Assembly (NCBI RefSeq): GCF_900110855.1
Contig: NZ_FOFA01000004.1
Coordinates: 1-64,000 of the forward strand
DNA from: Microlunatus flavus
GTDB taxonomy: Bacteria > Actinomycetota > Actinomycetes > Propionibacteriales > Propionibacteriaceae
Length of the DNA stretch: 64,000 nucleotides
Reading direction: 5' to 3'
Shown: piece after piece, positions 1 to 64,000 of the stretch
Numbering within the stretch: the stretch's first letter is position 1
Layout of the letters: each line of letters starts with the position of its first letter
The notes under the pieces: generated by a model
The model's database searches: none
Told to the model about the DNA's origin: nothing
What the model saw: the letters and a program-made list of their open reading frames with translations, nothing else
Program-made: the position numbers and the translations under genes

Positions 1-60
1 GAGCACGGGTTCGATAGTGCTATTTGGCATTGACTTTTAAGCACGCTGTTGAGTTCTCAA
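1..60 (-). other. rRNA operon 5' leader (partial; rRNA genes lie beyond the left edge)
   Basis: Read on the minus strand, this stretch contains TTTGAGAACTCAAC followed by GCGTGC and AAAAGTCAATGCC. From memory, this is the conserved block found between the promoters and 16S rRNA in actinobacterial rrn leaders (the TTTGAGAACTCAA element implicated in antitermination and processing). It lies about 50 nt downstream of a good minus-strand promoter. I infer that 16S rRNA begins to the left of position 1. The inference rests on recalled leader sequences, so it is moderate rather than certain. Confidence 0.6.
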
Positions 61-116
61 ACTTCGCTCGCACACCGCACACGGGACTCACATCCCGGCT
101 TGGGGCAACTCGTAAA

Positions 117-145
117 ACATTACCCGGTCATCCCCGACGAAGCAA
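117..145 (-). promoter_or_regulatory. Proximal rrn promoter (TTGCTT-N17-TAATGT)
   Basis: On the minus strand a -35 TTGCTT (145-140) and a -10 TAATGT (122-117) are separated by exactly 17 nt. Transcription would start near 110 and run through the leader at 60-1. The fit to the housekeeping sigma consensus is better than at any other site in this region. Confidence 0.65.
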
Positions 146-324
146 ATCCGCCAGACCCGACCCCCACCAGACGTCCGCCAGCACCGGCATCGATGGGCTC
201 GACAAGAGCGCACACCTATCCGGACAACCTTGGCCCAGTGGATCCCACCCGGTTCCGGCCGAGTCCACCAGCAGACCCGAAGGCCACTGTCTTGCTCGTC
301 CGCTGCCCCGGGGGGCGAGAAAGA

Positions 325-353
325 ACATTACGCCCAGATGACGGCCAGCACAA
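325..353 (-). promoter_or_regulatory. Distal rrn promoter (TTGTGC-N17-TAATGT)
   Basis: This is a second minus-strand promoter with the same -10 hexamer TAATGT (330-325) and a TTGTGC -35 (353-348), again with a 17-nt spacer. It lies about 208 bp upstream of the first. Tandem promoters are usual for rRNA operons. No gene is seen between 1 and 489; the open frames there are compositional. Confidence 0.5.
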
Positions 354-489
354 CTCCACAGCGGTGGGCGTTCTCACAGGACCCGATCTCGTCCCGACCC
401 TTCGGATCCGAAGTGCCGCCTGGTAGAAGGCGACGCTCCCAACTCCGCGGCGGTTGCCGACCCCGAGATCCTCCCCCGAGGATGCTCGG

Positions 490-993
490 GTGCACGTGGT
501 CCTGCTCTCCGACACCCACGCCCCGCGCTTCTGGAAGGGGCTCCCGCCGGCGGTCGCCGAGCACCTCACCGCCGCGGACCTCATCCTCCACGCCGGTGAC
601 GTCTGCACCCCGGGGGTCCTGGACGAGCTGGCGGCCTTCGCCCCCGTACGGGTCGTGCGCGGCAACAACGACGGGGCGGACGTGGCCGCCTGGGGAGCGC
701 CGGACACCCTCGAGCTCGACCTGGCCGGGCTGCGGGTGGCGATGGTCCACGACGCCGGGGCCAAGCAGGGCCGCCTCGCACGCATGCACCGACGCTTCCC
801 GGACGCGGACCTCGTCGTGTTCGGCCACTCCCACATCCCCCTCGACGAGTCGAGCACCTTCGCCGACGGCCGGAGCCTCCGCATCGTCAACCCGGGCTCG
901 CCCACGGACAAGCGACGACAGCCGTACCGCACCCTCGCGCTCCTCGACGTCGACGACGGCGGGCCGCACGTCTCGTTCGTCCCGCTCCCCTGA
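490..993 (+). CDS. YfcE/MJ0936-family metallophosphoesterase
   Basis: The 167-residue protein is a small calcineurin-like phosphodiesterase. It carries the metal-ligand motifs of the YfcE/MJ0936 family in order: LLSDTH near the N-terminus (D-x-H), HAGDV (GD), GNND, MVHD, and GHSHIP (GHTH-type) near residue 117, then NPGSPTDKR near the C-terminus. The family hydrolyses phosphodiester bonds using two metal ions; the natural substrate is usually unknown. I chose GTG at 490 because GAGGA at 478-482 sits 7 nt upstream and the protein then starts directly on the first beta strand. A TTG at 454 would add 12 residues. It is divergent from the rrn promoters and cytoplasmic. Confidence 0.85.
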   Translation: MHVVLLSDTHAPRFWKGLPPAVAEHLTAADLILHAGDVCTPGVLDELAAFAPVRVVRGNNDGADVAAWGAPDTLELDLAGLRVAMVHDAGAKQGRLARMHRRFPDADLVVFGHSHIPLDESSTFADGRSLRIVNPGSPTDKRRQPYRTLALLDVDDGGPHVSFVPLP

Positions 994-1051
994 CCTCTGC
1001 CCCCGAGCGCCCGGCCCCGGCCCCCGGCCCCCGGCCGAAACCTTGGCAAGC

Positions 1052-1062
1052 CCAAACTTTGG
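1052..1062. promoter_or_regulatory. Palindrome upstream of tetR: candidate operator
   Basis: CCAAACTTTGG is a perfect 11-bp palindrome around a central C, 15 bp before the GTG of the TetR gene. Outer AACC (1039-1042) and GGTT (1063-1066) extend it as an imperfect repeat. The position suits autoregulation by the adjacent TetR protein; this is inference. Confidence 0.45.
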
Positions 1063-1077
1063 GGTTACCCTTCCTTC

Positions 1078-1716
1078 GTGCCACGAGAGACAGGGCTGCG
1101 CAACCGCAAGAAGGCCCAGACGCGCGAACGGCTCGCCGACGTCGCGGCAGGGCTCTTCGCCGAGCGGGGCTACGACGGCGTGTCCGTCCTCGACGTCGCG
1201 CGCGCCGCCGACGTCTCGGACCAGACCGTCTACAACTACTTCCCCGCCAAGCACGACCTCGTGCTGGACCGCGCCGAGGAGATCCGCCGTCGCTACGACC
1301 GCACCGTGCGCGAACGGCCGGAGGGAACCACCCCCGCCGGAGCGATCCGTCCCCTCGTCCACGAGGACGTCGAGCGCCTGCGCACCCCGGACGGCCTCGT
1401 CCGCGGTCAGTTCGCCGTGCTGTGCCTGCGGAGCCCGGTGCTGCGCCGCTACGCGCTCGAGTTCCGGGAGCGTCAGGCCGACACGGTGGCCGAGGCAGTG
1501 CTGGCGACCACCCCTGGCCTCGAACCGCTCGTGGTCCGTGCCCACGCGGCGGCCCTGGTCGCCGTCGTGCAGTGGGTCTCCGACCAGACCGGCACCGCCG
1601 TCGTCGACGACCTGCCCGTCGCGCGCGCCGCGGATGCCCTGCGGCGGGCGGCCGACACCGCCCTCGACGACCTCGACCGTCACTTCCGTGCCCTGAGCGG
1701 CGCGAGCGCCCCCTGA
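1078..1716 (+). CDS. TetR/AcrR-family transcriptional regulator
   Basis: The 212-residue regulator has an N-terminal TetR helix-turn-helix at about residues 12-58: ADVAAGLFAERGYDGVSVLDVA leads into SDQTVYNYFPAKHDLV, the recognition-helix signature. The C-terminal ligand-binding half is divergent, as usual. The gene starts at GTG 1078 immediately after a palindromic site. It is followed, 80 bp downstream on the same strand, by a flavin monooxygenase (1797-2966), so it probably controls itself and that enzyme. The ligand cannot be read from sequence. Confidence 0.88.
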   Translation: MPRETGLRNRKKAQTRERLADVAAGLFAERGYDGVSVLDVARAADVSDQTVYNYFPAKHDLVLDRAEEIRRRYDRTVRERPEGTTPAGAIRPLVHEDVERLRTPDGLVRGQFAVLCLRSPVLRRYALEFRERQADTVAEAVLATTPGLEPLVVRAHAAALVAVVQWVSDQTGTAVVDDLPVARAADALRRAADTALDDLDRHFRALSGASAP

Positions 1717-1796
1717 ACCGCCGCCCCAGCACCTCCCGACCCCGCACCGCAGCGCCGCTCACCCGGTCTGCGCCCACCTCTCCCCAGGAGCACCCC

Positions 1797-2966
1797 GTGC
1801 AGAACACCCGCGTCCTCGTGTCCGGCGCCAGCATCGCCGGCCCGACCCTCGCCCACTGGCTCGCCCGGTACGGCTTCGACGTCACGGTCGTCGAGAAGGC
1901 GCCGGGTGTCCGACCCGGCGGCCAGGCCGTCGACTTCAAGGGCGCGGTCCACCGGGCCGTGCTCGGGCGGACCGGCATCCTGGACGCGGTCCGTGCGGCC
2001 GCCGTCCCCAGCCCGGACGGCGTGGTCGTCGACGCGCGTGGCCGCACCGTGGCGACCGTGCCCGGCGCCTTCGGGGGCGGCGAGATCAACGTGCCCCGCG
2101 GGGAGGTCGCCCGCGTCCTCCACGAGCTCACGGCCGGTCGCTGCACGTACGTCTTCGGCGACTCCATCGCCGGCCTCGACCAGGCGACGGACGGCGTCCA
2201 CGTCACGTTCGAGCACCGGGCGCCCGCGACGTACGACGTCGTCGTCGGGGCCGACGGCATCCACTCGAACGTGCGCCGGCTGGCCTTCGGCCCCGAGGAG
2301 CAGTTCGTCACCCACCTCGGCTACGCGTACGCCCTGGCCGACCTCCCGGTCGACGGCGCCGACGAGGTCGCCTACAGCGAGCCCGGCCGCACCGTGCTCC
2401 TGGGCAGCGGCAAGGCGCCCGCCTTCTTCGTCTACGCGACCGCCGACCGTCCGGCGCCGCGTGACGACGTCGACGCGCAGAAGGCGGAGCTCTCCGCCGC
2501 CTTCGCCGGAGCCGGCTGGCGGGTCCCCGAGCTGCTGGCGCAGCTCCCCGCGGCGGAGGACTTCTACCTCGACTCGATCGCCCGGGTCACCACGGACCGC
2601 TGGTCCGAGGGCCGGGTCGTCCTCCTCGGCGACGCGGCCTACGGCAACACGCTCGGTGGCTACGGCACCGGGCTCGCGCTCGTCGGGGCGTACGTGCTGG
2701 CCGGCGAGCTCGCCCTGACCGGCGGGGACCACCGGGTGGCGTTCGCCCGCTACCGTGAGCGGTTCGCGGCCTACGCGTCGGTGTCGGAGAAGGTGAACGC
2801 CGGACGCATCCTCGCTCCGCGGACGCGGCTCGGCCTCCGGGTGCGCAACCTCGGATTCTCGACGGCGGCGCTGGCCGCACCGCTGCTCGCCCTGCTCGAG
2901 CGTCCGGCCGCCAACCTCGACCTGCCGGACTACGAGGCCCTGCTCGCCACCCCGACGAGCGTCTAG
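1797..2966 (+). CDS. FAD-dependent monooxygenase (PHBH/TetX-like fold)
   Basis: The 389-residue group A flavin monooxygenase has an N-terminal Rossmann segment with a GASIAG loop (a variant of GxGxxG) followed by a VVEK acidic end. [13 protein letters not shown] is the DG motif that contacts NAD(P)H and [20 protein letters not shown] is the GD motif that binds FAD ribose. The family inserts one oxygen atom into aromatic or polyketide-like substrates using NAD(P)H. The start is GTG 1797, with AGGA at 1786-1789. The substrate is unknown. A second enzyme of this fold sits at 52303-53580, also beside a TetR gene. Its stop shares the tetranucleotide CTAG with the convergent rlmN stop. Confidence 0.85.
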
Positions 2967-4207
2967 ACCCGCGCGCGGACCGGCGGCGCGGTGACCGAAG
3001 CGTCGACGTCCGCGCTGCCGGCGGCGAGCTGGCCGCAGGCGCCGTCGATCTCGCGGCCGCGGGTGTCGCGCACGGTCACGGGCACGCCACGCGCCTGCAG
3101 CCGGCGGACGAACTCGTCCTCGTCACGCCGGCGCGACGCGGTCCAGCGCGACCCGGGCGTCGGGTTCAGCGGGATCAGGTTGACGTGCACCCAGCCCCAG
3201 CTGCCCCGCCGCTTGAGCACCTTGGCGAGCTGCTCGGCCCGCTGCGGCTGGTCGTTCACGTCCCGGATGAGGATGTACTCGATCGAGACCCGGCGCTTGG
3301 TCGTGCGGGCGTACTCCCAGGCGGCGTCCACCACCTCGTCGACGTTCCAGCGGGTGTTGACCGGGACGAGCTCGTCGCGCAGCTCGTCGTCGGGCGCGTG
3401 CAGGGAGAGCGCCAGCGTGACCGGCAGACCCTCCTCGGCCAGCTGGTTGATGCGGGGCACGAGCCCGACGGTCGAGACGGTGATGCCGCGCGCGCTCATG
3501 CCCAGCCCGTCGGGCTTGGGCGTGGTCAGCTGGCGCAGCGCACCGACCACCGACTTGTAGTTGGCGAGCGGCTCGCCCATGCCCATGAACACGACGTTGC
3601 TGACCCGCGGCGCCTCGCCCTGCGCGTCGCCGAGCCGGCCGTGGGCGAGCTTGCGGGCGCCGTCGACCACCTGCTCGACGATCTCGGCGGTGCTCATGTT
3701 GCGCTGCAGCCCGCCCTGCCCGGTCGCGCAGAACGGGCAGGCCATGCCGCAGCCGGCCTGGCTGGACACGCACATCGTCACGCGGTCCGGGTAGCGCATC
3801 AGGACGCTCTCCACGAGCGCGCCGTCGTGCAGCCGCCACAGCGTCTTGACCGTGTCGCCGTCGTCGCAGGTCAGCTCGCGCACCGAGGTCAGCAGCGGCG
3901 GCAGGAACGCCGACGCGAGCTCGCTCCGTACCCCGGCGGGCAGGTCGGTCCACGTCTCGGGGTCGCTGCGCAGCCCCTCGAAGTAGTGGGCGGACAGCTG
4001 CCGAGCACGGTAGGCCCGGTGGCCGGCCTGCTCGACGGCCGTGCGGCGCGAGGCGGGGTCGAGGTCGGCCCAGTGCGTCGGCGGCTTGCCGCGACGCGGG
4101 GCGGTGAAGACCAGCGGCAGCGAGGAACGGTCCGGCGGCTGGACGTACTCCGGGATCTCGGTCGTCGCGGTCGCGCCGGGCAGGTCGGGGGATCCGGCGA
4201 CAGTCAC
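2963..4207 (-). CDS. rlmN: 23S rRNA (adenine2503-C2)/tRNA (adenine37-C2)-methyltransferase RlmN
   Basis: The 414-residue radical SAM enzyme carries [12 protein letters not shown], the CxxxCxxC [4Fe-4S] motif of RlmN/Cfr, followed by the GEPL motif ([10 protein letters not shown]) and [12 protein letters not shown]. The C-terminal IDGACGQL supplies the second catalytic cysteine. RlmN methylates C2 of A2503 in the peptidyl transferase centre and A37 of some tRNAs, using two SAM. The length is slightly above the usual 350-390 because of an N-terminal extension. The GTG start lies 1 nt after the cdsA stop, so the two are almost certainly co-translated as the end of the pyrH-frr-cdsA-rlmN run. Confidence 0.96.
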
Positions 4208-4208
4208 G

Positions 4209-5099
4209 TCAGCCTCCAGGGACGAGCACGTACATGATGAGCCAGGCTACCGGGGCCGCCAGGAGCAGGCTGTCGAGACGATCCATGACCCCGCCGTGCC
4301 CGGGCAGGAACGAGCTCATGTCCTTGATCCCGAGGTCGCGCTTGATCATGGACTCGACGAGGTCGCCGCACGTCCCCACCCCGACGAGCGCGACCCCGAT
4401 GAGGACGCCGACCCAGACCGCGACGTGCAGCCCGAGCACGGCCATGAGGACGCCCGACACGACGCCGAAGACCATCGACCCCGCGAAGCCCTCCCAGGAC
4501 TTCTTCGGGCTGATCTTCGGCGCCATCGGGTGCTTGCCCATGAGGACGCCGAAGACGTAGCCCCCGACGTCGCTCATGACGACCACGAGCAGGAACGTGA
4601 GCAGCCGCGCCGCGCCGCGCTCCCCCGCCAGCATGAGCGCCGTGAAGGACCCGAGCAGGGGGACGTAGGAGATGATGAACAGGCTCGCCGCGGCGTCCTT
4701 GACGTAGCCGTGCGCGCCTCCGGGCATGCGCCAGACGAGCGAGGCCAGCACCGTCAGCGCGAGCGCCCCCAGCAGCACGCTGGTCGTCGAGAAGACGACC
4801 GGCCGCTGGATGCCGGCGAGGTAGGAGCCGATGGCGATGCCGACCGTCCCGACCGAGATGGGGACGATCGCGGCGTCCATGCCCTGCCGCTTGAGCGCGG
4901 CGTGCAGCTCGCGGGAGCCGAGCACGAGGGCCACGGCGACGAGCAGGACGAACGCGGGCTTGAAGAAGACCAGCGACAGGACGACGTACGCCCCGAGCCC
5001 GACCCCGATGCCGATCGCCTTCGGCAGGTCGCGTCCCGCCCGCCCGGTCCGCGGCGGGGCCGGAGCGGGTTCGACGGGCGGAGCGGCGTCGGCGGTCAC
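4209..5099 (-). CDS. cdsA: Phosphatidate cytidylyltransferase CdsA
   Basis: The 296-residue multi-spanning membrane enzyme makes CDP-diacylglycerol from phosphatidate and CTP, the branch point of phospholipid synthesis. The C-terminal part carries the family signature: [11 protein letters not shown] then [14 protein letters not shown], giving the S-x-x-KR-x4-KD-x5-P-GHGG-x-x-DR-x-D pattern. About eight hydrophobic segments follow a Pro/Ala-rich cytoplasmic N-terminus. It starts at GTG and lies 23 nt after frr and 1 nt before rlmN, the standard actinobacterial order. Confidence 0.96.
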
Positions 5100-5122
5100 G
5101 GGCGTGGGGAGGTCCGGGCCGC

Positions 5123-5683
5123 TCAGACCTCGAGCAGCTCGGACTCCTTGTGCTTGAGGACGTCGTCGACCTGGTCGACGTACTTCTTGGTGGCGGCGTC
5201 GAGCTGCTTCTCGGCGCGGGTGACCTCGTCCTCGCCCGCCTCCTTGTCCTTCACCAGCTTGTCGAGCGCGTCCTTGGCCGTGCGCCGGGCGCCGCGGATG
5301 GAGATGCGGGCGTCCTCGGCCTTGGTCCGGGCGAGCTTTATGTACTCCTTGCGCCGCTGCTCGGTCAGCTCGGGCAGGACCAGGCGGATCGTGTTGCCGT
5401 CGTTGCTCGGGCTCACGCCGAGGTCGGAGTCGCGGATCGCCTTCTCGATCGCCGGCAGGGAGCCGCGGTCGTAGGGCGTGATGAGGACCATGCGGGCCTC
5501 GGGCACCTGGAAGCTCGCGAGCTGCTGGAGCGGCGTGTACGCGCCGTAGTACTCGGCGTTGATCTTGGCGAACATCGCCGGGTGCGCCCGCCCGGTGCGG
5601 ATGGCGGCGAACTCCTCCTTGGCGTACTCCACCGCCAGGCCCATGTGGTCGTCGGCGTCGGAGAGGATGTCGGCGGCGGTCAC
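5123..5683 (-). CDS. frr: Ribosome recycling factor
   Basis: The 186-residue cytoplasmic protein, at the usual RRF length of about 185, with EF-G splits post-termination ribosomes. Recognisable features are the N-terminal helix (MGLAVEYAKEEFAAIRTGRAHP), the central AxRxxLITPYDRGSLPAIEKAI domain II segment, and the charged C-terminal coiled region with RxxYIKLARTKAEDARISIR. The start is GTG with GAAGAGCTCC upstream. It is in an operon with pyrH upstream (82 nt) and cdsA downstream (23 nt). Confidence 0.97.
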   Translation of the reverse strand: MTAADILSDADDHMGLAVEYAKEEFAAIRTGRAHPAMFAKINAEYYGAYTPLQQLASFQVPEARMVLITPYDRGSLPAIEKAIRDSDLGVSPSNDGNTIRLVLPELTEQRRKEYIKLARTKAEDARISIRGARRTAKDALDKLVKDKEAGEDEVTRAEKQLDAATKKYVDQVDDVLKHKESELLEV

Positions 5684-5765
5684 GGAAGAGCTCCTTCGTA
5701 CGGGTCGTGCGGGTGGTGCCGGTCGGCGCCGGCGCGACGGTGGTCGCGACCGGTCGGGTCAGCCC

Positions 5766-6479
5766 TCAGGCGTGGACCGTGGTCCCGATCTTCTCACCCG
5801 ACACCACGGCGACGATGCTGCCCGGGTTGTCCAGGCCGAAGAACACCATCGGCAGCTTGTAGTCGCGGGCCATGCTGATCGCGGTGGCGTCGGCGACCTT
5901 GAGGTCCTTGGCCAGGTACTCGTCGTAGGTCAGCTCGTGGAACTTGACCGCCGACGGGTCACGGTGCGGGTCGGCGGAGTAGACGCCGTCGACGCCCTGC
6001 TTGCCCATCAGGAGCACGTCCGCCCCCACCTCGAGGGCCCGCTGCGCGGCGACGGTGTCGGTGGAGAAGTACGGCATCCCGGAGCCGGCGCCGAAGATGA
6101 CGACGCGGCCCTTCTCCATGTGCCGCTCCGCACGACGCGGGATGTACGGCTCGGCGATCTGGCCCATCGTGATCGCCGTCTGCACGCGGGTGGCGACGCC
6201 CTCCTTCTCCAGGAAGTCCTGGAGCGCGAGGCAGTTCATGACCGTCCCGAGCATGCCCATGTAGTCGGCGCGGTCGCGGTCCATGCCGTGCTGCTGGAGC
6301 TCGGCCCCGCGGAAGAAGTTGCCCCCGCCGACGACGACCGCGACCTGCGTGCCCGCGCGGCACACCTCGGCGATCTGCTTCGCCAGCCCCGCGACGACGT
6401 CGGGGTCGACCCCGATGCCGCCCCCGCCGAACACCTCGCCGGAGAGCTTGAGCATCACGCGTGCGTACGGTCCGGTCAT
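5766..6479 (-). CDS. pyrH: UMP kinase
   Basis: The 237-residue amino-acid-kinase-fold enzyme phosphorylates UMP to UDP with ATP; bacterial enzymes are hexameric and often GTP-activated. Visible features are [12 protein letters not shown] at the N-terminus, [11 protein letters not shown] (the GGGN nucleotide loop), [17 protein letters not shown], and the C-terminal [28 protein letters not shown]. The ATG is preceded by a strong AGGAGG. A hairpin terminator (6538-6570) separates it from tsf, so pyrH probably begins its own transcription unit. Confidence 0.97.
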
Positions 6480-6537
6480 CGGGGGCCTCCTCGGGGGACG
6501 GTGCGGAACGGTTCCGGTCGTGCTGCTCCGGTCGTGC

Positions 6538-6570
6538 GACGTGCCCCGAGCCGGTGGCTCGGGGCACGTC
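6538..6570 (-). terminator. Intrinsic terminator between tsf and pyrH
   Basis: A perfect 15-bp stem (arms 6538-6552 and 6556-6570, beginning GACGTGCCCCGAGCC) closes on a 3-nt loop GGT. It lies 12 nt after the tsf stop, as expected for a terminator ending rpsB-tsf. The hairpin has no U-tract, which is common in actinobacteria. Confidence 0.75.
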
Positions 6571-6582
6571 CAGGTCGTGGGC

Positions 6583-7404
6583 TCAGGAGCCCGTGGCCTC
6601 GAAGCGGACGAACCGCTTGACGGTGACGCCGGCGGCCTCGAGCTGCTTGCCGACCGAGGTCTTGCCGTCGGTGACCGACGGCTGGTCGAGCAGCGCGACG
6701 TCCTTGAAGTAGGAGTTCACACGCCCCTCGACGATCATCGGCAGGGCACGCTCGGGCTTGCCCTCCTCCTTGGCCTGGGCCTCGGCGATGCGCCGCTCGT
6801 TCTCCACGAGGTCGGCGGGCACCTCGTCGCGGCTCAGGTAGCTCGGCCGCATGGCGGCGATCTGCATGGCCACGGCGCGGGCCGCGCTCTCGTCGGCGCC
6901 GTCGTACTCGACGAGCACGCCCACCTGGGGCGGCAGGTCGGAGGCGCGACGGTGCAGGTAGACGACGGTCTTGCCGTCGAAGTACGCCGCGTTGCTCACC
7001 TCGAGCTTCTCGCCGATCTTGACGGCGAGGGCCTCGACCGCGTCGCCGACCGTCTGGCCGGTGGGCAGCGAGGCGGCGTTCGCGGCCTCGACGGAGGTGG
7101 CGTGGCTGGCCGCGACGGCCTTGACCGCCTCGGTCGCCAGGTCCTGGAACTCCTGGTTCTTGGCGACGAAGTCGGTCTCGGCGCCGAGCTGGATCAGCGC
7201 ACCGTCCTCGTAGGCCACGAGGCCGTTGTTCGCGGAACGCTCGGCGCCCCGCTTGGCGGCCTTGGCCTGGCCGTTGACCCGCAGGATCTCGACGGCGCCC
7301 TCGTAGTCGCCGTCGGCCTCGGTCAGGGCCTTCTTGCAGTCCATCATCCCGGCGCCGGTGGCGTCGCGGAGCTTCTTCACGTCAGCAGCAGAAATCGTCG
7401 CCAT
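6583..7404 (-). CDS. tsf: Translation elongation factor Ts
   Basis: The 273-residue protein is the nucleotide exchange factor that reloads EF-Tu with GTP. The N-terminal UBA-like domain ([22 protein letters not shown]) and the core TDFVAKN motif that contacts EF-Tu are both intact. The length fits short actinobacterial EF-Ts. It lies 87 nt downstream of rpsB on the same strand and ends at a strong hairpin. It is cytoplasmic. Confidence 0.97.
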
Positions 7405-7491
7405 GCGGCGTCCGTCCTCGTCTTCCTCGATCGGGTGGTGCAGGGGTGCGGGCGCGGGGCCCGCGGGTGGCGCGGCGTCAGCCGGCCGGCG

Positions 7492-8436
7492 TCAGCTGTT
7501 GGCGGGCGCCGACTGGTCGGCCGCGTCGGGCTGCCACTGGCGCTCCTCGGTGACCTCGGCGTCGGCGGCCTGCTCGGCCTCGACGGTCGCGGGGCCGGGC
7601 TGCTCGTCGCCGGGCACCGGGGCGGCGTCGGCGGCGGGCTGGGCGTCAGGGGTGGCCTCGGCCGGCTCCTGCGAGGCGCCGAGGAGCTCGCGCTCCCAGT
7701 CGGGCATGGGCTCGACCTCGGCCTCCTCACCGGTGGTGGAACCGCCGGAGCGCGACACCAGGCCCTCGGCGACGGCGTCGGCGAGCACGCGGGTCAGCAG
7801 CGTGACCGAGCGGATCGCGTCGTCGTTGCCCGGGATGGCGAAGTCGACCTCGTCGGGGTCGCAGTTGGTGTCGAGGATGCCGATGACCGGGATCCGCAGC
7901 TTGCGCGCCTCGTCGACGGCGAGGTGCTCCTTCTTCGTGTCGATGATCCAGACCGCCTGCGGGGTCTTGGCCATGTCACGGATGCCGCCGAGGGTCTTCT
8001 CCAGCTTGTCCTTCTCGCGGCGCAGGCCGAGGAGCTCCTTCTTCGTCAGGCCGGAGGCCGCGACGTCGTCGAAGTCCATGACCTCGAGCTCCTTGAGGCG
8101 CTGGATGCGCTTGGCGATGGTGCCGAAGTTGGTGAGCATGCCGCCCAGCCAGCGGTGGTTCACGTAGGGCATGCCGACGCGGGTCGCCTGCTCGGCGACG
8201 GCCTCCTGGGCCTGCTTCTTGGTGCCGATGAAGAGCACCTGGCCGCCGCGGCCGACGGTGTCCTTGACGAACGCGTAGGCGCGGTCGATGTAGGTCAGCG
8301 ACTGCTGGAGGTCGATGATGTAGATGCCGTTGCGCTCGGTGAAGATGAAGCGCTTCATCTTCGGGTTCCAGCGACGGGTCTGGTGCCCGAAGTGAACGCC
8401 GCTCTCGAGCAGCTGGCGGGTGGTGACGACGGCCAT
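7492..8436 (-). CDS. rpsB: 30S ribosomal protein S2
   Basis: The 314-residue protein contains complete S2: [24 protein letters not shown] at the N-terminus, [38 protein letters not shown], and [26 protein letters not shown]. After the S2 core comes about 75 residues of acidic, Ala/Pro-rich tail, a common actinobacterial extension. I chose ATG 8436 (AGAGGA upstream) over an in-frame ATG 57 nt earlier because S2 begins MAVVTTRQ. It is transcribed with tsf. Confidence 0.96.
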
Positions 8437-8837
8437 GGCCGTTCCTCTCTCTTGCCGGCGCGCGCGGGCGCCGACGTACGGTTCGACGAGCACCGAGCGG
8501 TTCGGTGCTCCCTGGTGCCCACGCCGGCCCCTGCCCGGACGAGGTCCGGGACCGTGGGGCCCGCCCGGTCACGAGGTGACGCGGAGAGTGGGCACGCGAA
8601 GTCAGGCCCTGGTGGACCTGCTGGTGCTCAGCGTACCCGCCCGCGCGGGTATTCCCGACCGCGCGCCGGCGCTCTGGCGGCCCGACGGGCGCCCGGCCGG
8701 GGAGGCGGCACGGCACGGGCCCGGGGAGCCGCACGGGCCGTGCCGGATGTCCACAGGAGCAGTCGGCAGACCGCTCGTCGTCCACAGGCAGCCGCGTGCG
8801 GGCGGCACGAAACCCTCGTCCGCATGATGCTCCCCGT
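8437..8837 (-). promoter_or_regulatory. rpsB upstream region with two strong hairpins
   Basis: This 400-bp gap lies between divergent rpsB and the M23 gene. I see no gene in it. It holds two perfect stems, both oriented to fall in the rpsB leader: GAGCACCGA (8488-8496) pairing with TCGGTGCTC (8502-8510), and CCCGGAC (8534-8540) pairing with GTCCGGG (8544-8550). They could be an autoregulatory leader or an attenuator. No convincing -10/-35 was found for either gene. Confidence 0.4.
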
Positions 8838-9920
8838 GTGACCGACACCCGCTCCCGACGTCGCCGACGGTTCCTGGCACTGGTCGTCCCGGTGCTGCTC
8901 GCGCTGCTCCTGGTCGGGCCGGCGCGCCCGGCCGCGGCGGCCCCGGACGGCGCGGACGACCCGGGAAGCGGCGTCGACCCGACCACGGGCGGCTGGCCGC
9001 TGGACGGGACGCCGACCGTGCTGGAGGGCTTCGACCCGCCGGACGAGGCCTGGGGCCCCGGTCACCGGGGCGTCGACCTCGAGGCCCGGCCCGGCCAGCA
9101 GGTCCTGGCGCCCGCCGACGGCACGGTCGTCTTCGTGGGCCGCGTGGGCGGCAAGCCCGTCGTCGTCGTGGACCACGGTGGTGTGCGCTCCACCCTGGAG
9201 CCCGTCGGGGCGTCGGTGCGGGTGGGCCAGCGGGTCCGTCGCGGCGACGTCGTCGGCCGGGTGGGGCGTGAGGAGCACTGCGAGGACCGCTGCCTGCACT
9301 GGGGCCTCAAGCGCGGCGCGACGTACCTGGACCCGCTCCTGCCCGCGGGTCGTGACGGTTCGGCGGGGACGGCGGGGACGCTGCGGCTGGTCCCGTCGTC
9401 GCGCCGGGCCCTGGTCGTCGCCGAGGCGCTGGCCCGCGAGGCGGCGCGACGGGCGGCGGAGACCGCGGCCGTGGGCTTCGTCGGCGGCTCGCCCGCCGCG
9501 GCGAGACCGCTCGGGCCGCCGGGCAGCCACGGGTTCGTGCACCCGGTCCCTGGCGCGGTGACCTCGCCCTTCGGCCGGCGCTTCCACCCGGTGCTGCACG
9601 TGTGGAAGCTGCACGACGGGACCGACTTCGGCGCCGCCTGCGGCACCCCGATCCGGGCCGCGTACGACGGACGGGTGACCCGCCGGGTCGCGAGCACCGG
9701 CTACGGCAACCGGTTGTTCGTCGACCACGGCCGCGTCGACGGGCACGCGGTGGTCACGGCGTACAACCACGCGACCCGCTACGTCGTGTCCCCCGGCGAC
9801 CGGGTCCGCCGCGGGCAGGTCGTCGGCTACGTGGGCCGGACCGGCTTCGCCACCGGATGCCACCTGCACCTCATGGTCTGGCTCGACGGCCGCATGGTCG
9901 ACCCGGGGACGTGGCTGTGA
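8838..9920 (+). CDS. Secreted protein with two tandem M23 (LytM) peptidase domains
   Basis: The 360-residue exported protein has an RRRRR cluster and a hydrophobic stretch ending AAAA, forming a Sec-type signal at residues 1-35. The first LytM domain (about 55-180) has H76-x3-D80 but CLHWG at 152-156 where HLH is expected, and no YxH motif. The second (about 235-360) is canonical: H259-x3-D263, YNH, and H342-L-H344 in GCHLHLMVW. M23 enzymes cut peptidoglycan cross-bridges. The first domain resembles the stand-alone actinobacterial protein often found beside rpsB, so this looks like a fusion of that protein with a catalytic LytM domain. GTG 8838 is chosen because it starts the signal peptide directly. 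It is divergent from rpsB and convergent with xerC. Confidence 0.88.
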   Translation: MTDTRSRRRRRFLALVVPVLLALLLVGPARPAAAAPDGADDPGSGVDPTTGGWPLDGTPTVLEGFDPPDEAWGPGHRGVDLEARPGQQVLAPADGTVVFVGRVGGKPVVVVDHGGVRSTLEPVGASVRVGQRVRRGDVVGRVGREEHCEDRCLHWGLKRGATYLDPLLPAGRDGSAGTAGTLRLVPSSRRALVVAEALAREAARRAAETAAVGFVGGSPAAARPLGPPGSHGFVHPVPGAVTSPFGRRFHPVLHVWKLHDGTDFGAACGTPIRAAYDGRVTRRVASTGYGNRLFVDHGRVDGHAVVTAYNHATRYVVSPGDRVRRGQVVGYVGRTGFATGCHLHLMVWLDGRMVDPGTWL

Positions 9921-9970
9921 CCGCGCGTCGGCGACGCCTCCCGGACCCGGGGAGGGGCACGTCGGAGGGC

Positions 9971-11011
9971 TCAGGCCCGCGGGTGGGCCTGGAGGTAGGC
10001 GGCACGGAGCCGCTCGTCGGTGACGTGGGTGTAGATCTGCGTGGTCGCGAGCGAGGCGTGCCCGAGCATCTCCTGCACGCTGCGCAGGTCGGCGCCGCCC
10101 TCGAGCAGGTGGGTGGCCATCGCGTGGCGCAGGCCGTGCGGCCCGAGGTCGGGCGCGCCGTCGACCATGCGGAGCGCGCGGTGGACGATCCGCCGGACGA
10201 CGCGCTGGTCGAGCCGGCCACCCCGCTCGCCCACGAACACCGCCTCCCCCGAGGCAGGACCGGCGAGGGCCGGGCGGCCCTGGGCCAGCCAGGTGTCGAG
10301 GGCCTCGAGGGCGGGGACCCCGAGGGGGACGGAACGTTCCTTGGCGCCCTTGCCGAAGACGCGCAGCACCCGGCGGTGCCGGTCCACGTCGCCGACGTCG
10401 AGCCCGCACAGCTCCGCGACGCGCACCCCGGTGGCGTAGAGCACCTCCAGCAGCGCCACGTCGCGCAGGCCGACCGGGCCGCCCTCCTCGCCGGCGACGG
10501 CGATCGCGTCCTCGAGCAGCTGGCGCGCCTCGCCCTGGCTGATCGTCTCGGGCAGCCGCCGGTGCGGGCGTGGCGAGCGGAGCGCGGCCGACGGGTCGGT
10601 TGGGAGCCGCTCGGTCCGTTCGGCCCAGCGGAAGAAGCCGTGCACGGCGGCGGAGCGCCGCTGCAGCGTCGTCCGCGCGCGGCCCGCGGCCTGCTCCGCG
10701 GCGAGCCAGCCGCGCAGGTCCCGCAGGTCGACGGCGGACAGGTCGTCGACGCCGTGCCCGGCGAGGTGGGCGAGCAGGCCCAGCAGGTCGGTCCGGTAGG
10801 CGCGCAGCGTGTGCTCCGAGAGCCCGCGCTGGAGCCGGAGGTCGCGCAGGTAGTCCTCCAACGGCGCGAGCAGCGCCGGGGGCAGGGAGTCCGGGACGTC
10901 CCCCTCGGCGTCGGCGACATCGGCGGTACGCGCGCCACCGTCACGGCCCGGGTCCTGCTTCCCGCGGACGCCCGCAGCCCGCCGGGGGGTTGGCAGCGCG
11001 CGGTGGTCCAC
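9971..11011 (-). CDS. xerC: Tyrosine recombinase XerC
   Basis: This site-specific recombinase resolves chromosome dimers at dif together with XerD. The N-terminal SAM-like core-binding domain (LEDYLRDLRLQRGLSEHTLRAYRTDL) is followed by the catalytic domain. That domain has ATGVRVAELCGL (first Arg), GKGAKERSVPL (Lys), PHGLRHAMATHLLEGG (H-x-x-R), LGHASLATTQIYTHV (His then the nucleophile Tyr). All six catalytic residues are visible. The start is uncertain. GTG 11011 gives 346 residues. An ATG at 11104 would add 31 Pro/Arg-rich residues and overlap the divergent start codon of the next gene, so I prefer 11011. Its place beside an M23 gene and rpsB is typical. Confidence 0.93.
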   Translation of the reverse strand: MDHRALPTPRRAAGVRGKQDPGRDGGARTADVADAEGDVPDSLPPALLAPLEDYLRDLRLQRGLSEHTLRAYRTDLLGLLAHLAGHGVDDLSAVDLRDLRGWLAAEQAAGRARTTLQRRSAAVHGFFRWAERTERLPTDPSAALRSPRPHRRLPETISQGEARQLLEDAIAVAGEEGGPVGLRDVALLEVLYATGVRVAELCGLDVGDVDRHRRVLRVFGKGAKERSVPLGVPALEALDTWLAQGRPALAGPASGEAVFVGERGGRLDQRVVRRIVHRALRMVDGAPDLGPHGLRHAMATHLLEGGADLRSVQEMLGHASLATTQIYTHVTDERLRAAYLQAHPRA

Positions 11012-11102
11012 GGCGCCACTCTGCGGTGCCGGGCGGGGTGGGGCAAGGCGCCACCCCGGTGCTGGCGAGCAGGTCGGGCCGGCGCGTGGTAGCCGTGGGG
11101 TC

Positions 11103-12296
11103 ATGACCGATCGAGCCGCCTCGGCGTCCGTGCCGTCCCCGCGAGCGGCGCTGCCGGCGCGGGTGGTCGTCGGGACCTACAGCGTGGGACCGGAGGGTGA
11201 CGCCGCCGACAGCGGCACCGGGCTGGTGGTGCTGGACCTCGACGCACACGCGACGGATGGTCCGGCGTACGCGCGGGCGGGCCACGAGGCGCTCGTCTCC
11301 CCCACCTGGGTCGTCCCGCACCCTCACCGGCCCTGGCTCGTCAGCGTCGGCGAGAGCGATCCGTCGGAGGTGGTCTGCTCGGGGCTGGACGAGGACGGAC
11401 GGCTGACCGTGCTCGGCCGCCGCACCACCGGCGGTGACGGGGCCTGCCACCTCGCCGTCGACGACGGCGGGCGCTGGGTGGTGGTGGCGCACTACGGCAG
11501 CGGGACGGTGGAGACGTTCCGGCTCGACGAGGACGGCGGGCTGACGGGTCCGGTCGCGCGCCGGGCCCTCGACGGTCCGACGGGTCCGGACGAGGAGCGC
11601 CAGGACCGGTCGCACGCTCACCAGGTCGTGCTCGACCCGCGCCGGCTCGGCGAGGTCCTCGTGTGCGACCTGGGGACCGACCGGGTGCACCGCCTCCGGC
11701 TGGACGACGAGGGCGGGCTGAGCGAGGCCGCGGCGCCGGTCGTGCTGCCGCCCGGCTCCGGTCCCCGGCACCTGGTCGTCGACGGCGACCTCCTGGTCGT
11801 CGCGTGCGAGCTGGCGTGCGAGCTGCGGGTGCTGCGGCGTACGGAGGACGGCTGGGCGCCGAGCGCGGCGGCCCGGACGACGAGCAGCGCCGCTGCCGCC
11901 GGCGGCAGCGGCCGCGAGGGCGGCGCCGAGCGGGGAACGGCACCGTCCGGTCCGGTGCTGGTCTCGGGGCTGCAGGTGGCGGACGACCTCGTCCTCGTGG
12001 CCACGCGCGGGGCCGACGTGGTGACGGCCTTCCGGCTCGACCGGGACGCCGGCACCCTGACGCGCCTGGCCGAGGTCTCGACCCAGGGCCACCACCCGCG
12101 CGACCTCGTCCTTGCCGACGGCTTGGTCTGGGTGGCGAACCAGTGGTCCGACGAGGTCGTCGCGCTGGGTCTCGACGCCGTCCTCGAGGGACGGGAGGCG
12201 CCGAGCGCCGTACGGGTGGCGGTCCCGCGACCGGCGCGCGTCCTGCTGCTGGACGGGCGGTCGTCGCAGCATGGCGTTGCGGGCCGGGAGCGCTAA
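11103..12296 (+). CDS. Seven-bladed beta-propeller lactonase family protein (Pgl/YbhE-like)
   Basis: The 397-residue protein carries repeated propeller strands of the lactonase family: VVVGTYSVG at the start, SPTWVVPHPHRPWLVSVGE, CHLAVDDGGRWVVVAHYGSGTVETF, SHAHQVVLDPR, VCDLGTDRVHRLRL, SGPRHLVVDGD, and HPRDLVLADGLVWVANQWSDEV. Some members hydrolyse 6-phosphogluconolactone; others are of unknown substrate. A Ser/Ala/Gly-rich insert lies near residues 258-280. No signal peptide is seen. The gene is 10 bp upstream of def and probably shares its transcript. Confidence 0.82.
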   Translation: MTDRAASASVPSPRAALPARVVVGTYSVGPEGDAADSGTGLVVLDLDAHATDGPAYARAGHEALVSPTWVVPHPHRPWLVSVGESDPSEVVCSGLDEDGRLTVLGRRTTGGDGACHLAVDDGGRWVVVAHYGSGTVETFRLDEDGGLTGPVARRALDGPTGPDEERQDRSHAHQVVLDPRRLGEVLVCDLGTDRVHRLRLDDEGGLSEAAAPVVLPPGSGPRHLVVDGDLLVVACELACELRVLRRTEDGWAPSAAARTTSSAAAAGGSGREGGAERGTAPSGPVLVSGLQVADDLVLVATRGADVVTAFRLDRDAGTLTRLAEVSTQGHHPRDLVLADGLVWVANQWSDEVVALGLDAVLEGREAPSAVRVAVPRPARVLLLDGRSSQHGVAGRER

Positions 12297-12306
12297 TCTG
12301 CCCGCC

Positions 12307-12921
12307 GTGAACGACGACGACCTGACGGTCGGGGGACGCGTGCTCCCGATCACCCGCTGGGGCGACCCGGTGATGCACGCCAAGACCCGGCCGGTGGAGA
12401 GCTTCGACGACGAGCTGCGGACCCTGGTGCGCGACATGTTCGCGACCATGGAGGCCGCCTCCGGAGTCGGCCTCGCCGCGACCCAGGTGGGGCTGGACCT
12501 CGCGCTCTTCGTCTACGACTGCCCCGACGAGGCCGAGGTCCGCCACGTCGGCGTGGTCTGCAACCCGGTCGTCGAGCTGCCGGAGGGCAAGGACCGCAAC
12601 CTGGACGCGATCGACGAGGGCTGCCTGTCCTACCCGGGGGCGTACCAGGAGCTCGCGCGACCCGACCACGCGGTCTGCCGCGGCCAGGACGTCGACGGCA
12701 ACCCCGTCGAGGTGCGCGGCGACGGGCTGCTGGCCCGCTGCCTCCAGCACGAGACCGACCACCTCAACGGGATCGTCTTCGGCGACCGGCTCTCGGGTCG
12801 TGCTCGCAAGAAGCTGCGCCAGCAGCACGAGGACCTCTCCGGCCGCTACCCCGACGACTGGCCCGTCTCCCCGCGCCGCGGTCCGGCCCCCGAGGCCGAG
12901 GAGGACGACCCCGAGCTCTGA
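12307..12921 (+). CDS. def: Peptide deformylase
   Basis: The 204-residue metalloenzyme removes the N-formyl group from nascent proteins. All three motifs are present: GVGLAATQVG (motif 1), EGCLSYPG with the metal Cys (motif 2), and QHETDHLNG (HExxH-type motif 3). The C-terminus is a short acidic tail. The GTG at 12307 begins directly before the domain; longer upstream frames overlap the lactonase gene out of frame. It is convergent with the rRNA methylase across a hairpin (12964-12987). Confidence 0.95.
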   Translation: MNDDDLTVGGRVLPITRWGDPVMHAKTRPVESFDDELRTLVRDMFATMEAASGVGLAATQVGLDLALFVYDCPDEAEVRHVGVVCNPVVELPEGKDRNLDAIDEGCLSYPGAYQELARPDHAVCRGQDVDGNPVEVRGDGLLARCLQHETDHLNGIVFGDRLSGRARKKLRQQHEDLSGRYPDDWPVSPRRGPAPEAEEDDPEL

Positions 12922-12963
12922 CGCCTCGGCACGAGGTGGATGCTGCGCGCGGCTCGGCACCGC

Positions 12964-12987
12964 CCCGCCCGAGCGGCACCGGGCGGG
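12964..12987. terminator. Bidirectional hairpin between def and the SpoU methylase
   Basis: CCCGCCCG (12964-12971) pairs with CGGGCGGG (12980-12987) across an 8-nt loop. The hairpin lies between two convergent stops, 42 nt after def and 18 nt after the opposing gene, so it can serve both. Confidence 0.5.
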
Positions 12988-13005
12988 TCAGGGCCGCGAC
13001 CCTCG

Positions 13006-13815
13006 TCAGGGGCGCGGCGCGAGGGCGTAGCAGGCGATGGCCGCGGCGGCGGCGACGTTGAGCGAGTCGACGCCGGCGCGCATCGGGATGCGGGCGCGCA
13101 CGGTGGCGCCCGACGACCAGCGTTCCGAGAGGCCGGCGCCCTCGGTGCCGAGGAGGACGGCCAGCCGCTCCGACCCGTCGAGCTCCGCGGCGAGGTCGGC
13201 GAGGTCGACGGCGTCGTCCGCGAGCGTGAGGGCCACCGTGGTCAGACCGGAGTCGGCGAGCAGGCCGGGCGCCTCGCGCCAGCTGGGCAGGCGGGTCCAC
13301 GGCAGCGCGAACACCGCGCCCATGCTGACCTTCACCGCGCGCCGGTAGAGCGGGTCGGCGCAGCGCGGCGACAGCAGCGCGCCGTCCCAGCCCAGGCCGG
13401 CGGCGCTGCGCAGGACGGCGCCGACGTTGGCGTGGTCGACGACGTCCTCGAGCACGACGAGGCGTGACGCGCCCAGCAGGTCACCGACCGGCGGCAGGTC
13501 GGCGCGGTGGAACGACGCCAGGGCGCCACGGTGCACGTGGAACCCGGTGACCTGCTCGGCGACCGCCTCGTCGACCACGTAGACGGGCACGTCGGGCCAG
13601 CGGCGCAGCACGTCGTCGAGGCCCGCGAGCCAGCGGGGCGCCAGCAGGAACGACCGCGGCGCGTGACCGGCCTCCGCGGCGCGCCGGATGACCTTCTCGC
13701 CCTCGGCGATGAAGAGCCCGCGCTCGGACTCCAGGCTCTTGCGCAGCGACGACTCCCGCAGCCGGACGTAGTCACCCAGGCGCGGGTCGTCCGCGTCGTC
13801 CACCACCACCTGCAC
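13006..13815 (-). CDS. SpoU/TrmH-family RNA 2'-O-methyltransferase
   Basis: The 269-residue SPOUT enzyme has an N-terminal substrate-binding domain that ends LFIAEGEKVIRRA. The C-terminal knotted SAM-binding domain has RLVVLEDVVDHANVGAVLRSA (motif 1, with the catalytic-type N-x-G), AVLLGTEGAGLSERW (motif 2), and RIPMRAGVDSLNVAAAAAI (motif 3). This composition fits 23S rRNA 2'-O-methylases such as RlmB or the thiostrepton-type group; the exact nucleotide cannot be assigned. The start is GTG 13815 with GGATGG 6 nt upstream. A longer in-frame reading to 14397 is antisense to the next gene and was discarded. Confidence 0.9.
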   Translation of the reverse strand: MQVVVDDADDPRLGDYVRLRESSLRKSLESERGLFIAEGEKVIRRAAEAGHAPRSFLLAPRWLAGLDDVLRRWPDVPVYVVDEAVAEQVTGFHVHRGALASFHRADLPPVGDLLGASRLVVLEDVVDHANVGAVLRSAAGLGWDGALLSPRCADPLYRRAVKVSMGAVFALPWTRLPSWREAPGLLADSGLTTVALTLADDAVDLADLAAELDGSERLAVLLGTEGAGLSERWSSGATVRARIPMRAGVDSLNVAAAAAIACYALAPRP

Positions 13816-13879
13816 GGGTCCATCCTGCCGTGGTGGCCGGCGCTCGGGCGCCGCCGGGACGCGCCCTAGTCTGGCCGCC

Positions 13880-14431
13880 GTGCCCGCCCCCACCGTCGGA
13901 ACCCTGCCGTGGCGACCCGCCCTCGAGCTGCTGCCGCTCCTCGCCCGACCGACCGCCGTGGCCGTCCGGCTCGGTGGCGCGGACTGGGCGGCAGACGTGT
14001 ACGCGGCGCCGATCGACGACGACCTGGCCGACACGGCCGCCTTCTGCGAGGCGTACGACGTGCCGCTCGAGGCCTCCGCGAACTGCGTGGTCGTGGCCGG
14101 CCGGCGGGGCGAGACCACCACGCTCGCCGCCTGCCTGGTGCTGGCCACGGACCGGGCCGACGTCAACAAGGCGGTGCGCCACCAGCTGGGCGTCCGCAAG
14201 ATCTCGTTCGCGCCGATGGACGAGGCCGTCGAACGCTCGGGCATGGCGTACGGCGGGATCACACCCGTCGGGCTGCCCGCGGAGTGGCCGGTCCTGGTCG
14301 ACGACGCCGTGGTGGACCAGCCCTGGGTGGTCGTCGGCAGCGGCACCCGCGGCAGCAAGCTGCTGCTGCCCGGCGCCCGGCTCGCCGAGCTCTCCAACGC
14401 GCACGTGATGCTGCTGCGCCAGGTCGGCTGA
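13880..14431 (+). CDS. YbaK/ProX-type aminoacyl-tRNA deacylase-like protein
   Basis: The 183-residue protein has the YbaK fold. AFCEAYDVPLEASANCVVVAG is the N-terminal helix and strand, ACLVLATDRADVNKAVRHQLGVRKISFAPMDEAVERSGMAYGGITPVGLP carries the conserved lysine strand and the GxxxGGxxPxG turn, and GSGTRGSKLLLPG closes it. The family hydrolyses mischarged Cys-tRNA(Pro) or Ala-tRNA(Pro) in trans. The actinobacterial subgroup is less characterised, so the substrate is open. It starts at GTG, divergent from the SpoU methylase by 64 bp, and stops 6 bp before the convergent TauE gene. Confidence 0.8.
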   Translation: MPAPTVGTLPWRPALELLPLLARPTAVAVRLGGADWAADVYAAPIDDDLADTAAFCEAYDVPLEASANCVVVAGRRGETTTLAACLVLATDRADVNKAVRHQLGVRKISFAPMDEAVERSGMAYGGITPVGLPAEWPVLVDDAVVDQPWVVVGSGTRGSKLLLPGARLAELSNAHVMLLRQVG

Positions 14432-14437
14432 GCGCGC

Positions 14438-15211
14438 CTACCGCAGCAGGTTGACGATCGCGGCGACGCCGACCGCGACGATGATGATGCGGTAGAGCGT
14501 CGGGGGCAGCCTGCGGCCGACTTTGGCGCCGAGCTGCGAGCCCAGGACCGCGCCCACCCCGATCGCGACGGCCACCGGCCAGTTCACGTCGCTGACGACG
14601 ACGAAGACGATCCCGGCGACGCCGTTGACGAGCATCGCCAGCACGTTCTTGAGGGCGTTGATGCGGGGCAGCGGCTCGTCCAGGCCGATGCCGAGGATGC
14701 CGATCAGCAGCACGCCCTGGGCGGCCCCGAAGTAGCCGCCGTACACGCCGGTGCCCAGCACCCCGGCCCCGAGGGCGACGGCCCCGCCGCGGCGCGGCTC
14801 GCCGTCCGGTGCGCCGGCCCGCTCACGGCGCGCGGCCACCCGTCGGGACAGCGTGGGCTGCAGCAGCACGAGCACGCAGCCGATCGCGATGAGCACCGGG
14901 ACGATCGCCGCGAACGCGGAGGCCGGCAGCAGCAGGAGCAGCACCGCCCCGACGATCCCGCCGGCGAGCGAGAGCGGACCGAGCCGGAGGATGCGGGAAC
15001 GCTGGCCCCGCAGCTCCGGCCGCATCGCCCACGCCCCGGCGAACGAGCCCGGTGCGAGACCGATCGTGTTCGACACGTTGGCCACGACCGGTGGCACCCC
15101 GAGGGCGAGCAGGACCGGGAAGGTGATCAGGGTGCCGGAGCCCACGACGGTGTTGATGAACCCCGCCCAGACCCCGGCCCCGCCGACCAGGAGGAGGTCG
15201 GCCCAGGTCAC
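14438..15211 (-). CDS. TauE/SafE-family anion permease
   Basis: The 257-residue integral membrane protein has about eight hydrophobic helices. It shows the two family half-repeats: an N-terminal GAGVWAGFINTVVGSGTLITFPVLLALG and a C-terminal GVYGGYFGAAQGVLLIGILGIG with the G-x-x-GxxxG pattern. TauE/SafE proteins export sulfite, sulfoacetate or related organosulfur anions; the substrate here is unknown. The gene begins at GTG and lies 9 bp after the SPFH gene on the same strand. No sulfur-metabolism gene is nearby to guide the assignment. Confidence 0.85.
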   Translation of the reverse strand: MTWADLLLVGGAGVWAGFINTVVGSGTLITFPVLLALGVPPVVANVSNTIGLAPGSFAGAWAMRPELRGQRSRILRLGPLSLAGGIVGAVLLLLLPASAFAAIVPVLIAIGCVLVLLQPTLSRRVAARRERAGAPDGEPRRGGAVALGAGVLGTGVYGGYFGAAQGVLLIGILGIGLDEPLPRINALKNVLAMLVNGVAGIVFVVVSDVNWPVAVAIGVGAVLGSQLGAKVGRRLPPTLYRIIIVAVGVAAIVNLLR

Positions 15212-15220
15212 CGCTGCACG

Positions 15221-16450
15221 TTAGCGGGCTTCCTCCACCGGCTGCGGCTCCGTGGATCCCGCGGACGACCCGTCGGAGCCGGTCGCGCCGGCGCGCTGGT
15301 CGCTGCCGTCCGTGACGGCCTGCATGCGCTCGCCGGCCGAGACCGGCTGCGACAGCCGGACGTTGGGCCGCTCGAGCTGCTGGGCCGCCGCGATGGCCTC
15401 CTCGACGGTGCGTCGCGAGGCCTCCTCGTCGTCGCGCGACTGCTGGTCGATCTCGGCCTGGACGTCGATCTTCGGCGGTGCGGTGAACGACCCGTTCACG
15501 GCCGCCGGGATGCCGTTGGTCGCCGGCGCGGCGGACTGGCCGCCGACGGCCTGGCCGACGATGCCGCCGAGGCCCTTGAGGGCGTCGTTGAGCTCGCTCG
15601 GGACGATCCACATCTTGTTCGCGTCGCCCTTGGCCAGCGCCGGCAGCATCTGCAGGTACTGGTACGCGAGCAGCGCCTGGTCCGGCTGGCCCGCGTGGAT
15701 GGCGTTGAACACCGTCCCGATGGCCTGCGCCTCACCCTCGGCGCGCAGCATCTGCGCCTGCCGGTCGGCCTGGGCGCGGAGCACGGCGGCCTCGCGGTCA
15801 CCCTGCGCCCGCAGGATCGCCGACTCCTTCTCACCACCGGCGGAGAGGATGCTCGACTGGCGCTGGCCCTCGGCGATGAGGATCGCGGCGCGCTTGTCAC
15901 GCTCGGCGCGGGCGCCCTTCTCCATCGCGTCGCGGATCGTGGGCGGCGGGTCGATGGCGCGCAGCTCGACGCGGTTGACCTTGATCCCCCACTTGCCGGT
16001 CGCCTCGTCGAGGACGACGCGCAGCTTCTGGTTGATCTCCTCGCGGCTGGTGAGGGTCTGCTCCAGGTCGAGCCCGCCGATGATGTTGCGCAGCGTGGTC
16101 TGGGTGAGCTGCTCGATCGCCTTCACGTAGTCCTGCGCCTCGTACGCGGCGCGGACCGGGTCGATGATCTGGAAGTAGATGACCGAGTCGATCCCGACCA
16201 TCAGGTTGTCCTCGGTGATCACGCCCTGCGGCGGGAACGGGACGACCTGCTCGCGCATGTCCAGGTTGAGCCGGACCTTGTCGAGCACCGGGATCAGCAG
16301 GTGCGGGCCGGGCTCGAGCGTGCGGTTGAAGCGTCCGAGACGCTCGACCATGCCGACCCGCTGCTGGCGGATCACGCGCACGGAGCTGGCGAGGATGAAG
16401 ATCACGGCGGCGGCGATGACGATCGCGATGATCAGTGAGGCGGGGTCCAT
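15221..16450 (-). CDS. SPFH/band 7 (stomatin-like) membrane protein
   Basis: The 409-residue protein starts with one N-terminal transmembrane helix (residues 5-25). The SPFH domain follows: RQQRVGMVERLGRFNRTLEPGPHLLIP, DMREQV, TEDNLMVGIDSVIYFQI, LRNIIG, and GIKVNRVELRAIDPPPTIRDAME. Then comes a long Ala/Glu/Arg coiled coil (about 190-260) and a low-complexity tail. Such proteins oligomerise in membrane microdomains and, in the paralog pair with NfeD, are linked to membrane quality control. ATG 16450 (GGAGGG upstream) starts just before the helix. It lies 93 bp downstream of the nfeD-type gene. Confidence 0.92.
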   Translation of the reverse strand: MDPASLIIAIVIAAAVIFILASSVRVIRQQRVGMVERLGRFNRTLEPGPHLLIPVLDKVRLNLDMREQVVPFPPQGVITEDNLMVGIDSVIYFQIIDPVRAAYEAQDYVKAIEQLTQTTLRNIIGGLDLEQTLTSREEINQKLRVVLDEATGKWGIKVNRVELRAIDPPPTIRDAMEKGARAERDKRAAILIAEGQRQSSILSAGGEKESAILRAQGDREAAVLRAQADRQAQMLRAEGEAQAIGTVFNAIHAGQPDQALLAYQYLQMLPALAKGDANKMWIVPSELNDALKGLGGIVGQAVGGQSAAPATNGIPAAVNGSFTAPPKIDVQAEIDQQSRDDEEASRRTVEEAIAAAQQLERPNVRLSQPVSAGERMQAVTDGSDQRAGATGSDGSSAGSTEPQPVEEAR

Positions 16451-16543
16451 CTGTCCCTCCAAGGGGATCGGTCCGGCACTCCCAGTGTGCCTCGCCGCGA
16501 GGCCGCCACGGCTGACGGGCCGGTCACAGGAGTCCCAGCAGCC

Positions 16544-17014
16544 TCAGGGCAGCTCGCCGTACTTGGGGTAGACGACCGCGATGGCGCCGTCGATCTCGTA
16601 GACCTCGATCTCGGTGCCCTGCTCGATGACGACGTCGGAGGCGTACGTCCGCGCCGACCACGTCTGGCCGTCGACCTTGATCTCGCCGCTGCCGCGGTCG
16701 ATCTGCGACGTCGCCAGCCCGCTGCTGCCGACCATCTTGTCGGTCGAGGAGCGGTAGCCGGGCATGGCGCGGACCTTGGCGAGCACGCTGGGGCGCAGGA
16801 AGATCAGCATGCCGGCGCTGACGCCTGCCCCGACGAGGACCTGGAGCCACCACAGGTCGGGAGCGGCGGCCGCCGTCCCGGCCGCGGCCAGGGCGCCGAC
16901 GGCGAGCATGATCAGCACGAGGTCGAGCGAGACGACCTCCGCCACGGCGAGGATCAGCGCGAGGCTCAGCCACAGCGCCCAGGCGTGGTCACCGAGCCAG
17001 TCGGTCAGGTTCAC
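16544..17014 (-). CDS. NfeD-family membrane protein
   Basis: The 156-residue protein has two or three N-terminal transmembrane helices (residues 10-80), with LxxAxxEVVSLDLVLIMLAVGAL matching the NfeD1b pattern. A C-terminal OB-fold domain follows (GSSGLATSQIDRGSGEIKVDGQTWSART through YPKYGEL). It is the partner of the adjacent SPFH protein; NfeD/stomatin pairs are widely conserved. It lacks the ClpP-like protease domain of long NfeD proteins. Confidence 0.9.
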   Translation of the reverse strand: MNLTDWLGDHAWALWLSLALILAVAEVVSLDLVLIMLAVGALAAAGTAAAAPDLWWLQVLVGAGVSAGMLIFLRPSVLAKVRAMPGYRSSTDKMVGSSGLATSQIDRGSGEIKVDGQTWSARTYASDVVIEQGTEIEVYEIDGAIAVVYPKYGELP

Positions 17015-17216
17015 CGTGCTTTCCTCCTCGCGCTCGGTCGTCCGCCATCGCCGGGGTCTTCCGGCCTCTCTCGCAGCGGTGACCTCGTCTCCGCTGCCGC
17101 CATCTGCGCGACGCCGCTCGCTCGGTCGTCCAGACTCCGGCGGGCTCCCTCCCTTGCCGACGCTCGGAGGACACCCTGCACCCCATGGTGCCAGGCACCT
17201 GGCCGCGGTGGGGCGC

Positions 17217-17999
17217 TCAGCGCGCCTGCGCCGACCAGCGGCCGGCCCGCGAGGTCAGCTCGACCTCGAGGTCGAAGGTCTCGCCCAGCCGGGCGGCGGT
17301 GAGGGTCTCCGCGATGGGCCCGGCGGCGACGACGCGCCCGTGCTTGAGCAGCAGCACGTGGGTCACGCCCACCGGGATCTCCTCGACGTGGTGCGTCACC
17401 AGGACCGAGGCGGGCGCGTACGGGTCGGTGGCCAGCGCGGACAGCGTGCGCAGCAGCGTCTCCCGGCCGGTCAGGTCGAGCCCGGCGGACGGCTCGTCCA
17501 GCAGCAGCAGCTCGGGGTCGGTCATCAGCGCACGGGCGATCTGGACGCGCTTGCGCTCGCCCTCGCTGAGCGTGCCGAAGGTGCGGTCGGCGAGGCCGGC
17601 GATGCCGAGCGAGGAGAGCAGCTCGTCGGCCCGCTCGTGGTCGAGGTCGTCGTAGGACTCCCGCCAGCGCCCGACCACCGCGTACGAGGCGGAGACGACG
17701 ACGTCGTGGACCCGCTCCGAGCGCGGGATGCGCTCGGCGAGGGCGGCGGACGTCAGCCCGATCCGGGGCCGCAGCTCGAAGACGTCGACGGTGCCCAGCA
17801 CCTCGTCGAGCAGCCCGACGACGCCCGTCGACGGGTGGATCTGCGCCGCCAGCAGCTGCAGCAGGGTGGTCTTGCCCGCGCCGTTCGGGCCGAGGACGAC
17901 CCACCGGTCGCTCTCGTCGACGGTCCACGTCACGTCGTCGAGCAGGGTCGCGGTCCCCCGGACGACGCCCACCCCGGCGAGATCGACGACTGCAGCCAC
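17217..17999 (-). CDS. ABC transporter ATP-binding protein (no permease nearby)
   Basis: The 260-residue ATPase has Walker A GPNGAGKTT, signature LSEGERKRVQIARAL, Walker B LLLLDEPSAGLD and the H-loop in VLVTHHVEE. The signature reads LSEGE rather than LSGGQ. It resembles the YlmA/ModF-like stand-alone ATPases common in actinobacteria. No membrane partner is encoded within 10 kb, so the transported substrate, or whether it transports at all, is unknown. It starts at GTG 17999, divergent from a hypothetical gene. The 200 bp downstream hold no gene. Confidence 0.87.
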   Translation of the reverse strand: MAAVVDLAGVGVVRGTATLLDDVTWTVDESDRWVVLGPNGAGKTTLLQLLAAQIHPSTGVVGLLDEVLGTVDVFELRPRIGLTSAALAERIPRSERVHDVVVSASYAVVGRWRESYDDLDHERADELLSSLGIAGLADRTFGTLSEGERKRVQIARALMTDPELLLLDEPSAGLDLTGRETLLRTLSALATDPYAPASVLVTHHVEEIPVGVTHVLLLKHGRVVAAGPIAETLTAARLGETFDLEVELTSRAGRWSAQAR

Positions 18000-18130
18000 G
18001 CGCCGACCCTACCGGTCCGTCCCGGGCCGCCGGGGAGCCGCGCGCCGGGTGGGCGCGGCTGCGTCGGGCCCGCTCCGGGAACGTTCCGGAACGGGCTCCG
18101 GCGCCGCACGCCGCGCGTACGGTGGCTGCC

Positions 18131-18862
18131 GTGGAAGCCCCCCTGCCGTCGCGCTCGCGGCTCTCGCTGCGGCTCGTGGTGAACCTCAACGCCGCCCTCC
18201 ACGGCCAGCTCGCGGCCGAGCGCGCGTCCGCCGAGGTGGTCGGCGACGACGTCGCGCACCACCTGGTCGACCCCGAGGGCCTGCTCGGGCTGGACCCGCT
18301 CCGGGCGACCGACCTCGACGACGGCTTCGGGCGGCTGCTGGCCGCCGAGCCCGACCGCTGGCTGCTCGCCCTGCCGGTGCCCGGCGCGCTGGCCCCGCTG
18401 CGCGGGCCGGTCGAGCTGAACGGCGCCGCCCTGGCCGCCGGGGAGGCCGCGGTCGCCGCGGGCGGAACCGTCGCCCTGGTGCCGCAGCGCGTCGGCCAGG
18501 CGGTGCAGTGGCGGGTGCACGCGGCCGCCCGGCCCTTCGCGCCGCCCACGCTCTACGAGGCCGAGCGCGAGCTGAGCGAGGCGGTGCTGCGCGCCGCGAC
18601 GACGCTGACCCACCTCGACGTCGCCGCCGGCGCCCGGCCGCGCGTCGACCACGGACCCGTCCTGGCCCCCGGCTACCCGCCGCGCGCCCGCCTGGCCGCC
18701 GACCGGGCGGCGCGCCTGCTCGCCGCCTGCGACGAGGCCCTCTCGAGCGACGGCGCCGCGATCACGCTCCACGAGGCCGAGGTCCGCTCCCGCGAGCTGC
18801 GCGTCGTCCGGACCGCCGCGGGCCAGGCGCTGTGCGCCGCCGCCGGCTGGCCCGAGGTCTGA
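18131..18862 (+). CDS. Conserved actinobacterial protein of unknown function
   Basis: I do not recognise a domain in this 243-residue protein. It is Ala/Leu/Arg-rich, without a signal peptide or membrane helices, and looks soluble. The segment LRLVVNLNAALHGQL near the N-terminus and VAAGGTVALVPQRVGQAVQWRVHAA in the middle look like beta-strand cores, followed by helical, charged sequence. GTG 18131 is preferred, but GTG 18122 (three residues longer) is equally possible. Upstream (18078-18092) is a run of GGAAC/GTTCC palindromes. Codon use is as in its neighbours, so I take it as a real gene. Confidence 0.6.
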   Translation: MEAPLPSRSRLSLRLVVNLNAALHGQLAAERASAEVVGDDVAHHLVDPEGLLGLDPLRATDLDDGFGRLLAAEPDRWLLALPVPGALAPLRGPVELNGAALAAGEAAVAAGGTVALVPQRVGQAVQWRVHAAARPFAPPTLYEAERELSEAVLRAATTLTHLDVAAGARPRVDHGPVLAPGYPPRARLAADRAARLLAACDEALSSDGAAITLHEAEVRSRELRVVRTAAGQALCAAAGWPEV

Positions 18863-18892
18863 CCTGGCCCGCGCTGACCTTCGCGGAAGCGG

Positions 18893-19729
18893 TCAGCCCG
18901 GCTTGACCGCCTGCAGCGTGTAGGTCAGCGCCAGCCGCTCGGGGTGCTCGCGCAGACGGTGCTCACCGTCCCCGTCGGGGACGGGCTCCATCAGCCCCGG
19001 CAGGGCCAGCCAGGGCACGCTGCGGTGCTCCTCGAGCCCGGTCAGCACCAGCCCCTGCGCCAGCAGCGCGCCGACCACCTCGCCGAGGCCGTGGTTCCAC
19101 TCCTGCGTCCGCGTCGCGGTGAGCGTCGCCGTCGAGTCGACGTAGCTCGTGTCCTCGTCGAACTCCATCGGCTCGACCGTCTCGAAGTACGGGTGGCCGA
19201 TCACCAGCGCGTCGTCACGGGTGTCGTCGACGCTCCACAGCACCGGGTGGCCCTCGCGCAGGAACAGCCGCCCGCCGGGGGCCAGCAGCCCGGCCACGAC
19301 GCCGGCCCAGCGGTGGATGTCGGGCAGCCAGCACAGCGCGCCGATGCCGGTGTAGACGAGGTCGTACGCACCCGCGCCCGCCGCCTCGACCGCGTGGTCG
19401 ACGTCGGACTCGACGAACGTCGCCTCCACGCCCGCGCGGCCGGCGAGGGACCGCGCCGCCTCGATCGCCGGCGCCGAGAAGTCGACCCCGGTCATCCGCG
19501 CTCCCAGCCGGGCGAGCGAGACGGTGTCCGCGCCCACGTGGCACTGCAGGTGCAGCCCGCGCAGCCTTGCGACGTCACCGAGCCGCGGCCGGTCGAAGCG
19601 GACCACGCCGGTGAGGAACGCCGGGTCGTCGAACCGGGCCGGGTCGTAGTCGGGCGAGGCGAGGTGGATCGGGACGCGGTCGTCCCAGTTGGCGCGGTTC
19701 AGGCTCAGGTCGGCGCGGATTCCGTCCAC
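18893..19729 (-). CDS. Class I SAM-dependent methyltransferase
   Basis: The 278-residue methyltransferase has LHLQCHVGADTVSLARLGARMTGVDFS (motif I with the acidic Asp at the end of strand 2), SDVDHAV, YDLVYTGIGALCWLPD (motif IV region) and GLLAPGGRLFLREGHP (post-motif). It belongs to the small-molecule type found widely in actinobacteria; no substrate can be given. GTG 19729 is chosen as start, since upstream in-frame sequence is antisense to the GyrI-like gene. It is convergent with the hypothetical gene at 18131. Confidence 0.85.
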   Translation of the reverse strand: MDGIRADLSLNRANWDDRVPIHLASPDYDPARFDDPAFLTGVVRFDRPRLGDVARLRGLHLQCHVGADTVSLARLGARMTGVDFSAPAIEAARSLAGRAGVEATFVESDVDHAVEAAGAGAYDLVYTGIGALCWLPDIHRWAGVVAGLLAPGGRLFLREGHPVLWSVDDTRDDALVIGHPYFETVEPMEFDEDTSYVDSTATLTATRTQEWNHGLGEVVGALLAQGLVLTGLEEHRSVPWLALPGLMEPVPDGDGEHRLREHPERLALTYTLQAVKPG

Positions 19730-19813
19730 GCCCGCATCTTCTCGTGGAGCGCTCGCCGGGCCATGATGCAGGGGGCAGGAGTGGGGCCTGCCCGGTCCGT
19801 GGAGGAGACGGCG

Positions 19814-20428
19814 GTGGGAAAGAGCGACCTCCGGCGCGAGATCACCACCTACACGGCCCCGCGCGGCCGTTTCCAGCTCGTGGTCGTGAGCCCGGCCCGC
19901 TACCTCGCCCTCGACGGCCGGGGCGACCCGAACTCGGCGCCGGCCTACCGCGACGCGCTGGCCACGCTCTACCCCGTCGCCTACCGGCTCAAGTTCACGA
20001 GCAAGACCGTCCTCGACCGGGACTACACGGTGATGCCGCTGGAGGCGCTGTGGTGGTCCGACGACATGGACACCTTCACCACCGCCCGGGACAAGTCGCG
20101 CTGGCACTGGCGCCTGCTCAACCTGGTGCCGTCCTGGCTCGGCGCCGAGGACGTGGCCGCGGCGCGCCGGACGGTCGCGAGGAGCGGGCACGCCCCGCTG
20201 GTCGACGCGCTGCGCTACGAGCCGCTCGACGAGGGCCTGGTCGTGCAGACGCTGCACGTCGGGCCGTACGACGACGAGGGCCCGGTCCTCGCCGCCATGC
20301 ACGAGCACGTGGCCGCCGAGGGCTACGCGCTGTCGGGGCGGCACCACGAGGTCTACCTCAGCGACCCGCGCCGGACGGCGCCCGCGCGGCTGCGGACGAT
20401 CCTGCGGCAGCCCGTCGCCCGGGACTGA
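19814..20428 (+). CDS. GyrI-like small-molecule-binding domain protein
   Basis: The 204-residue protein matches the stand-alone GyrI-like (SOUL/BacT) domain family: RYLALDGRGDPNSAPAYRDALATLYPVAYRLKF, then DYTVMPLEALWWSDD, and the C-terminal VVQTLHVGPYDDEGPVLAAMHEHVAAEGYALSGRHHEVYLSDPRR. Such proteins bind, and in some cases hydrolyse, hydrophobic cationic compounds. GTG 19814 is chosen for the ideal GGAGGAG at 19801-19807. No DNA-binding domain is fused. It is convergent with fabI, with only 12 bp between stops. Confidence 0.85.
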   Translation: MGKSDLRREITTYTAPRGRFQLVVVSPARYLALDGRGDPNSAPAYRDALATLYPVAYRLKFTSKTVLDRDYTVMPLEALWWSDDMDTFTTARDKSRWHWRLLNLVPSWLGAEDVAAARRTVARSGHAPLVDALRYEPLDEGLVVQTLHVGPYDDEGPVLAAMHEHVAAEGYALSGRHHEVYLSDPRRTAPARLRTILRQPVARD

Positions 20429-20440
20429 CCGGCCGGCCGG

Positions 20441-21211
20441 CTACGAGCCGGTCGAGTGCAGCCCGCCGTCGACGTGGACCATCTCGCCGGTCGTCGCCGG
20501 GAAGAAGTCGCTGAGCAGGGCGACCACGGCCTTGGCGGTCGGCTCGGGGTCGCGCGGGTCCCAGCCGAGCGGCGCCCGGCTGCCCCAGACCGTGTTGAAC
20601 TCGTCGGCCCCGCCGATCGCCTTCTTCGCCAGCGTCTCCAGCGGTCCGGCGGCGACGAGGTTCACCCGGACGCCCTCCGGCCCCAGGTAGCGGGCGAGGT
20701 AGCGGCTGGTGCTCTCCAGCGCGGACTTCGAGACGCCCATCCAGTCGTAGACCGGCCACGACACGGTCGCGTCGAAGGTCAGGCCGACGACGGAGGCCGG
20801 GTTGGCGAGGACCGGCTTGCAGGCCATGGTCAGCGAGGTCAGCGAGTAGGCCGACACCTGGAGCGCCCTGGACACGTCGTCCCAGGGCGTGGTGAGGAAC
20901 TTGCCGCCGAGCGCCGTCTCCGGGTTGGCGTACGCGAGGGAGTGCACGAGCCCGTCGAGGGAGTCGGTGTGCTCCCGCAGGCTGTCGGCCAGGCCGGCCA
21001 GGTGCTCCTCGTCCGTCACGTCGACCTCGAGCAGCACCGGCTCGGTGGGGAGCTTCTTGATCACGCGCCGCGTCAGGCTCATCGCGCGCCCGAAGTTGGA
21101 CACGACCACCGTCGCGCCCTGCTCCTGGGCGATCTTGGCCACCGAGAACGCGATGGAGGTGTCGAGGGTGACCCCAGCCACCAGGACCGTCTTGCCGTCG
21201 AGGATGCCCAT
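20441..21211 (-). CDS. fabI: Enoyl-ACP reductase (FabI/InhA type)
   Basis: The 256-residue short-chain reductase of FAS II reduces trans-2-enoyl-ACP with NADH. The classical FabI features are present: GVTLDTSIAFSVAKIAQEQGA in place of TGxxxGIG, LVHSLAYANPE, and the Y-x6-K active site YDWMGVSK. Its C-terminal TGEMVHVDGGLHSTGS is typical. It is the InhA equivalent. The usual partner fabG is upstream on the same strand, but separated from it by an unrelated secreted-protein gene (21299-22723), which is unusual. Confidence 0.94.
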   Translation of the reverse strand: MGILDGKTVLVAGVTLDTSIAFSVAKIAQEQGATVVVSNFGRAMSLTRRVIKKLPTEPVLLEVDVTDEEHLAGLADSLREHTDSLDGLVHSLAYANPETALGGKFLTTPWDDVSRALQVSAYSLTSLTMACKPVLANPASVVGLTFDATVSWPVYDWMGVSKSALESTSRYLARYLGPEGVRVNLVAAGPLETLAKKAIGGADEFNTVWGSRAPLGWDPRDPEPTAKAVVALLSDFFPATTGEMVHVDGGLHSTGS

Positions 21212-21298
21212 GGGGGTCGATCCTGCCCTACCGGCGTGCGCCGTGGCCGGACCGTCCGGACCGGTGGTCCCTGCCGCCCGCGCCGCGCCGCGGTCTCC

Positions 21299-22723
21299 TC
21301 AGTCGAGGAAGCCGTAGCTCGGCAGCAGGTAGGTCCTCCCGGAGGAGGCCCCGTTGAGGTCGGTCGCGTGGTTGCCGACGTTCGCGACGACCGTGAAGCC
21401 CTGCGCGGTCCAGGCCGCCCGGCAGGCGATCTTCGACGCCTCGATCGACGCGGCGGCGGGGTCGCGGAAGCACAGGCCGTCGACCCGGTAGCCCGCCCGG
21501 GTCAGCTGGCTCAGCGTCCCGCCCGTGTCGGCCGAGCGCCCGGTCGCGAAGAGCACGGCGTAGCCGTCCTGCTCGGCCCGCTTCGCGACGTCGAACGTCG
21601 CCGGGGTGGCCGCGAACGGCTGGTAGTAGCTCTGCAGCGCCGTGTTGTCGATGTCGAGCACGAGCGCCGGGCGCGAGACCCCCTGCTGGCTGTCCACGTA
21701 CGCGGTCGCGCCGTCGAGGGCCGCGCTCACGTCGGCCAGCCACTGCGCCTGGGTGGGCCGCGTGCCGGCGCTGACGGCGAGCGAGGTCGTCGTCGCCGCG
21801 CTCAGCCCCGCCTGGTCGCGGACCGTGAGCGTGACCGGGTACGTGCCGGGGGTCGCGTACGAGTGCGACGTCCGCGAGCCCGTGCCGGTCGTGCCGTCGC
21901 CGAAGGACCAGGCCCAGGACGCGACCGGGCCCTCGGGGTCGGCGGACGACGAGCCGTCGAAGGCGACCGTCTGGCCGTTCGCGCTGGTGGTGAACGCGGC
22001 GACCGGCGGACGGTTCGCCGAGGCGGCGAGGTCGGTGACGACCAGGTCGTCGGCGGTGCTGGTCAGGGGCGCGGCCGTGGCCGTTGCGCTGAGGTGGCTC
22101 CGCAGCCCGACCGCGCCCGGGCCCTGCAGGGCGGCGGTGGTGTCGCTCGTGGTCACGGCCCAGGTGGTCGGCTCGGTGGCGTCGGCGCGCCAGGCACGGG
22201 CCCGCAGCACGGTCGGGTTCGTGCCCGTGGCCTGCACGCGGACGCGGACGGCCGTCCCGGGCGAGGCGGTCCACGCGGGCGTGGCGCTGCGCAGGTGCGT
22301 CCCGTCGCGGAACACCCCGATGCTGACCGCGCCGGACGCGTTCAGCACCAGCCGCGCGCCGTAGTCGGCGCCGGAGCGCCGCCGCACCACGACCGTCTCG
22401 TAGACCCCGCCGCCGCTCGGCGCAGCCGTGGTGGCGAACGTGGCGGCGGCGTCGACGTCGGTGAGCGCGAGCGAGCCCAGGTACGCGGAGCGCGTGACGC
22501 CGGCACCGGCGCTCAGCCGGGCCGCCCCGCCCGCGACCGCGAAGTCCGACGCGGTGCCCGACAGCGTCCACGCGCCGCCCGCGTCCGCGGCGCCCAGGCC
22601 CCCGGTGACGCTGCGGGTGAAGCCGTCGCGCGCGACCGTCGTCGCCGCCTGGGCCGGAGCCGCCGCGACGAGCAGGCCGGCGCCGCCGAGCAGCGCGGCG
22701 ACCAGGGCGGGCAGCGCGCGCAC
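21299..22723 (-). CDS. Secreted PKD-domain protein with C-terminal HAD acid-phosphatase-like domain
   Basis: The 474-residue exported protein has a signal peptide (1-27, ending AQAA). Residues about 30-232 form a beta-rich, concanavalin-like region. A PKD domain follows (about 237-320: PPVAAF, FDGSSSADPEG, WSFGDGTTGTG, HSYATPGTYPVTLTV). The C-terminal HAD class IIIB (plant acid phosphatase-like) domain (330-474) has motif I D357-I-D359-N-T, motif II ATGRS, Lys in SIEASK, and GNHATD where GDxxxD is usual. The last difference may affect metal binding. It starts at GTG, 2 nt after the fabG stop, and runs into fabI. Substrate unknown; the binding modules suggest cell-surface or polysaccharide attachment. 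Confidence 0.82.
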   Translation of the reverse strand: MRALPALVAALLGGAGLLVAAAPAQAATTVARDGFTRSVTGGLGAADAGGAWTLSGTASDFAVAGGAARLSAGAGVTRSAYLGSLALTDVDAAATFATTAAPSGGGVYETVVVRRRSGADYGARLVLNASGAVSIGVFRDGTHLRSATPAWTASPGTAVRVRVQATGTNPTVLRARAWRADATEPTTWAVTTSDTTAALQGPGAVGLRSHLSATATAAPLTSTADDLVVTDLAASANRPPVAAFTTSANGQTVAFDGSSSADPEGPVASWAWSFGDGTTGTGSRTSHSYATPGTYPVTLTVRDQAGLSAATTTSLAVSAGTRPTQAQWLADVSAALDGATAYVDSQQGVSRPALVLDIDNTALQSYYQPFAATPATFDVAKRAEQDGYAVLFATGRSADTGGTLSQLTRAGYRVDGLCFRDPAAASIEASKIACRAAWTAQGFTVVANVGNHATDLNGASSGRTYLLPSYGFLD

Positions 22724-22725
22724 CG

Positions 22726-23517
22726 CTAGTGCCCCATGCCCAGGCCGCCGTCGACCGGGATCAGCGCCCCGGTGACGTACGCCCCGCCGGGCCCGGCCAG
22801 GAAGGCGACGGCCGCCGCGACGTCCTCGCTCGAGCCCATCCGGCCGAGCGGGATCTGCGCCTGGTAGCCGGCGACGGTCTTCTCGTCGAGGTCGGCGGTC
22901 ATGTCGGTCTCGATGAAGCCGGGGGCGACGACGTTGGCGGTGATGCCGCGGCCGCCGAGCTCACGGGCCAGGGAGCGTGCCATGCCGACCAGCCCGGCCT
23001 TGGAGGTGGCGTAGTTGACCTGGCCCGCGCTGCCCAGCTGGCCGACGACCGAGCTGATCAGCACGATGCGCCCCGACCGGGCCCGGACCATGCCCCGGGC
23101 CGCGCGCTTGACGACGTGGAAGGTGCCGGTGAGGTTCGTCTCGAGGACGGTGTCCCAGTCCTCCTCGCTCATCCGCATGATCAGCGTGTCGCGGGTGACG
23201 CCGGCGTTGGCGACGAGCACCTCGACCGGTCCCAGCTCGGCCTCCACGGCCTTGTACGCGGCGTCCACCTGCTCGACGTCGGTGACGTCGGCCCGGACCC
23301 CGAGCACGCCGGGCGGCACGTCGCCGCTGCGGTGCGTGCCCGCGACCCGGAACCCGTCCGCTGCGAGCCGCTGCGCGATCACCCGGCCGATCCCCCGGTT
23401 GGCGCCGGTCACCAGGGCGACGGGCCCCTGACCGGGACCCGCCGGCGTCGCGGCGGCGGCGTCCGGGCTCGTCGGGGCGTCGGAGAGGTCGGGCGTGGTG
23501 TCAGCGCTGTCGGTCAC
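22726..23517 (-). CDS. fabG: 3-oxoacyl-ACP reductase FabG (MabA equivalent)
   Basis: The 263-residue SDR enzyme has an N-terminal extension of about 30 Ala/Pro/Asp-rich residues. TGANRGIGRVIAQRL is the cofactor loop; NAGVTRDTLIMRM and the Ser-Tyr-Lys triad follow, with NYATSKAGLVGM. The C-terminus ISVDGGLGMGH ends in the standard FabG tail. It reduces beta-ketoacyl-ACP with NADPH in FAS II. The GTG start is 83 bp from a divergent DUF3099 gene. Downstream on the same strand are the PKD-HAD gene and fabI. Confidence 0.92.
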   Translation of the reverse strand: MTDSADTTPDLSDAPTSPDAAAATPAGPGQGPVALVTGANRGIGRVIAQRLAADGFRVAGTHRSGDVPPGVLGVRADVTDVEQVDAAYKAVEAELGPVEVLVANAGVTRDTLIMRMSEEDWDTVLETNLTGTFHVVKRAARGMVRARSGRIVLISSVVGQLGSAGQVNYATSKAGLVGMARSLARELGGRGITANVVAPGFIETDMTADLDEKTVAGYQAQIPLGRMGSSEDVAAAVAFLAGPGGAYVTGALIPVDGGLGMGH

Positions 23518-23600
23518 GGCTGAACGTTAGCGAGGCATGCTCACGAACCTCTCAACCCCGGGGCGAAACCACGGGGGCCGCTCGGACGTAATGTCTGGGC

Positions 23601-23981
23601 ATGGCGATCCCCTCGGGCGCGACGAACATCACCGACGCACGCGCCGGGACCAGCGTCGACATGTCGCAGCGGATCCGCCGCTACACGATCACGATGGCGT
23701 TCCGCACGGTCTGCTTCCTCGTGGCGGTGATCTTCGCCCACGGCTGGCTGCAGTGGACGCTGTTCGCCGGTGCCGTGTTCCTGCCCTACATGGCGGTGCT
23801 GCTGGCCAACCAGAGCAACACCAAGGGCCTCAAGCGCGAGGTGCGCCGCGGCGCGCCGGGCGACGCGAAGCAGCTGACGGCGATGCCCTCGGGGGAGTAC
23901 GTCGAGGGCGAGGTCGTCGTCGACGACGAGGGCGGCGTCCACGAGCCGTCCGAGGAGCGCCGCCGCTACTGGGCGGCCTGA
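23601..23981 (+). CDS. DUF3099 family membrane protein
   Basis: The 126-residue protein carries the DUF3099 core: ITDAR, VDMSQRIRRYTITMAFRTVCF, then two transmembrane helices (about 35-55 and 58-78) and a charged, acidic cytoplasmic tail. The family is actinobacterial and of unknown function. It is commonly found beside fabG-fabI, as here. It overlaps no neighbour and is followed 3 bp later by a small Cys protein, probably on the same transcript. Confidence 0.85.
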   Translation: MAIPSGATNITDARAGTSVDMSQRIRRYTITMAFRTVCFLVAVIFAHGWLQWTLFAGAVFLPYMAVLLANQSNTKGLKREVRRGAPGDAKQLTAMPSGEYVEGEVVVDDEGGVHEPSEERRRYWAA

Positions 23982-23984
23982 ACC

Positions 23985-24221
23985 GTGACCCTGCTCCCCC
24001 AGGACTCCGAGCTCGGCGAGCTCGTCTGCTCCGCCCGCGGCTGCACCGCGGCGGCGACGACCGACCTGCGCTGGAACAACGTCAAGATCCACACGCCCGA
24101 GCGGCGCAAGCACTGGCTCGCCTGCGACGCGCACGCGAGCTCGCTGAGCGCGTACCTCTCCGCCCGCGGCCTGCTCCGCGAGGTCGTCCCGCTGGCCGAC
24201 GAGGCGACCACCACCGCCTGA
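23985..24221 (+). CDS. Small Cys/His protein, probable zinc ribbon
   Basis: The 78-residue protein belongs to a conserved actinobacterial family. C-x3-GC (CSARGC) near residue 15 and ACDAH near residue 47 give three Cys and one His in a zinc-ribbon spacing. The intervening LRWNNVKIHTPERRKHWL is the most conserved part in relatives I recall. Some databases call such proteins acetone carboxylase, which I regard as a misannotation. It probably shares a transcript with the DUF3099 gene. Function unknown. Confidence 0.7.
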   Translation: MTLLPQDSELGELVCSARGCTAAATTDLRWNNVKIHTPERRKHWLACDAHASSLSAYLSARGLLREVVPLADEATTTA

Positions 24222-24231
24222 CGCGCCCTCC

Positions 24232-25290
24232 TCAGCCGCCGATCGCCGACATCGGCCGGTCGGGCTGCAGGAACGACGGGTCGTCGATGCCGTGACCGGG
24301 CTGCTTGCCCGCCATGGCGACGACCCAGGCGTCCGCGATCGTCGCGTCGTCGGCCCCGCCGCGCAGCAGGGCGCGGAGGTCGGACTCCTCGCGGGCGAAG
24401 AGGCAGGTCCGCACCTGGCCGTCGGCGGTGAGCCGGACGCGGTCGCACGCGCCGCAGAAGGGCTGCGTCACCGAGGCGATGACCCCCACGGTCTGGTCGG
24501 TGCCGACCACCCGGAAGAGCTCCGCCGGGGCGCTCCCCCGGGCCGCCGCGTGGGCGGGGTCGACGACCAGCGCGAACTCGGCCCGCAGCCGCTCGAGGAT
24601 CTCCGCCGCGGTGACCATCGCGGTCCGGCTCCAGCCGTGCTGGGCGTCGAGCGGCATCTGCTCGATGAAGCGCAGCTGCACGCCGTGCTCGAGCGCCCAG
24701 CGCAGCAGCGCGGGCGCCTCGTGGTCGTTGATCCCCCGCATCAGGACGGCGTTCATCTTGACGGGGGCCAGGCCGGCGGCGTGCGCGGCGCGGATGCCCG
24801 CCAGCACGTCGGCGTGGCGGCGCCGGCGGGTCATCCGGGCGAAGGTCGCGGCGTCCATGGTGTCGAGCGAGACGTTGACGCGGTCGAGGCCGGCGTCGGC
24901 GAGGCCCTGCGCCCGGGACGCGAGCCCGATGCCGTTGGTGGTCAGCGCGAGCGACGGGCGGGGCTCGAGCGCGGCGAGCCGGCTGACGAGGCCCTCGAGG
25001 CCGCGCCTCAGCAGCGGCTCGCCCCCGGTCAGCCGGACCGTGGTGATGCCGAGCCGCTCGACGCCGATCCGCACCAGGCGGACGATCTCGTCGTCGTCGA
25101 GCAGCTCGTCGTGGCCGAGCCAGTCCAGGCCCTCGGCCGGCATGCAGTAGGTGCAGCGCAGGTTGCAGCGGTCGGTCAGGGACAGCCGCAGGTCGCTCGC
25201 CACCCGCCCGTACGCGTCCGCCAGCGGCCGCTGCGCGTCGGCGCCCGGCCGGCGGGTGCGGAGGCCGGGCAGGCCGAGGAGGACGGTCAC
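24232..25290 (-). CDS. moaA: GTP 3',8-cyclase MoaA
   Basis: The 352-residue radical SAM enzyme performs the first step of molybdenum cofactor synthesis. The SAM cluster motif is CNLRCTYC. GGEP(LL) follows in VRLTGGEPLLRRG, then LTTNGIGL, VNVSLDTM, and VKMNAVLMRGIND. The C-terminal second cluster is CGACDRVRLTADGQVRTCLF. It ends in PMSAIGG, the required C-terminal double Gly. The GTG 25290 start is preferred. Other moa genes are absent from the window, but fdhD and a DUF6457 gene lie within 3 kb. Confidence 0.95.
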   Translation of the reverse strand: MTVLLGLPGLRTRRPGADAQRPLADAYGRVASDLRLSLTDRCNLRCTYCMPAEGLDWLGHDELLDDDEIVRLVRIGVERLGITTVRLTGGEPLLRRGLEGLVSRLAALEPRPSLALTTNGIGLASRAQGLADAGLDRVNVSLDTMDAATFARMTRRRRHADVLAGIRAAHAAGLAPVKMNAVLMRGINDHEAPALLRWALEHGVQLRFIEQMPLDAQHGWSRTAMVTAAEILERLRAEFALVVDPAHAAARGSAPAELFRVVGTDQTVGVIASVTQPFCGACDRVRLTADGQVRTCLFAREESDLRALLRGGADDATIADAWVVAMAGKQPGHGIDDPSFLQPDRPMSAIGG

Positions 25291-25343
25291 GGGCGTGAGT
25301 CTAGGTCCGGTGCCCGGGGGTGTCCCGGGCCCGGACCACCGGC

Positions 25344-25892
25344 TCAGGCCTCCGGGTCCTCGTCGACCGTCACCGGCTGCGGCTCGGGCCGGTTCGCCAG
25401 CTCCTGGCGCCGCGCGACGATGATCGCCGTGGCCGCGCTCGCGGCGCCCGCGTACGCGACGAGCCGCATCCACGGCTTGTCGAGGACATGGGCCGTGACG
25501 TGGTCGAGGGAGTAGCGACCGCCGCCGGCGAGCGTCAGCGCCGAGCCGACCACGGCGTACATGAGGGGCACCTCGGGCCCGCCGTCGCTGGCGAAGAACT
25601 TCTCGAAGCCGTGCAGCGACGACGCGACGACCATGTTGCCGGTCAGCGCAGCGCCGGCCGGGCCGGTCGCGAGGCCGAGCGCGACGGCCGCACCGCCCGC
25701 ACCCTCGGCGAGCCCGGCGAGGGTCGCGTTGCGCTTGCCCGGGGTGAAGCCGACGGACTCGAAGAAGCCGCCGGTGCCCTCGAGGCCGTGGCCTCCGAAC
25801 CAGCCGAACAGCTTCTGCGCGCCGTGCGCCGCCGCAGCGGCGCCGAAGCCCAGCCGCAGGGCCAGCAGGCCCAGGTCGGTGCCCTTGCTCAT
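25344..25892 (-). CDS. DoxX family membrane protein
   Basis: The 182-residue protein has four hydrophobic helices with the DoxX pattern: GLLALRLGFGAAAAAHGAQKLFGWFGGHGLEGTGGFFESVGFTPGKRNATLAGLAEGAGG. The relative-name role (thiosulfate:quinone oxidoreductase subunit) is not supported for most bacterial homologs, so the function is open. ATG 25892 is chosen over an upstream ATG that adds Arg/Pro-rich sequence. It is 53 bp upstream of moaA on the same strand. Confidence 0.85.
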   Translation of the reverse strand: MSKGTDLGLLALRLGFGAAAAAHGAQKLFGWFGGHGLEGTGGFFESVGFTPGKRNATLAGLAEGAGGAAVALGLATGPAGAALTGNMVVASSLHGFEKFFASDGGPEVPLMYAVVGSALTLAGGGRYSLDHVTAHVLDKPWMRLVAYAGAASAATAIIVARRQELANRPEPQPVTVDEDPEA

Positions 25893-26041
25893 GGTGTGCT
25901 CCAAATCTCGCGCCGGGGCGCGACGGTCGGGGTGGCTCGACCCGCACGCCGGTGGGCGGGTGGTTGAGCGTTCCACCGAACGCTACGAGTGCCGTGCGGC
26001 GTCCGTCACCGGGGACCGTCAGGCGAGCGGGACGCCGGGCC

Positions 26042-26569
26042 TCATGCTGGCCCGAGCGCGAGGTCGGGCACGGGGAGCACCGGGTGGGCGCTGCGGGTCT
26101 CGTGGCACCTCTCGCCCTCCGGGCTGCGCCACAGGATCGAGTACGTGAGCGTGGAGGACAGCCGGTCGCGCACCGCGGCGCTCTCCCGGCCCGCGTCTAC
26201 CCAGGCGTGCGCCGCGACGTCGGCCAGCCACCGCTCCAGCTCCGCGAACCGCGCCTGGAAGCTGGCGCCCGTCCCGACGAACTTCTCGGCGTGCTCCACC
26301 GACGCGCTCTCCCCCGAGCTGGCCGTGAGGGTCGCGGTGAGCTCGACCTCGCGGGCCGCGGACCCGCGGCTGGCGTTGGAGACGAGCAGCACGCCCGGCT
26401 CGGCCCACTGCAGCGCCCAGCCGGACGCCTCGACGCGACGGGCGGCGGTCACCGCGGAGTCGACCCGGCGGCGCTGACGGCGGTCGCGGCGCGCGACGAG
26501 GCCGAGGATCACGGTGGTCTTGACCGCCACGACGCCGCCCACGACCACCAGCAGCGTGGTGGCGTCCAT
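26042..26569 (-). CDS. Membrane-anchored protein of unknown function
   Basis: The 175-residue protein has one N-terminal transmembrane helix (about 4-24: TLLVVVGGVVAVKTTVILGLV) followed by a basic RRDRRQRRR stop-transfer, so the rest is probably cytoplasmic. The soluble part has a beta-rich stretch (EVELTATLTASSGES) and a helical middle (FAELERWLADVAAHAWVDAGR). I recognise no family. It is on the same strand as DoxX (149 bp) and fdhD (94 bp). Confidence 0.6.
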   Translation of the reverse strand: MDATTLLVVVGGVVAVKTTVILGLVARRDRRQRRRVDSAVTAARRVEASGWALQWAEPGVLLVSNASRGSAAREVELTATLTASSGESASVEHAEKFVGTGASFQARFAELERWLADVAAHAWVDAGRESAAVRDRLSSTLTYSILWRSPEGERCHETRSAHPVLPVPDLALGPA

Positions 26570-26663
26570 GCCCGGGATGCTAGGTCGGATCCTGACGAGC
26601 GGGGAGGAATTCGCTGAAAGACGCTCGGACGCCCCTGCGCCGAGACGCTCCGGGCGAGCGCCC

Positions 26664-27515
26664 TCAGCCGACCGGGACGGCTCCCACGGCGGCGAGGTCG
26701 AGGCGCTCGGGGTGCGTGTAGACGTTCATCGAGTCGCCGCGCACGAAGGCCACGAGCGTGAGCCCGGCCTCGTCCGCGAGCTCGACGGCGAGCGAGCTGG
26801 GCGCGGAGACCGCGATCAACAGCTCGGCCCCGGCGAGCACCGCCTTCTGGGTCAGCTCGTACGACGCCCGGCTCGAGACGACCAGCGCGCAGCCGGTCAA
26901 CGGCAGCCGGCCCTCGCGCATCGCCCAGCCCACGACCTTGTCGAGGGCGTTGTGGCGCCCGACGTCCTCCCGGACGCAGACGAGCGCTCCGTCGGCGTCG
27001 AGGAGCCCGGCCGCGTGCAGCCCACCGGTCTTGTCGAAGGCCCGCTGCTGCTCGCGCAGCAGGTCCGGTGCGCGCAGCACCCGCTCGACGGGGAGCGGCT
27101 CGCGCCAGGTCGTCGGGTGCCGTCGCGCGGTGACCACCTGGTCGATGGACGTGGTCCCGCACAGCCCGCAGGCGCTGTTCACCACGACCTGGCGCAGCGG
27201 CCCCTCGGCCGCGACGCCGGGCGCGAGGCTCACGTCGAGGACGTTGTAGGTGTTGTGGCCCTCGGCGTCGGTCCCGGCGCAGTAGCGGGCCAGCAGCACG
27301 TCGGAGGCGTCGCGCACGATGCCCTCGGAGTGCAGCAGCCCGTGCACCAGGTCGATGTCGTCACCCGGCGTGCGCATCGTCACCAGGTACGCCTCGCCCC
27401 CGAGGCGCACCTCGAGCGGCTCCTCCACGGCGAGCGTGTCGCTGCGGCGCGAGACCCGCCCGTCGGGCCCGGTGCGGACCTTGACGACCGGCCGCGTGCG
27501 CGTGAGGCGTCCCAT
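26664..27515 (-). CDS. fdhD: Formate dehydrogenase accessory sulfurtransferase FdhD
   Basis: The 283-residue protein transfers sulfur from a cysteine desulfurase to the molybdenum cofactor for formate dehydrogenase activity. It has the conserved SACGLCGTTS segment with the CxxC catalytic pair, EDVGRHNALDKVVGWAM, and SSRASYELTQKAVLAGAELLIAVSAPSSLAVELA. ATG 27515 begins directly at the family N-terminus; longer frames overlap the divergent small gene. No formate dehydrogenase gene is in the window. Confidence 0.95.
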   Translation of the reverse strand: MGRLTRTRPVVKVRTGPDGRVSRRSDTLAVEEPLEVRLGGEAYLVTMRTPGDDIDLVHGLLHSEGIVRDASDVLLARYCAGTDAEGHNTYNVLDVSLAPGVAAEGPLRQVVVNSACGLCGTTSIDQVVTARRHPTTWREPLPVERVLRAPDLLREQQRAFDKTGGLHAAGLLDADGALVCVREDVGRHNALDKVVGWAMREGRLPLTGCALVVSSRASYELTQKAVLAGAELLIAVSAPSSLAVELADEAGLTLVAFVRGDSMNVYTHPERLDLAAVGAVPVG

Positions 27516-27597
27516 GGCGTCATCCTGGCACCGGGCGCCAACGCCCGCCTGCGGACGAGGTCGGTCCGCGGGCGAACGACGAGAGACGGGACCCCCG

Positions 27598-27843
27598 ATG
27601 GACCTCACCCAGTGGCTGACGCGCCTCGCCGAGGAGCTCGGTGTCGCCGACGCCGTCCCCGACGAGGGCTCGACCCGCGACCTCCTCGACCTCACCCGCG
27701 AGGCGGCGCACGGCGTCGAACGCGTCGCCGGCCCGCTGACGACCTTCCTCGTCGGCGTCGCGGTGGGCCGCGGGGCCGACCCGACGGCCGCGACCCAGGC
27801 CGCCGCCGCGCTCCTCGACGAGCCCGCGCCCAGCGACAACTAA
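27598..27843 (+). CDS. DUF6457 protein
   Basis: The 81-residue acidic, helical protein is of the DUF6457 type: MDLTQWLTRLAEELGV, STRDLLDLTREAAHGVERVAGPLTTFLVGVAVGRG, then an Ala-rich tail. The domain is often fused to, or near, molybdopterin guanylyltransferase (MobA) in actinobacteria. Here it is divergent from fdhD, which supports a molybdenum-cofactor link by context. ATG 27598 has AGAGACGGGA upstream. SURF1 starts 10 bp after its stop. Confidence 0.8.
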   Translation: MDLTQWLTRLAEELGVADAVPDEGSTRDLLDLTREAAHGVERVAGPLTTFLVGVAVGRGADPTAATQAAAALLDEPAPSDN

Positions 27844-27853
27844 CCTGGACGAC

Positions 27854-28633
27854 GTGCGCCGCCTGTGGGTCCGATGGGCCCTGCTCATCGCCTTCGTCGC
27901 GGCGCTGGGCACCGCCTTCGTCAACCTCGGCGAGTGGCAGCTCGACCGCCTGCACCAGCGCCGGGAGCGCAACACCTCCACGGTCAGCAACGAGGAGCGC
28001 CCCGTCCGTCCGTGGGACGAGGTGTTCACCCGCCAGATCACCGACGCCGACCAGTGGCAGCGGGTGAGCGCGACCGGAACCTTCGACGCCGCGCACCAGT
28101 TCGTGGTGCGCTACCGCAGCAGCGGCGACACCGACGGCTACGAGGTGGTCACGCCGCTGCGCACCTCGGCCGGCACCGTCCTGGTCGACCGCGGCATCGT
28201 CTCCGTCAGCACCGGCTCCCAGATCCCCTCCACCGCGCCCGCGCCGCCGGCGGGCCAGGTCACGGTGGTCGGCCACGTCCGTCGCGACGAGGAGGGCAAG
28301 GCCTCGGCCCGCACCCCGGTGAACGGCTCGATGCGGCTCATCGACTCCTCCACCCTGGCGGCGTCGCTGCCCTACCCCGTCGCCGACGGCTACATCGGCC
28401 TGCTCACCGTCGACCCGCCGCAGACCGGCGGCTTCCAGCCCGTGGCGCTGCCCGAGATCTCCGACGGACCGCACTTCTGGTACGCCGTGCAGTGGTTCAT
28501 GTTCACCGGCATCGGCCTGCTGGGCGTGTTCGTGTTCATCCGCGGCGACCTGCGCGAGCGGCGCACGGGCAGCCGCAAGTCCACGCCGGAAGGCGGGCCC
28601 AAGCGCCCCGAGCTCACCTCGAGCGGGGTCTGA
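27854..28633 (+). CDS. SURF1 family cytochrome oxidase assembly protein
   Basis: The 259-residue membrane protein has an N-terminal transmembrane helix (WALLIAFVAALGTAFVNLGEWQL), a large extracytoplasmic loop with YEVVTPLRTSAGTVLVDRG and VVGHVRRDEEGK, and a C-terminal helix (HFWYAVQWFMFTGIGLLGVFVFI) that carries the Y-A-x-Q-W family signature. SURF1 helps insert heme a into cytochrome aa3 oxidase. It starts at GTG, 10 bp after the DUF6457 gene. Confidence 0.92.
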   Translation: MRRLWVRWALLIAFVAALGTAFVNLGEWQLDRLHQRRERNTSTVSNEERPVRPWDEVFTRQITDADQWQRVSATGTFDAAHQFVVRYRSSGDTDGYEVVTPLRTSAGTVLVDRGIVSVSTGSQIPSTAPAPPAGQVTVVGHVRRDEEGKASARTPVNGSMRLIDSSTLAASLPYPVADGYIGLLTVDPPQTGGFQPVALPEISDGPHFWYAVQWFMFTGIGLLGVFVFIRGDLRERRTGSRKSTPEGGPKRPELTSSGV

Positions 28634-28688
28634 GGCGTGGACCTCGGGCTCGGCGGCCGGGCGAGCGCCTACCGCACCCGGTGACCCG

Positions 28689-29561
28689 GTGCGCCTGGGC
28701 GTTCGGCCGGTGAGCCTCGCCGACGTCGTCGACCTGCTCGCCTGCCCGGCCTGCGCGGCGCAGGACCTACCCGACTCGGGCCTGACGCTGGACGACCGCA
28801 CGCTGCGCTGCGACCGGGGCCACGCGTACGACGTCGCCCGCCAGGGCCACGTGAACCTCCTCGGCCGCGCCGCGCCCCGCAACGCCGACACCGCGGAGAT
28901 GGTCGCCGCGCGCGAGCGGTTCCTCGGCGGGGGCGCGTACGACGTCGTGGCCGACGCGCTGGCCGACGCCGTGCTGCGGAACGGTCCACCCGCGCCCGCC
29001 GTGCTCGACGTGGGCGCCGGTCCGGGCTTCTACCTGGGGCGCGTCCTGGAGGCGCTCGCGGCGACGGGCCGCACGGGACGGGGCCTGGCCGTCGACGTGT
29101 CGGCCTTCGCCGCGCGACGTGCGGCCAAGGTACCCGGGGTGGGTGCGGTCGTCGCCGACGCGTGGGCCCGCTGGCCGCTGCGCACGGCCTCGGTGGACGT
29201 CGGGCTGAGCGTCTTCGCGCCCCGCCGGCCCGACGAGCTGGCGCGGGTGCTCACGCCGGGCGGGACCGCCGTGGTGGTGAGCCCGCTGCCCGATCACCTG
29301 GCCGGCCTGCGGGCCGCGCGTGACCTGCTGGACGTGGAGCCCGGCAAGCAGGAGCGGCTGGCGGCGACGTTCGGCGAGCACCTCGAGCCCGTCGCGGAGA
29401 CCGACGTCCGTCACACCGTCCTCGTCGACCCCGCGTCCGCGGACGACCTGGTGGCCATGGGTCCGAACGCGTTCCACAGCGGGGTGACGCAGGACGGGTC
29501 CGCGCGTCGGGCGACAACGGTGGACGTCGCGGTGCGCGTCGGCGTCTGGCGTCACCCCTGA
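28689..29561 (+). CDS. 23S rRNA (guanine-N1)-methyltransferase, RlmA/TlrB type
   Basis: The 290-residue methyltransferase has an N-terminal zinc ribbon (CPAC near residue 20, then CDRGH near residue 43) followed by the RlmA signature DVARQGHVNLLG. The class I SAM fold follows: VLDVGAGPGFYLGRVL (motif I), VVADAWARWPLRTASVDVGLSVFAP, and LTPGGTAVVVSP. RlmA-I methylates G745 and RlmA-II (TlrB) methylates G748 of 23S rRNA; I cannot separate them. GTG 28689 and GTG 28710 are both possible starts; the second begins seven residues later. Confidence 0.88.
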   Translation: MRLGVRPVSLADVVDLLACPACAAQDLPDSGLTLDDRTLRCDRGHAYDVARQGHVNLLGRAAPRNADTAEMVAARERFLGGGAYDVVADALADAVLRNGPPAPAVLDVGAGPGFYLGRVLEALAATGRTGRGLAVDVSAFAARRAAKVPGVGAVVADAWARWPLRTASVDVGLSVFAPRRPDELARVLTPGGTAVVVSPLPDHLAGLRAARDLLDVEPGKQERLAATFGEHLEPVAETDVRHTVLVDPASADDLVAMGPNAFHSGVTQDGSARRATTVDVAVRVGVWRHP

Positions 29562-29589
29562 GGGACCGTCCGGGCACGCCGCGCGGGCG

Positions 29590-30042
29590 TCAGCCCTTCT
29601 TGCCCTTCTTGGCGGTCTTCTTCGCGTCCGCCTTCTTCTTGGGCTTGTCGTCCTTGGCGGCCTTGGCCTTCACGCCCTTGTCGCCGTTCTTGTCGGCGGC
29701 CTTCTCGGTGGCCTTCTCGGCGGCCTTCTTGGTGGCCTTCGCCTTGGTCCGCTCGGGCGACGCGCCCTCGGTCACCGCGCCCAAGGCCGGCCCCGGCTGC
29801 TCGACGACGTCGCGCCGCGGCCCGCGGGTCGCGCCCCCGCGACCGCGGAGGCTGGCCCCGGACTCCTTGAGCACGCCGTGCACGAAGCCGTACGACCGGC
29901 CCGTGTCCTGGGCGATCGAGCGGATGCTCTCGCCCCCGGCGTACCGCTCCCCGAACGACGCGGCCAACGACGAACGTTGGTCGCCGGTGATCCGGGCCCC
30001 CTTCGTCAGGGCTCCCGCAGTCCCGTCCGACGCCTCGGCCAT
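29590..30042 (-). CDS. Helix-turn-helix protein with histone H1-like lysine-rich tail
   Basis: The 150-residue protein has two parts. Residues 14-76 form the small actinobacterial HTH family domain (RITGDQRSSLAASFGERYAGG, SIRSIAQDTGRSYGFVH, SGASLRGRGGATRG). Such proteins are usually about 70 residues. Here the last 54 residues add a low-complexity tail with 21 lysines in KK/KA/EK repeats, like histone H1 or HupB tails, suggesting non-specific DNA or RNA binding. ATG 30042 is chosen because sequence upstream is Arg/Pro-rich and not conserved in type. It lies 156 bp downstream of the ABC-F gene on the same strand. Confidence 0.75.
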   Translation of the reverse strand: MAEASDGTAGALTKGARITGDQRSSLAASFGERYAGGESIRSIAQDTGRSYGFVHGVLKESGASLRGRGGATRGPRRDVVEQPGPALGAVTEGASPERTKAKATKKAAEKATEKAADKNGDKGVKAKAAKDDKPKKKADAKKTAKKGKKG

Positions 30043-30198
30043 GAGCACCCCCCTGCTCCGGGACGCCCGGAAGCGCCTGCCGGCCGGCAGGGCCCCGACG
30101 TCACGCTCGTGATCGTTGTCGATCAAGCATCATCCAAGCACCCGGGCGTGACGCAGCGCACGCGGGGCCACCCCGCGCGGGCTCGGCGGCGGGCGCGC

Positions 30199-31797
30199 TC
30201 AGGCCAGCGAGACCAGCTCGGCGTACTCCGGGCTCCAGAGGTCCTCCGTGCCGTCGGGCAGCAGCAGGACGCGGTCGGGGTCGAGCGCGTGCACCGCGCC
30301 CTCGTCGTGGGTGACGAGCACGACGGCACCGGCGTAGGTCTTGATCGCGTTGAGGACCTCTTCGCGGGAGGCCGGGTCCAGGTTGTTCGTCGGCTCGTCG
30401 AGGAGCAGCACGTTGGCGCTGGAGACGACGAGCGAGGCCAGGGCCAGCCGCGTCTTCTCCCCGCCGGACAGCACCCGCACCGGCTTGTCGACGTCGTCGC
30501 CGCTGAAGAGGAACGACCCGAGGACCTTGCGGACATCGGTCTCACCCAGCTGCGGAGCCGCGGTCTTCATGTTCTCGAGCACGGTGCGCGCGGTGTCGAG
30601 CGTCTCGTGCTCCTGCGCGTAGTAGCCGAGCCGCAGGCCGTGGCCGGGCTTCACGCCGCCGGTGTCGGACTCCTCGAGCCCGGCGAGGATGCGCAGCAGC
30701 GTGGTCTTGCCGGCACCGTTCAGGCCGAGGATGACGACCTGCGAGCCCTTGTCGATCGCCAGGTCGACGCCGGTGAAGATCTCGAGCGACCCGTACGTCT
30801 TGGACAGGCCCTCCGCCGTGAGCGGCGTCTTGCCGCACGCCGCGGGCTCGGGGAACCTGATCCGCGCGACCTTGTCCTGGACGCGCTCGCCCTCGATCCC
30901 GGCGCGGAGCTTGTCGGCCCGCTTGGCCATGTTCTGCGCCGCCGTCGCCTTCGTCGCCTTGGCCCGCATCTTGTCGGCCTGCGCCATCAGGGTGTCGGCC
31001 TTGCGCTCGGCGTTCTGCCGCTCGCGGCGCCGGCGCTTCTCGTCGGTCTCGCGCTGCTGGAGGTAGCGCTTCCAGCCCATCGCGTACACGTCGAGCTCGG
31101 CGCGGTTGGCGTCGAGGTGGAAGACCTTGTTGACGGTGGCGTCGAGCAGGCCGACGTCGTGGCTGATGACGAGCAGGCCGCCGGAGTGACCGGCCAGGAA
31201 CGTCCGCAGCCAGGAGATCGAGTCCGCGTCGAGGTGGTTCGTCGGCTCGTCGAGCAGCATCGTCGACGCCCCGGAGAAGAGGATGCGGGCCAGCTCGACA
31301 CGGCGGCGCTGACCGCCGGAGAGCGTGCGCAGCGGCTGGTCGAGGACGCGCTGCGGGAGCCCGAGGTTCGCCGCGATCCGGGCGGCCTCGGCCTCGGCGG
31401 CGTAGCCACCGCCGGCGGCCAGCTCGGCCTCGGCGCGGGCGTACGTGGCCATGGCGCGCTCGGCCTCGGCCGGGTCGTCGCTCGCCATCGCGACGCCGGC
31501 CTTCTCGAGGCGCGCGATGGCCACGTCCAGGCCGCGGGCGGAGAGGATCCGGTTGCGGGCGAGGACCTCGGGGTCGCCGGTGCGCGGGTCCTGCGCGAGG
31601 TAGCCGACGTCCCCGGTCCGGGTGACCGAACCGGCCGCCGGTGCCGTCTCGCCGGACAGGATCCGGGTCAGCGTGGTCTTGCCGGCGCCGTTGCGCCCGA
31701 CGAGACCGACCTTGTCGCCGTCGGCGATCTGGAAGGACGCGCCACCGACCAGCAGGCGCGCACCCGCACGCACCTCGAGGTCCTTCGCGACCAGCAT
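30199..31797 (-). CDS. ABC-F family ribosome-associated ATPase
   Basis: The 532-residue soluble protein has two ABC domains: Walker A GRNGAGKTT and GLNGAGKTT; signatures LSGGQRRRVELARIL and LSGGEKTRLALASLV; Walker B MLLDEPTNHLD and LLLDEPTNNLD. The linker between them is long, basic and coiled (RETDEKRRRRERQNAERKAD and following), as in ABC-F translation factors that act on the ribosomal E site. There are no membrane segments. It may give intrinsic antibiotic tolerance or be a housekeeping factor such as EttA/Uup; the short sequence cues do not decide. Confidence 0.93.
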   Translation of the reverse strand: MLVAKDLEVRAGARLLVGGASFQIADGDKVGLVGRNGAGKTTLTRILSGETAPAAGSVTRTGDVGYLAQDPRTGDPEVLARNRILSARGLDVAIARLEKAGVAMASDDPAEAERAMATYARAEAELAAGGGYAAEAEAARIAANLGLPQRVLDQPLRTLSGGQRRRVELARILFSGASTMLLDEPTNHLDADSISWLRTFLAGHSGGLLVISHDVGLLDATVNKVFHLDANRAELDVYAMGWKRYLQQRETDEKRRRRERQNAERKADTLMAQADKMRAKATKATAAQNMAKRADKLRAGIEGERVQDKVARIRFPEPAACGKTPLTAEGLSKTYGSLEIFTGVDLAIDKGSQVVILGLNGAGKTTLLRILAGLEESDTGGVKPGHGLRLGYYAQEHETLDTARTVLENMKTAAPQLGETDVRKVLGSFLFSGDDVDKPVRVLSGGEKTRLALASLVVSSANVLLLDEPTNNLDPASREEVLNAIKTYAGAVVLVTHDEGAVHALDPDRVLLLPDGTEDLWSPEYAELVSLA

Positions 31798-32104
31798 CTT
31801 CGTTCCTCAGTCCTTGTCGGGGCGTGCCTCACCCGCGCGAGGTGCGCGGGGGCCAGGAGCGTGCAGCGCCGACGGCGCTCCCGTTGTTCCCGGCCTCGGG
31901 GGGACGCACCCGGGGGCGCAGGTCCTCCGGTCGACGCCCGGGGCTCCCCCGCCTGGGCGGCGCGGGAGCACGACCACCTAGGCTACCGGGCCCGGGCGGG
32001 GTGCGGCACCGCTCGCAGCACGTCCCCGGACCCTCGCGAGCGCGCGGACGTTCCGTCAGGATGTGTCCGCCGACGGCTCACCGCGCCGCGGCGGAGGAGG
32101 CGAC
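31798..32104. other. Intergenic region between ABC-F and ltrA genes
   Basis: This 307-bp divergent gap holds the ABC-F ribosome binding site (minus-strand GAGGAACG) and, at the right end, GGAGGAGG at 32093-32100 for ltrA. TAGGCTACC near 31979 could be a plus-strand -10 with leader. No coding sequence or strong hairpin is evident; it is mostly G/C-rich simple sequence. Confidence 0.4.
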
Positions 32105-33412
32105 GTGACCGAGGTGACCGTCGACCTGCGGCGTCAGCTGCGCCAGGAGCTGCGCCACCGGATCCGCCCCATGACGGGGCGCGACCCCGACCAGCGCGAC
32201 CGCCGGACGACGCCGCTCGAGCTGCTCTACGACCTCGTCTACGTGATCGCCTTCGGGGCCGCCGCCGAGCAGCTGGCCGAGCAGCTCGGCGAGGGGCACG
32301 TGGCCGGGGGGGTGGGGGCGTACGTCTTCGCCGTCTTCTCGATCACCTGGGCCTGGACGAGCTTCACCTGGTTCTCCTCGGCGTACGGCAACGACGACGC
32401 GCTGTTCCGGGTGGCCACCCTCGTGCAGATGGCCGGGGTCGTGGTGCTGACCTTCGGGCTGCCGGCCAGCTTCGAGGCCGCGGCCGAGGGCGAGAACCCC
32501 AACGCGCTGCTGATGGTGATCGGCTACGTCGTCATGCGCGTCCCCCAGCTCGCGCTGTGGCTCAGGGCGGCTGCCCAGGACCCGCGCCACCGCCGCACCG
32601 CCCGCTGCTACGCCCTCGTCGTCGGCGTCGTCCAGGTCTGCTGGGTGCTGACCGCGGTCGTGCACGCCCCGCTCGCGGTGACCGTGGCCGCGCTGGTGGT
32701 GCTGGCGCTGGCCGAGATCCTGGCCCCGGTGCTGATCGAGCGCCGCCTCGGCCGGCTGCCCTGGAACGCCGGGCACGTCGCCGAGCGGTTCAGCCTGCTC
32801 ACGCTGATCACCCTCGGCGAGGTCGTCGCGGCGACCACCAGCGCGGTGGGTGCGCTCGTCGGCGAGCGCGGCTGGTCCGTCCCGGCGGTGGTCATCGTGT
32901 CGTCCGGGCTGCTGCTGACGGGCGCCCTGTGGTGGGCCTACTTCCTCGTGCCCTCGCAGCTGGTGCTGCAGCGCTGGCCGAGGCGCACGTTCGCCTGGCG
33001 CACCGTGCACCTGCCGCTGTTCGGGGCGCTCGCCGCCGTCGGCGCGGGCCTGCGGGTCGCGACGGTGGCGGTGGAGCGCGGCGAGCTGTCGCTGCTCGAC
33101 GTCGCCCTGGCCCTCGCGGTGCCGGTCGCGGCGGTGGTGGTCGTGGTCTACCTGCTCTGGAGCGTGCTCACGCACACGTGGGACGCGAGCCACGTCCCGC
33201 TGTTCGTCCTCTGCCTGCTGCCGCTGGCGGCGGCCGTGGTCGTCGGGGTGACCGCGGACGGCGACGCACGCTTCGACCTCGAGCAGCCCGGCGACCTCAC
33301 GGCCCTGGTGGCCGTGACGGCGCTGGTCGCCCTGTCCGGGGTCGTCGAGGTCGTCGGGCACGAGCGGGTCGGCTACCGCCACACGCTGCAGGCCGTCGAC
33401 CGCAGCAGCTGA
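32105..33412 (+). CDS. Low temperature requirement protein A (LtrA) family membrane protein
   Basis: The 435-residue protein has about twelve hydrophobic segments and the LtrA hallmarks TTPLELLYDLVYVIAFGAAAEQLA near the N-terminus, FSITWAWTSFTWFSSAYGNDDALFR, and ERFSLLTLITLGEVVAATTSAV in the middle. The family was named from a Listeria cold-growth mutant and has no proven biochemical activity. GTG 32105 (GGAGGAGG upstream) is used; a longer in-frame ATG at 32063 lacks a binding site. It is convergent with the lacI-type gene. Confidence 0.87.
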   Translation: MTEVTVDLRRQLRQELRHRIRPMTGRDPDQRDRRTTPLELLYDLVYVIAFGAAAEQLAEQLGEGHVAGGVGAYVFAVFSITWAWTSFTWFSSAYGNDDALFRVATLVQMAGVVVLTFGLPASFEAAAEGENPNALLMVIGYVVMRVPQLALWLRAAAQDPRHRRTARCYALVVGVVQVCWVLTAVVHAPLAVTVAALVVLALAEILAPVLIERRLGRLPWNAGHVAERFSLLTLITLGEVVAATTSAVGALVGERGWSVPAVVIVSSGLLLTGALWWAYFLVPSQLVLQRWPRRTFAWRTVHLPLFGALAAVGAGLRVATVAVERGELSLLDVALALAVPVAAVVVVVYLLWSVLTHTWDASHVPLFVLCLLPLAAAVVVGVTADGDARFDLEQPGDLTALVAVTALVALSGVVEVVGHERVGYRHTLQAVDRSS

Positions 33413-33452
33413 GCCGCACCAGCCGGCTCGCTGCCGCGGGGGCCGCTCGCCC

Positions 33453-34496
33453 TCAGGCCGTCGTGCGGGGCGGTGCGGTGGAGGCCCGGACCACGAGCTC
33501 GGTGGCGAGCTCGACGTGGTGGGACTCGAGCTGCTCGCGCGCGGCGAGCCGCATCGCGGTCACGAGCGCCATGCGCCCCATCTCGCGCAGCGGCTGGCGG
33601 ACCGTGGTCAGCGGCGGGGACAGCACGCCCGCGACCGCGGTGTCGTCGAAGCCGACGACGCTGAGGTCCTCGGGCACGCGGATGCCGCGGCGCCGCGCGG
33701 CCTCGAGCACACCCGCGGCGATCTCGTCGGTCGCGGCGAAGACGCCGGTCGGCGGGACCTCGAGGTCGAGCAGCACGCCGCCCGCCGCGACGCCGGCGGC
33801 GTACTCGTACGTGCCGAGCCGCACGTACGCCTCGGGCACCTCGATCCCGGCGGCCTCGCACGCCGCCCGGAACCCGTGGGTGCGGGCCTGGCTGAAGGCC
33901 GCGCTCGGGTCGCAGCCGATGTAGCCGACGCGGCGGTGGCCGAGCTCGATCAGGTGCTGGGTGGCGGCGAGCCCGCCGGAGAAGTTCGTGGTGCCGACGC
34001 TCGCCACCTCCTTGCGGGGCGGGCTGAGCGGGTCGATGACGACGAGCGGCACGCCGGCGCGGACCAGCGCGCCGAGGTCGCCGTGCTGGCCGTCGTCGAC
34101 CACGTCGATCACGGCGCGGCGGCCGCGGTCGGCCAGCTCGCGGGCCCAGGCGGCCGGTCGCAGCGCGCCGGGGCTCGGCTGGCGCCGGGGCCGCACGCTG
34201 ACGCTCACGGCGATGCCGCGCTCGCCGCCGGACTCGACGACGCCCTCGAGGATCGCCGTCGTGTACGCGGTCAGCGGGCCGTGGAAGACGAGCTCGACGG
34301 TGTGCTGGGTGGTCTCGGCCTCGGGGCTCTCGGCGCGGCGCGCGACGTAGTCGTGCGCGGCCAGCAGGCTCTCGACCCGGGCGCGGGTCTCGGGTCCGAC
34401 GTCGGAGCGCCCGTTGAGCACCTTGGACACCGTCGCGACCGAGACGCCGGCGGAGGCCGCGACCCGGGCCAGGGTCGTCGTCCGGCCTTCCTGCAC
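33453..34496 (-). CDS. LacI-family transcriptional regulator of the xylo-oligosaccharide locus
   Basis: The 347-residue repressor has an N-terminal LacI HTH and hinge (TLARVAASAGVSVATVSKVLNGRSDVGPETRARVESLLAAHDYV, residues 5-50) and a periplasmic-binding-protein-like sensor domain (VELVFHG, VPLVVIDPLS, HRRVGYIGCDPSAAFSQARTHGFRAA, PTGVFAATDEIAAGVLEAARRRG, LSVVGFDDTAVAGVLSPPLTTVRQP). It lies 25 bp downstream of the GH3 gene and near a xylose isomerase operon, so xylose or xylobiose are likely inducers. Streptomyces BxlR is a reasonable analog. The palindrome at 37001-37023 is its most likely binding site. Confidence 0.9.
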   Translation of the reverse strand: MQEGRTTTLARVAASAGVSVATVSKVLNGRSDVGPETRARVESLLAAHDYVARRAESPEAETTQHTVELVFHGPLTAYTTAILEGVVESGGERGIAVSVSVRPRRQPSPGALRPAAWARELADRGRRAVIDVVDDGQHGDLGALVRAGVPLVVIDPLSPPRKEVASVGTTNFSGGLAATQHLIELGHRRVGYIGCDPSAAFSQARTHGFRAACEAAGIEVPEAYVRLGTYEYAAGVAAGGVLLDLEVPPTGVFAATDEIAAGVLEAARRRGIRVPEDLSVVGFDDTAVAGVLSPPLTTVRQPLREMGRMALVTAMRLAAREQLESHHVELATELVVRASTAPPRTTA

Positions 34497-34521
34497 GACG
34501 CCACCCTCCCGGAGTCCGGCG

Positions 34522-36978
34522 TCAGCCCTGGCGATGGCCGTCCCCCTCCGTGCGGTGCTGCTCGACGGTGCTGGCCAGCTGCCGGTCGTGCCCCACGAGG
34601 CGAACCGACCCGGTCAACCGTACCGGCAGGCGGTGCGGCAGATCTCCTGCTGACGTGCCGATCTGGACCTCCACGTCGCCCGGCTCGACCCGTCGGCGCA
34701 GGTCGACGCCGGTGAAGGAGGTGAGGTCGGCGTGCAGGCCGAAGACGACCTCGGCCGACTCCCCCGGCTCCAGGTCGACGCGGGCGAAGCCGGCCAGCTG
34801 GCGCACCGGGCGGGTCACGCTGCCGACCCGGTCGTGAAGGTAGAGCTGGACGACCTCGGTGCCGCGGCGCGCGCCGGTGTTGCGCACCCGCACCGACGCG
34901 CTGAACGCGCCGTCGGTCGGCACCTCGGCGCTGCTGAGGCGGGCGTCCTCGAGCGCGAACGTGGTGTACGACCGCCCGTGGCCGAAGGGGAAGAGCGGGG
35001 TCGGGTCGAGGTTGCTGGCCCCGACGTCCGCGACCCCCAGCACGGGCTGCAGGTAGGTGCCCGGCTGGCCGCCGGGGTCGCGCGGGACCTGGACCGGCAG
35101 CCGCCCGCTCGGGACGACCCGGCCGGACAGGACGCCCGCGACGGCGGCCCCGCCCTCCTCGCCGGGCATGAACGCCTGGACCAGCGCGGCGGCCCGGTCC
35201 GCGTACGCGCCGAGCGCGTACGGCCGGCCCGAGACGACGACGACCACGACGGGCGTGCCGGTCGCCAGCAGGGCCTCGAGCAGCTCGCCCTGCAGACCGG
35301 GCAGCCGCAGGTCCGGGGCGTCGCAGCCCTCGCCGGAGGTCCCGCGCCCGAAGAGCCCGGCGAGGTCGCCGACGAGGGCGACGCAGACGTCGGCCTCCCG
35401 GGCCGCCGCCACGGCCGCCTCGAAGCCGGAGCGGTCGTCGCCCAGCACCTCGCAACCGAGGGCGTGGGTGACCTCGACGTCGCCCAGCTCCGCGCGCAGC
35501 GCCTCGAGGGCGGTGGGGACGGCGACGCCGGTGCCCAGGTCGAGCCCGGGGTACTGCGGCAGGACGTGGTTGGGGAAGGAGTAGCAGCCCATCAGGGTCC
35601 GGGCGTCGTCGGCGCAGGGACCCACCACGGCCAGCCGCCGCAGGGCGGGGCGCCCGTCGCCGAGCAGCGGCAGGGCCGTCCCGGCGTCGAGCAGCACGAC
35701 CGACTCCTCGGCCAGCCGGCGGGCGATGGCGCGGTTCGCCGCGCTGTCGAGGTCGTAGCCGGCCGCCCGCTCCACCGCACCCTCCGGCGTCCAGCCCTCG
35801 TCGAGCAGGCCCATCGCGACCTTCTGCGCCAGCACGCGGCGCACCGCGGTGTCCACGAGGGCCTCGTCGAGCTCGCCGCGCCGGACACGGTCGACGAGGT
35901 GCTGACCGAAGCCGGCGGTGTCGGGCAGCTCGACGTCGATGCCGGCCTCGAGCGCGAGCACGCCGGCCTCCTCGGCGTCGACCGCCACCCGGTGGGCGGT
36001 GGCGAGGAAGGGGACGGCCCAGTAGTCGGAGACGACCGTGCCGTCGAAGCCCCACTCGCCCCGCAGCAGGTCGGTGAGCAGCCAGCGGTCCATCGCGGCC
36101 GGGACGCCGTCGACGTCGCTGTAGGAGTTCATGACCGACGCGGCCCCCGCGCGCAGGGCCGCCTCGAAGGGCGGCAGCACGACGTCGGCCAGCTCGCGGC
36201 GCCCCATCGGCACCGGCCCGTGGTTGCGGGCGCCCCGCGAGGCGGAGTAGCCCGCGAAGTGCTTCAGCGTGGCGACCACCCCCGCGCCCTGCAGACCCCG
36301 CACGTACGCGCTGCCGAGGAGGGCGACCAGGTACGGGTCCTCCCCCAGCGTCTCCTCGACCCGGCCCCACCGGTAGTCGCGCACGACGTCGAGCACCGGC
36401 GACAGCCCGTGGTGCACGCCGAGCGCCGCCATGTCGGTGCCGATGGCGTCGGCCATCTCCTGCACCAGGTCGGGGTCGAAGGTGGCGCCCCAGGCGAGCG
36501 CCGAGGGGTAGACGGTGGCCCCGAGGGCGGTGAAGCCGGTCAGGCACTCCTCGTGCACCACCGCGGGGATGCCGAGGCGGGACCGCTCCAGGACGACGCG
36601 CTGCTGCTGCACGAGGTCGCGGGCGCCCTCCTCCGGCGTGACCGGTGCGCTGCCGTAGATCCGGGTGAGGTGCCCCAGTCCGTGCCGCGCGGCGTCGGCG
36701 AGCGAGGGACCCGTGGAGAAGGTGTCCTGCATCGGCGCGACGTTCTGCGAGGGGTCGCCCGGGGACGCGTCGCCGACGGCCTCGGGCTCGAGGCCGAGCT
36801 CGCCGTCCGGCTCCTCCTGCGCCTCGCGGCCGAGCCAGCGGCTGCCCAGCTGGCCGACCTTCTCCTCCAGCGTGAGGGCCGCGAGCAGCGCCTCGACCCG
36901 CTCCGCCGCGGCGAGGCCCGGGTCGCGCCAGCGCGCGCCCTCCGCCAGCGGGGCCGTGATCGTGCTGGACTGCGTCAT
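34522..36978 (-). CDS. GH3 beta-xylosidase/beta-glucosidase (BxlA-like)
   Basis: The 818-residue cytoplasmic enzyme (no signal) has the full GH3 layout. The TIM-barrel domain has GHLTRIYG, IPAVVHEECLTGF, SPVLDVVRDYRWGRVEETLGEDPYL, and VVATLKHFAGYSASRGARNHGP. TVVSDYWAV carries the nucleophile Asp. An alpha/beta sandwich domain (ESVVLLDAGTALPLLG, GDLAGLFGRGTSGEGCD) follows, and a fibronectin III-like C-terminal domain (RNTGARRGTEVVQLYLHD). The SDYWAV nucleophile context and the xylA/GH120 neighbours favour action on xylo-oligosaccharides, but beta-glucosidase activity is not excluded. ATG 36978 has AGGAG upstream. Confidence 0.92.
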   Translation of the reverse strand: MTQSSTITAPLAEGARWRDPGLAAAERVEALLAALTLEEKVGQLGSRWLGREAQEEPDGELGLEPEAVGDASPGDPSQNVAPMQDTFSTGPSLADAARHGLGHLTRIYGSAPVTPEEGARDLVQQQRVVLERSRLGIPAVVHEECLTGFTALGATVYPSALAWGATFDPDLVQEMADAIGTDMAALGVHHGLSPVLDVVRDYRWGRVEETLGEDPYLVALLGSAYVRGLQGAGVVATLKHFAGYSASRGARNHGPVPMGRRELADVVLPPFEAALRAGAASVMNSYSDVDGVPAAMDRWLLTDLLRGEWGFDGTVVSDYWAVPFLATAHRVAVDAEEAGVLALEAGIDVELPDTAGFGQHLVDRVRRGELDEALVDTAVRRVLAQKVAMGLLDEGWTPEGAVERAAGYDLDSAANRAIARRLAEESVVLLDAGTALPLLGDGRPALRRLAVVGPCADDARTLMGCYSFPNHVLPQYPGLDLGTGVAVPTALEALRAELGDVEVTHALGCEVLGDDRSGFEAAVAAAREADVCVALVGDLAGLFGRGTSGEGCDAPDLRLPGLQGELLEALLATGTPVVVVVVSGRPYALGAYADRAAALVQAFMPGEEGGAAVAGVLSGRVVPSGRLPVQVPRDPGGQPGTYLQPVLGVADVGASNLDPTPLFPFGHGRSYTTFALEDARLSSAEVPTDGAFSASVRVRNTGARRGTEVVQLYLHDRVGSVTRPVRQLAGFARVDLEPGESAEVVFGLHADLTSFTGVDLRRRVEPGDVEVQIGTSAGDLPHRLPVRLTGSVRLVGHDRQLASTVEQHRTEGDGHRQG

Positions 36979-37000
36979 CGCTTCTCCTCGGGTCACGGTC

Positions 37001-37023
37001 AGGTCCTCGAAACTTTCGGACCT
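37001..37023. promoter_or_regulatory. Nested palindrome, candidate LacI-family operator of the GH3-lacI arm
   Basis: Outer arms AGGTCC (37001-37006) and GGACCT (37018-37023) enclose CGAAACTTTCG (37008-37018), itself a perfect palindrome around a central C. CGAAA-N-TTTCG sites are described upstream of xylan and xyloside genes in streptomycetes. It lies 22 bp before the GH3 ATG, just downstream of the predicted transcription start. Confidence 0.6.
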
Positions 37024-37041
37024 TTGCGCGGGTTCGTCCTG

Positions 37042-37071
37042 ACAATAGCCTGAGACCCAGGACGCGGTCAC
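37042..37071 (-). promoter_or_regulatory. Probable promoter of GH3-lacI
   Basis: On the minus strand, GTGACC (-35, 37071-37066) and TATTGT (-10, 37047-37042) are 18 nt apart. The start would be near 37035, placing the palindrome at about +12 to +34, a blocking position for a repressor. The -35 is weak. Confidence 0.4.
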
Positions 37072-37140
37072 GCCCTGTTCCCGGCGCGTCTTGTCGCTCC
37101 CACCAGGCAGATCGAGGCGCAACTGTGACCCGCGTCAACC

Positions 37141-37169
37141 TTGACAGCGCTTAGACTCCGACCTACGTT
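37141..37169 (+). promoter_or_regulatory. Promoter of the binding-protein/permease/xylA arm
   Basis: A consensus -35 TTGACA (37141-37146) and TACGTT (37164-37169) are separated by exactly 17 nt. TTGACAGCGCTTAG around the -35 also resembles a LacI-type semi-palindrome centred on AGCGCT. Predicted start near 37176, 93 nt before the binding-protein GTG. Confidence 0.65.
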
Positions 37170-37208
37170 GCCTTTCGCAGGCTACGAAAAGCCTGCGAAA
37201 GAACAACG
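37166..37208 (+). promoter_or_regulatory. Long hairpin at the 5' end of the sugar-uptake transcript
   Basis: CTTTCGCAGGC (37172-37182) and GCCTGCGAAAG (37191-37201) form an 11-bp perfect stem around TACGAAAA. CGTTG (37166-37170) and CAACG (37204-37208) extend it. It begins at or beside the predicted transcription start. It could be an operator (it also holds CTTTCG and CGAAAG half-sites) or an RNA structure stabilising the message. Confidence 0.55.
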
Positions 37209-37268
37209 ACGCCAGCAACCGACTCACGTCCACGCAGCGGCGCAGCCGCTCGTAGCAGGGAGATCAAC

Positions 37269-38630
37269 GTGGATCCCAGAACGACTCGTCGCGGCTTTCT
37301 CGGCCTCGGCCTCAGCGCCGCGGCGGCCGGAACCCTCGCCGCCTGCGGCGGCAGCGCCCCCACCCAGACCGGCGCCGGCGGCAGCGGTGCCGGCGGCGGC
37401 ACCGGTGGTGGCGGCGACGGCAAGAACGCCACCCACTGGTTCCTCACCGGCCAGCCCGGCCAGGGGATCCGTGAGAACACGGTCAAGCGCTTCAACGACG
37501 CCAACCCGAACACCAAGATCGACTACACCGAGTTCCAGAACGACGCGTACAAGACCAAGATCGCGACCGCGATCGGCGCGGGCCAGGGCCCGACGATCAT
37601 CTGGGGCTGGGGCGGCGGCACGCTGCGTGGCTACGCGGAGAACAACGAGGTCGAGGACCTGACCTCGTGGTTCGGCGAGAACGCCGCGGTCAAGGACCGG
37701 CTCTTCCCGTCCGCGTTCGCCGCCGGCTCGGTCGGCGACAAGATCTACGCGATGCCGGCCGAGACCGTCGCGCCGATCGTCATGTACTACAACAAGACGC
37801 TCTTCGACAAGGTCGGGGCGCAGCCGCCGGCCACCTGGACCGACGTGATGAACCTCGTCGACAAGTTCAACGGCGCGGGCATCGCCCCGTTCTCGCTGGG
37901 CGGCCAGTCGCGCTGGACCAACATGATGTGGCTCGAGTTCCTGCTCGACCGCATCGGCGGTCCCGAGGTCTTCGAGAACGCCTTCAACGGCAAGCAGGAC
38001 GCCTGGTCCGACCCGGCCGTCACCGACATGCTGACCAAGGTCCAGGACCTGGTGAAGGCGCAGGGCTTCATCAAGGGCTTCTCCTCGATCACCGCCGACT
38101 CCAACGCCGACCTCGCGCTGCTCTACACCGGCAAGACCGCGATGATGCTCCACGGCGCGTGGACCTACGGGACGATGAAGAAGGACGGCGGCGACTTCGT
38201 CTCCGGCGGCCACCTCGGCTTCATGAACTTCCCGACCGTCGAGGGCGGCAAGGGCGACCCGAGCGACACCGTCGGCAACCCGGGCCAGTACCTGTCCATC
38301 TCCTCCAAGGCCACCGACGAGCAGAAGGAGACCGCGAAGAAGTTCTTCGCGACCGCCGTCCTCGCCGACGCCGAGGTGCAGGAGTGGGTCGACAACGGCA
38401 ACGTGCCGATCGTCAAGGGTGCGGACTCGAAGTTCACCGGGGGCGACTCGGAGTTCCTCAAGTTCATCTACAACACCGCGAGCAACGCCAAGGTGTTCGC
38501 CCAGTCGTGGGACCAGGCGCTGTCGCCGTCGGCCGCCGAGACCCTGCTGGACAACATCGCCAAGCTCTTCCAGCTCTCGATCACCCCTGAGCAGTGGGTG
38601 GAGAGCATGAACAAGGCAACTAACAAGTGA
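37269..38630 (+). CDS. Extracellular sugar-binding lipoprotein of an ABC transporter (BxlE-like)
   Basis: The 453-residue solute-binding protein has the N-terminus TTRRGFLGLGLSAAAAGTLAAC, containing a twin-arginine motif and a lipobox (LAAC) with Cys at about residue 25. It is therefore a Tat-exported lipoprotein. A Gly-rich linker follows, then the CUT1-type binding fold (RFNDANPNTKIDYTEF, GPTIIWGWGGG, YYNKTLFDKVGAQPPATWTD, MMLHGAWTYGTMKKDGGDF). The downstream xylose isomerase and GH120 enzyme indicate xylobiose or other xylo-oligosaccharides as ligand. The start is GTG 37269, and translation is coupled to the permease by a 4-nt overlap. Confidence 0.92.
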   Translation: MDPRTTRRGFLGLGLSAAAAGTLAACGGSAPTQTGAGGSGAGGGTGGGGDGKNATHWFLTGQPGQGIRENTVKRFNDANPNTKIDYTEFQNDAYKTKIATAIGAGQGPTIIWGWGGGTLRGYAENNEVEDLTSWFGENAAVKDRLFPSAFAAGSVGDKIYAMPAETVAPIVMYYNKTLFDKVGAQPPATWTDVMNLVDKFNGAGIAPFSLGGQSRWTNMMWLEFLLDRIGGPEVFENAFNGKQDAWSDPAVTDMLTKVQDLVKAQGFIKGFSSITADSNADLALLYTGKTAMMLHGAWTYGTMKKDGGDFVSGGHLGFMNFPTVEGGKGDPSDTVGNPGQYLSISSKATDEQKETAKKFFATAVLADAEVQEWVDNGNVPIVKGADSKFTGGDSEFLKFIYNTASNAKVFAQSWDQALSPSAAETLLDNIAKLFQLSITPEQWVESMNKATNK

Positions 38631-39562
38631 CGGCCCTCGCCGCACCGGCCGTGACGGCAGCAGCGCCGTCACGGTCGGGCGGCGGGAGCAGCGGCATCAA
38701 GGGTGCGAACCTCACCTGGATGGCGCTGCCCGCGTTCGCGTTCTTCCTGCTCTTCGGCATCGTCCCGCTGCTGGGCGTGCTGGCGCTGTCCTTCACGACC
38801 TGGGACGGCATCGGGCCGATCACCTTCAGCGGCGCCACGAGCTGGCGGACGATCCTGACCGACCCGAACCTGCCGCACACCGTCTGGGTGACCTTCCTCG
38901 TGATGGCGCTCAGCTGGATCGTGCAGACGCCGATGAGCATCCTGCTGGGCACGTTCCTGGCGGGCTCGCAGCGCTACCGGGCCGTGCTGGCGGTGCTCTA
39001 CTTCGTGCCGCTGCTGCTCAGCTCGGCCGCCATCGCCATCACCTTCAAGGCGCTCGTCGACCCGAACTTCGGGATGGGCGCCGGGCTGCACATCGACGCG
39101 CTGTCGCAGGACTGGCTCGGGCGCCCGGTGCTGGCCATGGCCACGCTGATCTTCGTCGTGTCCTGGCAGTACATCCCGTTCCACTCGCTCATCTACCAAG
39201 GCGGCGTGCGCCAGATCCCGGCGTCGCTGTACGAGGCGGCGCTGATCGACGGGGCGGGCCGGGTGAAGCAGTTCTTCAACATCACCCTGCCGCAGCTGAA
39301 GTACACGATCATCACGTCCTCGACGCTGATGGTCGTCGGGTCGCTGACCTTCTTCGACCTGATCTTCGTGCTGACCGCCGGCGGTCCCGGCGACACCACC
39401 CAGGTGCTAGCGCTGAGCATGTACAAGACCGGCTTCCAGGCCCACCTGATGGGGCCGGCCTCCGCGATCGCCGTGATCCTCGTGGTCGTCGGGCTCGTGC
39501 TCGCCCTGCTGCTGCGCCGCCTCGGCGGTCGTGGCGACGAGAGCCAGCTGGAAGGAGCCTGA
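38627..39562 (+). CDS. Sugar ABC transporter permease (MalF type)
   Basis: The 311-residue integral membrane protein has six transmembrane helices after a cytoplasmic N-terminus. The family ATPase-contact loop is visible as YEAALIDGAGRVKQFFNITLPQLKY (EAA-x3-G-x9-I-x-LP). The GTG start overlaps the binding-protein stop by 4 nt (GTGA), giving coupled translation. It pairs with the next permease. No ATP-binding subunit is present, so a shared MsiK-like ATPase elsewhere in the genome is expected, as in streptomycetes. Confidence 0.93.
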   Translation: MTALAAPAVTAAAPSRSGGGSSGIKGANLTWMALPAFAFFLLFGIVPLLGVLALSFTTWDGIGPITFSGATSWRTILTDPNLPHTVWVTFLVMALSWIVQTPMSILLGTFLAGSQRYRAVLAVLYFVPLLLSSAAIAITFKALVDPNFGMGAGLHIDALSQDWLGRPVLAMATLIFVVSWQYIPFHSLIYQGGVRQIPASLYEAALIDGAGRVKQFFNITLPQLKYTIITSSTLMVVGSLTFFDLIFVLTAGGPGDTTQVLALSMYKTGFQAHLMGPASAIAVILVVVGLVLALLLRRLGGRGDESQLEGA

Positions 39563-39563
39563 G

Positions 39564-40472
39564 ATGGCGACGATCACCTCCGACAAGGTCCAGACCCGCA
39601 CGAGGAAGAGCGGCGGGCGCAGCGCGCCCGAGCGGGGCGCCACCCTGCGCGGCACGAGCCGGCCCAACTGGCTCGGCGGGCTGCTCAGCTTCGTGTGGCT
39701 CGCGATCGTGATCATCCCGATCTACTGGATCGTGGTCACGAGCTTCAAGAGCCAGAGCGTGTACTTCCTGGCCAACCCGCTCGCCCCGCCCACGGCCCCG
39801 ACGCTGGAGAACTACCAGCTGGTCATCGAGAACGACTTCATCCGCTACTTCTTCAACAGCGTCATCGTCGCGGTGGGTTCGGTCGTCCCGGCGGTCCTGC
39901 TGAGCTTCCTCGCCTCGTACGCGATCATCCGCAACGCGCACCGGCGAGGGCTGCGGTTCATGAACTCGATGTTCCTGCTGGGGCTGGCGATCCCGCTGCA
40001 GGCGACGATCATCCCCGTCTACCTGCTGATCATCAAGCTCGGGCTCTACAACACGCTGGCGGCGATCATCCTGCCGTCGATCGCGTTCGCGATCCCGCTG
40101 TCGGTGCTCGTGCTGAGCAACTTCATCCGCGACGTCCCGAAGGAGCTCTTCGAGTCGATGCGGACCGACGGCGCGAGCGAGTGGGGCACGCTGTGGCACC
40201 TGGCTTTCCCGCTCACCCGGCCGGCGCTGGTCACCGTGACCATCTACAACGCGCTGGCGGTGTGGAACGGCTTCCTGCTGCCGCTGATCCTGACCCAGGA
40301 CCCCGACAAGCGCCTGCTCCCGCTGGCGCTGTGGACCTTCCAGGGCCAGTACGGCGTCAACGTCCCGGCGATCCTCGCGTCGGTGATGCTGACGACCCTG
40401 CCGATCCTCGTGCTCTACGTGGTCGGCCGGCGCCAGCTCCTCAGCGGCCTCACCGCCGGGTTCAGCAAGTAG
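39564..40472 (+). CDS. Sugar ABC transporter permease (MalG type)
   Basis: The 302-residue membrane protein has six predicted helices and the coupling loop KELFESMRTDGASEWGTLWHLAFPLTRPALV (EAA motif with S for the second A). ATG 39564 lies 2 nt after the previous stop with GGAAGG upstream. It forms the channel with the MalF-type permease. The operon then has a 234-bp gap before xylA with an inverted repeat (40565-40609). Confidence 0.93.
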   Translation: MATITSDKVQTRTRKSGGRSAPERGATLRGTSRPNWLGGLLSFVWLAIVIIPIYWIVVTSFKSQSVYFLANPLAPPTAPTLENYQLVIENDFIRYFFNSVIVAVGSVVPAVLLSFLASYAIIRNAHRRGLRFMNSMFLLGLAIPLQATIIPVYLLIIKLGLYNTLAAIILPSIAFAIPLSVLVLSNFIRDVPKELFESMRTDGASEWGTLWHLAFPLTRPALVTVTIYNALAVWNGFLLPLILTQDPDKRLLPLALWTFQGQYGVNVPAILASVMLTTLPILVLYVVGRRQLLSGLTAGFSK

Positions 40473-40564
40473 GCCCGGCCCTGAGCTGAGCCGAGCCGGA
40501 CCTCCGTGCCCCTGAGCCGTCGGGGGGCACGACCACCCACCTCCCTCGGACCCACCCCACGTGT

Positions 40565-40609
40565 CCCGAGCCGGACGCGGCGGCGACCCCGCCCCGCGAC
40601 CGGCTCGGG
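40565..40609 (+). other. Inverted repeat in the permease-xylA gap
   Basis: CCCGAGCCGG (40565-40574) and CCGGCTCGGG (40600-40609) are perfect 10-bp arms around a 25-nt loop. It may be a partial terminator that lowers readthrough to xylA, or a message-stabilising stem. No promoter was recognised after it. Confidence 0.35.
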
Positions 40610-40706
40610 GCCCGTGGTGGGCTGAGGGACGAGCCGCGCCGGGACCCTGCCCGACCCGCGCGCCCCGGGGCAGCACCACCCCGGGACCACCCACAGAAGG
40701 AGAACC

Positions 40707-41924
40707 ATGACCGCACCAGCAGCGACCGAGCTGGACCGCACCCCGAAGCCCGAGGACAAGTTCAGCTTCGGCCTGTGGACCGTGGGCTGGCAGGCCCGCG
40801 ACCTCTTCGGCGAGGCGACGCGGCCGGTGCTCGCCGGTCCCGAGGCGGTCCACGAGCTGGCGAAGATCGGCGCGTACGGCATCACGTTCCACGACGACGA
40901 CCTCGTCCCGCCGGGCAGCAGCGCCGCCGAGCGCGACAAGATCATCGCCGACTTCAAGCAGGCTCTGTCCGACACCGGCCTCGTCGTGCCGATGGTCACC
41001 ACGAACCTCTTCAGCGACCCGGTCTTCAAGGACGGCGGCTTCACCAGCAACGACCGCTCCGTGCGCCGCTACGCGCTGCGCAAGGTCATGCGGAACATGG
41101 ACCTGGCCGCCGAGCTCGGCGCCCAGACCTACGTCTTCTGGGGCGGCCGCGAGGGTTCCGAGGTCGACTTCGCCAAGGACATCCAGGCCGCCCTCGACCG
41201 CTACCGCGAGGGCATCGACATGCTCGCGCAGTACTCGATCGACAAGGGCTACGGCCTGCGCTTCGCCATCGAGCCCAAGCCGAACGAGCCCCGCGGCGAC
41301 ATCCTGCTCCCCTCGATCGGGCACGCGCTGGCCTTCATCAGCCAGCTCGAGCACCACGAGATGGTCGGCATCAACCCCGAGACCGGCCACGAGCAGATGG
41401 CCTCGCTCAACTACACGCACGGCATCGCGCAGGCGCTGTGGCAGGGCAAGCTCTTCCACATCGACCTCAACGGCCAGAAGGGCCCGCGCTACGACCAGGA
41501 CCTGGTCTTCGGCTACGGCGACCTGCTGCAGGCCTTCTCCACCGTCGACCTGCTCGAGTGCGGCGCACCGGGCGGCGGGCCCACGTACGACGGGCCCCGT
41601 CACTTCGACTACAAGCCGCTGCGCACCGAGAGCATGGAGGGCGTCTGGGAGTCGGCGCGCGCCAACATGGAGCTCTACATCCGGCTGCGTGAGAAGGCCC
41701 GTGGCTTCCGTGCCGACCCGGAGGTCCAGGAGGCCCTCGAGGCGGCCCGTGTGGCCGAGCTCTCCCAGCCGACGCTGAACGAGGGCGAGTCCTACGACGA
41801 CCTGCTCGACGACGCGTCGTCGTACGAGTCGTTCGACATCGACCGCGCGCGTGAGCAGGGCTACGGCTACGCCCGCCTGCAGCGCCTCGCGATCGAGCAC
41901 CTGCTGGGCACCCGGGGCGCCTGA
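40707..41924 (+). CDS. xylA: Xylose isomerase
   Basis: The 405-residue TIM-barrel enzyme converts D-xylose to D-xylulose. Group I (actinobacterial) features are intact: FHDDD with catalytic His62, the metal-site motifs [30 protein letters not shown], and [13 protein letters not shown]. The length is close to 388-394 plus a short N-terminal extension. The start is ATG with an AGAAGGAGAA ribosome binding site. It ends at a strong hairpin (41939-41984). No xylulokinase follows, which is unusual for a xyl operon. Confidence 0.97.
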
Positions 41925-41938
41925 CCGCTCCCGCACGT

Positions 41939-41984
41939 CCGTCGCCGCGGTCGACCCTGTCCGGAGGGTCGCCCGCGGCGACGG
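41939..41984 (+). terminator. Terminator of the xylose operon
   Basis: A 20-bp stem with one mismatch and a 6-nt loop (GTCCGG) starts 14 nt after the xylA stop: arms 41939-41958 (beginning CCGTCGCCGCGG) and 41965-41984. No U-tract. It is the strongest hairpin in the window. Confidence 0.8.
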
Positions 41985-42001
41985 TCACGTCAGCCCCAGC
42001 T

Positions 42002-42260
42002 GCCTGAGCTGGACGAACGCTCCCCGAGAGGCGAACGCTCCCTGAGCCTGCCGAACACTCCGCTGAGCCAGGCAAACGCTCCCTGAGCCTGTCGAAGGGC
42101 CTCGAAGAGGTCGGCGTGGACCTGGGGCGAGCAGGAGCCAACCCCTCCGGGGCCCTTCGACAAGCTCAGGGGGCGTTCCCCCCTCCGGGGCCCTTCGACA
42201 AGCTCAGGGGGCGTTCCCCCCTTCCGGAGCCCTTCGACCAGCTCAGGGGGCGTTCCCCTC
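42002..42260. repeat. REP-like repeat cluster (inverted and tandem units)
   Basis: The right part holds three near-identical tandem units of 38-39 bp with core CCCTTCGACAAGCTCAGGGG beginning at 42153, 42191 and 42230 (the third with one change, CCAG for CAAG). The left part (42002-42102) holds degenerate units in the opposite direction, such as CCCTGAGCCTGTCGAAGGG. This head-to-head design is that of REP/BIME elements. The TTCGACAAGCTCAGG motif is familiar from many high-GC genomes. Units are contiguous, without CRISPR-like spacers. Confidence 0.75.
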
Positions 42261-42312
42261 CCCCACCTCCACGCATCCCCCACCCGTCCCCACAGATCGA
42301 GGCACCTGAACC

Positions 42313-44295
42313 ATGACGGTCTTCCACGTCGCCACCACCGGCACCGACGCCGCCGACGGCTCGGCGGAGCAGCCCTTCCGCACGATCAACCGCGCGGCCG
42401 CCGCGGCGCACCCCGGCGACACCGTCCGCGTGCACGCCGGCGAGTACCGCGAGTGGGTCGTCCCCCGTCGCGGCGGGCTGGGCGAGAACCGCCGCATCAC
42501 CTACGAGGCCGCCGAGGGCGAGCACGTGGTGGTCAAGGGCTCGGAGCGCGTCACCGGCTGGGAGCAGGTCGGCGGTCCGGTGTGGCGGGCGCGCGTGGAC
42601 AACGCGCTCTTCGGCGACTTCAACCCCTACGTCGAGGAGATCGACGGCGACTGGATCGTGCGCCCCGAGCGCGACTCGCCGCGCCAGCACCTCGGCGAGG
42701 TCTACCTCGACGGCGTCGCCTTCTCCGAGGTGGCCACCGTGGGCGAGGTCGGCCAGCCGGAGCGCCGGACCGAGGTGACGGACCACTGGACGGGCATCCC
42801 GCAGCCGGTCGCCGACCCCGACCAGACGCAGCGCGTGTGGCACGCGGCGGTCGACGACGACGTCACGACGATCACCGCCAACTTCGGCGACGCCGACCCC
42901 AACGCGCGCCTGGTCGAGATCAACGTGCGCCGCTCGGTCTTCTACCCCACCCAGCACCACCTCGACTGGATCACCGTCCGCGGCTTCGAGCTCGCGCAGG
43001 CCGCGTGCCCGTGGACGCCGCCGACGGCGGACCAGCCCGGCCTGATCGGCCCCAACTGGGCCAAGGGCTGGGTCATCGAGGACAACGACATCCACGACGC
43101 CAAGTGCTCGGCCGTCTCCCTGGGCAAGGAGGCGTCGACCGGCCACAACTTCTCGACGACGCGCCTGGACAAGCCCGGCTACCAGTACCAGCTGGAGTCG
43201 GTCTTCTCCGCCGAGCAGATCGGCTGGGACGCCGAGCACATCGGTTCGCACGTCGTGCGCCGCAACCACATCCACGACTGCGGGCAGAACGGCGTCGTCG
43301 GCCACCTGGGCTGCGTGTTCTCGACCATCGAGGACAACCACATCCACCACATCGCCACGCGCCGGCAGTACTACGGCTACGAGATCGGCGGCATCAAGCT
43401 GCACGCCGCGATCGACGTCGACATCCGGCACAACTACATCCACGACTGCTCGCTCGGCACCTGGCTGGACTGGGAGACGCAGGGCACGCGCGTCTCGCGC
43501 AACGTCTTCGCCCACAACAGCCGCGACCTCTTCGTCGAGGTGAGCCACGGCCCGTACGTCGTCGACCACAACGTCTTCGCCTCCCCCGTCTCGGTCGAGT
43601 CGTTCAGCCAGGGCGGCGCCTACGTCGGCAACGTCCTGTGCGGCTCGCTGCGCCTGGAGAAGGTCATGGACCGCGCCACGCCGTACCACCGCGCGCACAG
43701 CACGCAGGTCGCCGGCTACGCCGTCATCTACGGCGCCGACGACCGCTGGATCGGCAACCTGTTCCTCGACGGGCAGGGCGAGGAGGCGTACGGCCACGGC
43801 GCGGAGTTCAACCCGCGCTACGGCTACGGCACCGCCCTCTACGACGGCCACCCGACGAGCTTCGCCGACTACCTCGGCCTGATCGACGCGCAGCCGCCGG
43901 GCGACCACGACCGCTACCCGGGCGTCCCGCAGCCGGCCTACGTCCGCTCGAACGTCTACGCCGGGCAGGCCAAGGCCTTCGAGGGCGAGCCGGACGCGCT
44001 GGTGCTCGACGGCACGGTCTCGGTGCGCGTCGTCGTCGAGACGGGCGCCGAGGGCGACCAGGTGTTCCTCGAGACCGACCTGCCGGAGGGGTTCCTCGGC
44101 ACGCAGGTCGGGGTCGTCACGGGCGCCGACCTCGAGCACGTGCGCTTCGCCGGGCTCGAGTTCGAGGAGCGCGACGGCAGCCCGGTCGTGATCGACGTCG
44201 ACCTCCTCGGCGAGCGGAAGGAGCCGGGGCGGACCTACCCCGCGTTCCCGGTCTCGGGGGTCGGCACCGGCACCGCGCGCACGCGCGTCTGGTGA
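42313..44295 (+). CDS. GH120 beta-xylosidase (parallel beta-helix)
   Basis: The 660-residue cytoplasmic protein (no signal) is recognised by close similarity to my recollection of Thermoanaerobacterium XylC: FHVATTGTD, GDTVRVHAGEYREWV, RRITYEAAEGE, INVRRSVFYP, WTPPTADQPGLIGPNW, HDAKCSAVSLGKEASTGHN, and AAIDVDIRHNYIHDCSLG. Asp386 (in WLDWE) and Glu409 (in FVEVSHG) match the nucleophile and acid/base with the same 23-residue spacing as XylC D382 and E405. GH120 enzymes release xylose from the non-reducing end of xylo-oligosaccharides. It follows the repeat cluster after xylA and ends at a hairpin, so it probably has its own promoter or reads through weakly. Confidence 0.88.
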   Translation: MTVFHVATTGTDAADGSAEQPFRTINRAAAAAHPGDTVRVHAGEYREWVVPRRGGLGENRRITYEAAEGEHVVVKGSERVTGWEQVGGPVWRARVDNALFGDFNPYVEEIDGDWIVRPERDSPRQHLGEVYLDGVAFSEVATVGEVGQPERRTEVTDHWTGIPQPVADPDQTQRVWHAAVDDDVTTITANFGDADPNARLVEINVRRSVFYPTQHHLDWITVRGFELAQAACPWTPPTADQPGLIGPNWAKGWVIEDNDIHDAKCSAVSLGKEASTGHNFSTTRLDKPGYQYQLESVFSAEQIGWDAEHIGSHVVRRNHIHDCGQNGVVGHLGCVFSTIEDNHIHHIATRRQYYGYEIGGIKLHAAIDVDIRHNYIHDCSLGTWLDWETQGTRVSRNVFAHNSRDLFVEVSHGPYVVDHNVFASPVSVESFSQGGAYVGNVLCGSLRLEKVMDRATPYHRAHSTQVAGYAVIYGADDRWIGNLFLDGQGEEAYGHGAEFNPRYGYGTALYDGHPTSFADYLGLIDAQPPGDHDRYPGVPQPAYVRSNVYAGQAKAFEGEPDALVLDGTVSVRVVVETGAEGDQVFLETDLPEGFLGTQVGVVTGADLEHVRFAGLEFEERDGSPVVIDVDLLGERKEPGRTYPAFPVSGVGTGTARTRVW

Positions 44296-44300
44296 CCCGG

Positions 44301-44337
44301 CCGGGGCCCCGTCCCACGCTGCTGGACGGGGCCCCGG
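44301..44337 (+). terminator. Terminator after the GH120 gene
   Basis: CCGGGGCCCCGTCC (44301-44314) pairs perfectly with GGACGGGGCCCCGG (44324-44337) across a 9-nt loop. It starts 5 nt after the stop codon and separates the xyl locus from pdxST. Confidence 0.78.
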
Positions 44338-44392
44338 TCGTCGGTGCCGCTCCTAGACTTGCCCGGTTGGTCGGGCGAGCAGGGAGAGACGG

Positions 44393-45298
44393 ATGAGCGA
44401 GAGCACGAACGGCGCCGCACAGGTCGGCACGGACCGCGTCAAGCGGGGCATGGCCGACATGCTCAAGGGCGGCGTGATCATGGACGTGGTCGACGCCGAG
44501 CAGGCCAAGATCGCCGAGGACGCCGGCGCGGTCGCGGTGATGGCGCTCGAGCGGGTCCCCGCCGACATCCGCGCCCAGGGCGGCGTCGCCCGGATGAGCG
44601 ACCCGGACATGATCGACGGGATCATCGACGCCGTCTCGATCCCCGTCATGGCCAAGGCGCGCATCGGCCACTTCGTCGAGGCTGCTGTCCTGCAGTCCCT
44701 CGGCGTGGACTACGTCGACGAGTCCGAGGTCCTCACCCCGGCCGACTATGCGCACCACATCGACAAGTGGGCCTTCACGGTCCCCTTCGTCTGCGGCGCG
44801 ACCAACCTCGGCGAGGCCCTGCGCCGCATCTCCGAGGGCGCGGCGATGATCCGCTCCAAGGGCGAGGCCGGCACCGGCGACGTCTCCAACGCCACCACGC
44901 ACATGCGCACGATCCGCGCCGAGATGCGCCGCCTGCAGAACCTGTCCAAGGACGAGCTCTACGTCGCGGCCAAGGAGCTCCAGGCCCCGTACGCGCTCGT
45001 CGCCGAGGTCGCCGAGACCGGCAAGCTGCCCGTCGTCCTCTTCACCGCGGGCGGCATCGCGACCCCGGCCGACGCGGCGATGATGATGCAGCTCGGCGCC
45101 GAGGGCGTCTTCGTCGGCTCGGGCATCTTCAAGTCCGGCAACCCCGCGCAGCGCGCCGCCGCCATCGTCGCGGCCACGACGTTCCACGACGACCCCGGGA
45201 TGATCGCCAAGGTGTCGCGCGGTCTCGGCGAGGCCATGGTCGGCATCAACGTCGACGACGTCCCCGAGCCGCACCGCCTCGCCCAGCGCGGCTGGTGA
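44393..45298 (+). CDS. pdxS: Pyridoxal 5'-phosphate synthase subunit PdxS
   Basis: The 301-residue TIM-barrel synthase makes PLP from ribose 5-phosphate, glyceraldehyde 3-phosphate and ammonia supplied by PdxT. Conserved elements: [41 protein letters not shown] with the Schiff-base Asp/Lys region, [25 protein letters not shown], and [23 protein letters not shown]. The start is ATG with AGGGAGA upstream. Its stop overlaps the pdxT start by 4 nt. Confidence 0.97.
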
Positions 45299-45915
45299 CG
45301 CTGCTCGAGGCCAGCCCCGGGCAGTCCCTCGTGGGACCGGCGCACGGCCCGCTCGTGGGCGTCCTCGCGCTGCAGGGCGACGTGGTCGACCACCAGCGGG
45401 TGCTCACCTCGGTCGGCGCCCGGACGCGCAGGGTCCGCCGTCCTGAGGAGCTCGTCGGCCTCGACGGCCTCGTGGTCCCCGGCGGCGAGTCCAGCGTCAT
45501 CGACCGGCTCTCGCGCCGCTTCGCCCTGCGGGAACCCCTGGTCGCCGCCCTGCGCGCCGGGCTGCCCGCGTACGGCTCCTGCGCCGGGATGATCATGCTC
45601 GCCGACGCGCTCGTCGACGGCCTGCCCGACCAGCAGACCTTCGGCGGGCTGGACGTCACCGTGCGGCGCAACGCGTTCGGGCGTCAGGTCGACTCGTTCG
45701 AGACCGACATCGACCTCACCGGCGTCGACGGCCTCGTGCACGCGGTGTTCATCCGCGCGCCCTGGGTCGAGCGCACCGGCGACGGGGTCGAGGTGCTGGC
45801 GACCGCGGCCGGCCACCCGGTCGCCGTCCGCCAGGGCCCGCTGCTCGCCACGTCGTTCCACCCCGAGGCGACCGGCGACACCCGCGTGCACGGTCTCTTC
45901 GTCGCAAGCCTGTAG
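45295..45915 (+). CDS. pdxT: PLP synthase glutaminase subunit PdxT
   Basis: The 206-residue class I glutaminase delivers ammonia to Pdx[44 protein letters not shown] (nucleophile Cys), [17 protein letters not shown], and SFHPEATGD (His-Glu pair) are all present. The GTG start overlaps the pdxS stop (GTGA), giving coupled translation. There is a short N-terminal extension before VGVLALQG. Confidence 0.96.
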
Positions 45916-46101
45916 CGCCGCCGCACGGCCGGAGAACCTGCACCTGGTGGTCGCCGACCCGGGTCCTCGGCGGTGACCCACCGCTCTGCTCAGGATCCGT
46001 GGACCTCGAGCTGCGCGACGCGCGCCGGTTCGACCGCTGCGACCACGTCCGGCTCGTCCACGTCCCGCGTCGCCGACGCTCCCCGGTCCTCGGTCGGAGG
46101 G

Positions 46102-46731
46102 TCAGACCGCGTACGAGCGGATCAGCTCGATCGTCGAGTCCAGGGCGACCTCGAGCGGCACGGTGGTCCGGCGCGTCTGGGTGAGCAGCAGCCCGCCCTG
46201 GAGGGCGGCGAGCAGGGCCAGCGCGAGGCGGTCGGTGTCGGTCCCCTCCTGCAGCAGACCGCGCTCGCGCATCGTGGCCAGGCCCGAGCGGATCGGCGCC
46301 TCCCACTGCTCGAAGCCGGCGACCAGGTCCTCGCGCGCCTCGGGGTCCTCGTCGGCCAGCTCGGAGGCGATCGACCCGATCGGGCAGCCGCCGGCGCAGT
46401 GGCGCGAGCGCTGCAGCGTCACCAGCCGGTCCCGCCAGCGGCCCAGCGCCTCGAAGCTGTCGAGGGCGTCGAGCTCGGGTCGCTGAGTCGCGAGCACCGC
46501 CTCGGTCTGGTGGGCGATGACGGCCCGCATCAGCGCCTGCTTGTCGCCGAAGTAGTGGTAGAGCTGCGAGGCGCTCACCCCCGCCTCGCGCTGGATGTCC
46601 TCGACGCCGGTCCGGGTGACGCCGTGGGCGAAGACGAGCGTCGAGGCGGCCTCGACGATGCGGGCCCGCGTCGCCTCCCCCTTCGGGGTCAGCCGGTGCG
46701 AGGAGGGCCGCGGGACGGCGGACGTGCTCAT
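46102..46731 (-). CDS. TetR-family regulator, divergent from an SDR gene
   Basis: The 209-residue regulator has the TetR HTH at about residues 17-63 (ARIVEAASTLVFAHGVTRTGVEDIQREAGVSASQLYHYFGDKQALM). The C-terminal part contains RHCAGGCPIGSIASELADED, a Cys-containing segment of a TetR subgroup whose members often respond to electrophiles or quinones. ATG 46731 is chosen. Between it and the divergent SDR gene are two TGGAG-N6-CTCCA palindromes that are its likely operators. Confidence 0.9.
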   Translation of the reverse strand: MSTSAVPRPSSHRLTPKGEATRARIVEAASTLVFAHGVTRTGVEDIQREAGVSASQLYHYFGDKQALMRAVIAHQTEAVLATQRPELDALDSFEALGRWRDRLVTLQRSRHCAGGCPIGSIASELADEDPEAREDLVAGFEQWEAPIRSGLATMRERGLLQEGTDTDRLALALLAALQGGLLLTQTRRTTVPLEVALDSTIELIRSYAV

Positions 46732-46751
46732 GGAGCGAGGGTAGCCGACTT

Positions 46752-46800
46752 TGGAGTGGTGTCTCCAGAAACTTCCGACCATTCTGGAGCGATCACTCCA
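46752..46800. promoter_or_regulatory. Two TGGAG-N6-CTCCA operators between tetR and SDR
   Basis: TGGAGTGGTGTCTCCA (46752-46767) and TGGAGCGATCACTCCA (46785-46800) share arms TGGAG and CTCCA and are 33 bp apart centre to centre, about three helical turns, on the same DNA face. They sit between divergent starts 46731 and 46815. Confidence 0.7.
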
Positions 46801-46814
46801 CCGAAGGGAACCTC

Positions 46815-47564
46815 ATGACCACCGACCTCCTCGGGCGCACCGCGCTCGTCACCGGCGCGACCAGCGGCATCGGCCGCGCGGTCGCGCTCACCCTCGCCGC
46901 CCGCGGCGCCCATGTCGTCGTCTCGGGACGGGACGCCGAGCGCGGCGACGCCACCGTGGCCGCCGTCCGCGCCGCGCGGGGCACGGCGGACTTCGTCGCC
47001 GCCGACCTCACCGACGCGGCCAGCGCTCGGGAGCTGGCCCGGCGCGCGACCGAGCTGGGCGACGGTCACGTCGACGTGCTCGTCAACAGCGCGGGGATCT
47101 TCCCCTTCGGGCCGACCGCGGAGACGACCCCGGAGGACGTCGACCGGGTGCTGGCCGTGAACGTGACCGCGCCGTACTTCCTCGTCGCCGCGCTCGCCCC
47201 CGCGATGGCCGCGCGCGGGAACGGTGCGGTCGTCAACGTGACGACGATGGTGGCGGAGTTCGGCGCCGCCGGCATGGGCCTCTACGGCGCGAGCAAGGCC
47301 GCGCTCGTCCTGCTCACCAAGTCCTGGGCCGCGGAGTTCGGCCCGTCCGGCGTACGGGTCAACGCCGTGAGCCCGGGCCCGACGCGCACCGAGGGCACCG
47401 CCGCCATGGGTGAGGCGCTCGACCAGCTGGCCGCCGCCGGGCCCGCGGGGCGGCCTGGGCAGCCGGAGGAGATCGCCGAGGCGGTCGCGTTCCTCGTCGG
47501 CGACGCGGCGAGCTTCGTCCACGGCGCCGTGCTGCCCGTCGACGGCGGGCGCACAGCGGTCTGA
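46815..47564 (+). CDS. Short-chain dehydrogenase/reductase
   Basis: The 249-residue classical SDR has TGATSGIGRAVALTLAARGA (cofactor loop), VLVNSAGIFP, and the active site LYGASKAALVLLTKS (Tyr-x3-Lys). It ends VDGGRTAV. It probably oxidises or reduces an alcohol/ketone with NAD(P); substrate unknown. ATG 46815 has GAAGGGA upstream. Expression is probably controlled by the divergent TetR through the paired palindromes. Confidence 0.9.
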   Translation: MTTDLLGRTALVTGATSGIGRAVALTLAARGAHVVVSGRDAERGDATVAAVRAARGTADFVAADLTDAASARELARRATELGDGHVDVLVNSAGIFPFGPTAETTPEDVDRVLAVNVTAPYFLVAALAPAMAARGNGAVVNVTTMVAEFGAAGMGLYGASKAALVLLTKSWAAEFGPSGVRVNAVSPGPTRTEGTAAMGEALDQLAAAGPAGRPGQPEEIAEAVAFLVGDAASFVHGAVLPVDGGRTAV

Positions 47565-47612
47565 CCGGCACCAGCCGGGCGTGCCCGCCGGACCGGCGGA
47601 CACGCCTCGGGG

Positions 47613-48356
47613 TCAGCGGGTCGCGGCCAGGCCCGCGATCTGCTCGTGCACCCACGGGTAGAGCTCCTCCGCCGGCGTCGAGAGGCGCGTCTTGAGGTCG
47701 CGCGTGGTCCCGTCGGCCAGCACCTCCAGCGTGCCGTCGCCGACCGCGTCGTACGCCTGCGCGACGACGCTCGCGGCGGTGACCTTGGGGACGTCCCAGC
47801 CCGCCGTCATCGGGGTGTCGATCATGCCGACGAGCAGCCCGACGACCTGGGTGCCCTGGCCCTCCAGCTGCAGGCGCAACGCGTTCGTGGCCGACCACAT
47901 CGCCGCCTTCGACGCGGCGTAGCCGGTGGGCATGCTGATCCAGGCAGCCGCGGACAGGATGTTCAGGAGGGTGCCGCCGCCGTTCGCCCCGAGCACCGGG
48001 GCGAAGGCGTTGCTGAGACGCAGGGTGCCGAAGAAGTTGGTCTCGAAGATGCGCCGCAGCTCCTCCTCGGGGCCGGTGATCGTGTCGTCCGACGGGGCGA
48101 TCGCCGCGTTGTTGATCAGCACGTCGACGTCCGGCGCGGCGGCGACCGCGCGCGCCGGCGCCTCGGGGTCGGTGAGGTCGAGGTCGAGGGCCACGACCCG
48201 CGGGTCGTCCCAGCTCCGCGTCGAGCGGGCGGCGGCGTACACCTTGGCCGCACCGCGTTCCAGACCCTGCGCGACGAACTGCTCGCCGAGCCCTCCGTTG
48301 GCACCGGTCACCAGGACGTGACGACCGCTGAGTGATGTCGAGCGGGGTGACTGCAT
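47613..48356 (-). CDS. Short-chain dehydrogenase/reductase, divergent from a TetR gene
   Basis: The 247-residue SDR has VTGANGGLGEQFVAQGLERGA, VDVLINNAAIAP, and the active site GYAASKAAMWSATNAL. After the core comes a variable C-terminus with VGMIDTPMTAG. It resembles the SDR type often found next to a TetR regulator. The ATG at 48356 faces the TetR gene at 48438 across 81 bp that contain two GGGGA/CTCCCC palindromes. It is convergent with the SDR gene at 46815, 48 bp between stops. Confidence 0.88.
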   Translation of the reverse strand: MQSPRSTSLSGRHVLVTGANGGLGEQFVAQGLERGAAKVYAAARSTRSWDDPRVVALDLDLTDPEAPARAVAAAPDVDVLINNAAIAPSDDTITGPEEELRRIFETNFFGTLRLSNAFAPVLGANGGGTLLNILSAAAWISMPTGYAASKAAMWSATNALRLQLEGQGTQVVGLLVGMIDTPMTAGWDVPKVTAASVVAQAYDAVGDGTLEVLADGTTRDLKTRLSTPAEELYPWVHEQIAGLAATR

Positions 48357-48375
48357 CTAGACTCCTTGACTAAGT

Positions 48376-48414
48376 GGGGAACTCCCCCAGAAGCAGTATG
48401 TGGGGACACTCCCC
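48376..48414. promoter_or_regulatory. Two GGGGA/CTCCCC operators between SDR and tetR
   Basis: GGGGAACTCCCC (48376-48387) and GGGGACACTCCCC (48402-48414) share arms GGGGA and TCCCC about 26 bp apart. A TTGACT -35-like hexamer (48366-48371) abuts the first. The likely ligand is the downstream TetR protein. Confidence 0.65.
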
Positions 48415-48437
48415 GTTTGTTCAAGGAGGGTGGGCCC

Positions 48438-49013
48438 ATGGCGTCCGTCACAGGGACCGCGCGTCCGCTGCGCGCCGACGCCCGCCGCAACCGGGACGCG
48501 ATCATCACGGCGGCGCGCGAGGCCTTCGAGGCGGACGGCGTGCTGACGCCGCTCGACGCCGTCGCCACCCGGGCCGGGGTCGGCAACGCCACGCTCTACC
48601 GGAACTTCCCCACCCGCGACGACCTGCTCGCCGAGGTCATGCAGGCCGAGCTGGTCGACGCGTTCGCGGAGGCGGACGAGCTGGCGCGCACGCTGCCGCC
48701 GCGCGAGGCCCTGACGCAGTGGCTCGTCCGCCTGGCCTGGCAGCTGCGGATCTGGCACGACCTGCCCTACTGCCTGGCCAACGCCCACGCCGGCGCGGAC
48801 TCCCCCGTCAGCTCGACCTGCAACCCGGTCCACCTGCGCCTCGACGCGTTCCTCGACGCCGCCCGCGCCTCCGGCGACCTGCACGCCGACGTCGACGGCG
48901 CGACGCTGTACGAGCTCGTGCTCGCCGTCTCGTGGGCCACCGACCGTTTCCACGACGACCAGGACGCCGCCCGGCGCCGTGTCCTGCTCACCAGCGCCGG
49001 ACTGTTCGCTTAG
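48438..49013 (+). CDS. TetR-family regulator upstream of an MFS exporter
   Basis: The 191-residue regulator has an HTH at about residues 13-57 (RDAIITAAREAFEADGVLTPLDAVATRAGVGNATLYRNFPTRDDLL). This is the TetR subgroup with GVGNATLYRNFP, often governing SDR or MFS genes. ATG 48438 has AAGGAGGG upstream and follows paired palindromes. It reads toward the MFS gene, 218 bp away, which contains a hairpin. It likely represses both the divergent SDR gene and itself. Confidence 0.9.
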   Translation: MASVTGTARPLRADARRNRDAIITAAREAFEADGVLTPLDAVATRAGVGNATLYRNFPTRDDLLAEVMQAELVDAFAEADELARTLPPREALTQWLVRLAWQLRIWHDLPYCLANAHAGADSPVSSTCNPVHLRLDAFLDAARASGDLHADVDGATLYELVLAVSWATDRFHDDQDAARRRVLLTSAGLFA

Positions 49014-49188
49014 ATAGCGCAAGAAAGTCGCCCGGAACCGGGAAGGAATCCCGGCGGCCGGAGGTTGCCCGTTGCGGCGACGCACGAAACCAGAGCACGA
49101 CCACCCGCTCGTACGCCGCACCACCGCTCTCCGCACGGCCCGCCATCGTCCGCCGGGCACACGTCCCGACGTCTCGACCAGGCCTGCA

Positions 49189-49211
49189 CGCGCCGCCCCC
49201 CGGGCGGCGCG
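49189..49211 (+). terminator. Hairpin in the tetR-MFS gap (terminator or attenuator)
   Basis: CGCGCCGCCC (49189-49198) pairs with GGGCGGCGCG (49202-49211) around a 3-nt loop, ending just before the MFS ribosome binding site (AAGGAG). It may end the tetR transcript or control readthrough into the MFS gene. Confidence 0.45.
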
Positions 49212-49231
49212 CCCCCAAGGAGCTGAACCCC

Positions 49232-50449
49232 ATGACGAGCACCGCACCGGTCTCCGTCGCCCCCGCACCCGCACCCGCACCGGCGAACGCCACCGGGAGG
49301 ACCCGCTCGGGCTGGGCCGGCGTCATCGCGCTCATGGTCGCGGTCTTCACCCTCGTCACCAGCGAGTTCCTCCCCGCCAGCCTGCTGCCCCTGATGGCCG
49401 CCGACCTCGGCGTCTCCGAGGGCGTCGCCGGGCAGGTCGTCACCGCGACCGCGCTCGTGGGCATGGTCGCGGGCCCGTCGATGGCGCTGGTGTTCCCGCG
49501 CCTCGACCGCCGCCGCCTCATCATCGGGCTGCTGGTCCTCGCGGTGGTCTCCAACCTGCTGAGCGCGATCGCCCCGACGTACGCGGTCGTCGTCGTGTCG
49601 CGCCTGCTCCTCGGCGTCGCGCTCGCCGGCACCTGGTCGATGGCCCTCGCCGTCGCCTCCCAGCTCGTCCCGGCCGAGAAGCTCGGGCGCGCCATGTCGG
49701 TGGTCAACCTCGGCGTCTCCGCCGCCACCGTCGCCGCCGTCCCGCTCGGCGCGCTGATCAGCTCGTACTTCGGCTGGCGGGCCGTCTTCTGGGCCGTCGC
49801 GATCGCCACCGCCGCCGCCGTCGTCCTCTTCGTCGTCGCGATGCCGTCGATCCCGGCCGCGGCCAGCGACGGCATCCGCACGCTGCTGGCCGTGCTCCGG
49901 CGCCGCATCATCGTCCTGGGCCTGCTCGGCCTCGCGGTGATGATCGCCGGCCACTTCGGCAGCTACACGTTCATCCGCACCGCCGCCGAGGGCATGCCGA
50001 CGCTCACCCCCGCCCTGATCGCGGTCCTCCTCGCCGTCTACGGCGTCGGCGGCCTCGTCGGCAACGTCGTGGCCGGCCTCTTCGCCGACCGGCACCTCGG
50101 TGTCGTGATGGTGACGGTCCCGCTGCTGATGGCCCTGGCGATCGTCGGCTTCTCGCTCGCCGACGGTTCCGTGGTGCTCACCTTCGCCGCCGTCGCGGTC
50201 TGGGGCCTCGGCTTCGGCGGCATCCCGACCACGTCGCAGACCTGGGCGTCCCGCGCGGAGCCGGACCGCAAGGAGGCCGCCGGCGGGCTCTTCGTGGCGA
50301 ACTTCCAGCTCGCGATCGCGCTCGGCGCAGCCCTCGGCGGCGCCCTGCTCGACGGGTACGGCGTCCACACCGTCTTCGTCACCGGCGCCGTCGCCGTGGC
50401 CCTCGGCGGTGCGCTGTTCGCCTCGACACGCAGGCTCCTGCCGCACTGA
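49232..50449 (+). CDS. Major facilitator superfamily exporter (DHA1/AraJ-like)
   Basis: The 405-residue transporter has twelve predicted helices after a Pro/Ala-rich N-terminus. The first helices carry FTLVTSEFLPASLLPLMAADLGVSEGVAGQVVTATALVGMVAGPS (TSEF and motif D region) and RLDRRRLIIG (motif A). RTAAEGMPTLTPALI and WASRAEPDRKEAAGGLFVANFQLAIALGAALGG are typical of the AraJ/SotB sugar and drug efflux group. ATG 49232 has AAGGAG upstream. It probably belongs to the tetR regulon just upstream. Confidence 0.9.
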   Translation: MTSTAPVSVAPAPAPAPANATGRTRSGWAGVIALMVAVFTLVTSEFLPASLLPLMAADLGVSEGVAGQVVTATALVGMVAGPSMALVFPRLDRRRLIIGLLVLAVVSNLLSAIAPTYAVVVVSRLLLGVALAGTWSMALAVASQLVPAEKLGRAMSVVNLGVSAATVAAVPLGALISSYFGWRAVFWAVAIATAAAVVLFVVAMPSIPAAASDGIRTLLAVLRRRIIVLGLLGLAVMIAGHFGSYTFIRTAAEGMPTLTPALIAVLLAVYGVGGLVGNVVAGLFADRHLGVVMVTVPLLMALAIVGFSLADGSVVLTFAAVAVWGLGFGGIPTTSQTWASRAEPDRKEAAGGLFVANFQLAIALGAALGGALLDGYGVHTVFVTGAVAVALGGALFASTRRLLPH

Positions 50450-50470
50450 CCGAGGGTGCCGGGTCGTCGC

Positions 50471-52246
50471 TCAGTCCAGGAGCACGGCCCGGCGCCAGCC
50501 CCGCACGCTGTTGAGGAACCACAGCTCCGCGCCGGCGCCCAGCGCCGCGGTCACCTCGGCGACGGTCAGCACGCGCTCCCGGAGCCGGCCGTCGGCCAGC
50601 GCGAGGCCGCGCTCGACCCCGGGGAGCAGCCCGCACGACACCGGCGGGGTCCACCAGCCGCCGGCGTCGTGCAGGACCACGCTGCCGATCGTCGTCTCGG
50701 TGACCTGGCCGTCGCGGTTCCACAGCAGCGCGTCGTCCGCACCCCGCGCCGCGGCGTGGGCGCGGTGCGGCGCGTACGCCTCGCGCCACGTCGTCTTGTG
50801 CGCGAGGAAGACGTCCTGCGCGTCCACCGGCGCCTCCGCGAGGACGAGGCTGAGCGGGACGTCGGGGTTCGCCGGGAGGGCCACGACCGTCGTCGCCGCC
50901 CGACCCGGCTCGTCCACGGTCAGCCGGACCCGCCAGCGCCCCGTGGGGTGCGTACGCACGACCTCCGCGAGCGCCGCGCGGGCGGCCGGCGCCGGGTCGG
51001 GCCGCCCGAACCAGGCCGCCGAGGCGGCGAGCCGGTCCAGGTGCTCCTCGAGGGCCCACCAGGCGCCCTCCTCGAGCCGCAGCGTCTCGAGCAGGTCGAA
51101 CGCCGGCCGCGGCGGGGCCGTCAGCACGGCCGCCTTGGCCAGCAGCTCGTCGTGCTCCCCCGCCGCCGTCGAGTCGACGGTCACGCCGCTGCCTACCCCG
51201 TAGACGGCCGTCCGGGTGAGCGTGTCGGCCACCACCGTCCGGATCCCCACGCTGAACGTCGCGTCTCCGCCGGGCGCCACCACGCCGACCGCCCCGCAGT
51301 AGAGGCCGCGCGGGTGCGGCTCGAGCCGCTCGATCAGGCGCATCGTCGAGACCTTCGGCGCCCCCGTCACGGAACCGCAGGGGAACAGCGCCGCGAAGAC
51401 CTCGCCCAGCCCCGTCCGCGGCGGCACCTCGGCCGTCACGGTGGAGGTCAGCTGCCAGACCGTCGGGTAGCGCTCGGGCACGCAGAGCGCCGGCACGTCG
51501 ACCGTCCCCGGGACGGCCACGCGCCCGAGGTCGTTGCGCAGCAGGTCGGTGATCATCACGTTCTCGGCGCGCTCCTTCTCGCTGCCGAGCAGAGCCGCCA
51601 GCCGTCCGGCGTCCTCCGCGCTCGAGCGCCCGCGCCGGGCGGTCCCCTTCATGGGGCGCGTCGTGACCGTGCTCCCGCGCCGGGCGAAGAACAGCTCCGG
51701 CGACACCGACAGCACGTGGTGCCGACCGAGGTCCAGGTACGCCCCGAAGCAGGGCCCCTGGGCGGTGAGCAGCTGTGCGTACCGGCCCGGGTCGGCGGCG
51801 CCGTCGTCCCACGACGCCGTCAGCGGCAGGGTGAGGTTCGTCTGGTAGGTGTCCCCGCGCCGGACGGCCGCCTGCACCTGGTCGAACGCCGCCGCGTACG
51901 CGTCGCGCTCCACCGCGGCCCGCCAGCCGCCGGGCACCGCCGACGCCGCGCCGTCCGCGGGCAGGTCGAGCGGCGCCCGGTGCAGCCCGAACCAGACCAG
52001 CGGCAGCGCGGCGGCGCCCTCCGCGCGCCGGCCCGGGACGGCGAACGCCGGGTCGAACGCCGGCGCCGCGTCGTAGGTCACGAACCCGACGGCCCACCAC
52101 CCCGCCGCGCTCGCCTCGTCGACCTCCCGCAGCGCCGGCACGACCGCCTCCAGGGAGGTCGCGACGACCGTGCGCGCCGGCTCCCCGAAGCGCAGCGTCC
52201 CGGTCCCCGCCCGCGCCTCGCCCGGGAGGAAGTCGACGCGCACCAC
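50471..52246 (-). CDS. Bifunctional aminodeoxychorismate synthase component I / 4-amino-4-deoxychorismate lyase (PabB-PabC fusion)
   Basis: The 591-residue protein joins two enzymes of p-aminobenzoate (folate) synthesis. The N-terminal chorismate-binding part has YQTNLTLPL, SPELFFARRG, TRPMKGTARRG (PIKGT-type lysine marking aminodeoxychorismate rather than anthranilate synthase), FPCGSVTGAPKVSTM and GVVAPGGDATFSVGIRTV. After about residue 385 comes the PLP-dependent class IV lyase: HKTTWREAYAPH (Lys of the Schiff base), LLWNRDGQVTETTIGSVVL and LLPGVERG. The fusion occurs in many bacteria. The glutaminase PabA is not in the window. Confidence 0.92.
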   Translation of the reverse strand: MVRVDFLPGEARAGTGTLRFGEPARTVVATSLEAVVPALREVDEASAAGWWAVGFVTYDAAPAFDPAFAVPGRRAEGAAALPLVWFGLHRAPLDLPADGAASAVPGGWRAAVERDAYAAAFDQVQAAVRRGDTYQTNLTLPLTASWDDGAADPGRYAQLLTAQGPCFGAYLDLGRHHVLSVSPELFFARRGSTVTTRPMKGTARRGRSSAEDAGRLAALLGSEKERAENVMITDLLRNDLGRVAVPGTVDVPALCVPERYPTVWQLTSTVTAEVPPRTGLGEVFAALFPCGSVTGAPKVSTMRLIERLEPHPRGLYCGAVGVVAPGGDATFSVGIRTVVADTLTRTAVYGVGSGVTVDSTAAGEHDELLAKAAVLTAPPRPAFDLLETLRLEEGAWWALEEHLDRLAASAAWFGRPDPAPAARAALAEVVRTHPTGRWRVRLTVDEPGRAATTVVALPANPDVPLSLVLAEAPVDAQDVFLAHKTTWREAYAPHRAHAAARGADDALLWNRDGQVTETTIGSVVLHDAGGWWTPPVSCGLLPGVERGLALADGRLRERVLTVAEVTAALGAGAELWFLNSVRGWRRAVLLD

Positions 52247-52302
52247 CCCGTGATGGTCTCAGGGTCCGGCCCGGAGGGACGCCGCCGCGGCCACGCGGCC
52301 GG

Positions 52303-53580
52303 TCAGAGCCCCGCGGGCTGCCCGAAGGTCGGACCGGCCGCGACGACCGGCGCCGGGTCGGGCGGCAGCTGCCACTCGCCGCCGCGGTCGGTGCTCGAGC
52401 GCCGAGCGACGAGGTCGGGGACGTGCAGAGCCAGCGCCGCCGCCGTGGCCGTGCGCACGGCCGCGACGCCCCACCGGCTCTGCGGCATACCCAGCGCGAG
52501 CAGCCGCGGCTTGACCGTCGCCTGCACGACGTCGACGAACGGCCGCAGCTGCGCGTCGTACGCGGCCAGGGCGGCCCCCAGGTCGCCCGGGTGCTCGTTG
52601 ACCTGACCCGCCAGGACGTGAGCGCCGACCAGGCCGGCCGAGATGCCCATCCCGCTGAAGGGTGACGCGCAGTGGGCGGCGTCGCCGACCAGCACGACCC
52701 GGCCCCGCGACCAGGTCGAGGTGCGCACCTGCAGCGCCTCCTGCGAGTAGAAGCCCGGGCTCTCCCGCATGCCCGCGACGAAGCGGTCGGCCTGCCACCC
52801 GGCGTCGGCGAACCGCCCGGCCCAGAACGCCTGCTGCGCCTCCACCGGCTCGCGGTGCACGGCGCGGGCCTCCGCCGAGTCCTCGCGGAGGACGAAGTAC
52901 GCCTGCGTCCAGTCCGGGTGGTGGCTCCTGCGCATGATCATCCGGCCTCCGGGAGCCACGAACGTGTCCCGGACGGCGTCGTCGGACGCGGTGCGCGGCA
53001 CGAACCAGTAGGCCATGTGGATCCCGAGCCGCCGGTAGGGGTCCTCCCCCGCGGGCAGGAGGGCCTGGCGGATCCGGGAACCCTGCCCGTCCGCGGCGAC
53101 CAGGAGGTCGAAGTCGTCGGTCGAGGAGTCCGCGAACCGGGCGACCACGCGGTCCCCGTCCTGCTCGAAGCCCGTCACGCTCGCGTCGAAGACGTGCTCG
53201 ACGTCGTCCTTGGTCGCCTCGTGGAGGATCCTCACGAGGTCGCCGCGCATGATCTCGTACTCCGAGGTGAAGGTCTGGCGCCCCTGGCCGGACGTGTTGG
53301 CCATGACGGTGCCCAGCCGCCGGCCGCGGCCGTCGACGAAGGCGACCCCGGGCTCGTCCACCCGCGCCGCCCGCACCTGGTCGAGCAGGCCCATCCGCTC
53401 GACCGCCTCGATGCCCTGCCCCCGCAGGTCGACCTGCGCGCCGCTCGCCCGCAGCGCCGGGAACCGCTCGACCACGACCACCTCGTGCCCGCCGCGGGCG
53501 AGCCAGTACGCGGCCGCCTGCCCGGCGACGCCGCCGCCCGCCACCAGCACCCGCAGCCGTGCACCCGTCGTCCGCGCCAT
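52303..53580 (-). CDS. FAD-dependent monooxygenase, TetX-like, under tetO-like control
   Basis: The 425-residue group A flavin monooxygenase has canonical motifs: VAGGGVAGQAAAYWL (GxGxxG), VVVERFPALRASGAQVDLRG, LVAADGQGSRIRQ (DG), and VVLVGDAAHCASPFSGMGISAG (GD). The last matches the GDAAHxxxPFxGxG pattern of TetX and relatives. ATG 53580 has GGAGCGGG upstream. It is divergent from a tetracycline-repressor-class TetR through two CTATC-N3-GATAG operators. A role as a tetracycline-inactivating oxygenase is plausible but not shown; many such enzymes oxidise other polyketides. Confidence 0.85.
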   Translation of the reverse strand: MARTTGARLRVLVAGGGVAGQAAAYWLARGGHEVVVVERFPALRASGAQVDLRGQGIEAVERMGLLDQVRAARVDEPGVAFVDGRGRRLGTVMANTSGQGRQTFTSEYEIMRGDLVRILHEATKDDVEHVFDASVTGFEQDGDRVVARFADSSTDDFDLLVAADGQGSRIRQALLPAGEDPYRRLGIHMAYWFVPRTASDDAVRDTFVAPGGRMIMRRSHHPDWTQAYFVLREDSAEARAVHREPVEAQQAFWAGRFADAGWQADRFVAGMRESPGFYSQEALQVRTSTWSRGRVVLVGDAAHCASPFSGMGISAGLVGAHVLAGQVNEHPGDLGAALAAYDAQLRPFVDVVQATVKPRLLALGMPQSRWGVAAVRTATAAALALHVPDLVARRSSTDRGGEWQLPPDPAPVVAAGPTFGQPAGL

Positions 53581-53593
53581 GTCCCGCTCCGTT

Positions 53594-53641
53594 CTCTATC
53601 ACCGATAGGTTCGAGACCGAGCATGCTCTATCACTGATAGA
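53594..53641. promoter_or_regulatory. Two tetO-like operators
   Basis: CTATCACCGATAG (53596-53608) and TCTATCACTGATAGA (53627-53641) are palindromes with arms CTATC and GATAG; the second is perfect over 15 bp. The classical tetO core (CTATCA-N-TGATAG) is nearly the same. Centres are 32 bp apart. TAGATT (53638-53643), 6 nt upstream of the tetR GTG, could be a -10 for a leaderless message overlapping the second site. Confidence 0.75.
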
Positions 53642-53649
53642 TTGGCAAC

Positions 53650-54252
53650 GTGACGCGAGCGACACGACTGACGCGGGACGTGGTGACCGACGCCGCGCTC
53701 GACCTCCTCGACGAGGTCGGCCTCGACGCCGTGAGCACCCGCCGGCTCGCCCAGCGGCTCGGCGTCGAGCAGCCCTCGCTCTACTGGCACTTCCGCAACA
53801 AGGAGCAGCTCCTCGCGGCCATGGCCGAGGCGGCGATGACCCCGCACGCGCAGGCGCCGCTGCCCGCACCCGAGGACGACCCGCTCGAGTGGTTCCGGGA
53901 CAACGCGCGGAGCCTGCGCCGCACGCTGCTGCAGCGGCGCGACGGTGCCCGCCTGCACGCGGGGTCACGTCCGGCGGGGGACGACCTCGGCCGCATCGAG
54001 CACAAGCTGGCGTTCCTGACCTCGAGCGGTGTTCCCGAGACCGTCGCGAGGATGGCGTTGCTGGCCGCGGGCCGCTTCACCGTCGGCAGCGTGCTGGAGG
54101 AGCAGGCCGACCTCGGCCGCGAGCGCGAGGAGGGGATCGCCCCCGCCGTCGACCACGAGGCCGCGTTCGAGGCGGGGCTCGGGCTCCTCGCCGACGGCCT
54201 CGCCCGGCACGCCAACGCGCACGCGCACGCAGGTCCTGGTCCGCGCCACTGA
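53650..54252 (+). CDS. Tetracycline-repressor-class TetR (TetR_C domain)
   Basis: The 200-residue protein resembles transposon TetR across its length, from memory of TetR(B). The HTH RRLAQRLGVEQPSLYWHFRNK differs little from TetR(B), and the recognition helix QPSLYWH is almost identical. With an offset of +3, the drug and Mg contacts N82, H100, R104 and E147 have counterparts N85, H103 (in LHAGSRP), R107 and E150 (in VLEEQ). H64 is shifted by one (H66). TetR(B) T103 is Ser here. Tn10-type TetR is induced by tetracycline-Mg. The target is the divergent FAD monooxygenase; no tetracycline efflux pump is adjacent. The start is GTG 53650. Confidence 0.9.
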   Translation: MTRATRLTRDVVTDAALDLLDEVGLDAVSTRRLAQRLGVEQPSLYWHFRNKEQLLAAMAEAAMTPHAQAPLPAPEDDPLEWFRDNARSLRRTLLQRRDGARLHAGSRPAGDDLGRIEHKLAFLTSSGVPETVARMALLAAGRFTVGSVLEEQADLGREREEGIAPAVDHEAAFEAGLGLLADGLARHANAHAHAGPGPRH

Positions 54253-54268
54253 GGTCGGGGTCGTGCCG

Positions 54269-55174
54269 TCAGCGGATCGCCGGCTCCGCGAGCTCGGCGG
54301 CGGCCCGGGACAGCTCCGCGAGCACCGTGGCGACACCGCTGCGCAGGGTGCGCTCGGGTCGTACGAGCGCGTCGACCCGTCGGGCCAGGGCCAGGTCCTG
54401 CAGCGGGCGGAGCACGACCCCGGGCGGCGCCGGGGCCGTGTGCCGCGGCATCAGCGCGACCCCGGCGCCCGCCGCGACCAGGGCGGCGACGACCGAGAGC
54501 TCGTTGACCCGGTGGGCGACGGTGAGCGGCCGTCCGCCCGCGGCGCCGATCGCCCGAAGCGGGGCGAGGAGCGGGAAGCCCTCGTGGACCGCGACCCAGG
54601 GTTCCCCGGCGACCTCGGTCGCCGTGACCGCCGACCGGTCCGCCAGGCGGTGCCCGACCGGCAGGGCGACGTCGAGGGGTTCGTGGAGCAGGGGCGTCAC
54701 GGTGACCGTGCGCGGCCAGGGCGGGCTGTGGTCGAGCCGGTGGGCCAGGACGACGTCGTGCTCGGCGCACAGCGCCGGGAACGCCGACTGCGCCACGTCG
54801 TGCTCGGCGCACTCCACCGGCGGGCCGCCGGCGGCCGCGGCGCGGACCAGCACCGGGAAGAAGACGGTGCCCGCGCTCGAGAACGCGGCGACCCGGACGG
54901 GCGCGCGCGGGTCGGTCAGGAAGGCGTCGACGGCGACCTCGGCACGGGCGAGCGCGGTCGCCACGTCGGTCGCCGCCGCCGCCAGCGCCTCGCCGGCGTC
55001 GGTGAGGGCGAGGACGCGCCCCCGGCGCCGGGTGAGCGGGACCGGGACGTTCCGCTGCAGCGCGGCCAGCTGCTGTGACACCGCCGAGGGCGTGATCAGC
55101 AGCGCCCCGGCCACCGCCGTGACGCTGCCGCGGTCCCCGAGCTCGCGGAGGATCGCCAGCTGCCGTACGTCCAT
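54269..55174 (-). CDS. LysR-family transcriptional regulator
   Basis: The 301-residue regulator has the N-terminal LysR winged HTH (DVRQLAILRELGDRGSVTAVAGALLITPSAVSQQLAALQRNVP, residues 2-48) and a periplasmic-binding-like effector domain (VRVAAFSSAGTVFFPVLV, LPVGHRLADRSAVTATEVAGEPWVAVH). It is divergent from an EamA transporter across 71 bp, which contains the near-palindrome CAAGTCGACCTTG (55201-55213). It probably activates that transporter in response to an unknown small molecule. Confidence 0.9.
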   Translation of the reverse strand: MDVRQLAILRELGDRGSVTAVAGALLITPSAVSQQLAALQRNVPVPLTRRRGRVLALTDAGEALAAAATDVATALARAEVAVDAFLTDPRAPVRVAAFSSAGTVFFPVLVRAAAAGGPPVECAEHDVAQSAFPALCAEHDVVLAHRLDHSPPWPRTVTVTPLLHEPLDVALPVGHRLADRSAVTATEVAGEPWVAVHEGFPLLAPLRAIGAAGGRPLTVAHRVNELSVVAALVAAGAGVALMPRHTAPAPPGVVLRPLQDLALARRVDALVRPERTLRSGVATVLAELSRAAAELAEPAIR

Positions 55175-55245
55175 GAAGCGACGCTACAACGTGGCTTCAC
55201 CAAGTCGACCTTGTTCTTCACCGTCTGCGGCCGGACCGTGGTCAC

Positions 55246-56193
55246 GTGCAGATCACCCGATCCCGGCCCGGCCTCGCCACCGACCTCGTGCTCATGGGCG
55301 TCGCCCTCGTCTGGGGCAGCAGCTACCTGGTGGCCAAGGACCTGACCCTCGCGGCGCCGGTCCTCGTGGTCCTCGCCCTGCGCTACGCGATCTCGGCGGT
55401 GGCGCTGGGCGTCGTCTGCCGGCGGGCGCACGTACGGGTCACCAGCGTGCGGGAGCTCGCGGTCGGGGTCCTGCTCGGGTGCACGCAGGCGGCGGTGCTG
55501 ACGCTGGAGACGTTCGGGGTGTCGCGGACGACGGCGACCAACGCGGGTCTGATCATCAGCCTGACCGTGGTCCTCACGCCGCTGCTCGACGGCCTGTGGC
55601 GGCGCCGTCCGATGCCGGCGCCGTTCTTCGCCGCCACCGCCGTCGCCGTCGTCGGGGTGGCCCTACTCGTGTCGGGCGACGGGTTCCGGGCACCCGGCTG
55701 GGGCGACGGCCTGATGCTGGCCGCCGCCGCCGTCCGCGCGGTCCACGTCAGCCTCATCGGGCGGCTGACGACGGGCCGCGCGTACGGTTCCCTGACCCTC
55801 ACGACGACCCAGGCCGTCGTGGGCGCCGTGCTCCTGTCCGCCGCGGCCGCGCCCGAGCTGGGCAGGACGGTGACCCACCTGCCGCCGGCCGCCTGGGCCC
55901 AGCTCGGCTACCTCGCCCTGGCCTGCACCGTCTTCGCGTTCCTGGCCCAGACCTGGGCGATCCGGCGCACCTCCCCGAGCCGCGCGAGCCTGCTGATGGG
56001 GACCGAACCCGTCTGGGCCGTCGCCGTCGGCGTCACCCTCGGCGGCGAGTCGCTGTCCGTCGTCACCGCCGGAGGGGCCGTCCTGATCGTCGCGGCGACG
56101 TACTACGGCCAGCACGTCGAGCGGAACCACCGCCTCGGAGCGCTCGCCCTCGCCCCGGCGCCCGAGCCCGCCGAGCGCCTGACGTCGGCCTGA
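55246..56193 (+). CDS. EamA/DMT-family transporter
   Basis: The 315-residue membrane protein has ten predicted helices in two EamA repeats: the first starts ATDLVLMGVALVWGSSYLVAKDLTLAAPVLVVLALRYAIS, the second near GDGLMLAAAAVRAVHVSLIGRLTTG. SRASLLMGTEPVWAVAVGVTLGGESLS is the typical end. DMT proteins export amino acids, nucleobases or drugs; the substrate is unknown. It starts at GTG and is divergent from the LysR gene. Confidence 0.9.
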   Translation: MQITRSRPGLATDLVLMGVALVWGSSYLVAKDLTLAAPVLVVLALRYAISAVALGVVCRRAHVRVTSVRELAVGVLLGCTQAAVLTLETFGVSRTTATNAGLIISLTVVLTPLLDGLWRRRPMPAPFFAATAVAVVGVALLVSGDGFRAPGWGDGLMLAAAAVRAVHVSLIGRLTTGRAYGSLTLTTTQAVVGAVLLSAAAAPELGRTVTHLPPAAWAQLGYLALACTVFAFLAQTWAIRRTSPSRASLLMGTEPVWAVAVGVTLGGESLSVVTAGGAVLIVAATYYGQHVERNHRLGALALAPAPEPAERLTSA

Positions 56194-56216
56194 CGGTCGA
56201 GCCGGCGCCCGGCCGG

Positions 56217-57425
56217 TCAGCGCTCGCGGCGGCCGACCTCCGCGGCGTAGTCGTCGAGCAGGTCGAGCACCGACGGCGCCCGGTAGAGCGACTTGTGGCT
56301 CTTGAAGTGCTGGCTCGGGACGAGGATCCCGGCCTCGACGAGGGGTGCGACGGAGCGGCGCACGTTGTTCGGGTGGATACCGACCTCCCTGGCGATCGTC
56401 TCGGCGTCGACCACGGGGTGTGCCGGCAGCAGGTCGAGGATCCTCCAGGCGGCGGAGTCGGAGCGGGCCCGGACCGTCGCGCGCCAGGTGTCCCGCAGCT
56501 CGATGGTGCGCGCCGCCAGCTGGCGTCCCTGGTCGACCGCCCGGAGCGAGGCTCGGACGAACTGGCGGACGATCGGGCCGGCGTCGCCCTCGCGGAAGGC
56601 CTCGAGCGCGTCGAAGTAGCGGCTCTTCTCCGTCAGCAGACCACCGGAGACGGGCACGGTCGCCGTCCGGGTCAGGCCCTTGCTCCTCAGCAGGATCTGC
56701 ACGAGCGCGCGGCCGGTCCGGCCGTTCCCGTCGGCGAACGGGTGGATGGTCTCGAACTGCGCGTGGGCGATCGCGATCTGCGGCAGCAGCAGCAGGTCGT
56801 CGCGCGCCGCGAAGGCGACCAGGTCGTCGACGGCACCGACGATGCGCCGGTGGTCCGGCGCCACGTAGTCGGCGGAGACCGGGGTCGAGCCCCCGCCGCC
56901 GATCCACACCGCCTCCTCGCGCCAACCGACCAGGCCCGGCGAGTGCCGCTCGAGCAGCACCCGCTGCACCCCGGCGATCACCTCCGCCGTCAGCGCGTCG
57001 GCCGACGAGACCGCGTCCGTCATGGCCCGGGTGTTGTCGGCCACGACGACGGCGTTGGGCTTGCCCGAGCCCGTCAGCTCGGCCTCGGCGATCGCCCGCG
57101 CGGAGGCGCTGATCTGCTCGATCTGGGAGGAGGACGCCGACTCCGAGCGCAGCAGCACGGCGGTGATCGCGCCCAGCCCGTGCTCGGTCGAGGCGTCGAA
57201 GCGGGCGATCTCCGCGGCCGCGTCCTCGGCGTCGGCGGCGAGCGCCGGCGGGACCTGCAGACGGAGGTCGGCGATCCGGGCTGGCACAGCCGAGGTGTAC
57301 GCCCGTCCCCGGGCGGCCCGCTCGCGACGCGTCTGCCCGAAGCCGGTGGGTGGGTCCCAGACCTGCGGCTCCCAGTCGGTCGGAGGCACCCGCACCTCAG
57401 CTCCGGCCTTCGTCATGGGAGCCAT
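56217..57425 (-). CDS. Fic family protein (AMPylase type) with winged HTH
   Basis: The 402-residue protein has a Fic core HPFADGNGRTGR (residues 228-239), matching HPFxxGNGRxxR, which transfers AMP from ATP to hydroxyl side chains of target proteins. An N-terminal segment SSSQIEQ (98-104) resembles the inhibitory [S/T]xxxE[G/N] motif, with E103 in place and Gln instead of Gly/Asn. A C-terminal winged HTH follows (DAETIAREVGIHPNNVRRSVAPLVEAGIL). It starts at ATG; a second ATG is nine bases in. There is no toxin/antitoxin partner next to it; class II Fic proteins carry their own inhibitor. The natural target is unknown. Confidence 0.92.
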   Translation of the reverse strand: MAPMTKAGAEVRVPPTDWEPQVWDPPTGFGQTRRERAARGRAYTSAVPARIADLRLQVPPALAADAEDAAAEIARFDASTEHGLGAITAVLLRSESASSSQIEQISASARAIAEAELTGSGKPNAVVVADNTRAMTDAVSSADALTAEVIAGVQRVLLERHSPGLVGWREEAVWIGGGGSTPVSADYVAPDHRRIVGAVDDLVAFAARDDLLLLPQIAIAHAQFETIHPFADGNGRTGRALVQILLRSKGLTRTATVPVSGGLLTEKSRYFDALEAFREGDAGPIVRQFVRASLRAVDQGRQLAARTIELRDTWRATVRARSDSAAWRILDLLPAHPVVDAETIAREVGIHPNNVRRSVAPLVEAGILVPSQHFKSHKSLYRAPSVLDLLDDYAAEVGRRER

Positions 57426-57522
57426 CCTACTGGCTCGCTAATCACCTACGGCCGTAAGCGCTTAGCGAAGGCCCTCTGTTGCGCTCACGTCCACCCGGCC
57501 GCACCCGTCGCCGGTGCACCGG

Positions 57523-58287
57523 TCATGGCTGGCGATCCGGTCGGCGGGCCTCGACGAGGAAGCGGCTGGAGTGCGCGACGAAGGGTCCGTCGCTCACCAT
57601 CCGGTCGTGGAGCCGGCGCAAGGTCGGCCGGTACCGCTCGACGCTGAAGTCCGGCACCCACCAGACGCACGTGCGCAGGACGTAGACGATCGCCCCGACG
57701 TCGGCGAACTCGGCCCGCAGCCTCACCGACCGCAGGTCCACGACCTCGAGCCCGCACCGTTCCGCGGCCGCGCGGGCGTCCTCGGGCCGCCGCCACCGGT
57801 GCGCGTCGGGCAGGGGCCCGAGGAACGCCTCGCTCAGCTCGACCATGCTCGCCGGGCCCACCTGCTGGGAGAGGTAGGTCCCTCCCGGCGCCAGGACCCG
57901 GGCGATCTCGGGCCAGTCGGTGCTCACCGGGTGCCGGCTCGTCACCAGGTCGAAGACGCCGTCGACGAACGGCAGCGGTGTCGCACCGTCGTGGCCGAGC
58001 ACGGTGACGCCTCGCGGGCGGAGACGGTCGGCGGCCACCGCCAGGTTGGGCAGCCACCCCTCCGTCGCCACCGCGAGCGGCGGGTAGGTCCCCGCCTCGG
58101 CCAGCACCTCCCCGCCGCCCGTCTGCAGGTCGAGCGACGCGGTCGCGCCTTCGAGCCGCCGGGCGACGGTGCGGGCGTACGCCCACGGCGGGCGCTCCTC
58201 GCTGGCGCGGCCGTCCAGCCAGGAGAAGTCCCAGCCCTCGACGGCCACCGCCGACGCCTCGGCCACGAGGTCGTCGAAGCTGGGCAC
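57523..58287 (-). CDS. Class I SAM-dependent methyltransferase
   Basis: The 254-residue methyltransferase has SLDLQTGGGEVLAEAG (motif I with GGG), VTVLGHDGATPLPFVDGVFDLVTSRHPVSTDWPEIARVLAPGGTYLSQQVGPASM, and a DLRSVRLRAEFADVGAIVYVLRTCVWWVPDF C-terminal segment typical of a conserved actinobacterial family of unknown substrate. The gene lies 97 bp from the Fic start. The 112 bp up to the next minus-strand stop (58400) have no gene. Confidence 0.85.
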   Translation of the reverse strand: MPSFDDLVAEASAVAVEGWDFSWLDGRASEERPPWAYARTVARRLEGATASLDLQTGGGEVLAEAGTYPPLAVATEGWLPNLAVAADRLRPRGVTVLGHDGATPLPFVDGVFDLVTSRHPVSTDWPEIARVLAPGGTYLSQQVGPASMVELSEAFLGPLPDAHRWRRPEDARAAAERCGLEVVDLRSVRLRAEFADVGAIVYVLRTCVWWVPDFSVERYRPTLRRLHDRMVSDGPFVAHSSRFLVEARRPDRQP

Positions 58288-58399
58288 GGCGACAGTCTGT
58301 CGGCGTCGCGGGCGTCGGGCGAGGGATTTCCTCGCGAAGGCGCCTTCAGCCTTCCGCCTTCCGTCGTCAGCGGTCGGCCGCCTCGCCCCCGACCGGCGG

Positions 58400-59233
58400 T
58401 CAGGGGCGCGGGCCGGCCGCCACGACCGCGCGGACCTCGTCGAGGTCCATCCGGTACGGCCCGACCTGCGTCAGGACCCAGCTCGCGCCGGCGTCGCCCC
58501 ACGCCTCGGGGTCGGTGTCCCCGGCGACCTGCACGACGAGCTCGACCGGCTCGTCAGGACGCCCGGCCGCCGCTCGCGCCGCGTCGATCGCCGTCCGGGC
58601 CTCGGCGACGTCCTCGGGTCCGCCGAGGCCGATGACGAAGTAGCCGTCGAACCGTGCGGCCCGGCGCTGCGGCGGCTTGTTGGGCCACCGGCCGCCGATC
58701 CAGAGCGGGATGCCTCCGGGACGGGTGGCCGGCGGGAGGAACGTGACTCCGGCGGCCCGGTGGTGCGGGCCGTCGTGGTCGACGCGCTCGCCGGACAGCA
58801 GGGCGGTGAGGACCTCGAGGCCCTCGTCGAGCAGCGCCGCGCGGGTCTTGGGGTCGACGACCTCGCCGAACGCCGACAGCTCTCCCCCACCACCGTCCCG
58901 GGCGCCGCCGTCGTCGCCGAGGCCGAAGCCGAGGACGAGGCGGCCGCCCGACAGCCGGTCCAGCGTCGCGGCCTGCTTGGCCACCACGTGCGGGCGGCGG
59001 CGGGACAGCGGGGTCACCATGATCCCGAGCTCGATGGTCGAGGTGACCATGGCCGCCGCTGCGAGGCAGATCCAGGGGTCGGCGATCTCGGTGACGGGGT
59101 CGGCGTAGAGCAGGTGGTCCCAGACGAACACGCCGTCCCAGCCCGCCTCCTCGGCCTGCCGGACCACGTCGGCGAACACCCGCGGGTCGGCCAGCGGGTC
59201 GAACGCCGGCAGGAAGAGCCCACGCCTCGTCAT
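58400..59233 (-). CDS. LLM-class flavin-dependent oxidoreductase
   Basis: The 277-residue TIM-barrel protein of the luciferase-like family has GLFLPAFDPLADPRVFADVVRQAEEAGWDGVFVWDHLLY at the N-terminus, LDRLSGGRLVLGFGLGDD in the middle, and GIPLWIGGRWPNKPPQRRAARFDGYFVIG near the end. Members use FMN or F420 as reductant; which cannot be read from sequence. The ATG overlaps the preceding stop by 4 nt (ATGA at 59230-59233). It is the last gene of the tldE-DUF4438 operon. Confidence 0.88.
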   Translation of the reverse strand: MTRRGLFLPAFDPLADPRVFADVVRQAEEAGWDGVFVWDHLLYADPVTEIADPWICLAAAAMVTSTIELGIMVTPLSRRRPHVVAKQAATLDRLSGGRLVLGFGLGDDGGARDGGGGELSAFGEVVDPKTRAALLDEGLEVLTALLSGERVDHDGPHHRAAGVTFLPPATRPGGIPLWIGGRWPNKPPQRRAARFDGYFVIGLGGPEDVAEARTAIDAARAAAGRPDEPVELVVQVAGDTDPEAWGDAGASWVLTQVGPYRMDLDEVRAVVAAGPRP

Positions 59234-60243
59234 CGCGCTCCCCCCGCCGCGACGGAGGGGTCCGACGGGAGTCCGGCCGCCTCGCGCGCCAGGCGGAGCG
59301 CCTGCGCGACCGGCAGCGCCGACGTCGCCGCCAGGTGCTCCGGGATCGCGCCCTCGCGCAGGACGGCGGCGACGTGCCGCAGCGCCGCGGTGAAGGAGTG
59401 CGCGTCGACGGTCGGGCTCTCGACCACGGGCTCCGACGAGGAGGACGAGCGGATCTCCACCTGCGCCCCCGGCGTCGGGTGCCAGGGGTTGTCGACGCGG
59501 ATGGTGCCCTCGGTGCCGAGCAGCAGCGTCGTGGTCTCCGGCTGGCGACGGAACCCGCACGTGAGCAGCAGCCGGCGCCCGTCCGCGTACGTGAGGACGC
59601 CGGCCGCCTCGACCTCGACCTCGACGCCGAGCTCGGCGGCGACCTGGGCCTCCGCGAGCGGCTGGCCGAACAGCTCGTGCGCGAGCCGCATCGGGTAGCA
59701 GCCGACGTCGGCGAGCGCGCCGCCGAACATGGGCGCGGAGAGCCGGATGTTCTCGGGCCTCGTGACGGGGAAGTGGAACGACGCGACGATCTCGCGCAGC
59801 TCCCCGATGGCGCCGGAGCCGATCAGCTCGACCACGCGCCGGTGCTGCGCCTGGAACGGGAAGACGAACGACTCCCACAGCAGGCCGCCGCTGGTCCGGG
59901 CCACGTCGAGCAGCGCGCGGGTGGCGACCGGGTTGGTGGTCAGCGGCTTCTCGCACAGCACGGCCTTGCCGGCCTCGAGCGCGGCCGCGGCCCACTCCGC
60001 GTGCAGCGGGTTGGGCAGCGGCACGTAGACGGCCTCGACCTCGGGGTCCTCCAGGACGGCCTGGTAGCCGTCGACGGCCCGCGTGACGCCGTGCTCGCGG
60101 GCCCACGCCTGCGTACGGTCGCGGTCACGCCCGCCGACCACCACGGCCACGTCGCCGGACTCGGCGAGGGCGGGCAGCAGCTGGGCGCGGGCGATGTTCG
60201 CGGTGCCGAGGACGCCCCAGCGCACCGGTTCGCGGGCGCTCAC
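59230..60243 (-). CDS. Gfo/Idh/MocA-family oxidoreductase
   Basis: The 337-residue two-domain NAD(P)-dependent oxidoreductase has an N-terminal Rossmann domain (VRWGVLGTANIARAQLLPAL; GxxxxA) and the family motif EKP in AGKAVLCEKPLTTN. ADVGCYPMRLAHELFG holds the active-site His region. The C-terminal domain is a beta-sheet scaffold. Family members act on sugars, inositols or related polyols. It starts at GTG, overlapping the GntR stop by 4 nt. Its role with the TldE/DUF4438 genes is unclear. Confidence 0.9.
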   Translation of the reverse strand: MSAREPVRWGVLGTANIARAQLLPALAESGDVAVVVGGRDRDRTQAWAREHGVTRAVDGYQAVLEDPEVEAVYVPLPNPLHAEWAAAALEAGKAVLCEKPLTTNPVATRALLDVARTSGGLLWESFVFPFQAQHRRVVELIGSGAIGELREIVASFHFPVTRPENIRLSAPMFGGALADVGCYPMRLAHELFGQPLAEAQVAAELGVEVEVEAAGVLTYADGRRLLLTCGFRRQPETTTLLLGTEGTIRVDNPWHPTPGAQVEIRSSSSSEPVVESPTVDAHSFTAALRHVAAVLREGAIPEHLAATSALPVAQALRLAREAAGLPSDPSVAAGGAR

Positions 60244-60965
60244 GCCTGCCCCACGTCCGGAACGGCCGCGGCGAGGAGGTGCCCGGGGACGGTGTTGCGG
60301 TCGGTGACGTAGTGGGCGTAGATGGCCTTCTCGATCTGTCGGGAGGTGCCGGTGCGCAGGGCGTCGCGGACCGGTTCGTGCCGGGCGCGCGCCGCGGTGA
60401 GGGCGAGGTGCTGGCGGTCGATCGAGGCGCGCATGAGGGCACCGATCTGGCCGTTGACGGTGGACCAGAGCTCGACGGCCCGCCGCCGTCCGGAGGCGTT
60501 GACGATGAGCCCGTGGAAGTGCACGTCGGCCTCCACGACGCCCTGCATGTCGCCCTGCCGCGCGGCCTCGTCCATCCGGTCGAGCGCGGCGGCCAGCGCC
60601 TCGTCGAGCCCGACCTTCTCCTCGCGGGTCAGCGCCTTGGCGATGCCGGCCTCGAGCACGTAGCGGGCGAAGCAGACGTCGTCGGCGTCCTCCTCGCTCA
60701 TCCGGGTGACGACGCTGTGCCGCCGCGGCGAGATCTCAATCAGGCCCTCGGAGGAGAGGCCCCGCATCGCCTCGCGCACCGTCGCGCGGCTGACCCCGAG
60801 GTCGGAGGCGATCGTCGCCTCGACCAGCCGGGCGCCCGCGGGCAGCTCGTTGTTGAGGATCTGGCGGCGCAACGCGTTGCGCACCGCCTCCGGCAGCGAC
60901 TCGTGCTCGAGCACCGCGCGCACCCCCTGCCTGCCGGCCGCCTGGACCAGCGTGTCGGACGTCAT
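60240..60965 (-). CDS. GntR-family (FadR-type) transcriptional regulator
   Basis: The 241-residue regulator has an N-terminal winged HTH (SLPEAVRNALRRQILNNELPAGARLVEATIASDLGVSRATVREAMRGLSSEGLIEISPRR, about 22-82) and a helical FCD sensor domain (LDRMDEAARQGDMQGVVEADVHFHGLIVNASG with the metal-binding Asp/His pattern; ARHEPVRDALRTG). FCD regulators often bind carboxylates or sugar acids. It is embedded between DUF4438 and Gfo/Idh genes with 4-nt overlaps at both ends, so it most likely controls this operon. Confidence 0.92.
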   Translation of the reverse strand: MTSDTLVQAAGRQGVRAVLEHESLPEAVRNALRRQILNNELPAGARLVEATIASDLGVSRATVREAMRGLSSEGLIEISPRRHSVVTRMSEEDADDVCFARYVLEAGIAKALTREEKVGLDEALAAALDRMDEAARQGDMQGVVEADVHFHGLIVNASGRRRAVELWSTVNGQIGALMRASIDRQHLALTAARARHEPVRDALRTGTSRQIEKAIYAHYVTDRNTVPGHLLAAAVPDVGQA

Positions 60966-61831
60966 CCTGCCCTGCCCGAGGTGCTGCCGAGTGCTCCCAC
61001 AAGGGCGTTCACCGTGAGTCCCTCGTGCGTCTGAGCGTCCGGGACGGCCCGCAGCAGGGCGGCCGGCCCGCAGAGCAGCGGGACCAGGCCGGGACCGTGG
61101 CCCGGCATCGGGCTGTCGCCGTGCACCACGAGGCCGACCGTGACGTGCCCGCGGCGGTAGCCCATGTTGTGCCGCACGTCGAGGTCGGCGACGGCGAGCA
61201 GGTCGCCCAGCCGCAGCACGGCGAGCAGCGGGTCGCCGGCCGGGAAGGCGAGGTCGACGTCCCACTGCTGGGCCGGCCGGCCGATGCCGTTGCCGGCGAG
61301 GCGGCTGGGGACGACCCCGCGCACGCCGACCTCGACGCCGTCGGCACCGAGTCGGATGCCGAGCGCCGGCGCGAGCCACGGGTCGAGGTTCAGCAGGGCG
61401 ACCCCGTCGGGCAGGCCGTCGAGCGTGGCGCCCTGGCCGTGCGCGCGGACGCTGAACCCGTCGCCGGGCCGGAGCCGCTCGAGCGCCTCGTCGGGGAGCC
61501 AGACCAGCAGCCGGCCGTCCTCGCCCCGCTTGCCGAACACCCGTCCCTCGGCCCCCGCCGCCGCACCGGAACGGACGACGACCGGGTTGCCGACGCACCC
61601 GTACGCGGTCAGGGCGTGCCGGGCCGGCTGGTCGGGGTGGCCGACGCTGACGCCGGGGGCGACGTGGTCGCCGACGGCAGAGGTGACGAGGTCGCCGAGC
61701 GCGACGCCGAGGACGATGCCGCCGTCACCGACCGGCACGTACGGGTGGCCGTCGACGTCGATCCGGTACGGCGTGCTGCCCATCGCGGGCGCCTCGGCGA
61801 CCCCGGCGAGCTTGACCGCGACGCTCCTCAC
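60962..61831 (-). CDS. DUF4438 protein (first copy)
   Basis: The 289-residue protein resembles the DUF4438 family from memory (a structural-genomics target of unknown function): PYVPVGDGGIVLGVALGDLVTSAVGDHVAPGVSV, YGCVGNPVVVRSGAAAGAEGRVFGKRG, and YRRGHVTVGLVVHGDSPMPGHGPGLVPLLCGP. The last is the most characteristic. No signal, helix or catalytic motif is recognised. The GTG start overlaps the stop of the second copy by 4 nt. The two copies share architecture but differ markedly in sequence. Confidence 0.8.
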   Translation of the reverse strand: MRSVAVKLAGVAEAPAMGSTPYRIDVDGHPYVPVGDGGIVLGVALGDLVTSAVGDHVAPGVSVGHPDQPARHALTAYGCVGNPVVVRSGAAAGAEGRVFGKRGEDGRLLVWLPDEALERLRPGDGFSVRAHGQGATLDGLPDGVALLNLDPWLAPALGIRLGADGVEVGVRGVVPSRLAGNGIGRPAQQWDVDLAFPAGDPLLAVLRLGDLLAVADLDVRHNMGYRRGHVTVGLVVHGDSPMPGHGPGLVPLLCGPAALLRAVPDAQTHEGLTVNALVGALGSTSGRAG

Positions 61832-62718
61832 GCCGCCACCCCCTTCGCAGCGGGCGCGGCGTCGGCGACGTACGCACCCAGGTTGGCGTCGCGGTCGAGC
61901 ACGACGTGGAAGGCCTCGGCCGGACCACTGAAGAGCGAGGTCGGACCGGGCCCGTGGCCGAATAGCGCGCACTGCCCGGTCGAGATCGTGCCGACGGTGA
62001 TCCACCCCGGGCGGAACCCGCGCCCCCAGCTGTGGTCGGTGTCGCGCAGGACGACGAGGTCGCCGATGCGCAGCCCCTCCAGGCCGAGCGAGAGGGAGGC
62101 GTCGAGGCCGGCGTACGCACCCATGAGGTCGGTGTTCGCGTACTCCGACGACATCCCGCCGCCGGCACCGGCGGCGTCGGCGGGGACGTCGACGGCCACG
62201 TGCACCTCGAGGCGTCCGTCGGCCGTGGTGCCGCCGGGCAGGGCCGCGAGGACGGCGGGGTCGAGGTTCTTGACCCGGACCTGCGGGTGGTCGGTGAGCA
62301 CGAGGCCCTGGCCGCGGGCGCGGACCGTGACCTGGTCGCCCACCGTCGCGCCCTCGAGCACGGCGTCGGCGGCGTCGACGAGGACGTACGCGTGCTGGCC
62401 GATCGCGACGCCGCGCCCGCCCGCCGACGCACCGGAGACGAGGGTGACCTCGTTGCCGACGCAGGTGAGGTACTGCAGGGCGAAGTTCGCGGCCGGGTCC
62501 GCGTGCCGCACCGACAGGCCCGGCTCGAGGTGGTCGCTGGCCCAGCCCGTCGCCGGCTCGCCGAGGTGGCCGGCGAGGGTCACGCCGCCCATGCCGGGCA
62601 GCAGGAACGGCGAGCCGTCCGCGTCGACCCGGTAGGCGTGCCGGTCGGCGGTCGCCGGCCACACCTCGCCGGCCAGCAGCTGGGTCACCAGCCGGTCGGC
62701 GTTGCTCTCGACCTTCAC
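61828..62718 (-). CDS. DUF4438 protein (second copy)
   Basis: The 296-residue protein has the same order of conserved pieces as its neighbour: PFLLPGMGGVTLAGHLGEPATGWASDHLEPGLSV, YLTCVGNEVTLVSGASAGGRGVAIGQHA, and WGRGFRPGWITVGTISTGQCALFGHGPGPTSLFSGP. Tandem DUF4438 genes may form a heteromer. The GTG overlaps the upstream TldE stop by 4 nt. It looks soluble and cytoplasmic. Function unknown. Confidence 0.8.
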   Translation of the reverse strand: MKVESNADRLVTQLLAGEVWPATADRHAYRVDADGSPFLLPGMGGVTLAGHLGEPATGWASDHLEPGLSVRHADPAANFALQYLTCVGNEVTLVSGASAGGRGVAIGQHAYVLVDAADAVLEGATVGDQVTVRARGQGLVLTDHPQVRVKNLDPAVLAALPGGTTADGRLEVHVAVDVPADAAGAGGGMSSEYANTDLMGAYAGLDASLSLGLEGLRIGDLVVLRDTDHSWGRGFRPGWITVGTISTGQCALFGHGPGPTSLFSGPAEAFHVVLDRDANLGAYVADAAPAAKGVAA

Positions 62719-64000
62719 GCGGTCTCCTCCTCGGGGGACTGGGATGTCGCAGCGGCGCTGCCCGCCGAGCCGAAGCGGAAGCCCCGGACCCGGAGGGCGG
62801 GAGCGGAGACCGCACCGTTCCACACGTTGGCCAGCGGCTGGGCCAGCACGTCGGCGCCGAGCGCGTCGACGCGCGACAGCACGCCGAACACGGACTCGGT
62901 GAAGCGCGCCGGCCGCACCGGGGTGGTCAGGCGCCCGTCCTCGATGAGGAAGCAGGCGTCGCGGCTGCCGCCGGTCAGGGTCGTGGCGGCCGGGTCGACC
63001 ACCCGGAGGTACCACAGTCGCTGGACGTAGACGCCGCGCTCGACGCCGCCGACGAGCTCGTCGACGGACGCGCTGCCGGGCGCCATCGTCAGGCTGGCGG
63101 GCGCGGGGTGCGGCGTCTCCTCGCGGGCGATGTGCGCGTGCCCGGTCGCCGGCAGCCCGGCGCGCGCCGCGCTGGCCCGGTCGGTGACGGCGTCGGCGAC
63201 GACGCCGTGGTCGAGCAGCGGGACGCGCACGGAGTCGGTGCCCTCGGGGTCGAAGGGGAACGGGAGCCCCCGCACGGCCCGCGGGTCGTCGGCCACGTCG
63301 ACCGTCTCGGGCGCGACGCGCTCGCCGCGGCGCCGCGCGACCGCACCCACCCCGTCGGCGACCGCGTCGCCGGTGAACCCGTACGCGTGGAACCCCTCGA
63401 GCAGCTCGCCGGTGGCGAGCGGGCCCAGGACGACGTCGTACGTCCCGTCGGCCAGGTCGACCCGGCCGCGAGCACGACCGGCCTCCTCCACGGTGCGGGC
63501 GACCACGGCATCGAGGTCGAGGACGGCGAGGCGCCGGTCGAGGTCGACCCAGTGCGAGGTGCCGTCGTCGATGCGGACCGTGAAGGTTCCGAAGGCCTCG
63601 GTCGCGGCGGCGTAGCGCTCGACGCCGTCGTGGTCGACGACGGCGAGCTCGGTGACCGCGCGACCGAGCATGCCGAAGGCCTCGCCTCCCGCGGCTCCGG
63701 CGGCGCGCATGAGCCCGCGCACCGCGTCGACGCGCTCCGGGGTGCCCCAGGCCGCGGTGGCCGGGTCCCACAGCGTGCCGGGAGCGAGGACGCCGACGTC
63801 GTGCCCGGACGCCGGCGCCGGCAGCACGGGCAGCGGTCCCGCGGCCCGGGCGAGCGCCGCGGCTCGTCCGGTCGCCCGGCGACCGGCGTCGGCCGCTCCG
63901 GCCAGGTCGGTGGTCGCCACCCGGGCCGAGCGGCCATCGACGACGGCGCGGACCATCAGCTGGCGCTCGTGCACGTCCTGCGGCTGATGCACGCGGTCGA
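62715..64000 (-). CDS. TldE/PmbA-like protein, N-terminus beyond the window
   Basis: At least 428 residues of the TldD/TldE (PmbA) family are visible, read to the right edge. Visible pieces: HERQLMVRAVVDGRSARVATTDL, GEAFGMLGRAVTELAVVDHDGVERYAAATEAFGTFTVR, DVVLGPLATGELLEGFHAYGFTGDAV, GLPFPFDPEGTDSVRVPLLDHGVVADAVTDRASAARAGLP, and VQRLWYLRVVDPAATTLTGGSRDACFLIEDGRL. I see no HExxxH metal motif, so it fits the non-catalytic TldE partner; TldD would be expected upstream, outside the window. TldD/E is a peptidase acting on unfolded peptides and on modified peptides such as microcin B17. GTG 63992 is probably not the true start. Confidence 0.85.
   Translation of the reverse strand, partial: DRVHQPQDVHERQLMVRAVVDGRSARVATTDLAGAADAGRRATGRAAALARAAGPLPVLPAPASGHDVGVLAPGTLWDPATAAWGTPERVDAVRGLMRAAGAAGGEAFGMLGRAVTELAVVDHDGVERYAAATEAFGTFTVRIDDGTSHWVDLDRRLAVLDLDAVVARTVEEAGRARGRVDLADGTYDVVLGPLATGELLEGFHAYGFTGDAVADGVGAVARRRGERVAPETVDVADDPRAVRGLPFPFDPEGTDSVRVPLLDHGVVADAVTDRASAARAGLPATGHAHIAREETPHPAPASLTMAPGSASVDELVGGVERGVYVQRLWYLRVVDPAATTLTGGSRDACFLIEDGRLTTPVRPARFTESVFGVLSRVDALGADVLAQPLANVWNGAVSAPALRVRGFRFGSAGSAAATSQSPEEETA

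Follow-up and report, generated by a model that had tools for sequence, protein, structure and literature searches.

Leader removal is a known activity of TldD/E (PMC10885120), and the metal ligands of TldD are described in PMC5810440. The PmbA_TldD superfamily also includes the lincosamide proteins LmbIH/CcbIH and LmbQ/CcbQ, which are listed as N-deacetylases (2025 review; PMC12945683, PMC4351081); the 2015 lincosamide paper proposes a regulatory, not a catalytic, role for its TldD-family proteins (PMC4351081). For the DUF4438 family, a structure has been available since 2008, when that of Thermotoga maritima TM1086 was released. No function of TM1086 was found in the literature searched by title and abstract, which contained one paper on crystallisation, and DUF4438 was not mentioned by name in the literature searched. 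The operon considered here is composed of families of known kinds, the combination of which was not found described in the literature.

The window, i.e., the 64,000 nucleotides of Microlunatus flavus DNA analyzed here (contig NZ_FOFA01000004.1, assembly GCF_900110855.1), contains only the tail of a 14-gene minus-strand operon, which extends past the window end up to position 73563 of the same contig. Its genes are arranged in the order SDR, five-gene Opp/Dpp-type importer, Gfo1, TldD, TldE, D1, D2, GntR-FCD, Gfo2 and LLM, and a divergent arm encodes a 2-hydroxyacid dehydrogenase (HDH), a DHDPS-family enzyme, an SDR and an aminotransferase. The whole system thus comprises 18 genes in two arms, with TldD and 12 further genes being located on the same contig outside the window. 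An earlier note on this DNA had named TldE, two DUF4438 proteins, GntR, Gfo/Idh and LLM, and each of these identities was borne out by Pfam matches over the cut-off; the members were correct and the set was incomplete, as the importer and the divergent arm belong to the system as well. The last gene of the operon (58400..59233, minus strand) encodes an LLM-class flavin/F420-type oxidoreductase of 277 aa (PF00296, E 1.6e-45) with a TIGR03619 match under that model's cut-off and 69-88% identity in the genomes G001, G104 and G229; a promoter- or terminator-like site was sought around the LLM end and none was found. It is preceded on the same strand by Gfo2, a Gfo/Idh/MocA oxidoreductase of 337 aa (59230..60243; PF01408, PF22725; EKP motif at 98), and the GntR-FCD regulator of 241 aa (60240..60965; PF00392, PF07729).

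The junctions of these genes overlap by four bases, as the earlier note had reported for five of them, and all five are present when read from the minus strand: GTGA between TldE and D1 (62715-62718), D1 and D2 (61828-61831) and GntR and Gfo2 (60240-60243), and ATGA between D2 and GntR (60962-60965) and Gfo2 and LLM (59230-59233). In the full operon, 12 of the 13 junctions show such overlaps. From OppF to LLM, overlaps occur at 10/12 junctions in G001, 11/12 in G104 and 10/12 in G229, and in L008 at 8/11 junctions from OppF to Gfo2. Elsewhere on the same contig (95 kb), 46 same-strand pairs were counted, of which 8 could overlap by four bases and 21 are separated by a gap of <50 bases; these background values are rough, as the genes were called by a crude codon-usage scorer trained on the operon genes. 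The overlap frequency in the operon exceeds this local background. Still, the tight stoichiometry that had been deduced from the overlaps does not follow, as overlaps alone do not show fixed ratios and, being possible in the local background too, imply translational coupling at most.

The expectation that a TldD gene would be found upstream was confirmed by extension past the window, where it occupies 64157-65641. In an alignment, the equivalents of E. coli TldD H262, E263, H267, E270, D272, C454 and K456 are all conserved, and the active-site residues are intact; H262, E263, H267 and C454, the HExxxH and remote Cys ligands by which M103 is recognized, are identical. TldE, the non-catalytic partner subunit of 481 aa (62715-64160, minus strand, with the 3' part 62715..64000 in the window; PF19289), lacks HExxxH and has E, G, Y and V at the metal-ligand positions, with none of the ligands kept. 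A second TldD/TldE pair is encoded elsewhere in the same genome and may do the general job. The importer, the genes of which adjoin and overlap those of the enzymes, consists of a family-5 SBP, two BPD_transp_1 permeases and two ATPases with oligo_HPY (Pfam), which is the composition of the Opp/Dpp type; its OppA matched 12 curated models, none of them over the cut-off.

Given the known leader removal by TldD/E and the many oxidoreductases in the system, the locus could be a biosynthetic or maturation cluster in which TldD/TldE trims a modified RiPP-like precursor peptide and the oxidoreductases tailor it. The operon makes this very improbable, since with 12 of 13 junctions overlapping there is no space for a precursor gene. 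A precursor-peptide ORF, which the earlier note had suggested to look for, has no intergenic room within the operon: the sole gap, 161 nt between OppA and OppB, is an insert that measures 2-3 nt in the four other loci with both genes. Furthermore, Pfam scans of all 18 genes gave no recognized RiPP-modifying family, and the importer is of the Opp/Dpp uptake type. The hydroxyacid dehydrogenase and the DHDPS-family enzyme are taken here as signs of catabolism.

As no space is left for a precursor-peptide gene, the locus is read as an inducible regulon through which one compound with an amide or peptide linkage is taken up and catabolised, an interpretation that we hold to be probable, and with which degradation, one of the earlier guesses, agrees. 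The compound might be amino-sugar-like, another idea of the earlier note. According to this proposal, the importer, assigned to its class by sequence, would take the compound in, and TldD/TldE, the active site of which is visible in the sequence, would cut its amide bond in the cytoplasm. Judging from the protein families, the product could then be oxidised and split by Gfo1, Gfo2, the SDRs, LLM, the twin DUF4438 proteins and the DHDPS-family lyase or dehydratase, with the aminotransferase and the D-2-hydroxyacid dehydrogenase presumably handling the amino and 2-oxo groups. The neighbourhood of their genes suggests that D1 and D2 most likely form one hetero-oligomeric enzyme acting on the core downstream of Gfo1.

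Both DUF4438 paralogues, D1 (296 aa, 61828..62718, minus strand; TM1086 E 1.3e-49) and D2 (289 aa, 60962..61831, minus strand; TM1086 E 7.4e-40), carry PF14505 and PF20999 over the cut-off and are homologous to TM1086 over nearly their full length. The D1 model (mean pLDDT 76.7, 48 residues under 50) has the same fold as TM1086, with matches to 3dcl and 3n99 and TM-scores over the query of 0.78-0.81 to the seven listed chains; D2 was assigned to this family by sequence only. A Foldseek search with the D1 model at E <= 0.001 yielded seven matches, all TM1086, among the best 50 of 805 rows, and an acetamidase/formamidase-like fold was discarded upon this result. A pair of one catalytic and one decayed subunit was rejected as well: D1 and D2 retain the same 45 residues in common with TM1086, and where they differ, the TM1086 residue is matched by D1 at 6 places and by D2 at 7, so that no decay is seen in either. 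It is conceivable, albeit doubtful, that DUF4438 constitutes a novel enzyme type in which two ancient paralogues work as an obligate pair to cleave a Gfo/Idh-activated compound. The pair would then stand at the core of a catabolic route not described before, by which an amide-linked, sugar-like natural product is degraded, and TldD/TldE would serve in it as a dedicated small-molecule amidase.

The Gfo proteins raise the alternative of a sugar 3-oxidation, in which a glycoside is oxidised at C3 by Gfo1 and the 3-keto glycoside is cleaved by the two DUF4438 proteins, much as DgpB/DgpC follow on DgpA. Gfo2 would serve as reductase of the 3-keto sugar, and an amide side group would be taken off by TldD/E. 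The closest PDB relative of Gfo2 is indeed a sugar 3-ketoreductase (E 8.9e-44), both Gfo proteins have the EKP motif, and Gfo1 matches DgpA in the PDB (E 4.9e-23) and levoglucosan dehydrogenase as its best NCBIfam model, the latter far below the cut-off. Nevertheless, DgpA ranks only fifth for Gfo1, the best match being an uncharacterised oxidoreductase, the best NCBIfam model for Gfo2 is xylose 1-dehydrogenase (below the cut-off), and similarity within Gfo/Idh seldom fixes the substrate. The Pfam matches of the 18 genes include no sugar kinase, no glycoside hydrolase and none of the DgpB/DgpC-type cleaving subunits of DgpABC C-glycoside cleavage, which belong to other families, and among the best 50 of 805 rows DUF4438 has no significant fold match besides TM1086. 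This alternative is thus regarded as unlikely.

The conservation of gene order, anticipated earlier as a check, was found in relatives, with OppF to Gfo2 being identical in five of the six loci compared. The sixth, from a distant MAG, retains Gfo1, D1, D2, HDH, Gfo2 and GntR with a family-5 SBP gene immediately before Gfo1. In its 20.8-kb locus TldD/E were not found, the SBP had no tblastn match to OppA, and OppB, C, D and F had no matches there or in the adjoining 20 kb and 4 kb; hence, neither TldD/E nor the Opp importer is universal to the module. A contig scan of genomes with one protein as query led to two loci, and 396 genomes, each with a small number of scored candidates (3-4 in the matches listed), contained no further match to Gfo1 at E <= 1e-70. 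No relatives of DUF4438 were found in viral contigs, and none of D1 and D2 on plasmids. Within the genus, DUF4438 exceeds the Pfam cut-off in 4 of 20 genomes, and the divergent arm is kept in the other three carriers. Two weak DUF4438 matches below the cut-off, in G160 (21.4 bits) and G683 (21.7 bits), were left out, and the 16-kb locus of G160 has no operon genes. The patchy distribution in the genus, together with the link of TldD/E-family proteins to antibiotic-type peptides and amides in some of the literature, would fit detoxification or resistance, i.e., the import of a peptide or amide antibiotic and its inactivation by TldD/TldE and the dehydrogenases. However, a dedicated importer, an aminotransferase, a DHDPS-family enzyme and a 2-hydroxyacid dehydrogenase exceed the needs of inactivation, and Pfam reveals no resistance-type family among the 18 genes, making this explanation quite improbable.

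Regarding the inducibility of the proposed catabolic regulon, the palindrome TTGTCGACAA precedes the first gene of the operon in all six loci (in the MAG, the SBP gene) and occurs once per stretch in the six stretches scanned (11.5-20.9 kb). Genome-wide, the operon is the sole location of ATTGTCGACAAY in G001, G104, G229 and G693, and G000 has one further occurrence; the reversed pattern, used as a control, gave 0 occurrences in 10 genomes. As ATTGTCGACAAT is also present in G012 and G239, both without a DUF4438 match, this type of site is not unique to the GntR-FCD regulator of the operon. The palindrome, mapped to 73.6 kb, is a candidate operator, through which GntR-FCD may repress both arms from the shared promoter region until an acid of the pathway appears. 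DUF4438, a family of unknown function, gains a concrete genetic context and becomes open to testing, since the candidate operator of the regulator is mapped, the system has its own importer, and the genes involved form a defined set.

Compared to known systems, the TldD/TldE pair resembles that of E. coli (MEROPS M103) in being adjacent, with the TldD ligands intact and those of TldE lost, and differs in being embedded in an operon of importer and dehydrogenases. The lincosamide proteins LmbIH/CcbIH and LmbQ/CcbQ, likened here by family, are TldD/TldE-family proteins listed as acting on a small-molecule amide, yet they belong to a biosynthetic cluster. Plasmid clusters of three Deinococcus, Ensifer and Lichenicola share an Opp-type importer and a Gfo1-like protein (39-44%) and feature a DUF885 protein, the three genes occurring together in 5/5 plasmid loci examined (of 8 matches). 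Ensifer and Lichenicola additionally have an HDH-like gene (33-35%), the three Deinococcus clusters an SDR2-like gene (41-43%), and four of the five a ketopantoate-reductase-like protein; DUF885, by annotation accompanied by other peptidases, replaces the TldD/E and DUF4438 of the present operon. No function for these clusters was found in the DUF885 literature by listing. In the 396 genomes, the four TldD relatives ranking best (45-51%) have no importer nearby, three of the four contigs being <12 kb, and a complete importer adjoins the TldD/E pair in one of three plasmid TldD loci examined, that of Burkholderia. In this Burkholderia stagnalis locus (TonB receptor-SBP-permeases-ATPase-TldD-TldE), as in the operon described here, a peptide-type importer directly precedes an overlapping TldD-TldE pair, whereas Gfo/Idh and DUF4438 are lacking from the stretch. 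The two cases suggest that TldD/TldE, mainly known from peptide maturation, have been drawn into importer-linked operons of unrelated bacteria.

The window corresponds to bases 1-64000 of contig 13 in a genome of 4.79 Mb, and reading the contig further placed the beginning of the minus-strand operon at 73563, past the window end. With gene identities assigned by Pfam, here as well as in the divergent arm, it comprises n=14 genes in the order SDR1, OppF, OppA, OppB, OppC, OppD, Gfo1, TldD, TldE, D1, D2, GntR, Gfo2 and LLM. The tldD gene, for which the earlier note had suggested extending to the right, was found directly upstream of TldE (62715-64160) at 64157-65641 (494 aa, HESVGH at 261). It is preceded by the Gfo/Idh/MocA oxidoreductase Gfo1 (65638-66807, 389 aa, EKP at 106), a complete Opp/Dpp-type importer consisting of the ATPases OppD (66804-67994) and OppF (71600-72712), the permeases OppC (67991-68881) and OppB (68878-69828) and the substrate-binding protein (SBP) OppA (69990-71603; PF00496, E 5.2e-95), and finally SDR1 (72709-73563), all on the minus strand. 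Twelve of the 13 junctions are 4-base overlaps, and the five reported by the earlier note were confirmed to the base on reading the sequence. Outside the operon, a rough gene call over 95 kb of contig gave possible 4-base overlaps for 8 of 46 same-strand pairs, a lower share than inside it. The exception, OppA-OppB, features a gap of 161 bp (69829-69989; L003:14830-14990) with 47-nt inverted arms, 81% complementary. This insert occurs in this genome only, the gap being 2-3 nt in the four other loci with both genes, and has partial matches at C11:143336-143427 (80%) and C13:280934-280988 (76%); judged by sequence, it is possibly a small mobile element.

Beyond the operon start, a plus-strand arm diverges with a 2-hydroxyacid dehydrogenase, HDH (73946-74959, start uncertain; PF02826, E 1.8e-49), a DHDPS-family protein (74964-75941; PF00701), whose PDB kin include L-2-keto-3-deoxyarabonate dehydratase, SDR2 (75938-76744) and a PLP aminotransferase (76741-77949; PF00155, E 1.7e-63). 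At the other end, a methyltransferase-like gene, named by eye, lies 112 bases after LLM (window 57523-58287). It probably stands outside the operon, since no match was found in the downstream flanks of three genus relatives.

Gene order in other genomes, likewise a check proposed by the earlier note, proved identical from OppF to Gfo2 in five of six loci: this genome, the genus relatives G001, G104 and G229, and Nostocoides sp. Soil756 (L008). LLM comes next after Gfo2 in all four genus carriers, and L008 has an LLM relative (41%) behind HDH. SDR1 and the complete divergent arm are present in 4/6 loci; upstream of OppF, the L008 genome gave only SDR (36%) and aminotransferase-like (29%) matches of unclear kinship. 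Its operon neighbours (L008:15513-20024), named by eye from translations, are a LysR-like regulator, a 2-oxoglutarate/Fe(II)-oxygenase-like gene, a cupin-like stretch and a Tm-1-like pair. In tblastx, window stretches at ~44400-49000 matched sequence beyond the SDR1/HDH end of the operon in G229, and those at ~49300-50300 matched sequence beyond its LLM end in G104, so the chromosomal surroundings of the operon are probably related within the genus, although rearranged. Above the cut-off, PF14505 was found in 4/20 genus genomes (own included), the same four among 293 genomes of the order, 1/396 of the phylum (own only) and 1/198 of the class of Centralia MAG_135 (the MAG itself), with two sub-cut-off matches (G160, G683) left out; Thermotoga maritima was the sole match among 14 control genomes. 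Given so few matches, the system is rare and patchy in the genomes sampled.

In the MAG locus (L009), six of the genes are kept with identities of 53-65% (Gfo1, D1, D2, HDH, Gfo2 and GntR), and Gfo1 is immediately preceded by a family-5 SBP gene. Three results count against our own reading: this SBP gave no tblastn match to OppA, neither the 20.8-kb locus nor 24 kb of neighbouring sequence matched OppB, C, D or F, and the locus contains no TldD/E, the MAG's pair being situated on another contig. Between HDH and Gfo2, a DMFA2_C protein was observed (N,N-dimethylformamidase large-subunit-like; L009:12298-15186; PF20254, E 1.4e-85). It is a possible non-homologous replacement for the amide-cleaving step of the absent TldD/TldE; an argument to the contrary is that 4/5 searched carriers of the TldD/E form have this family in their genomes as well.

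The operon TldD keeps all of H262, E263, H267, E270, D272, C454 and K456 of E. coli TldD, of which H262, H267 and C454 are metal ligands according to PMC5810440, and TldE retains D272 alone. A small-molecule substrate has a precedent, as LmbIH/CcbIH and LmbQ/CcbQ of the TldD superfamily are tabulated as N-deacetylases in PMC12945683; the older PMC4351081 placed them in this superfamily and suggested a regulatory role. A second TldD/TldE pair lies on contig 17, its TldD being 38% identical to that of the operon.

D1 and D2 each possess both Pfam halves and match TM1086 of T. maritima, which was also the only significant structural match of a D1 model (mean pLDDT 76.7, six-row alignment). In a tree, where TM1086 and the MAG D2 were flagged as long branches by the program, D1 (support 100/99) and D2 (100/100) form clades with one MAG copy in each; thus, the duplication is older than the split of these lineages. 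Six D1, six D2 and TM1086 share 45 invariant residues, including D62, H63, C86, N89, Q137, D226, D228, R236 and H255 as candidate active-site residues. No reaction could be read from conserved residues and model, and the literature searched, which lacked most subscription journals, yielded no paper naming DUF4438. The two proteins may interact.

Between the arms, operator-like sites are located at 73635-73646 (ATTGTCGACAAC) and 73781-73795 (TCGATTGTCGACCGA). The four genus carriers have a common TTGACA box followed by CATCGTCGATTGTCGACAACCGAC, with a second site, GATCGTCGATTGTCGACCGAA, closer to HDH (two bases differ in G001). A single copy of TTGTCGACAA was found in every one of the six stretches scanned (11.5-20.9 kb; promoter side only for G001, G104 and G229). 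It lies upstream of SDR1 in the genus, whereas in L009 it precedes the SBP gene, ~35 bases from the likely ATG, and in L008 it precedes OppF, again after a TTGACA box. Genome-wide, ATTGTCGACAAY was restricted to the operon in G001, G104, G229 and G693 (the L008 genome). Our genome has one extra place, the fully palindromic ATTGTCGACAAT at C9:258285-258296, and G012 and G239, without DUF4438 match, have a single palindromic place each; these are perhaps targets of another regulator. The pattern was absent from 3/10 genomes, including the MAG (its site ends in G), and the reversed-pattern control from all ten. With up to 3 mismatches, the 15-base form gave 3-4 sites per locus, only modestly above shuffle means, so the regulatory case depends on the palindrome being exact and on where it lies. 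The GntR-FCD protein presumably binds it.

Taken together, the genes fit a pathway in which a small amide or peptide conjugate would be imported, its amide cleaved, the product oxidised and a 2-oxo acid then split; the importer class, the TldD active site, the conserved gene order and the shared palindrome are observed, and both substrate and order of steps are what we infer. In the literature searched, the matches listed included, by title or abstract, no paper on an operon linking TldD, Gfo/Idh/MocA and an ABC transporter, and no paper combined three of five pathway terms.

TldD matches at E <= 1e-50 were obtained in 135/396 phylum genomes, our own among them; in the others, the best four are 45-51% identical. 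Among 19 loci fetched, several on short contigs, a full Opp-type set adjoins the TldD/TldE pair in one (G496), isolated ABC-ATPase matches occur in three (G475, G423, G517), with SDR and partial Gfo1-like matches in G517 too, an LLM-like match occurs in one (G565), and 14 matched only TldD and/or TldE. Plasmids gave 61 records that match TldD, of which three were fetched: Burkholderia has an importer followed immediately by overlapping TldD and TldE genes, and neither the Pseudomonas nor the Mycobacterium locus carries an Opp set. Outside the genus and L008, none of the loci examined combines TldD/E with a full-length Gfo1 match. The nearest plasmid relatives of Gfo1 are 39-44% identical (eight records at E <= 1e-60), and all five fetched (three Deinococcus, Ensifer, Lichenicola) lie amid Opp-type importer genes and DUF885; Ensifer and Lichenicola feature an HDH-like gene in addition, and Deinococcus RraA, an SDR2-like gene and an aminopeptidase (by annotation). 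Four of 16 HDH relatives on plasmids (E <= 1e-40) were fetched: the gene adjoins Opp-type genes in Bosea and Microvirga and, in Roseomonas, an OppA-like gene; the Rhodococcus one lies near an OppF-like and two GntR-like matches. A recurring theme across the kin loci is an importer together with a peptidase or amidase, a Gfo/Idh protein and a 2-hydroxyacid dehydrogenase.
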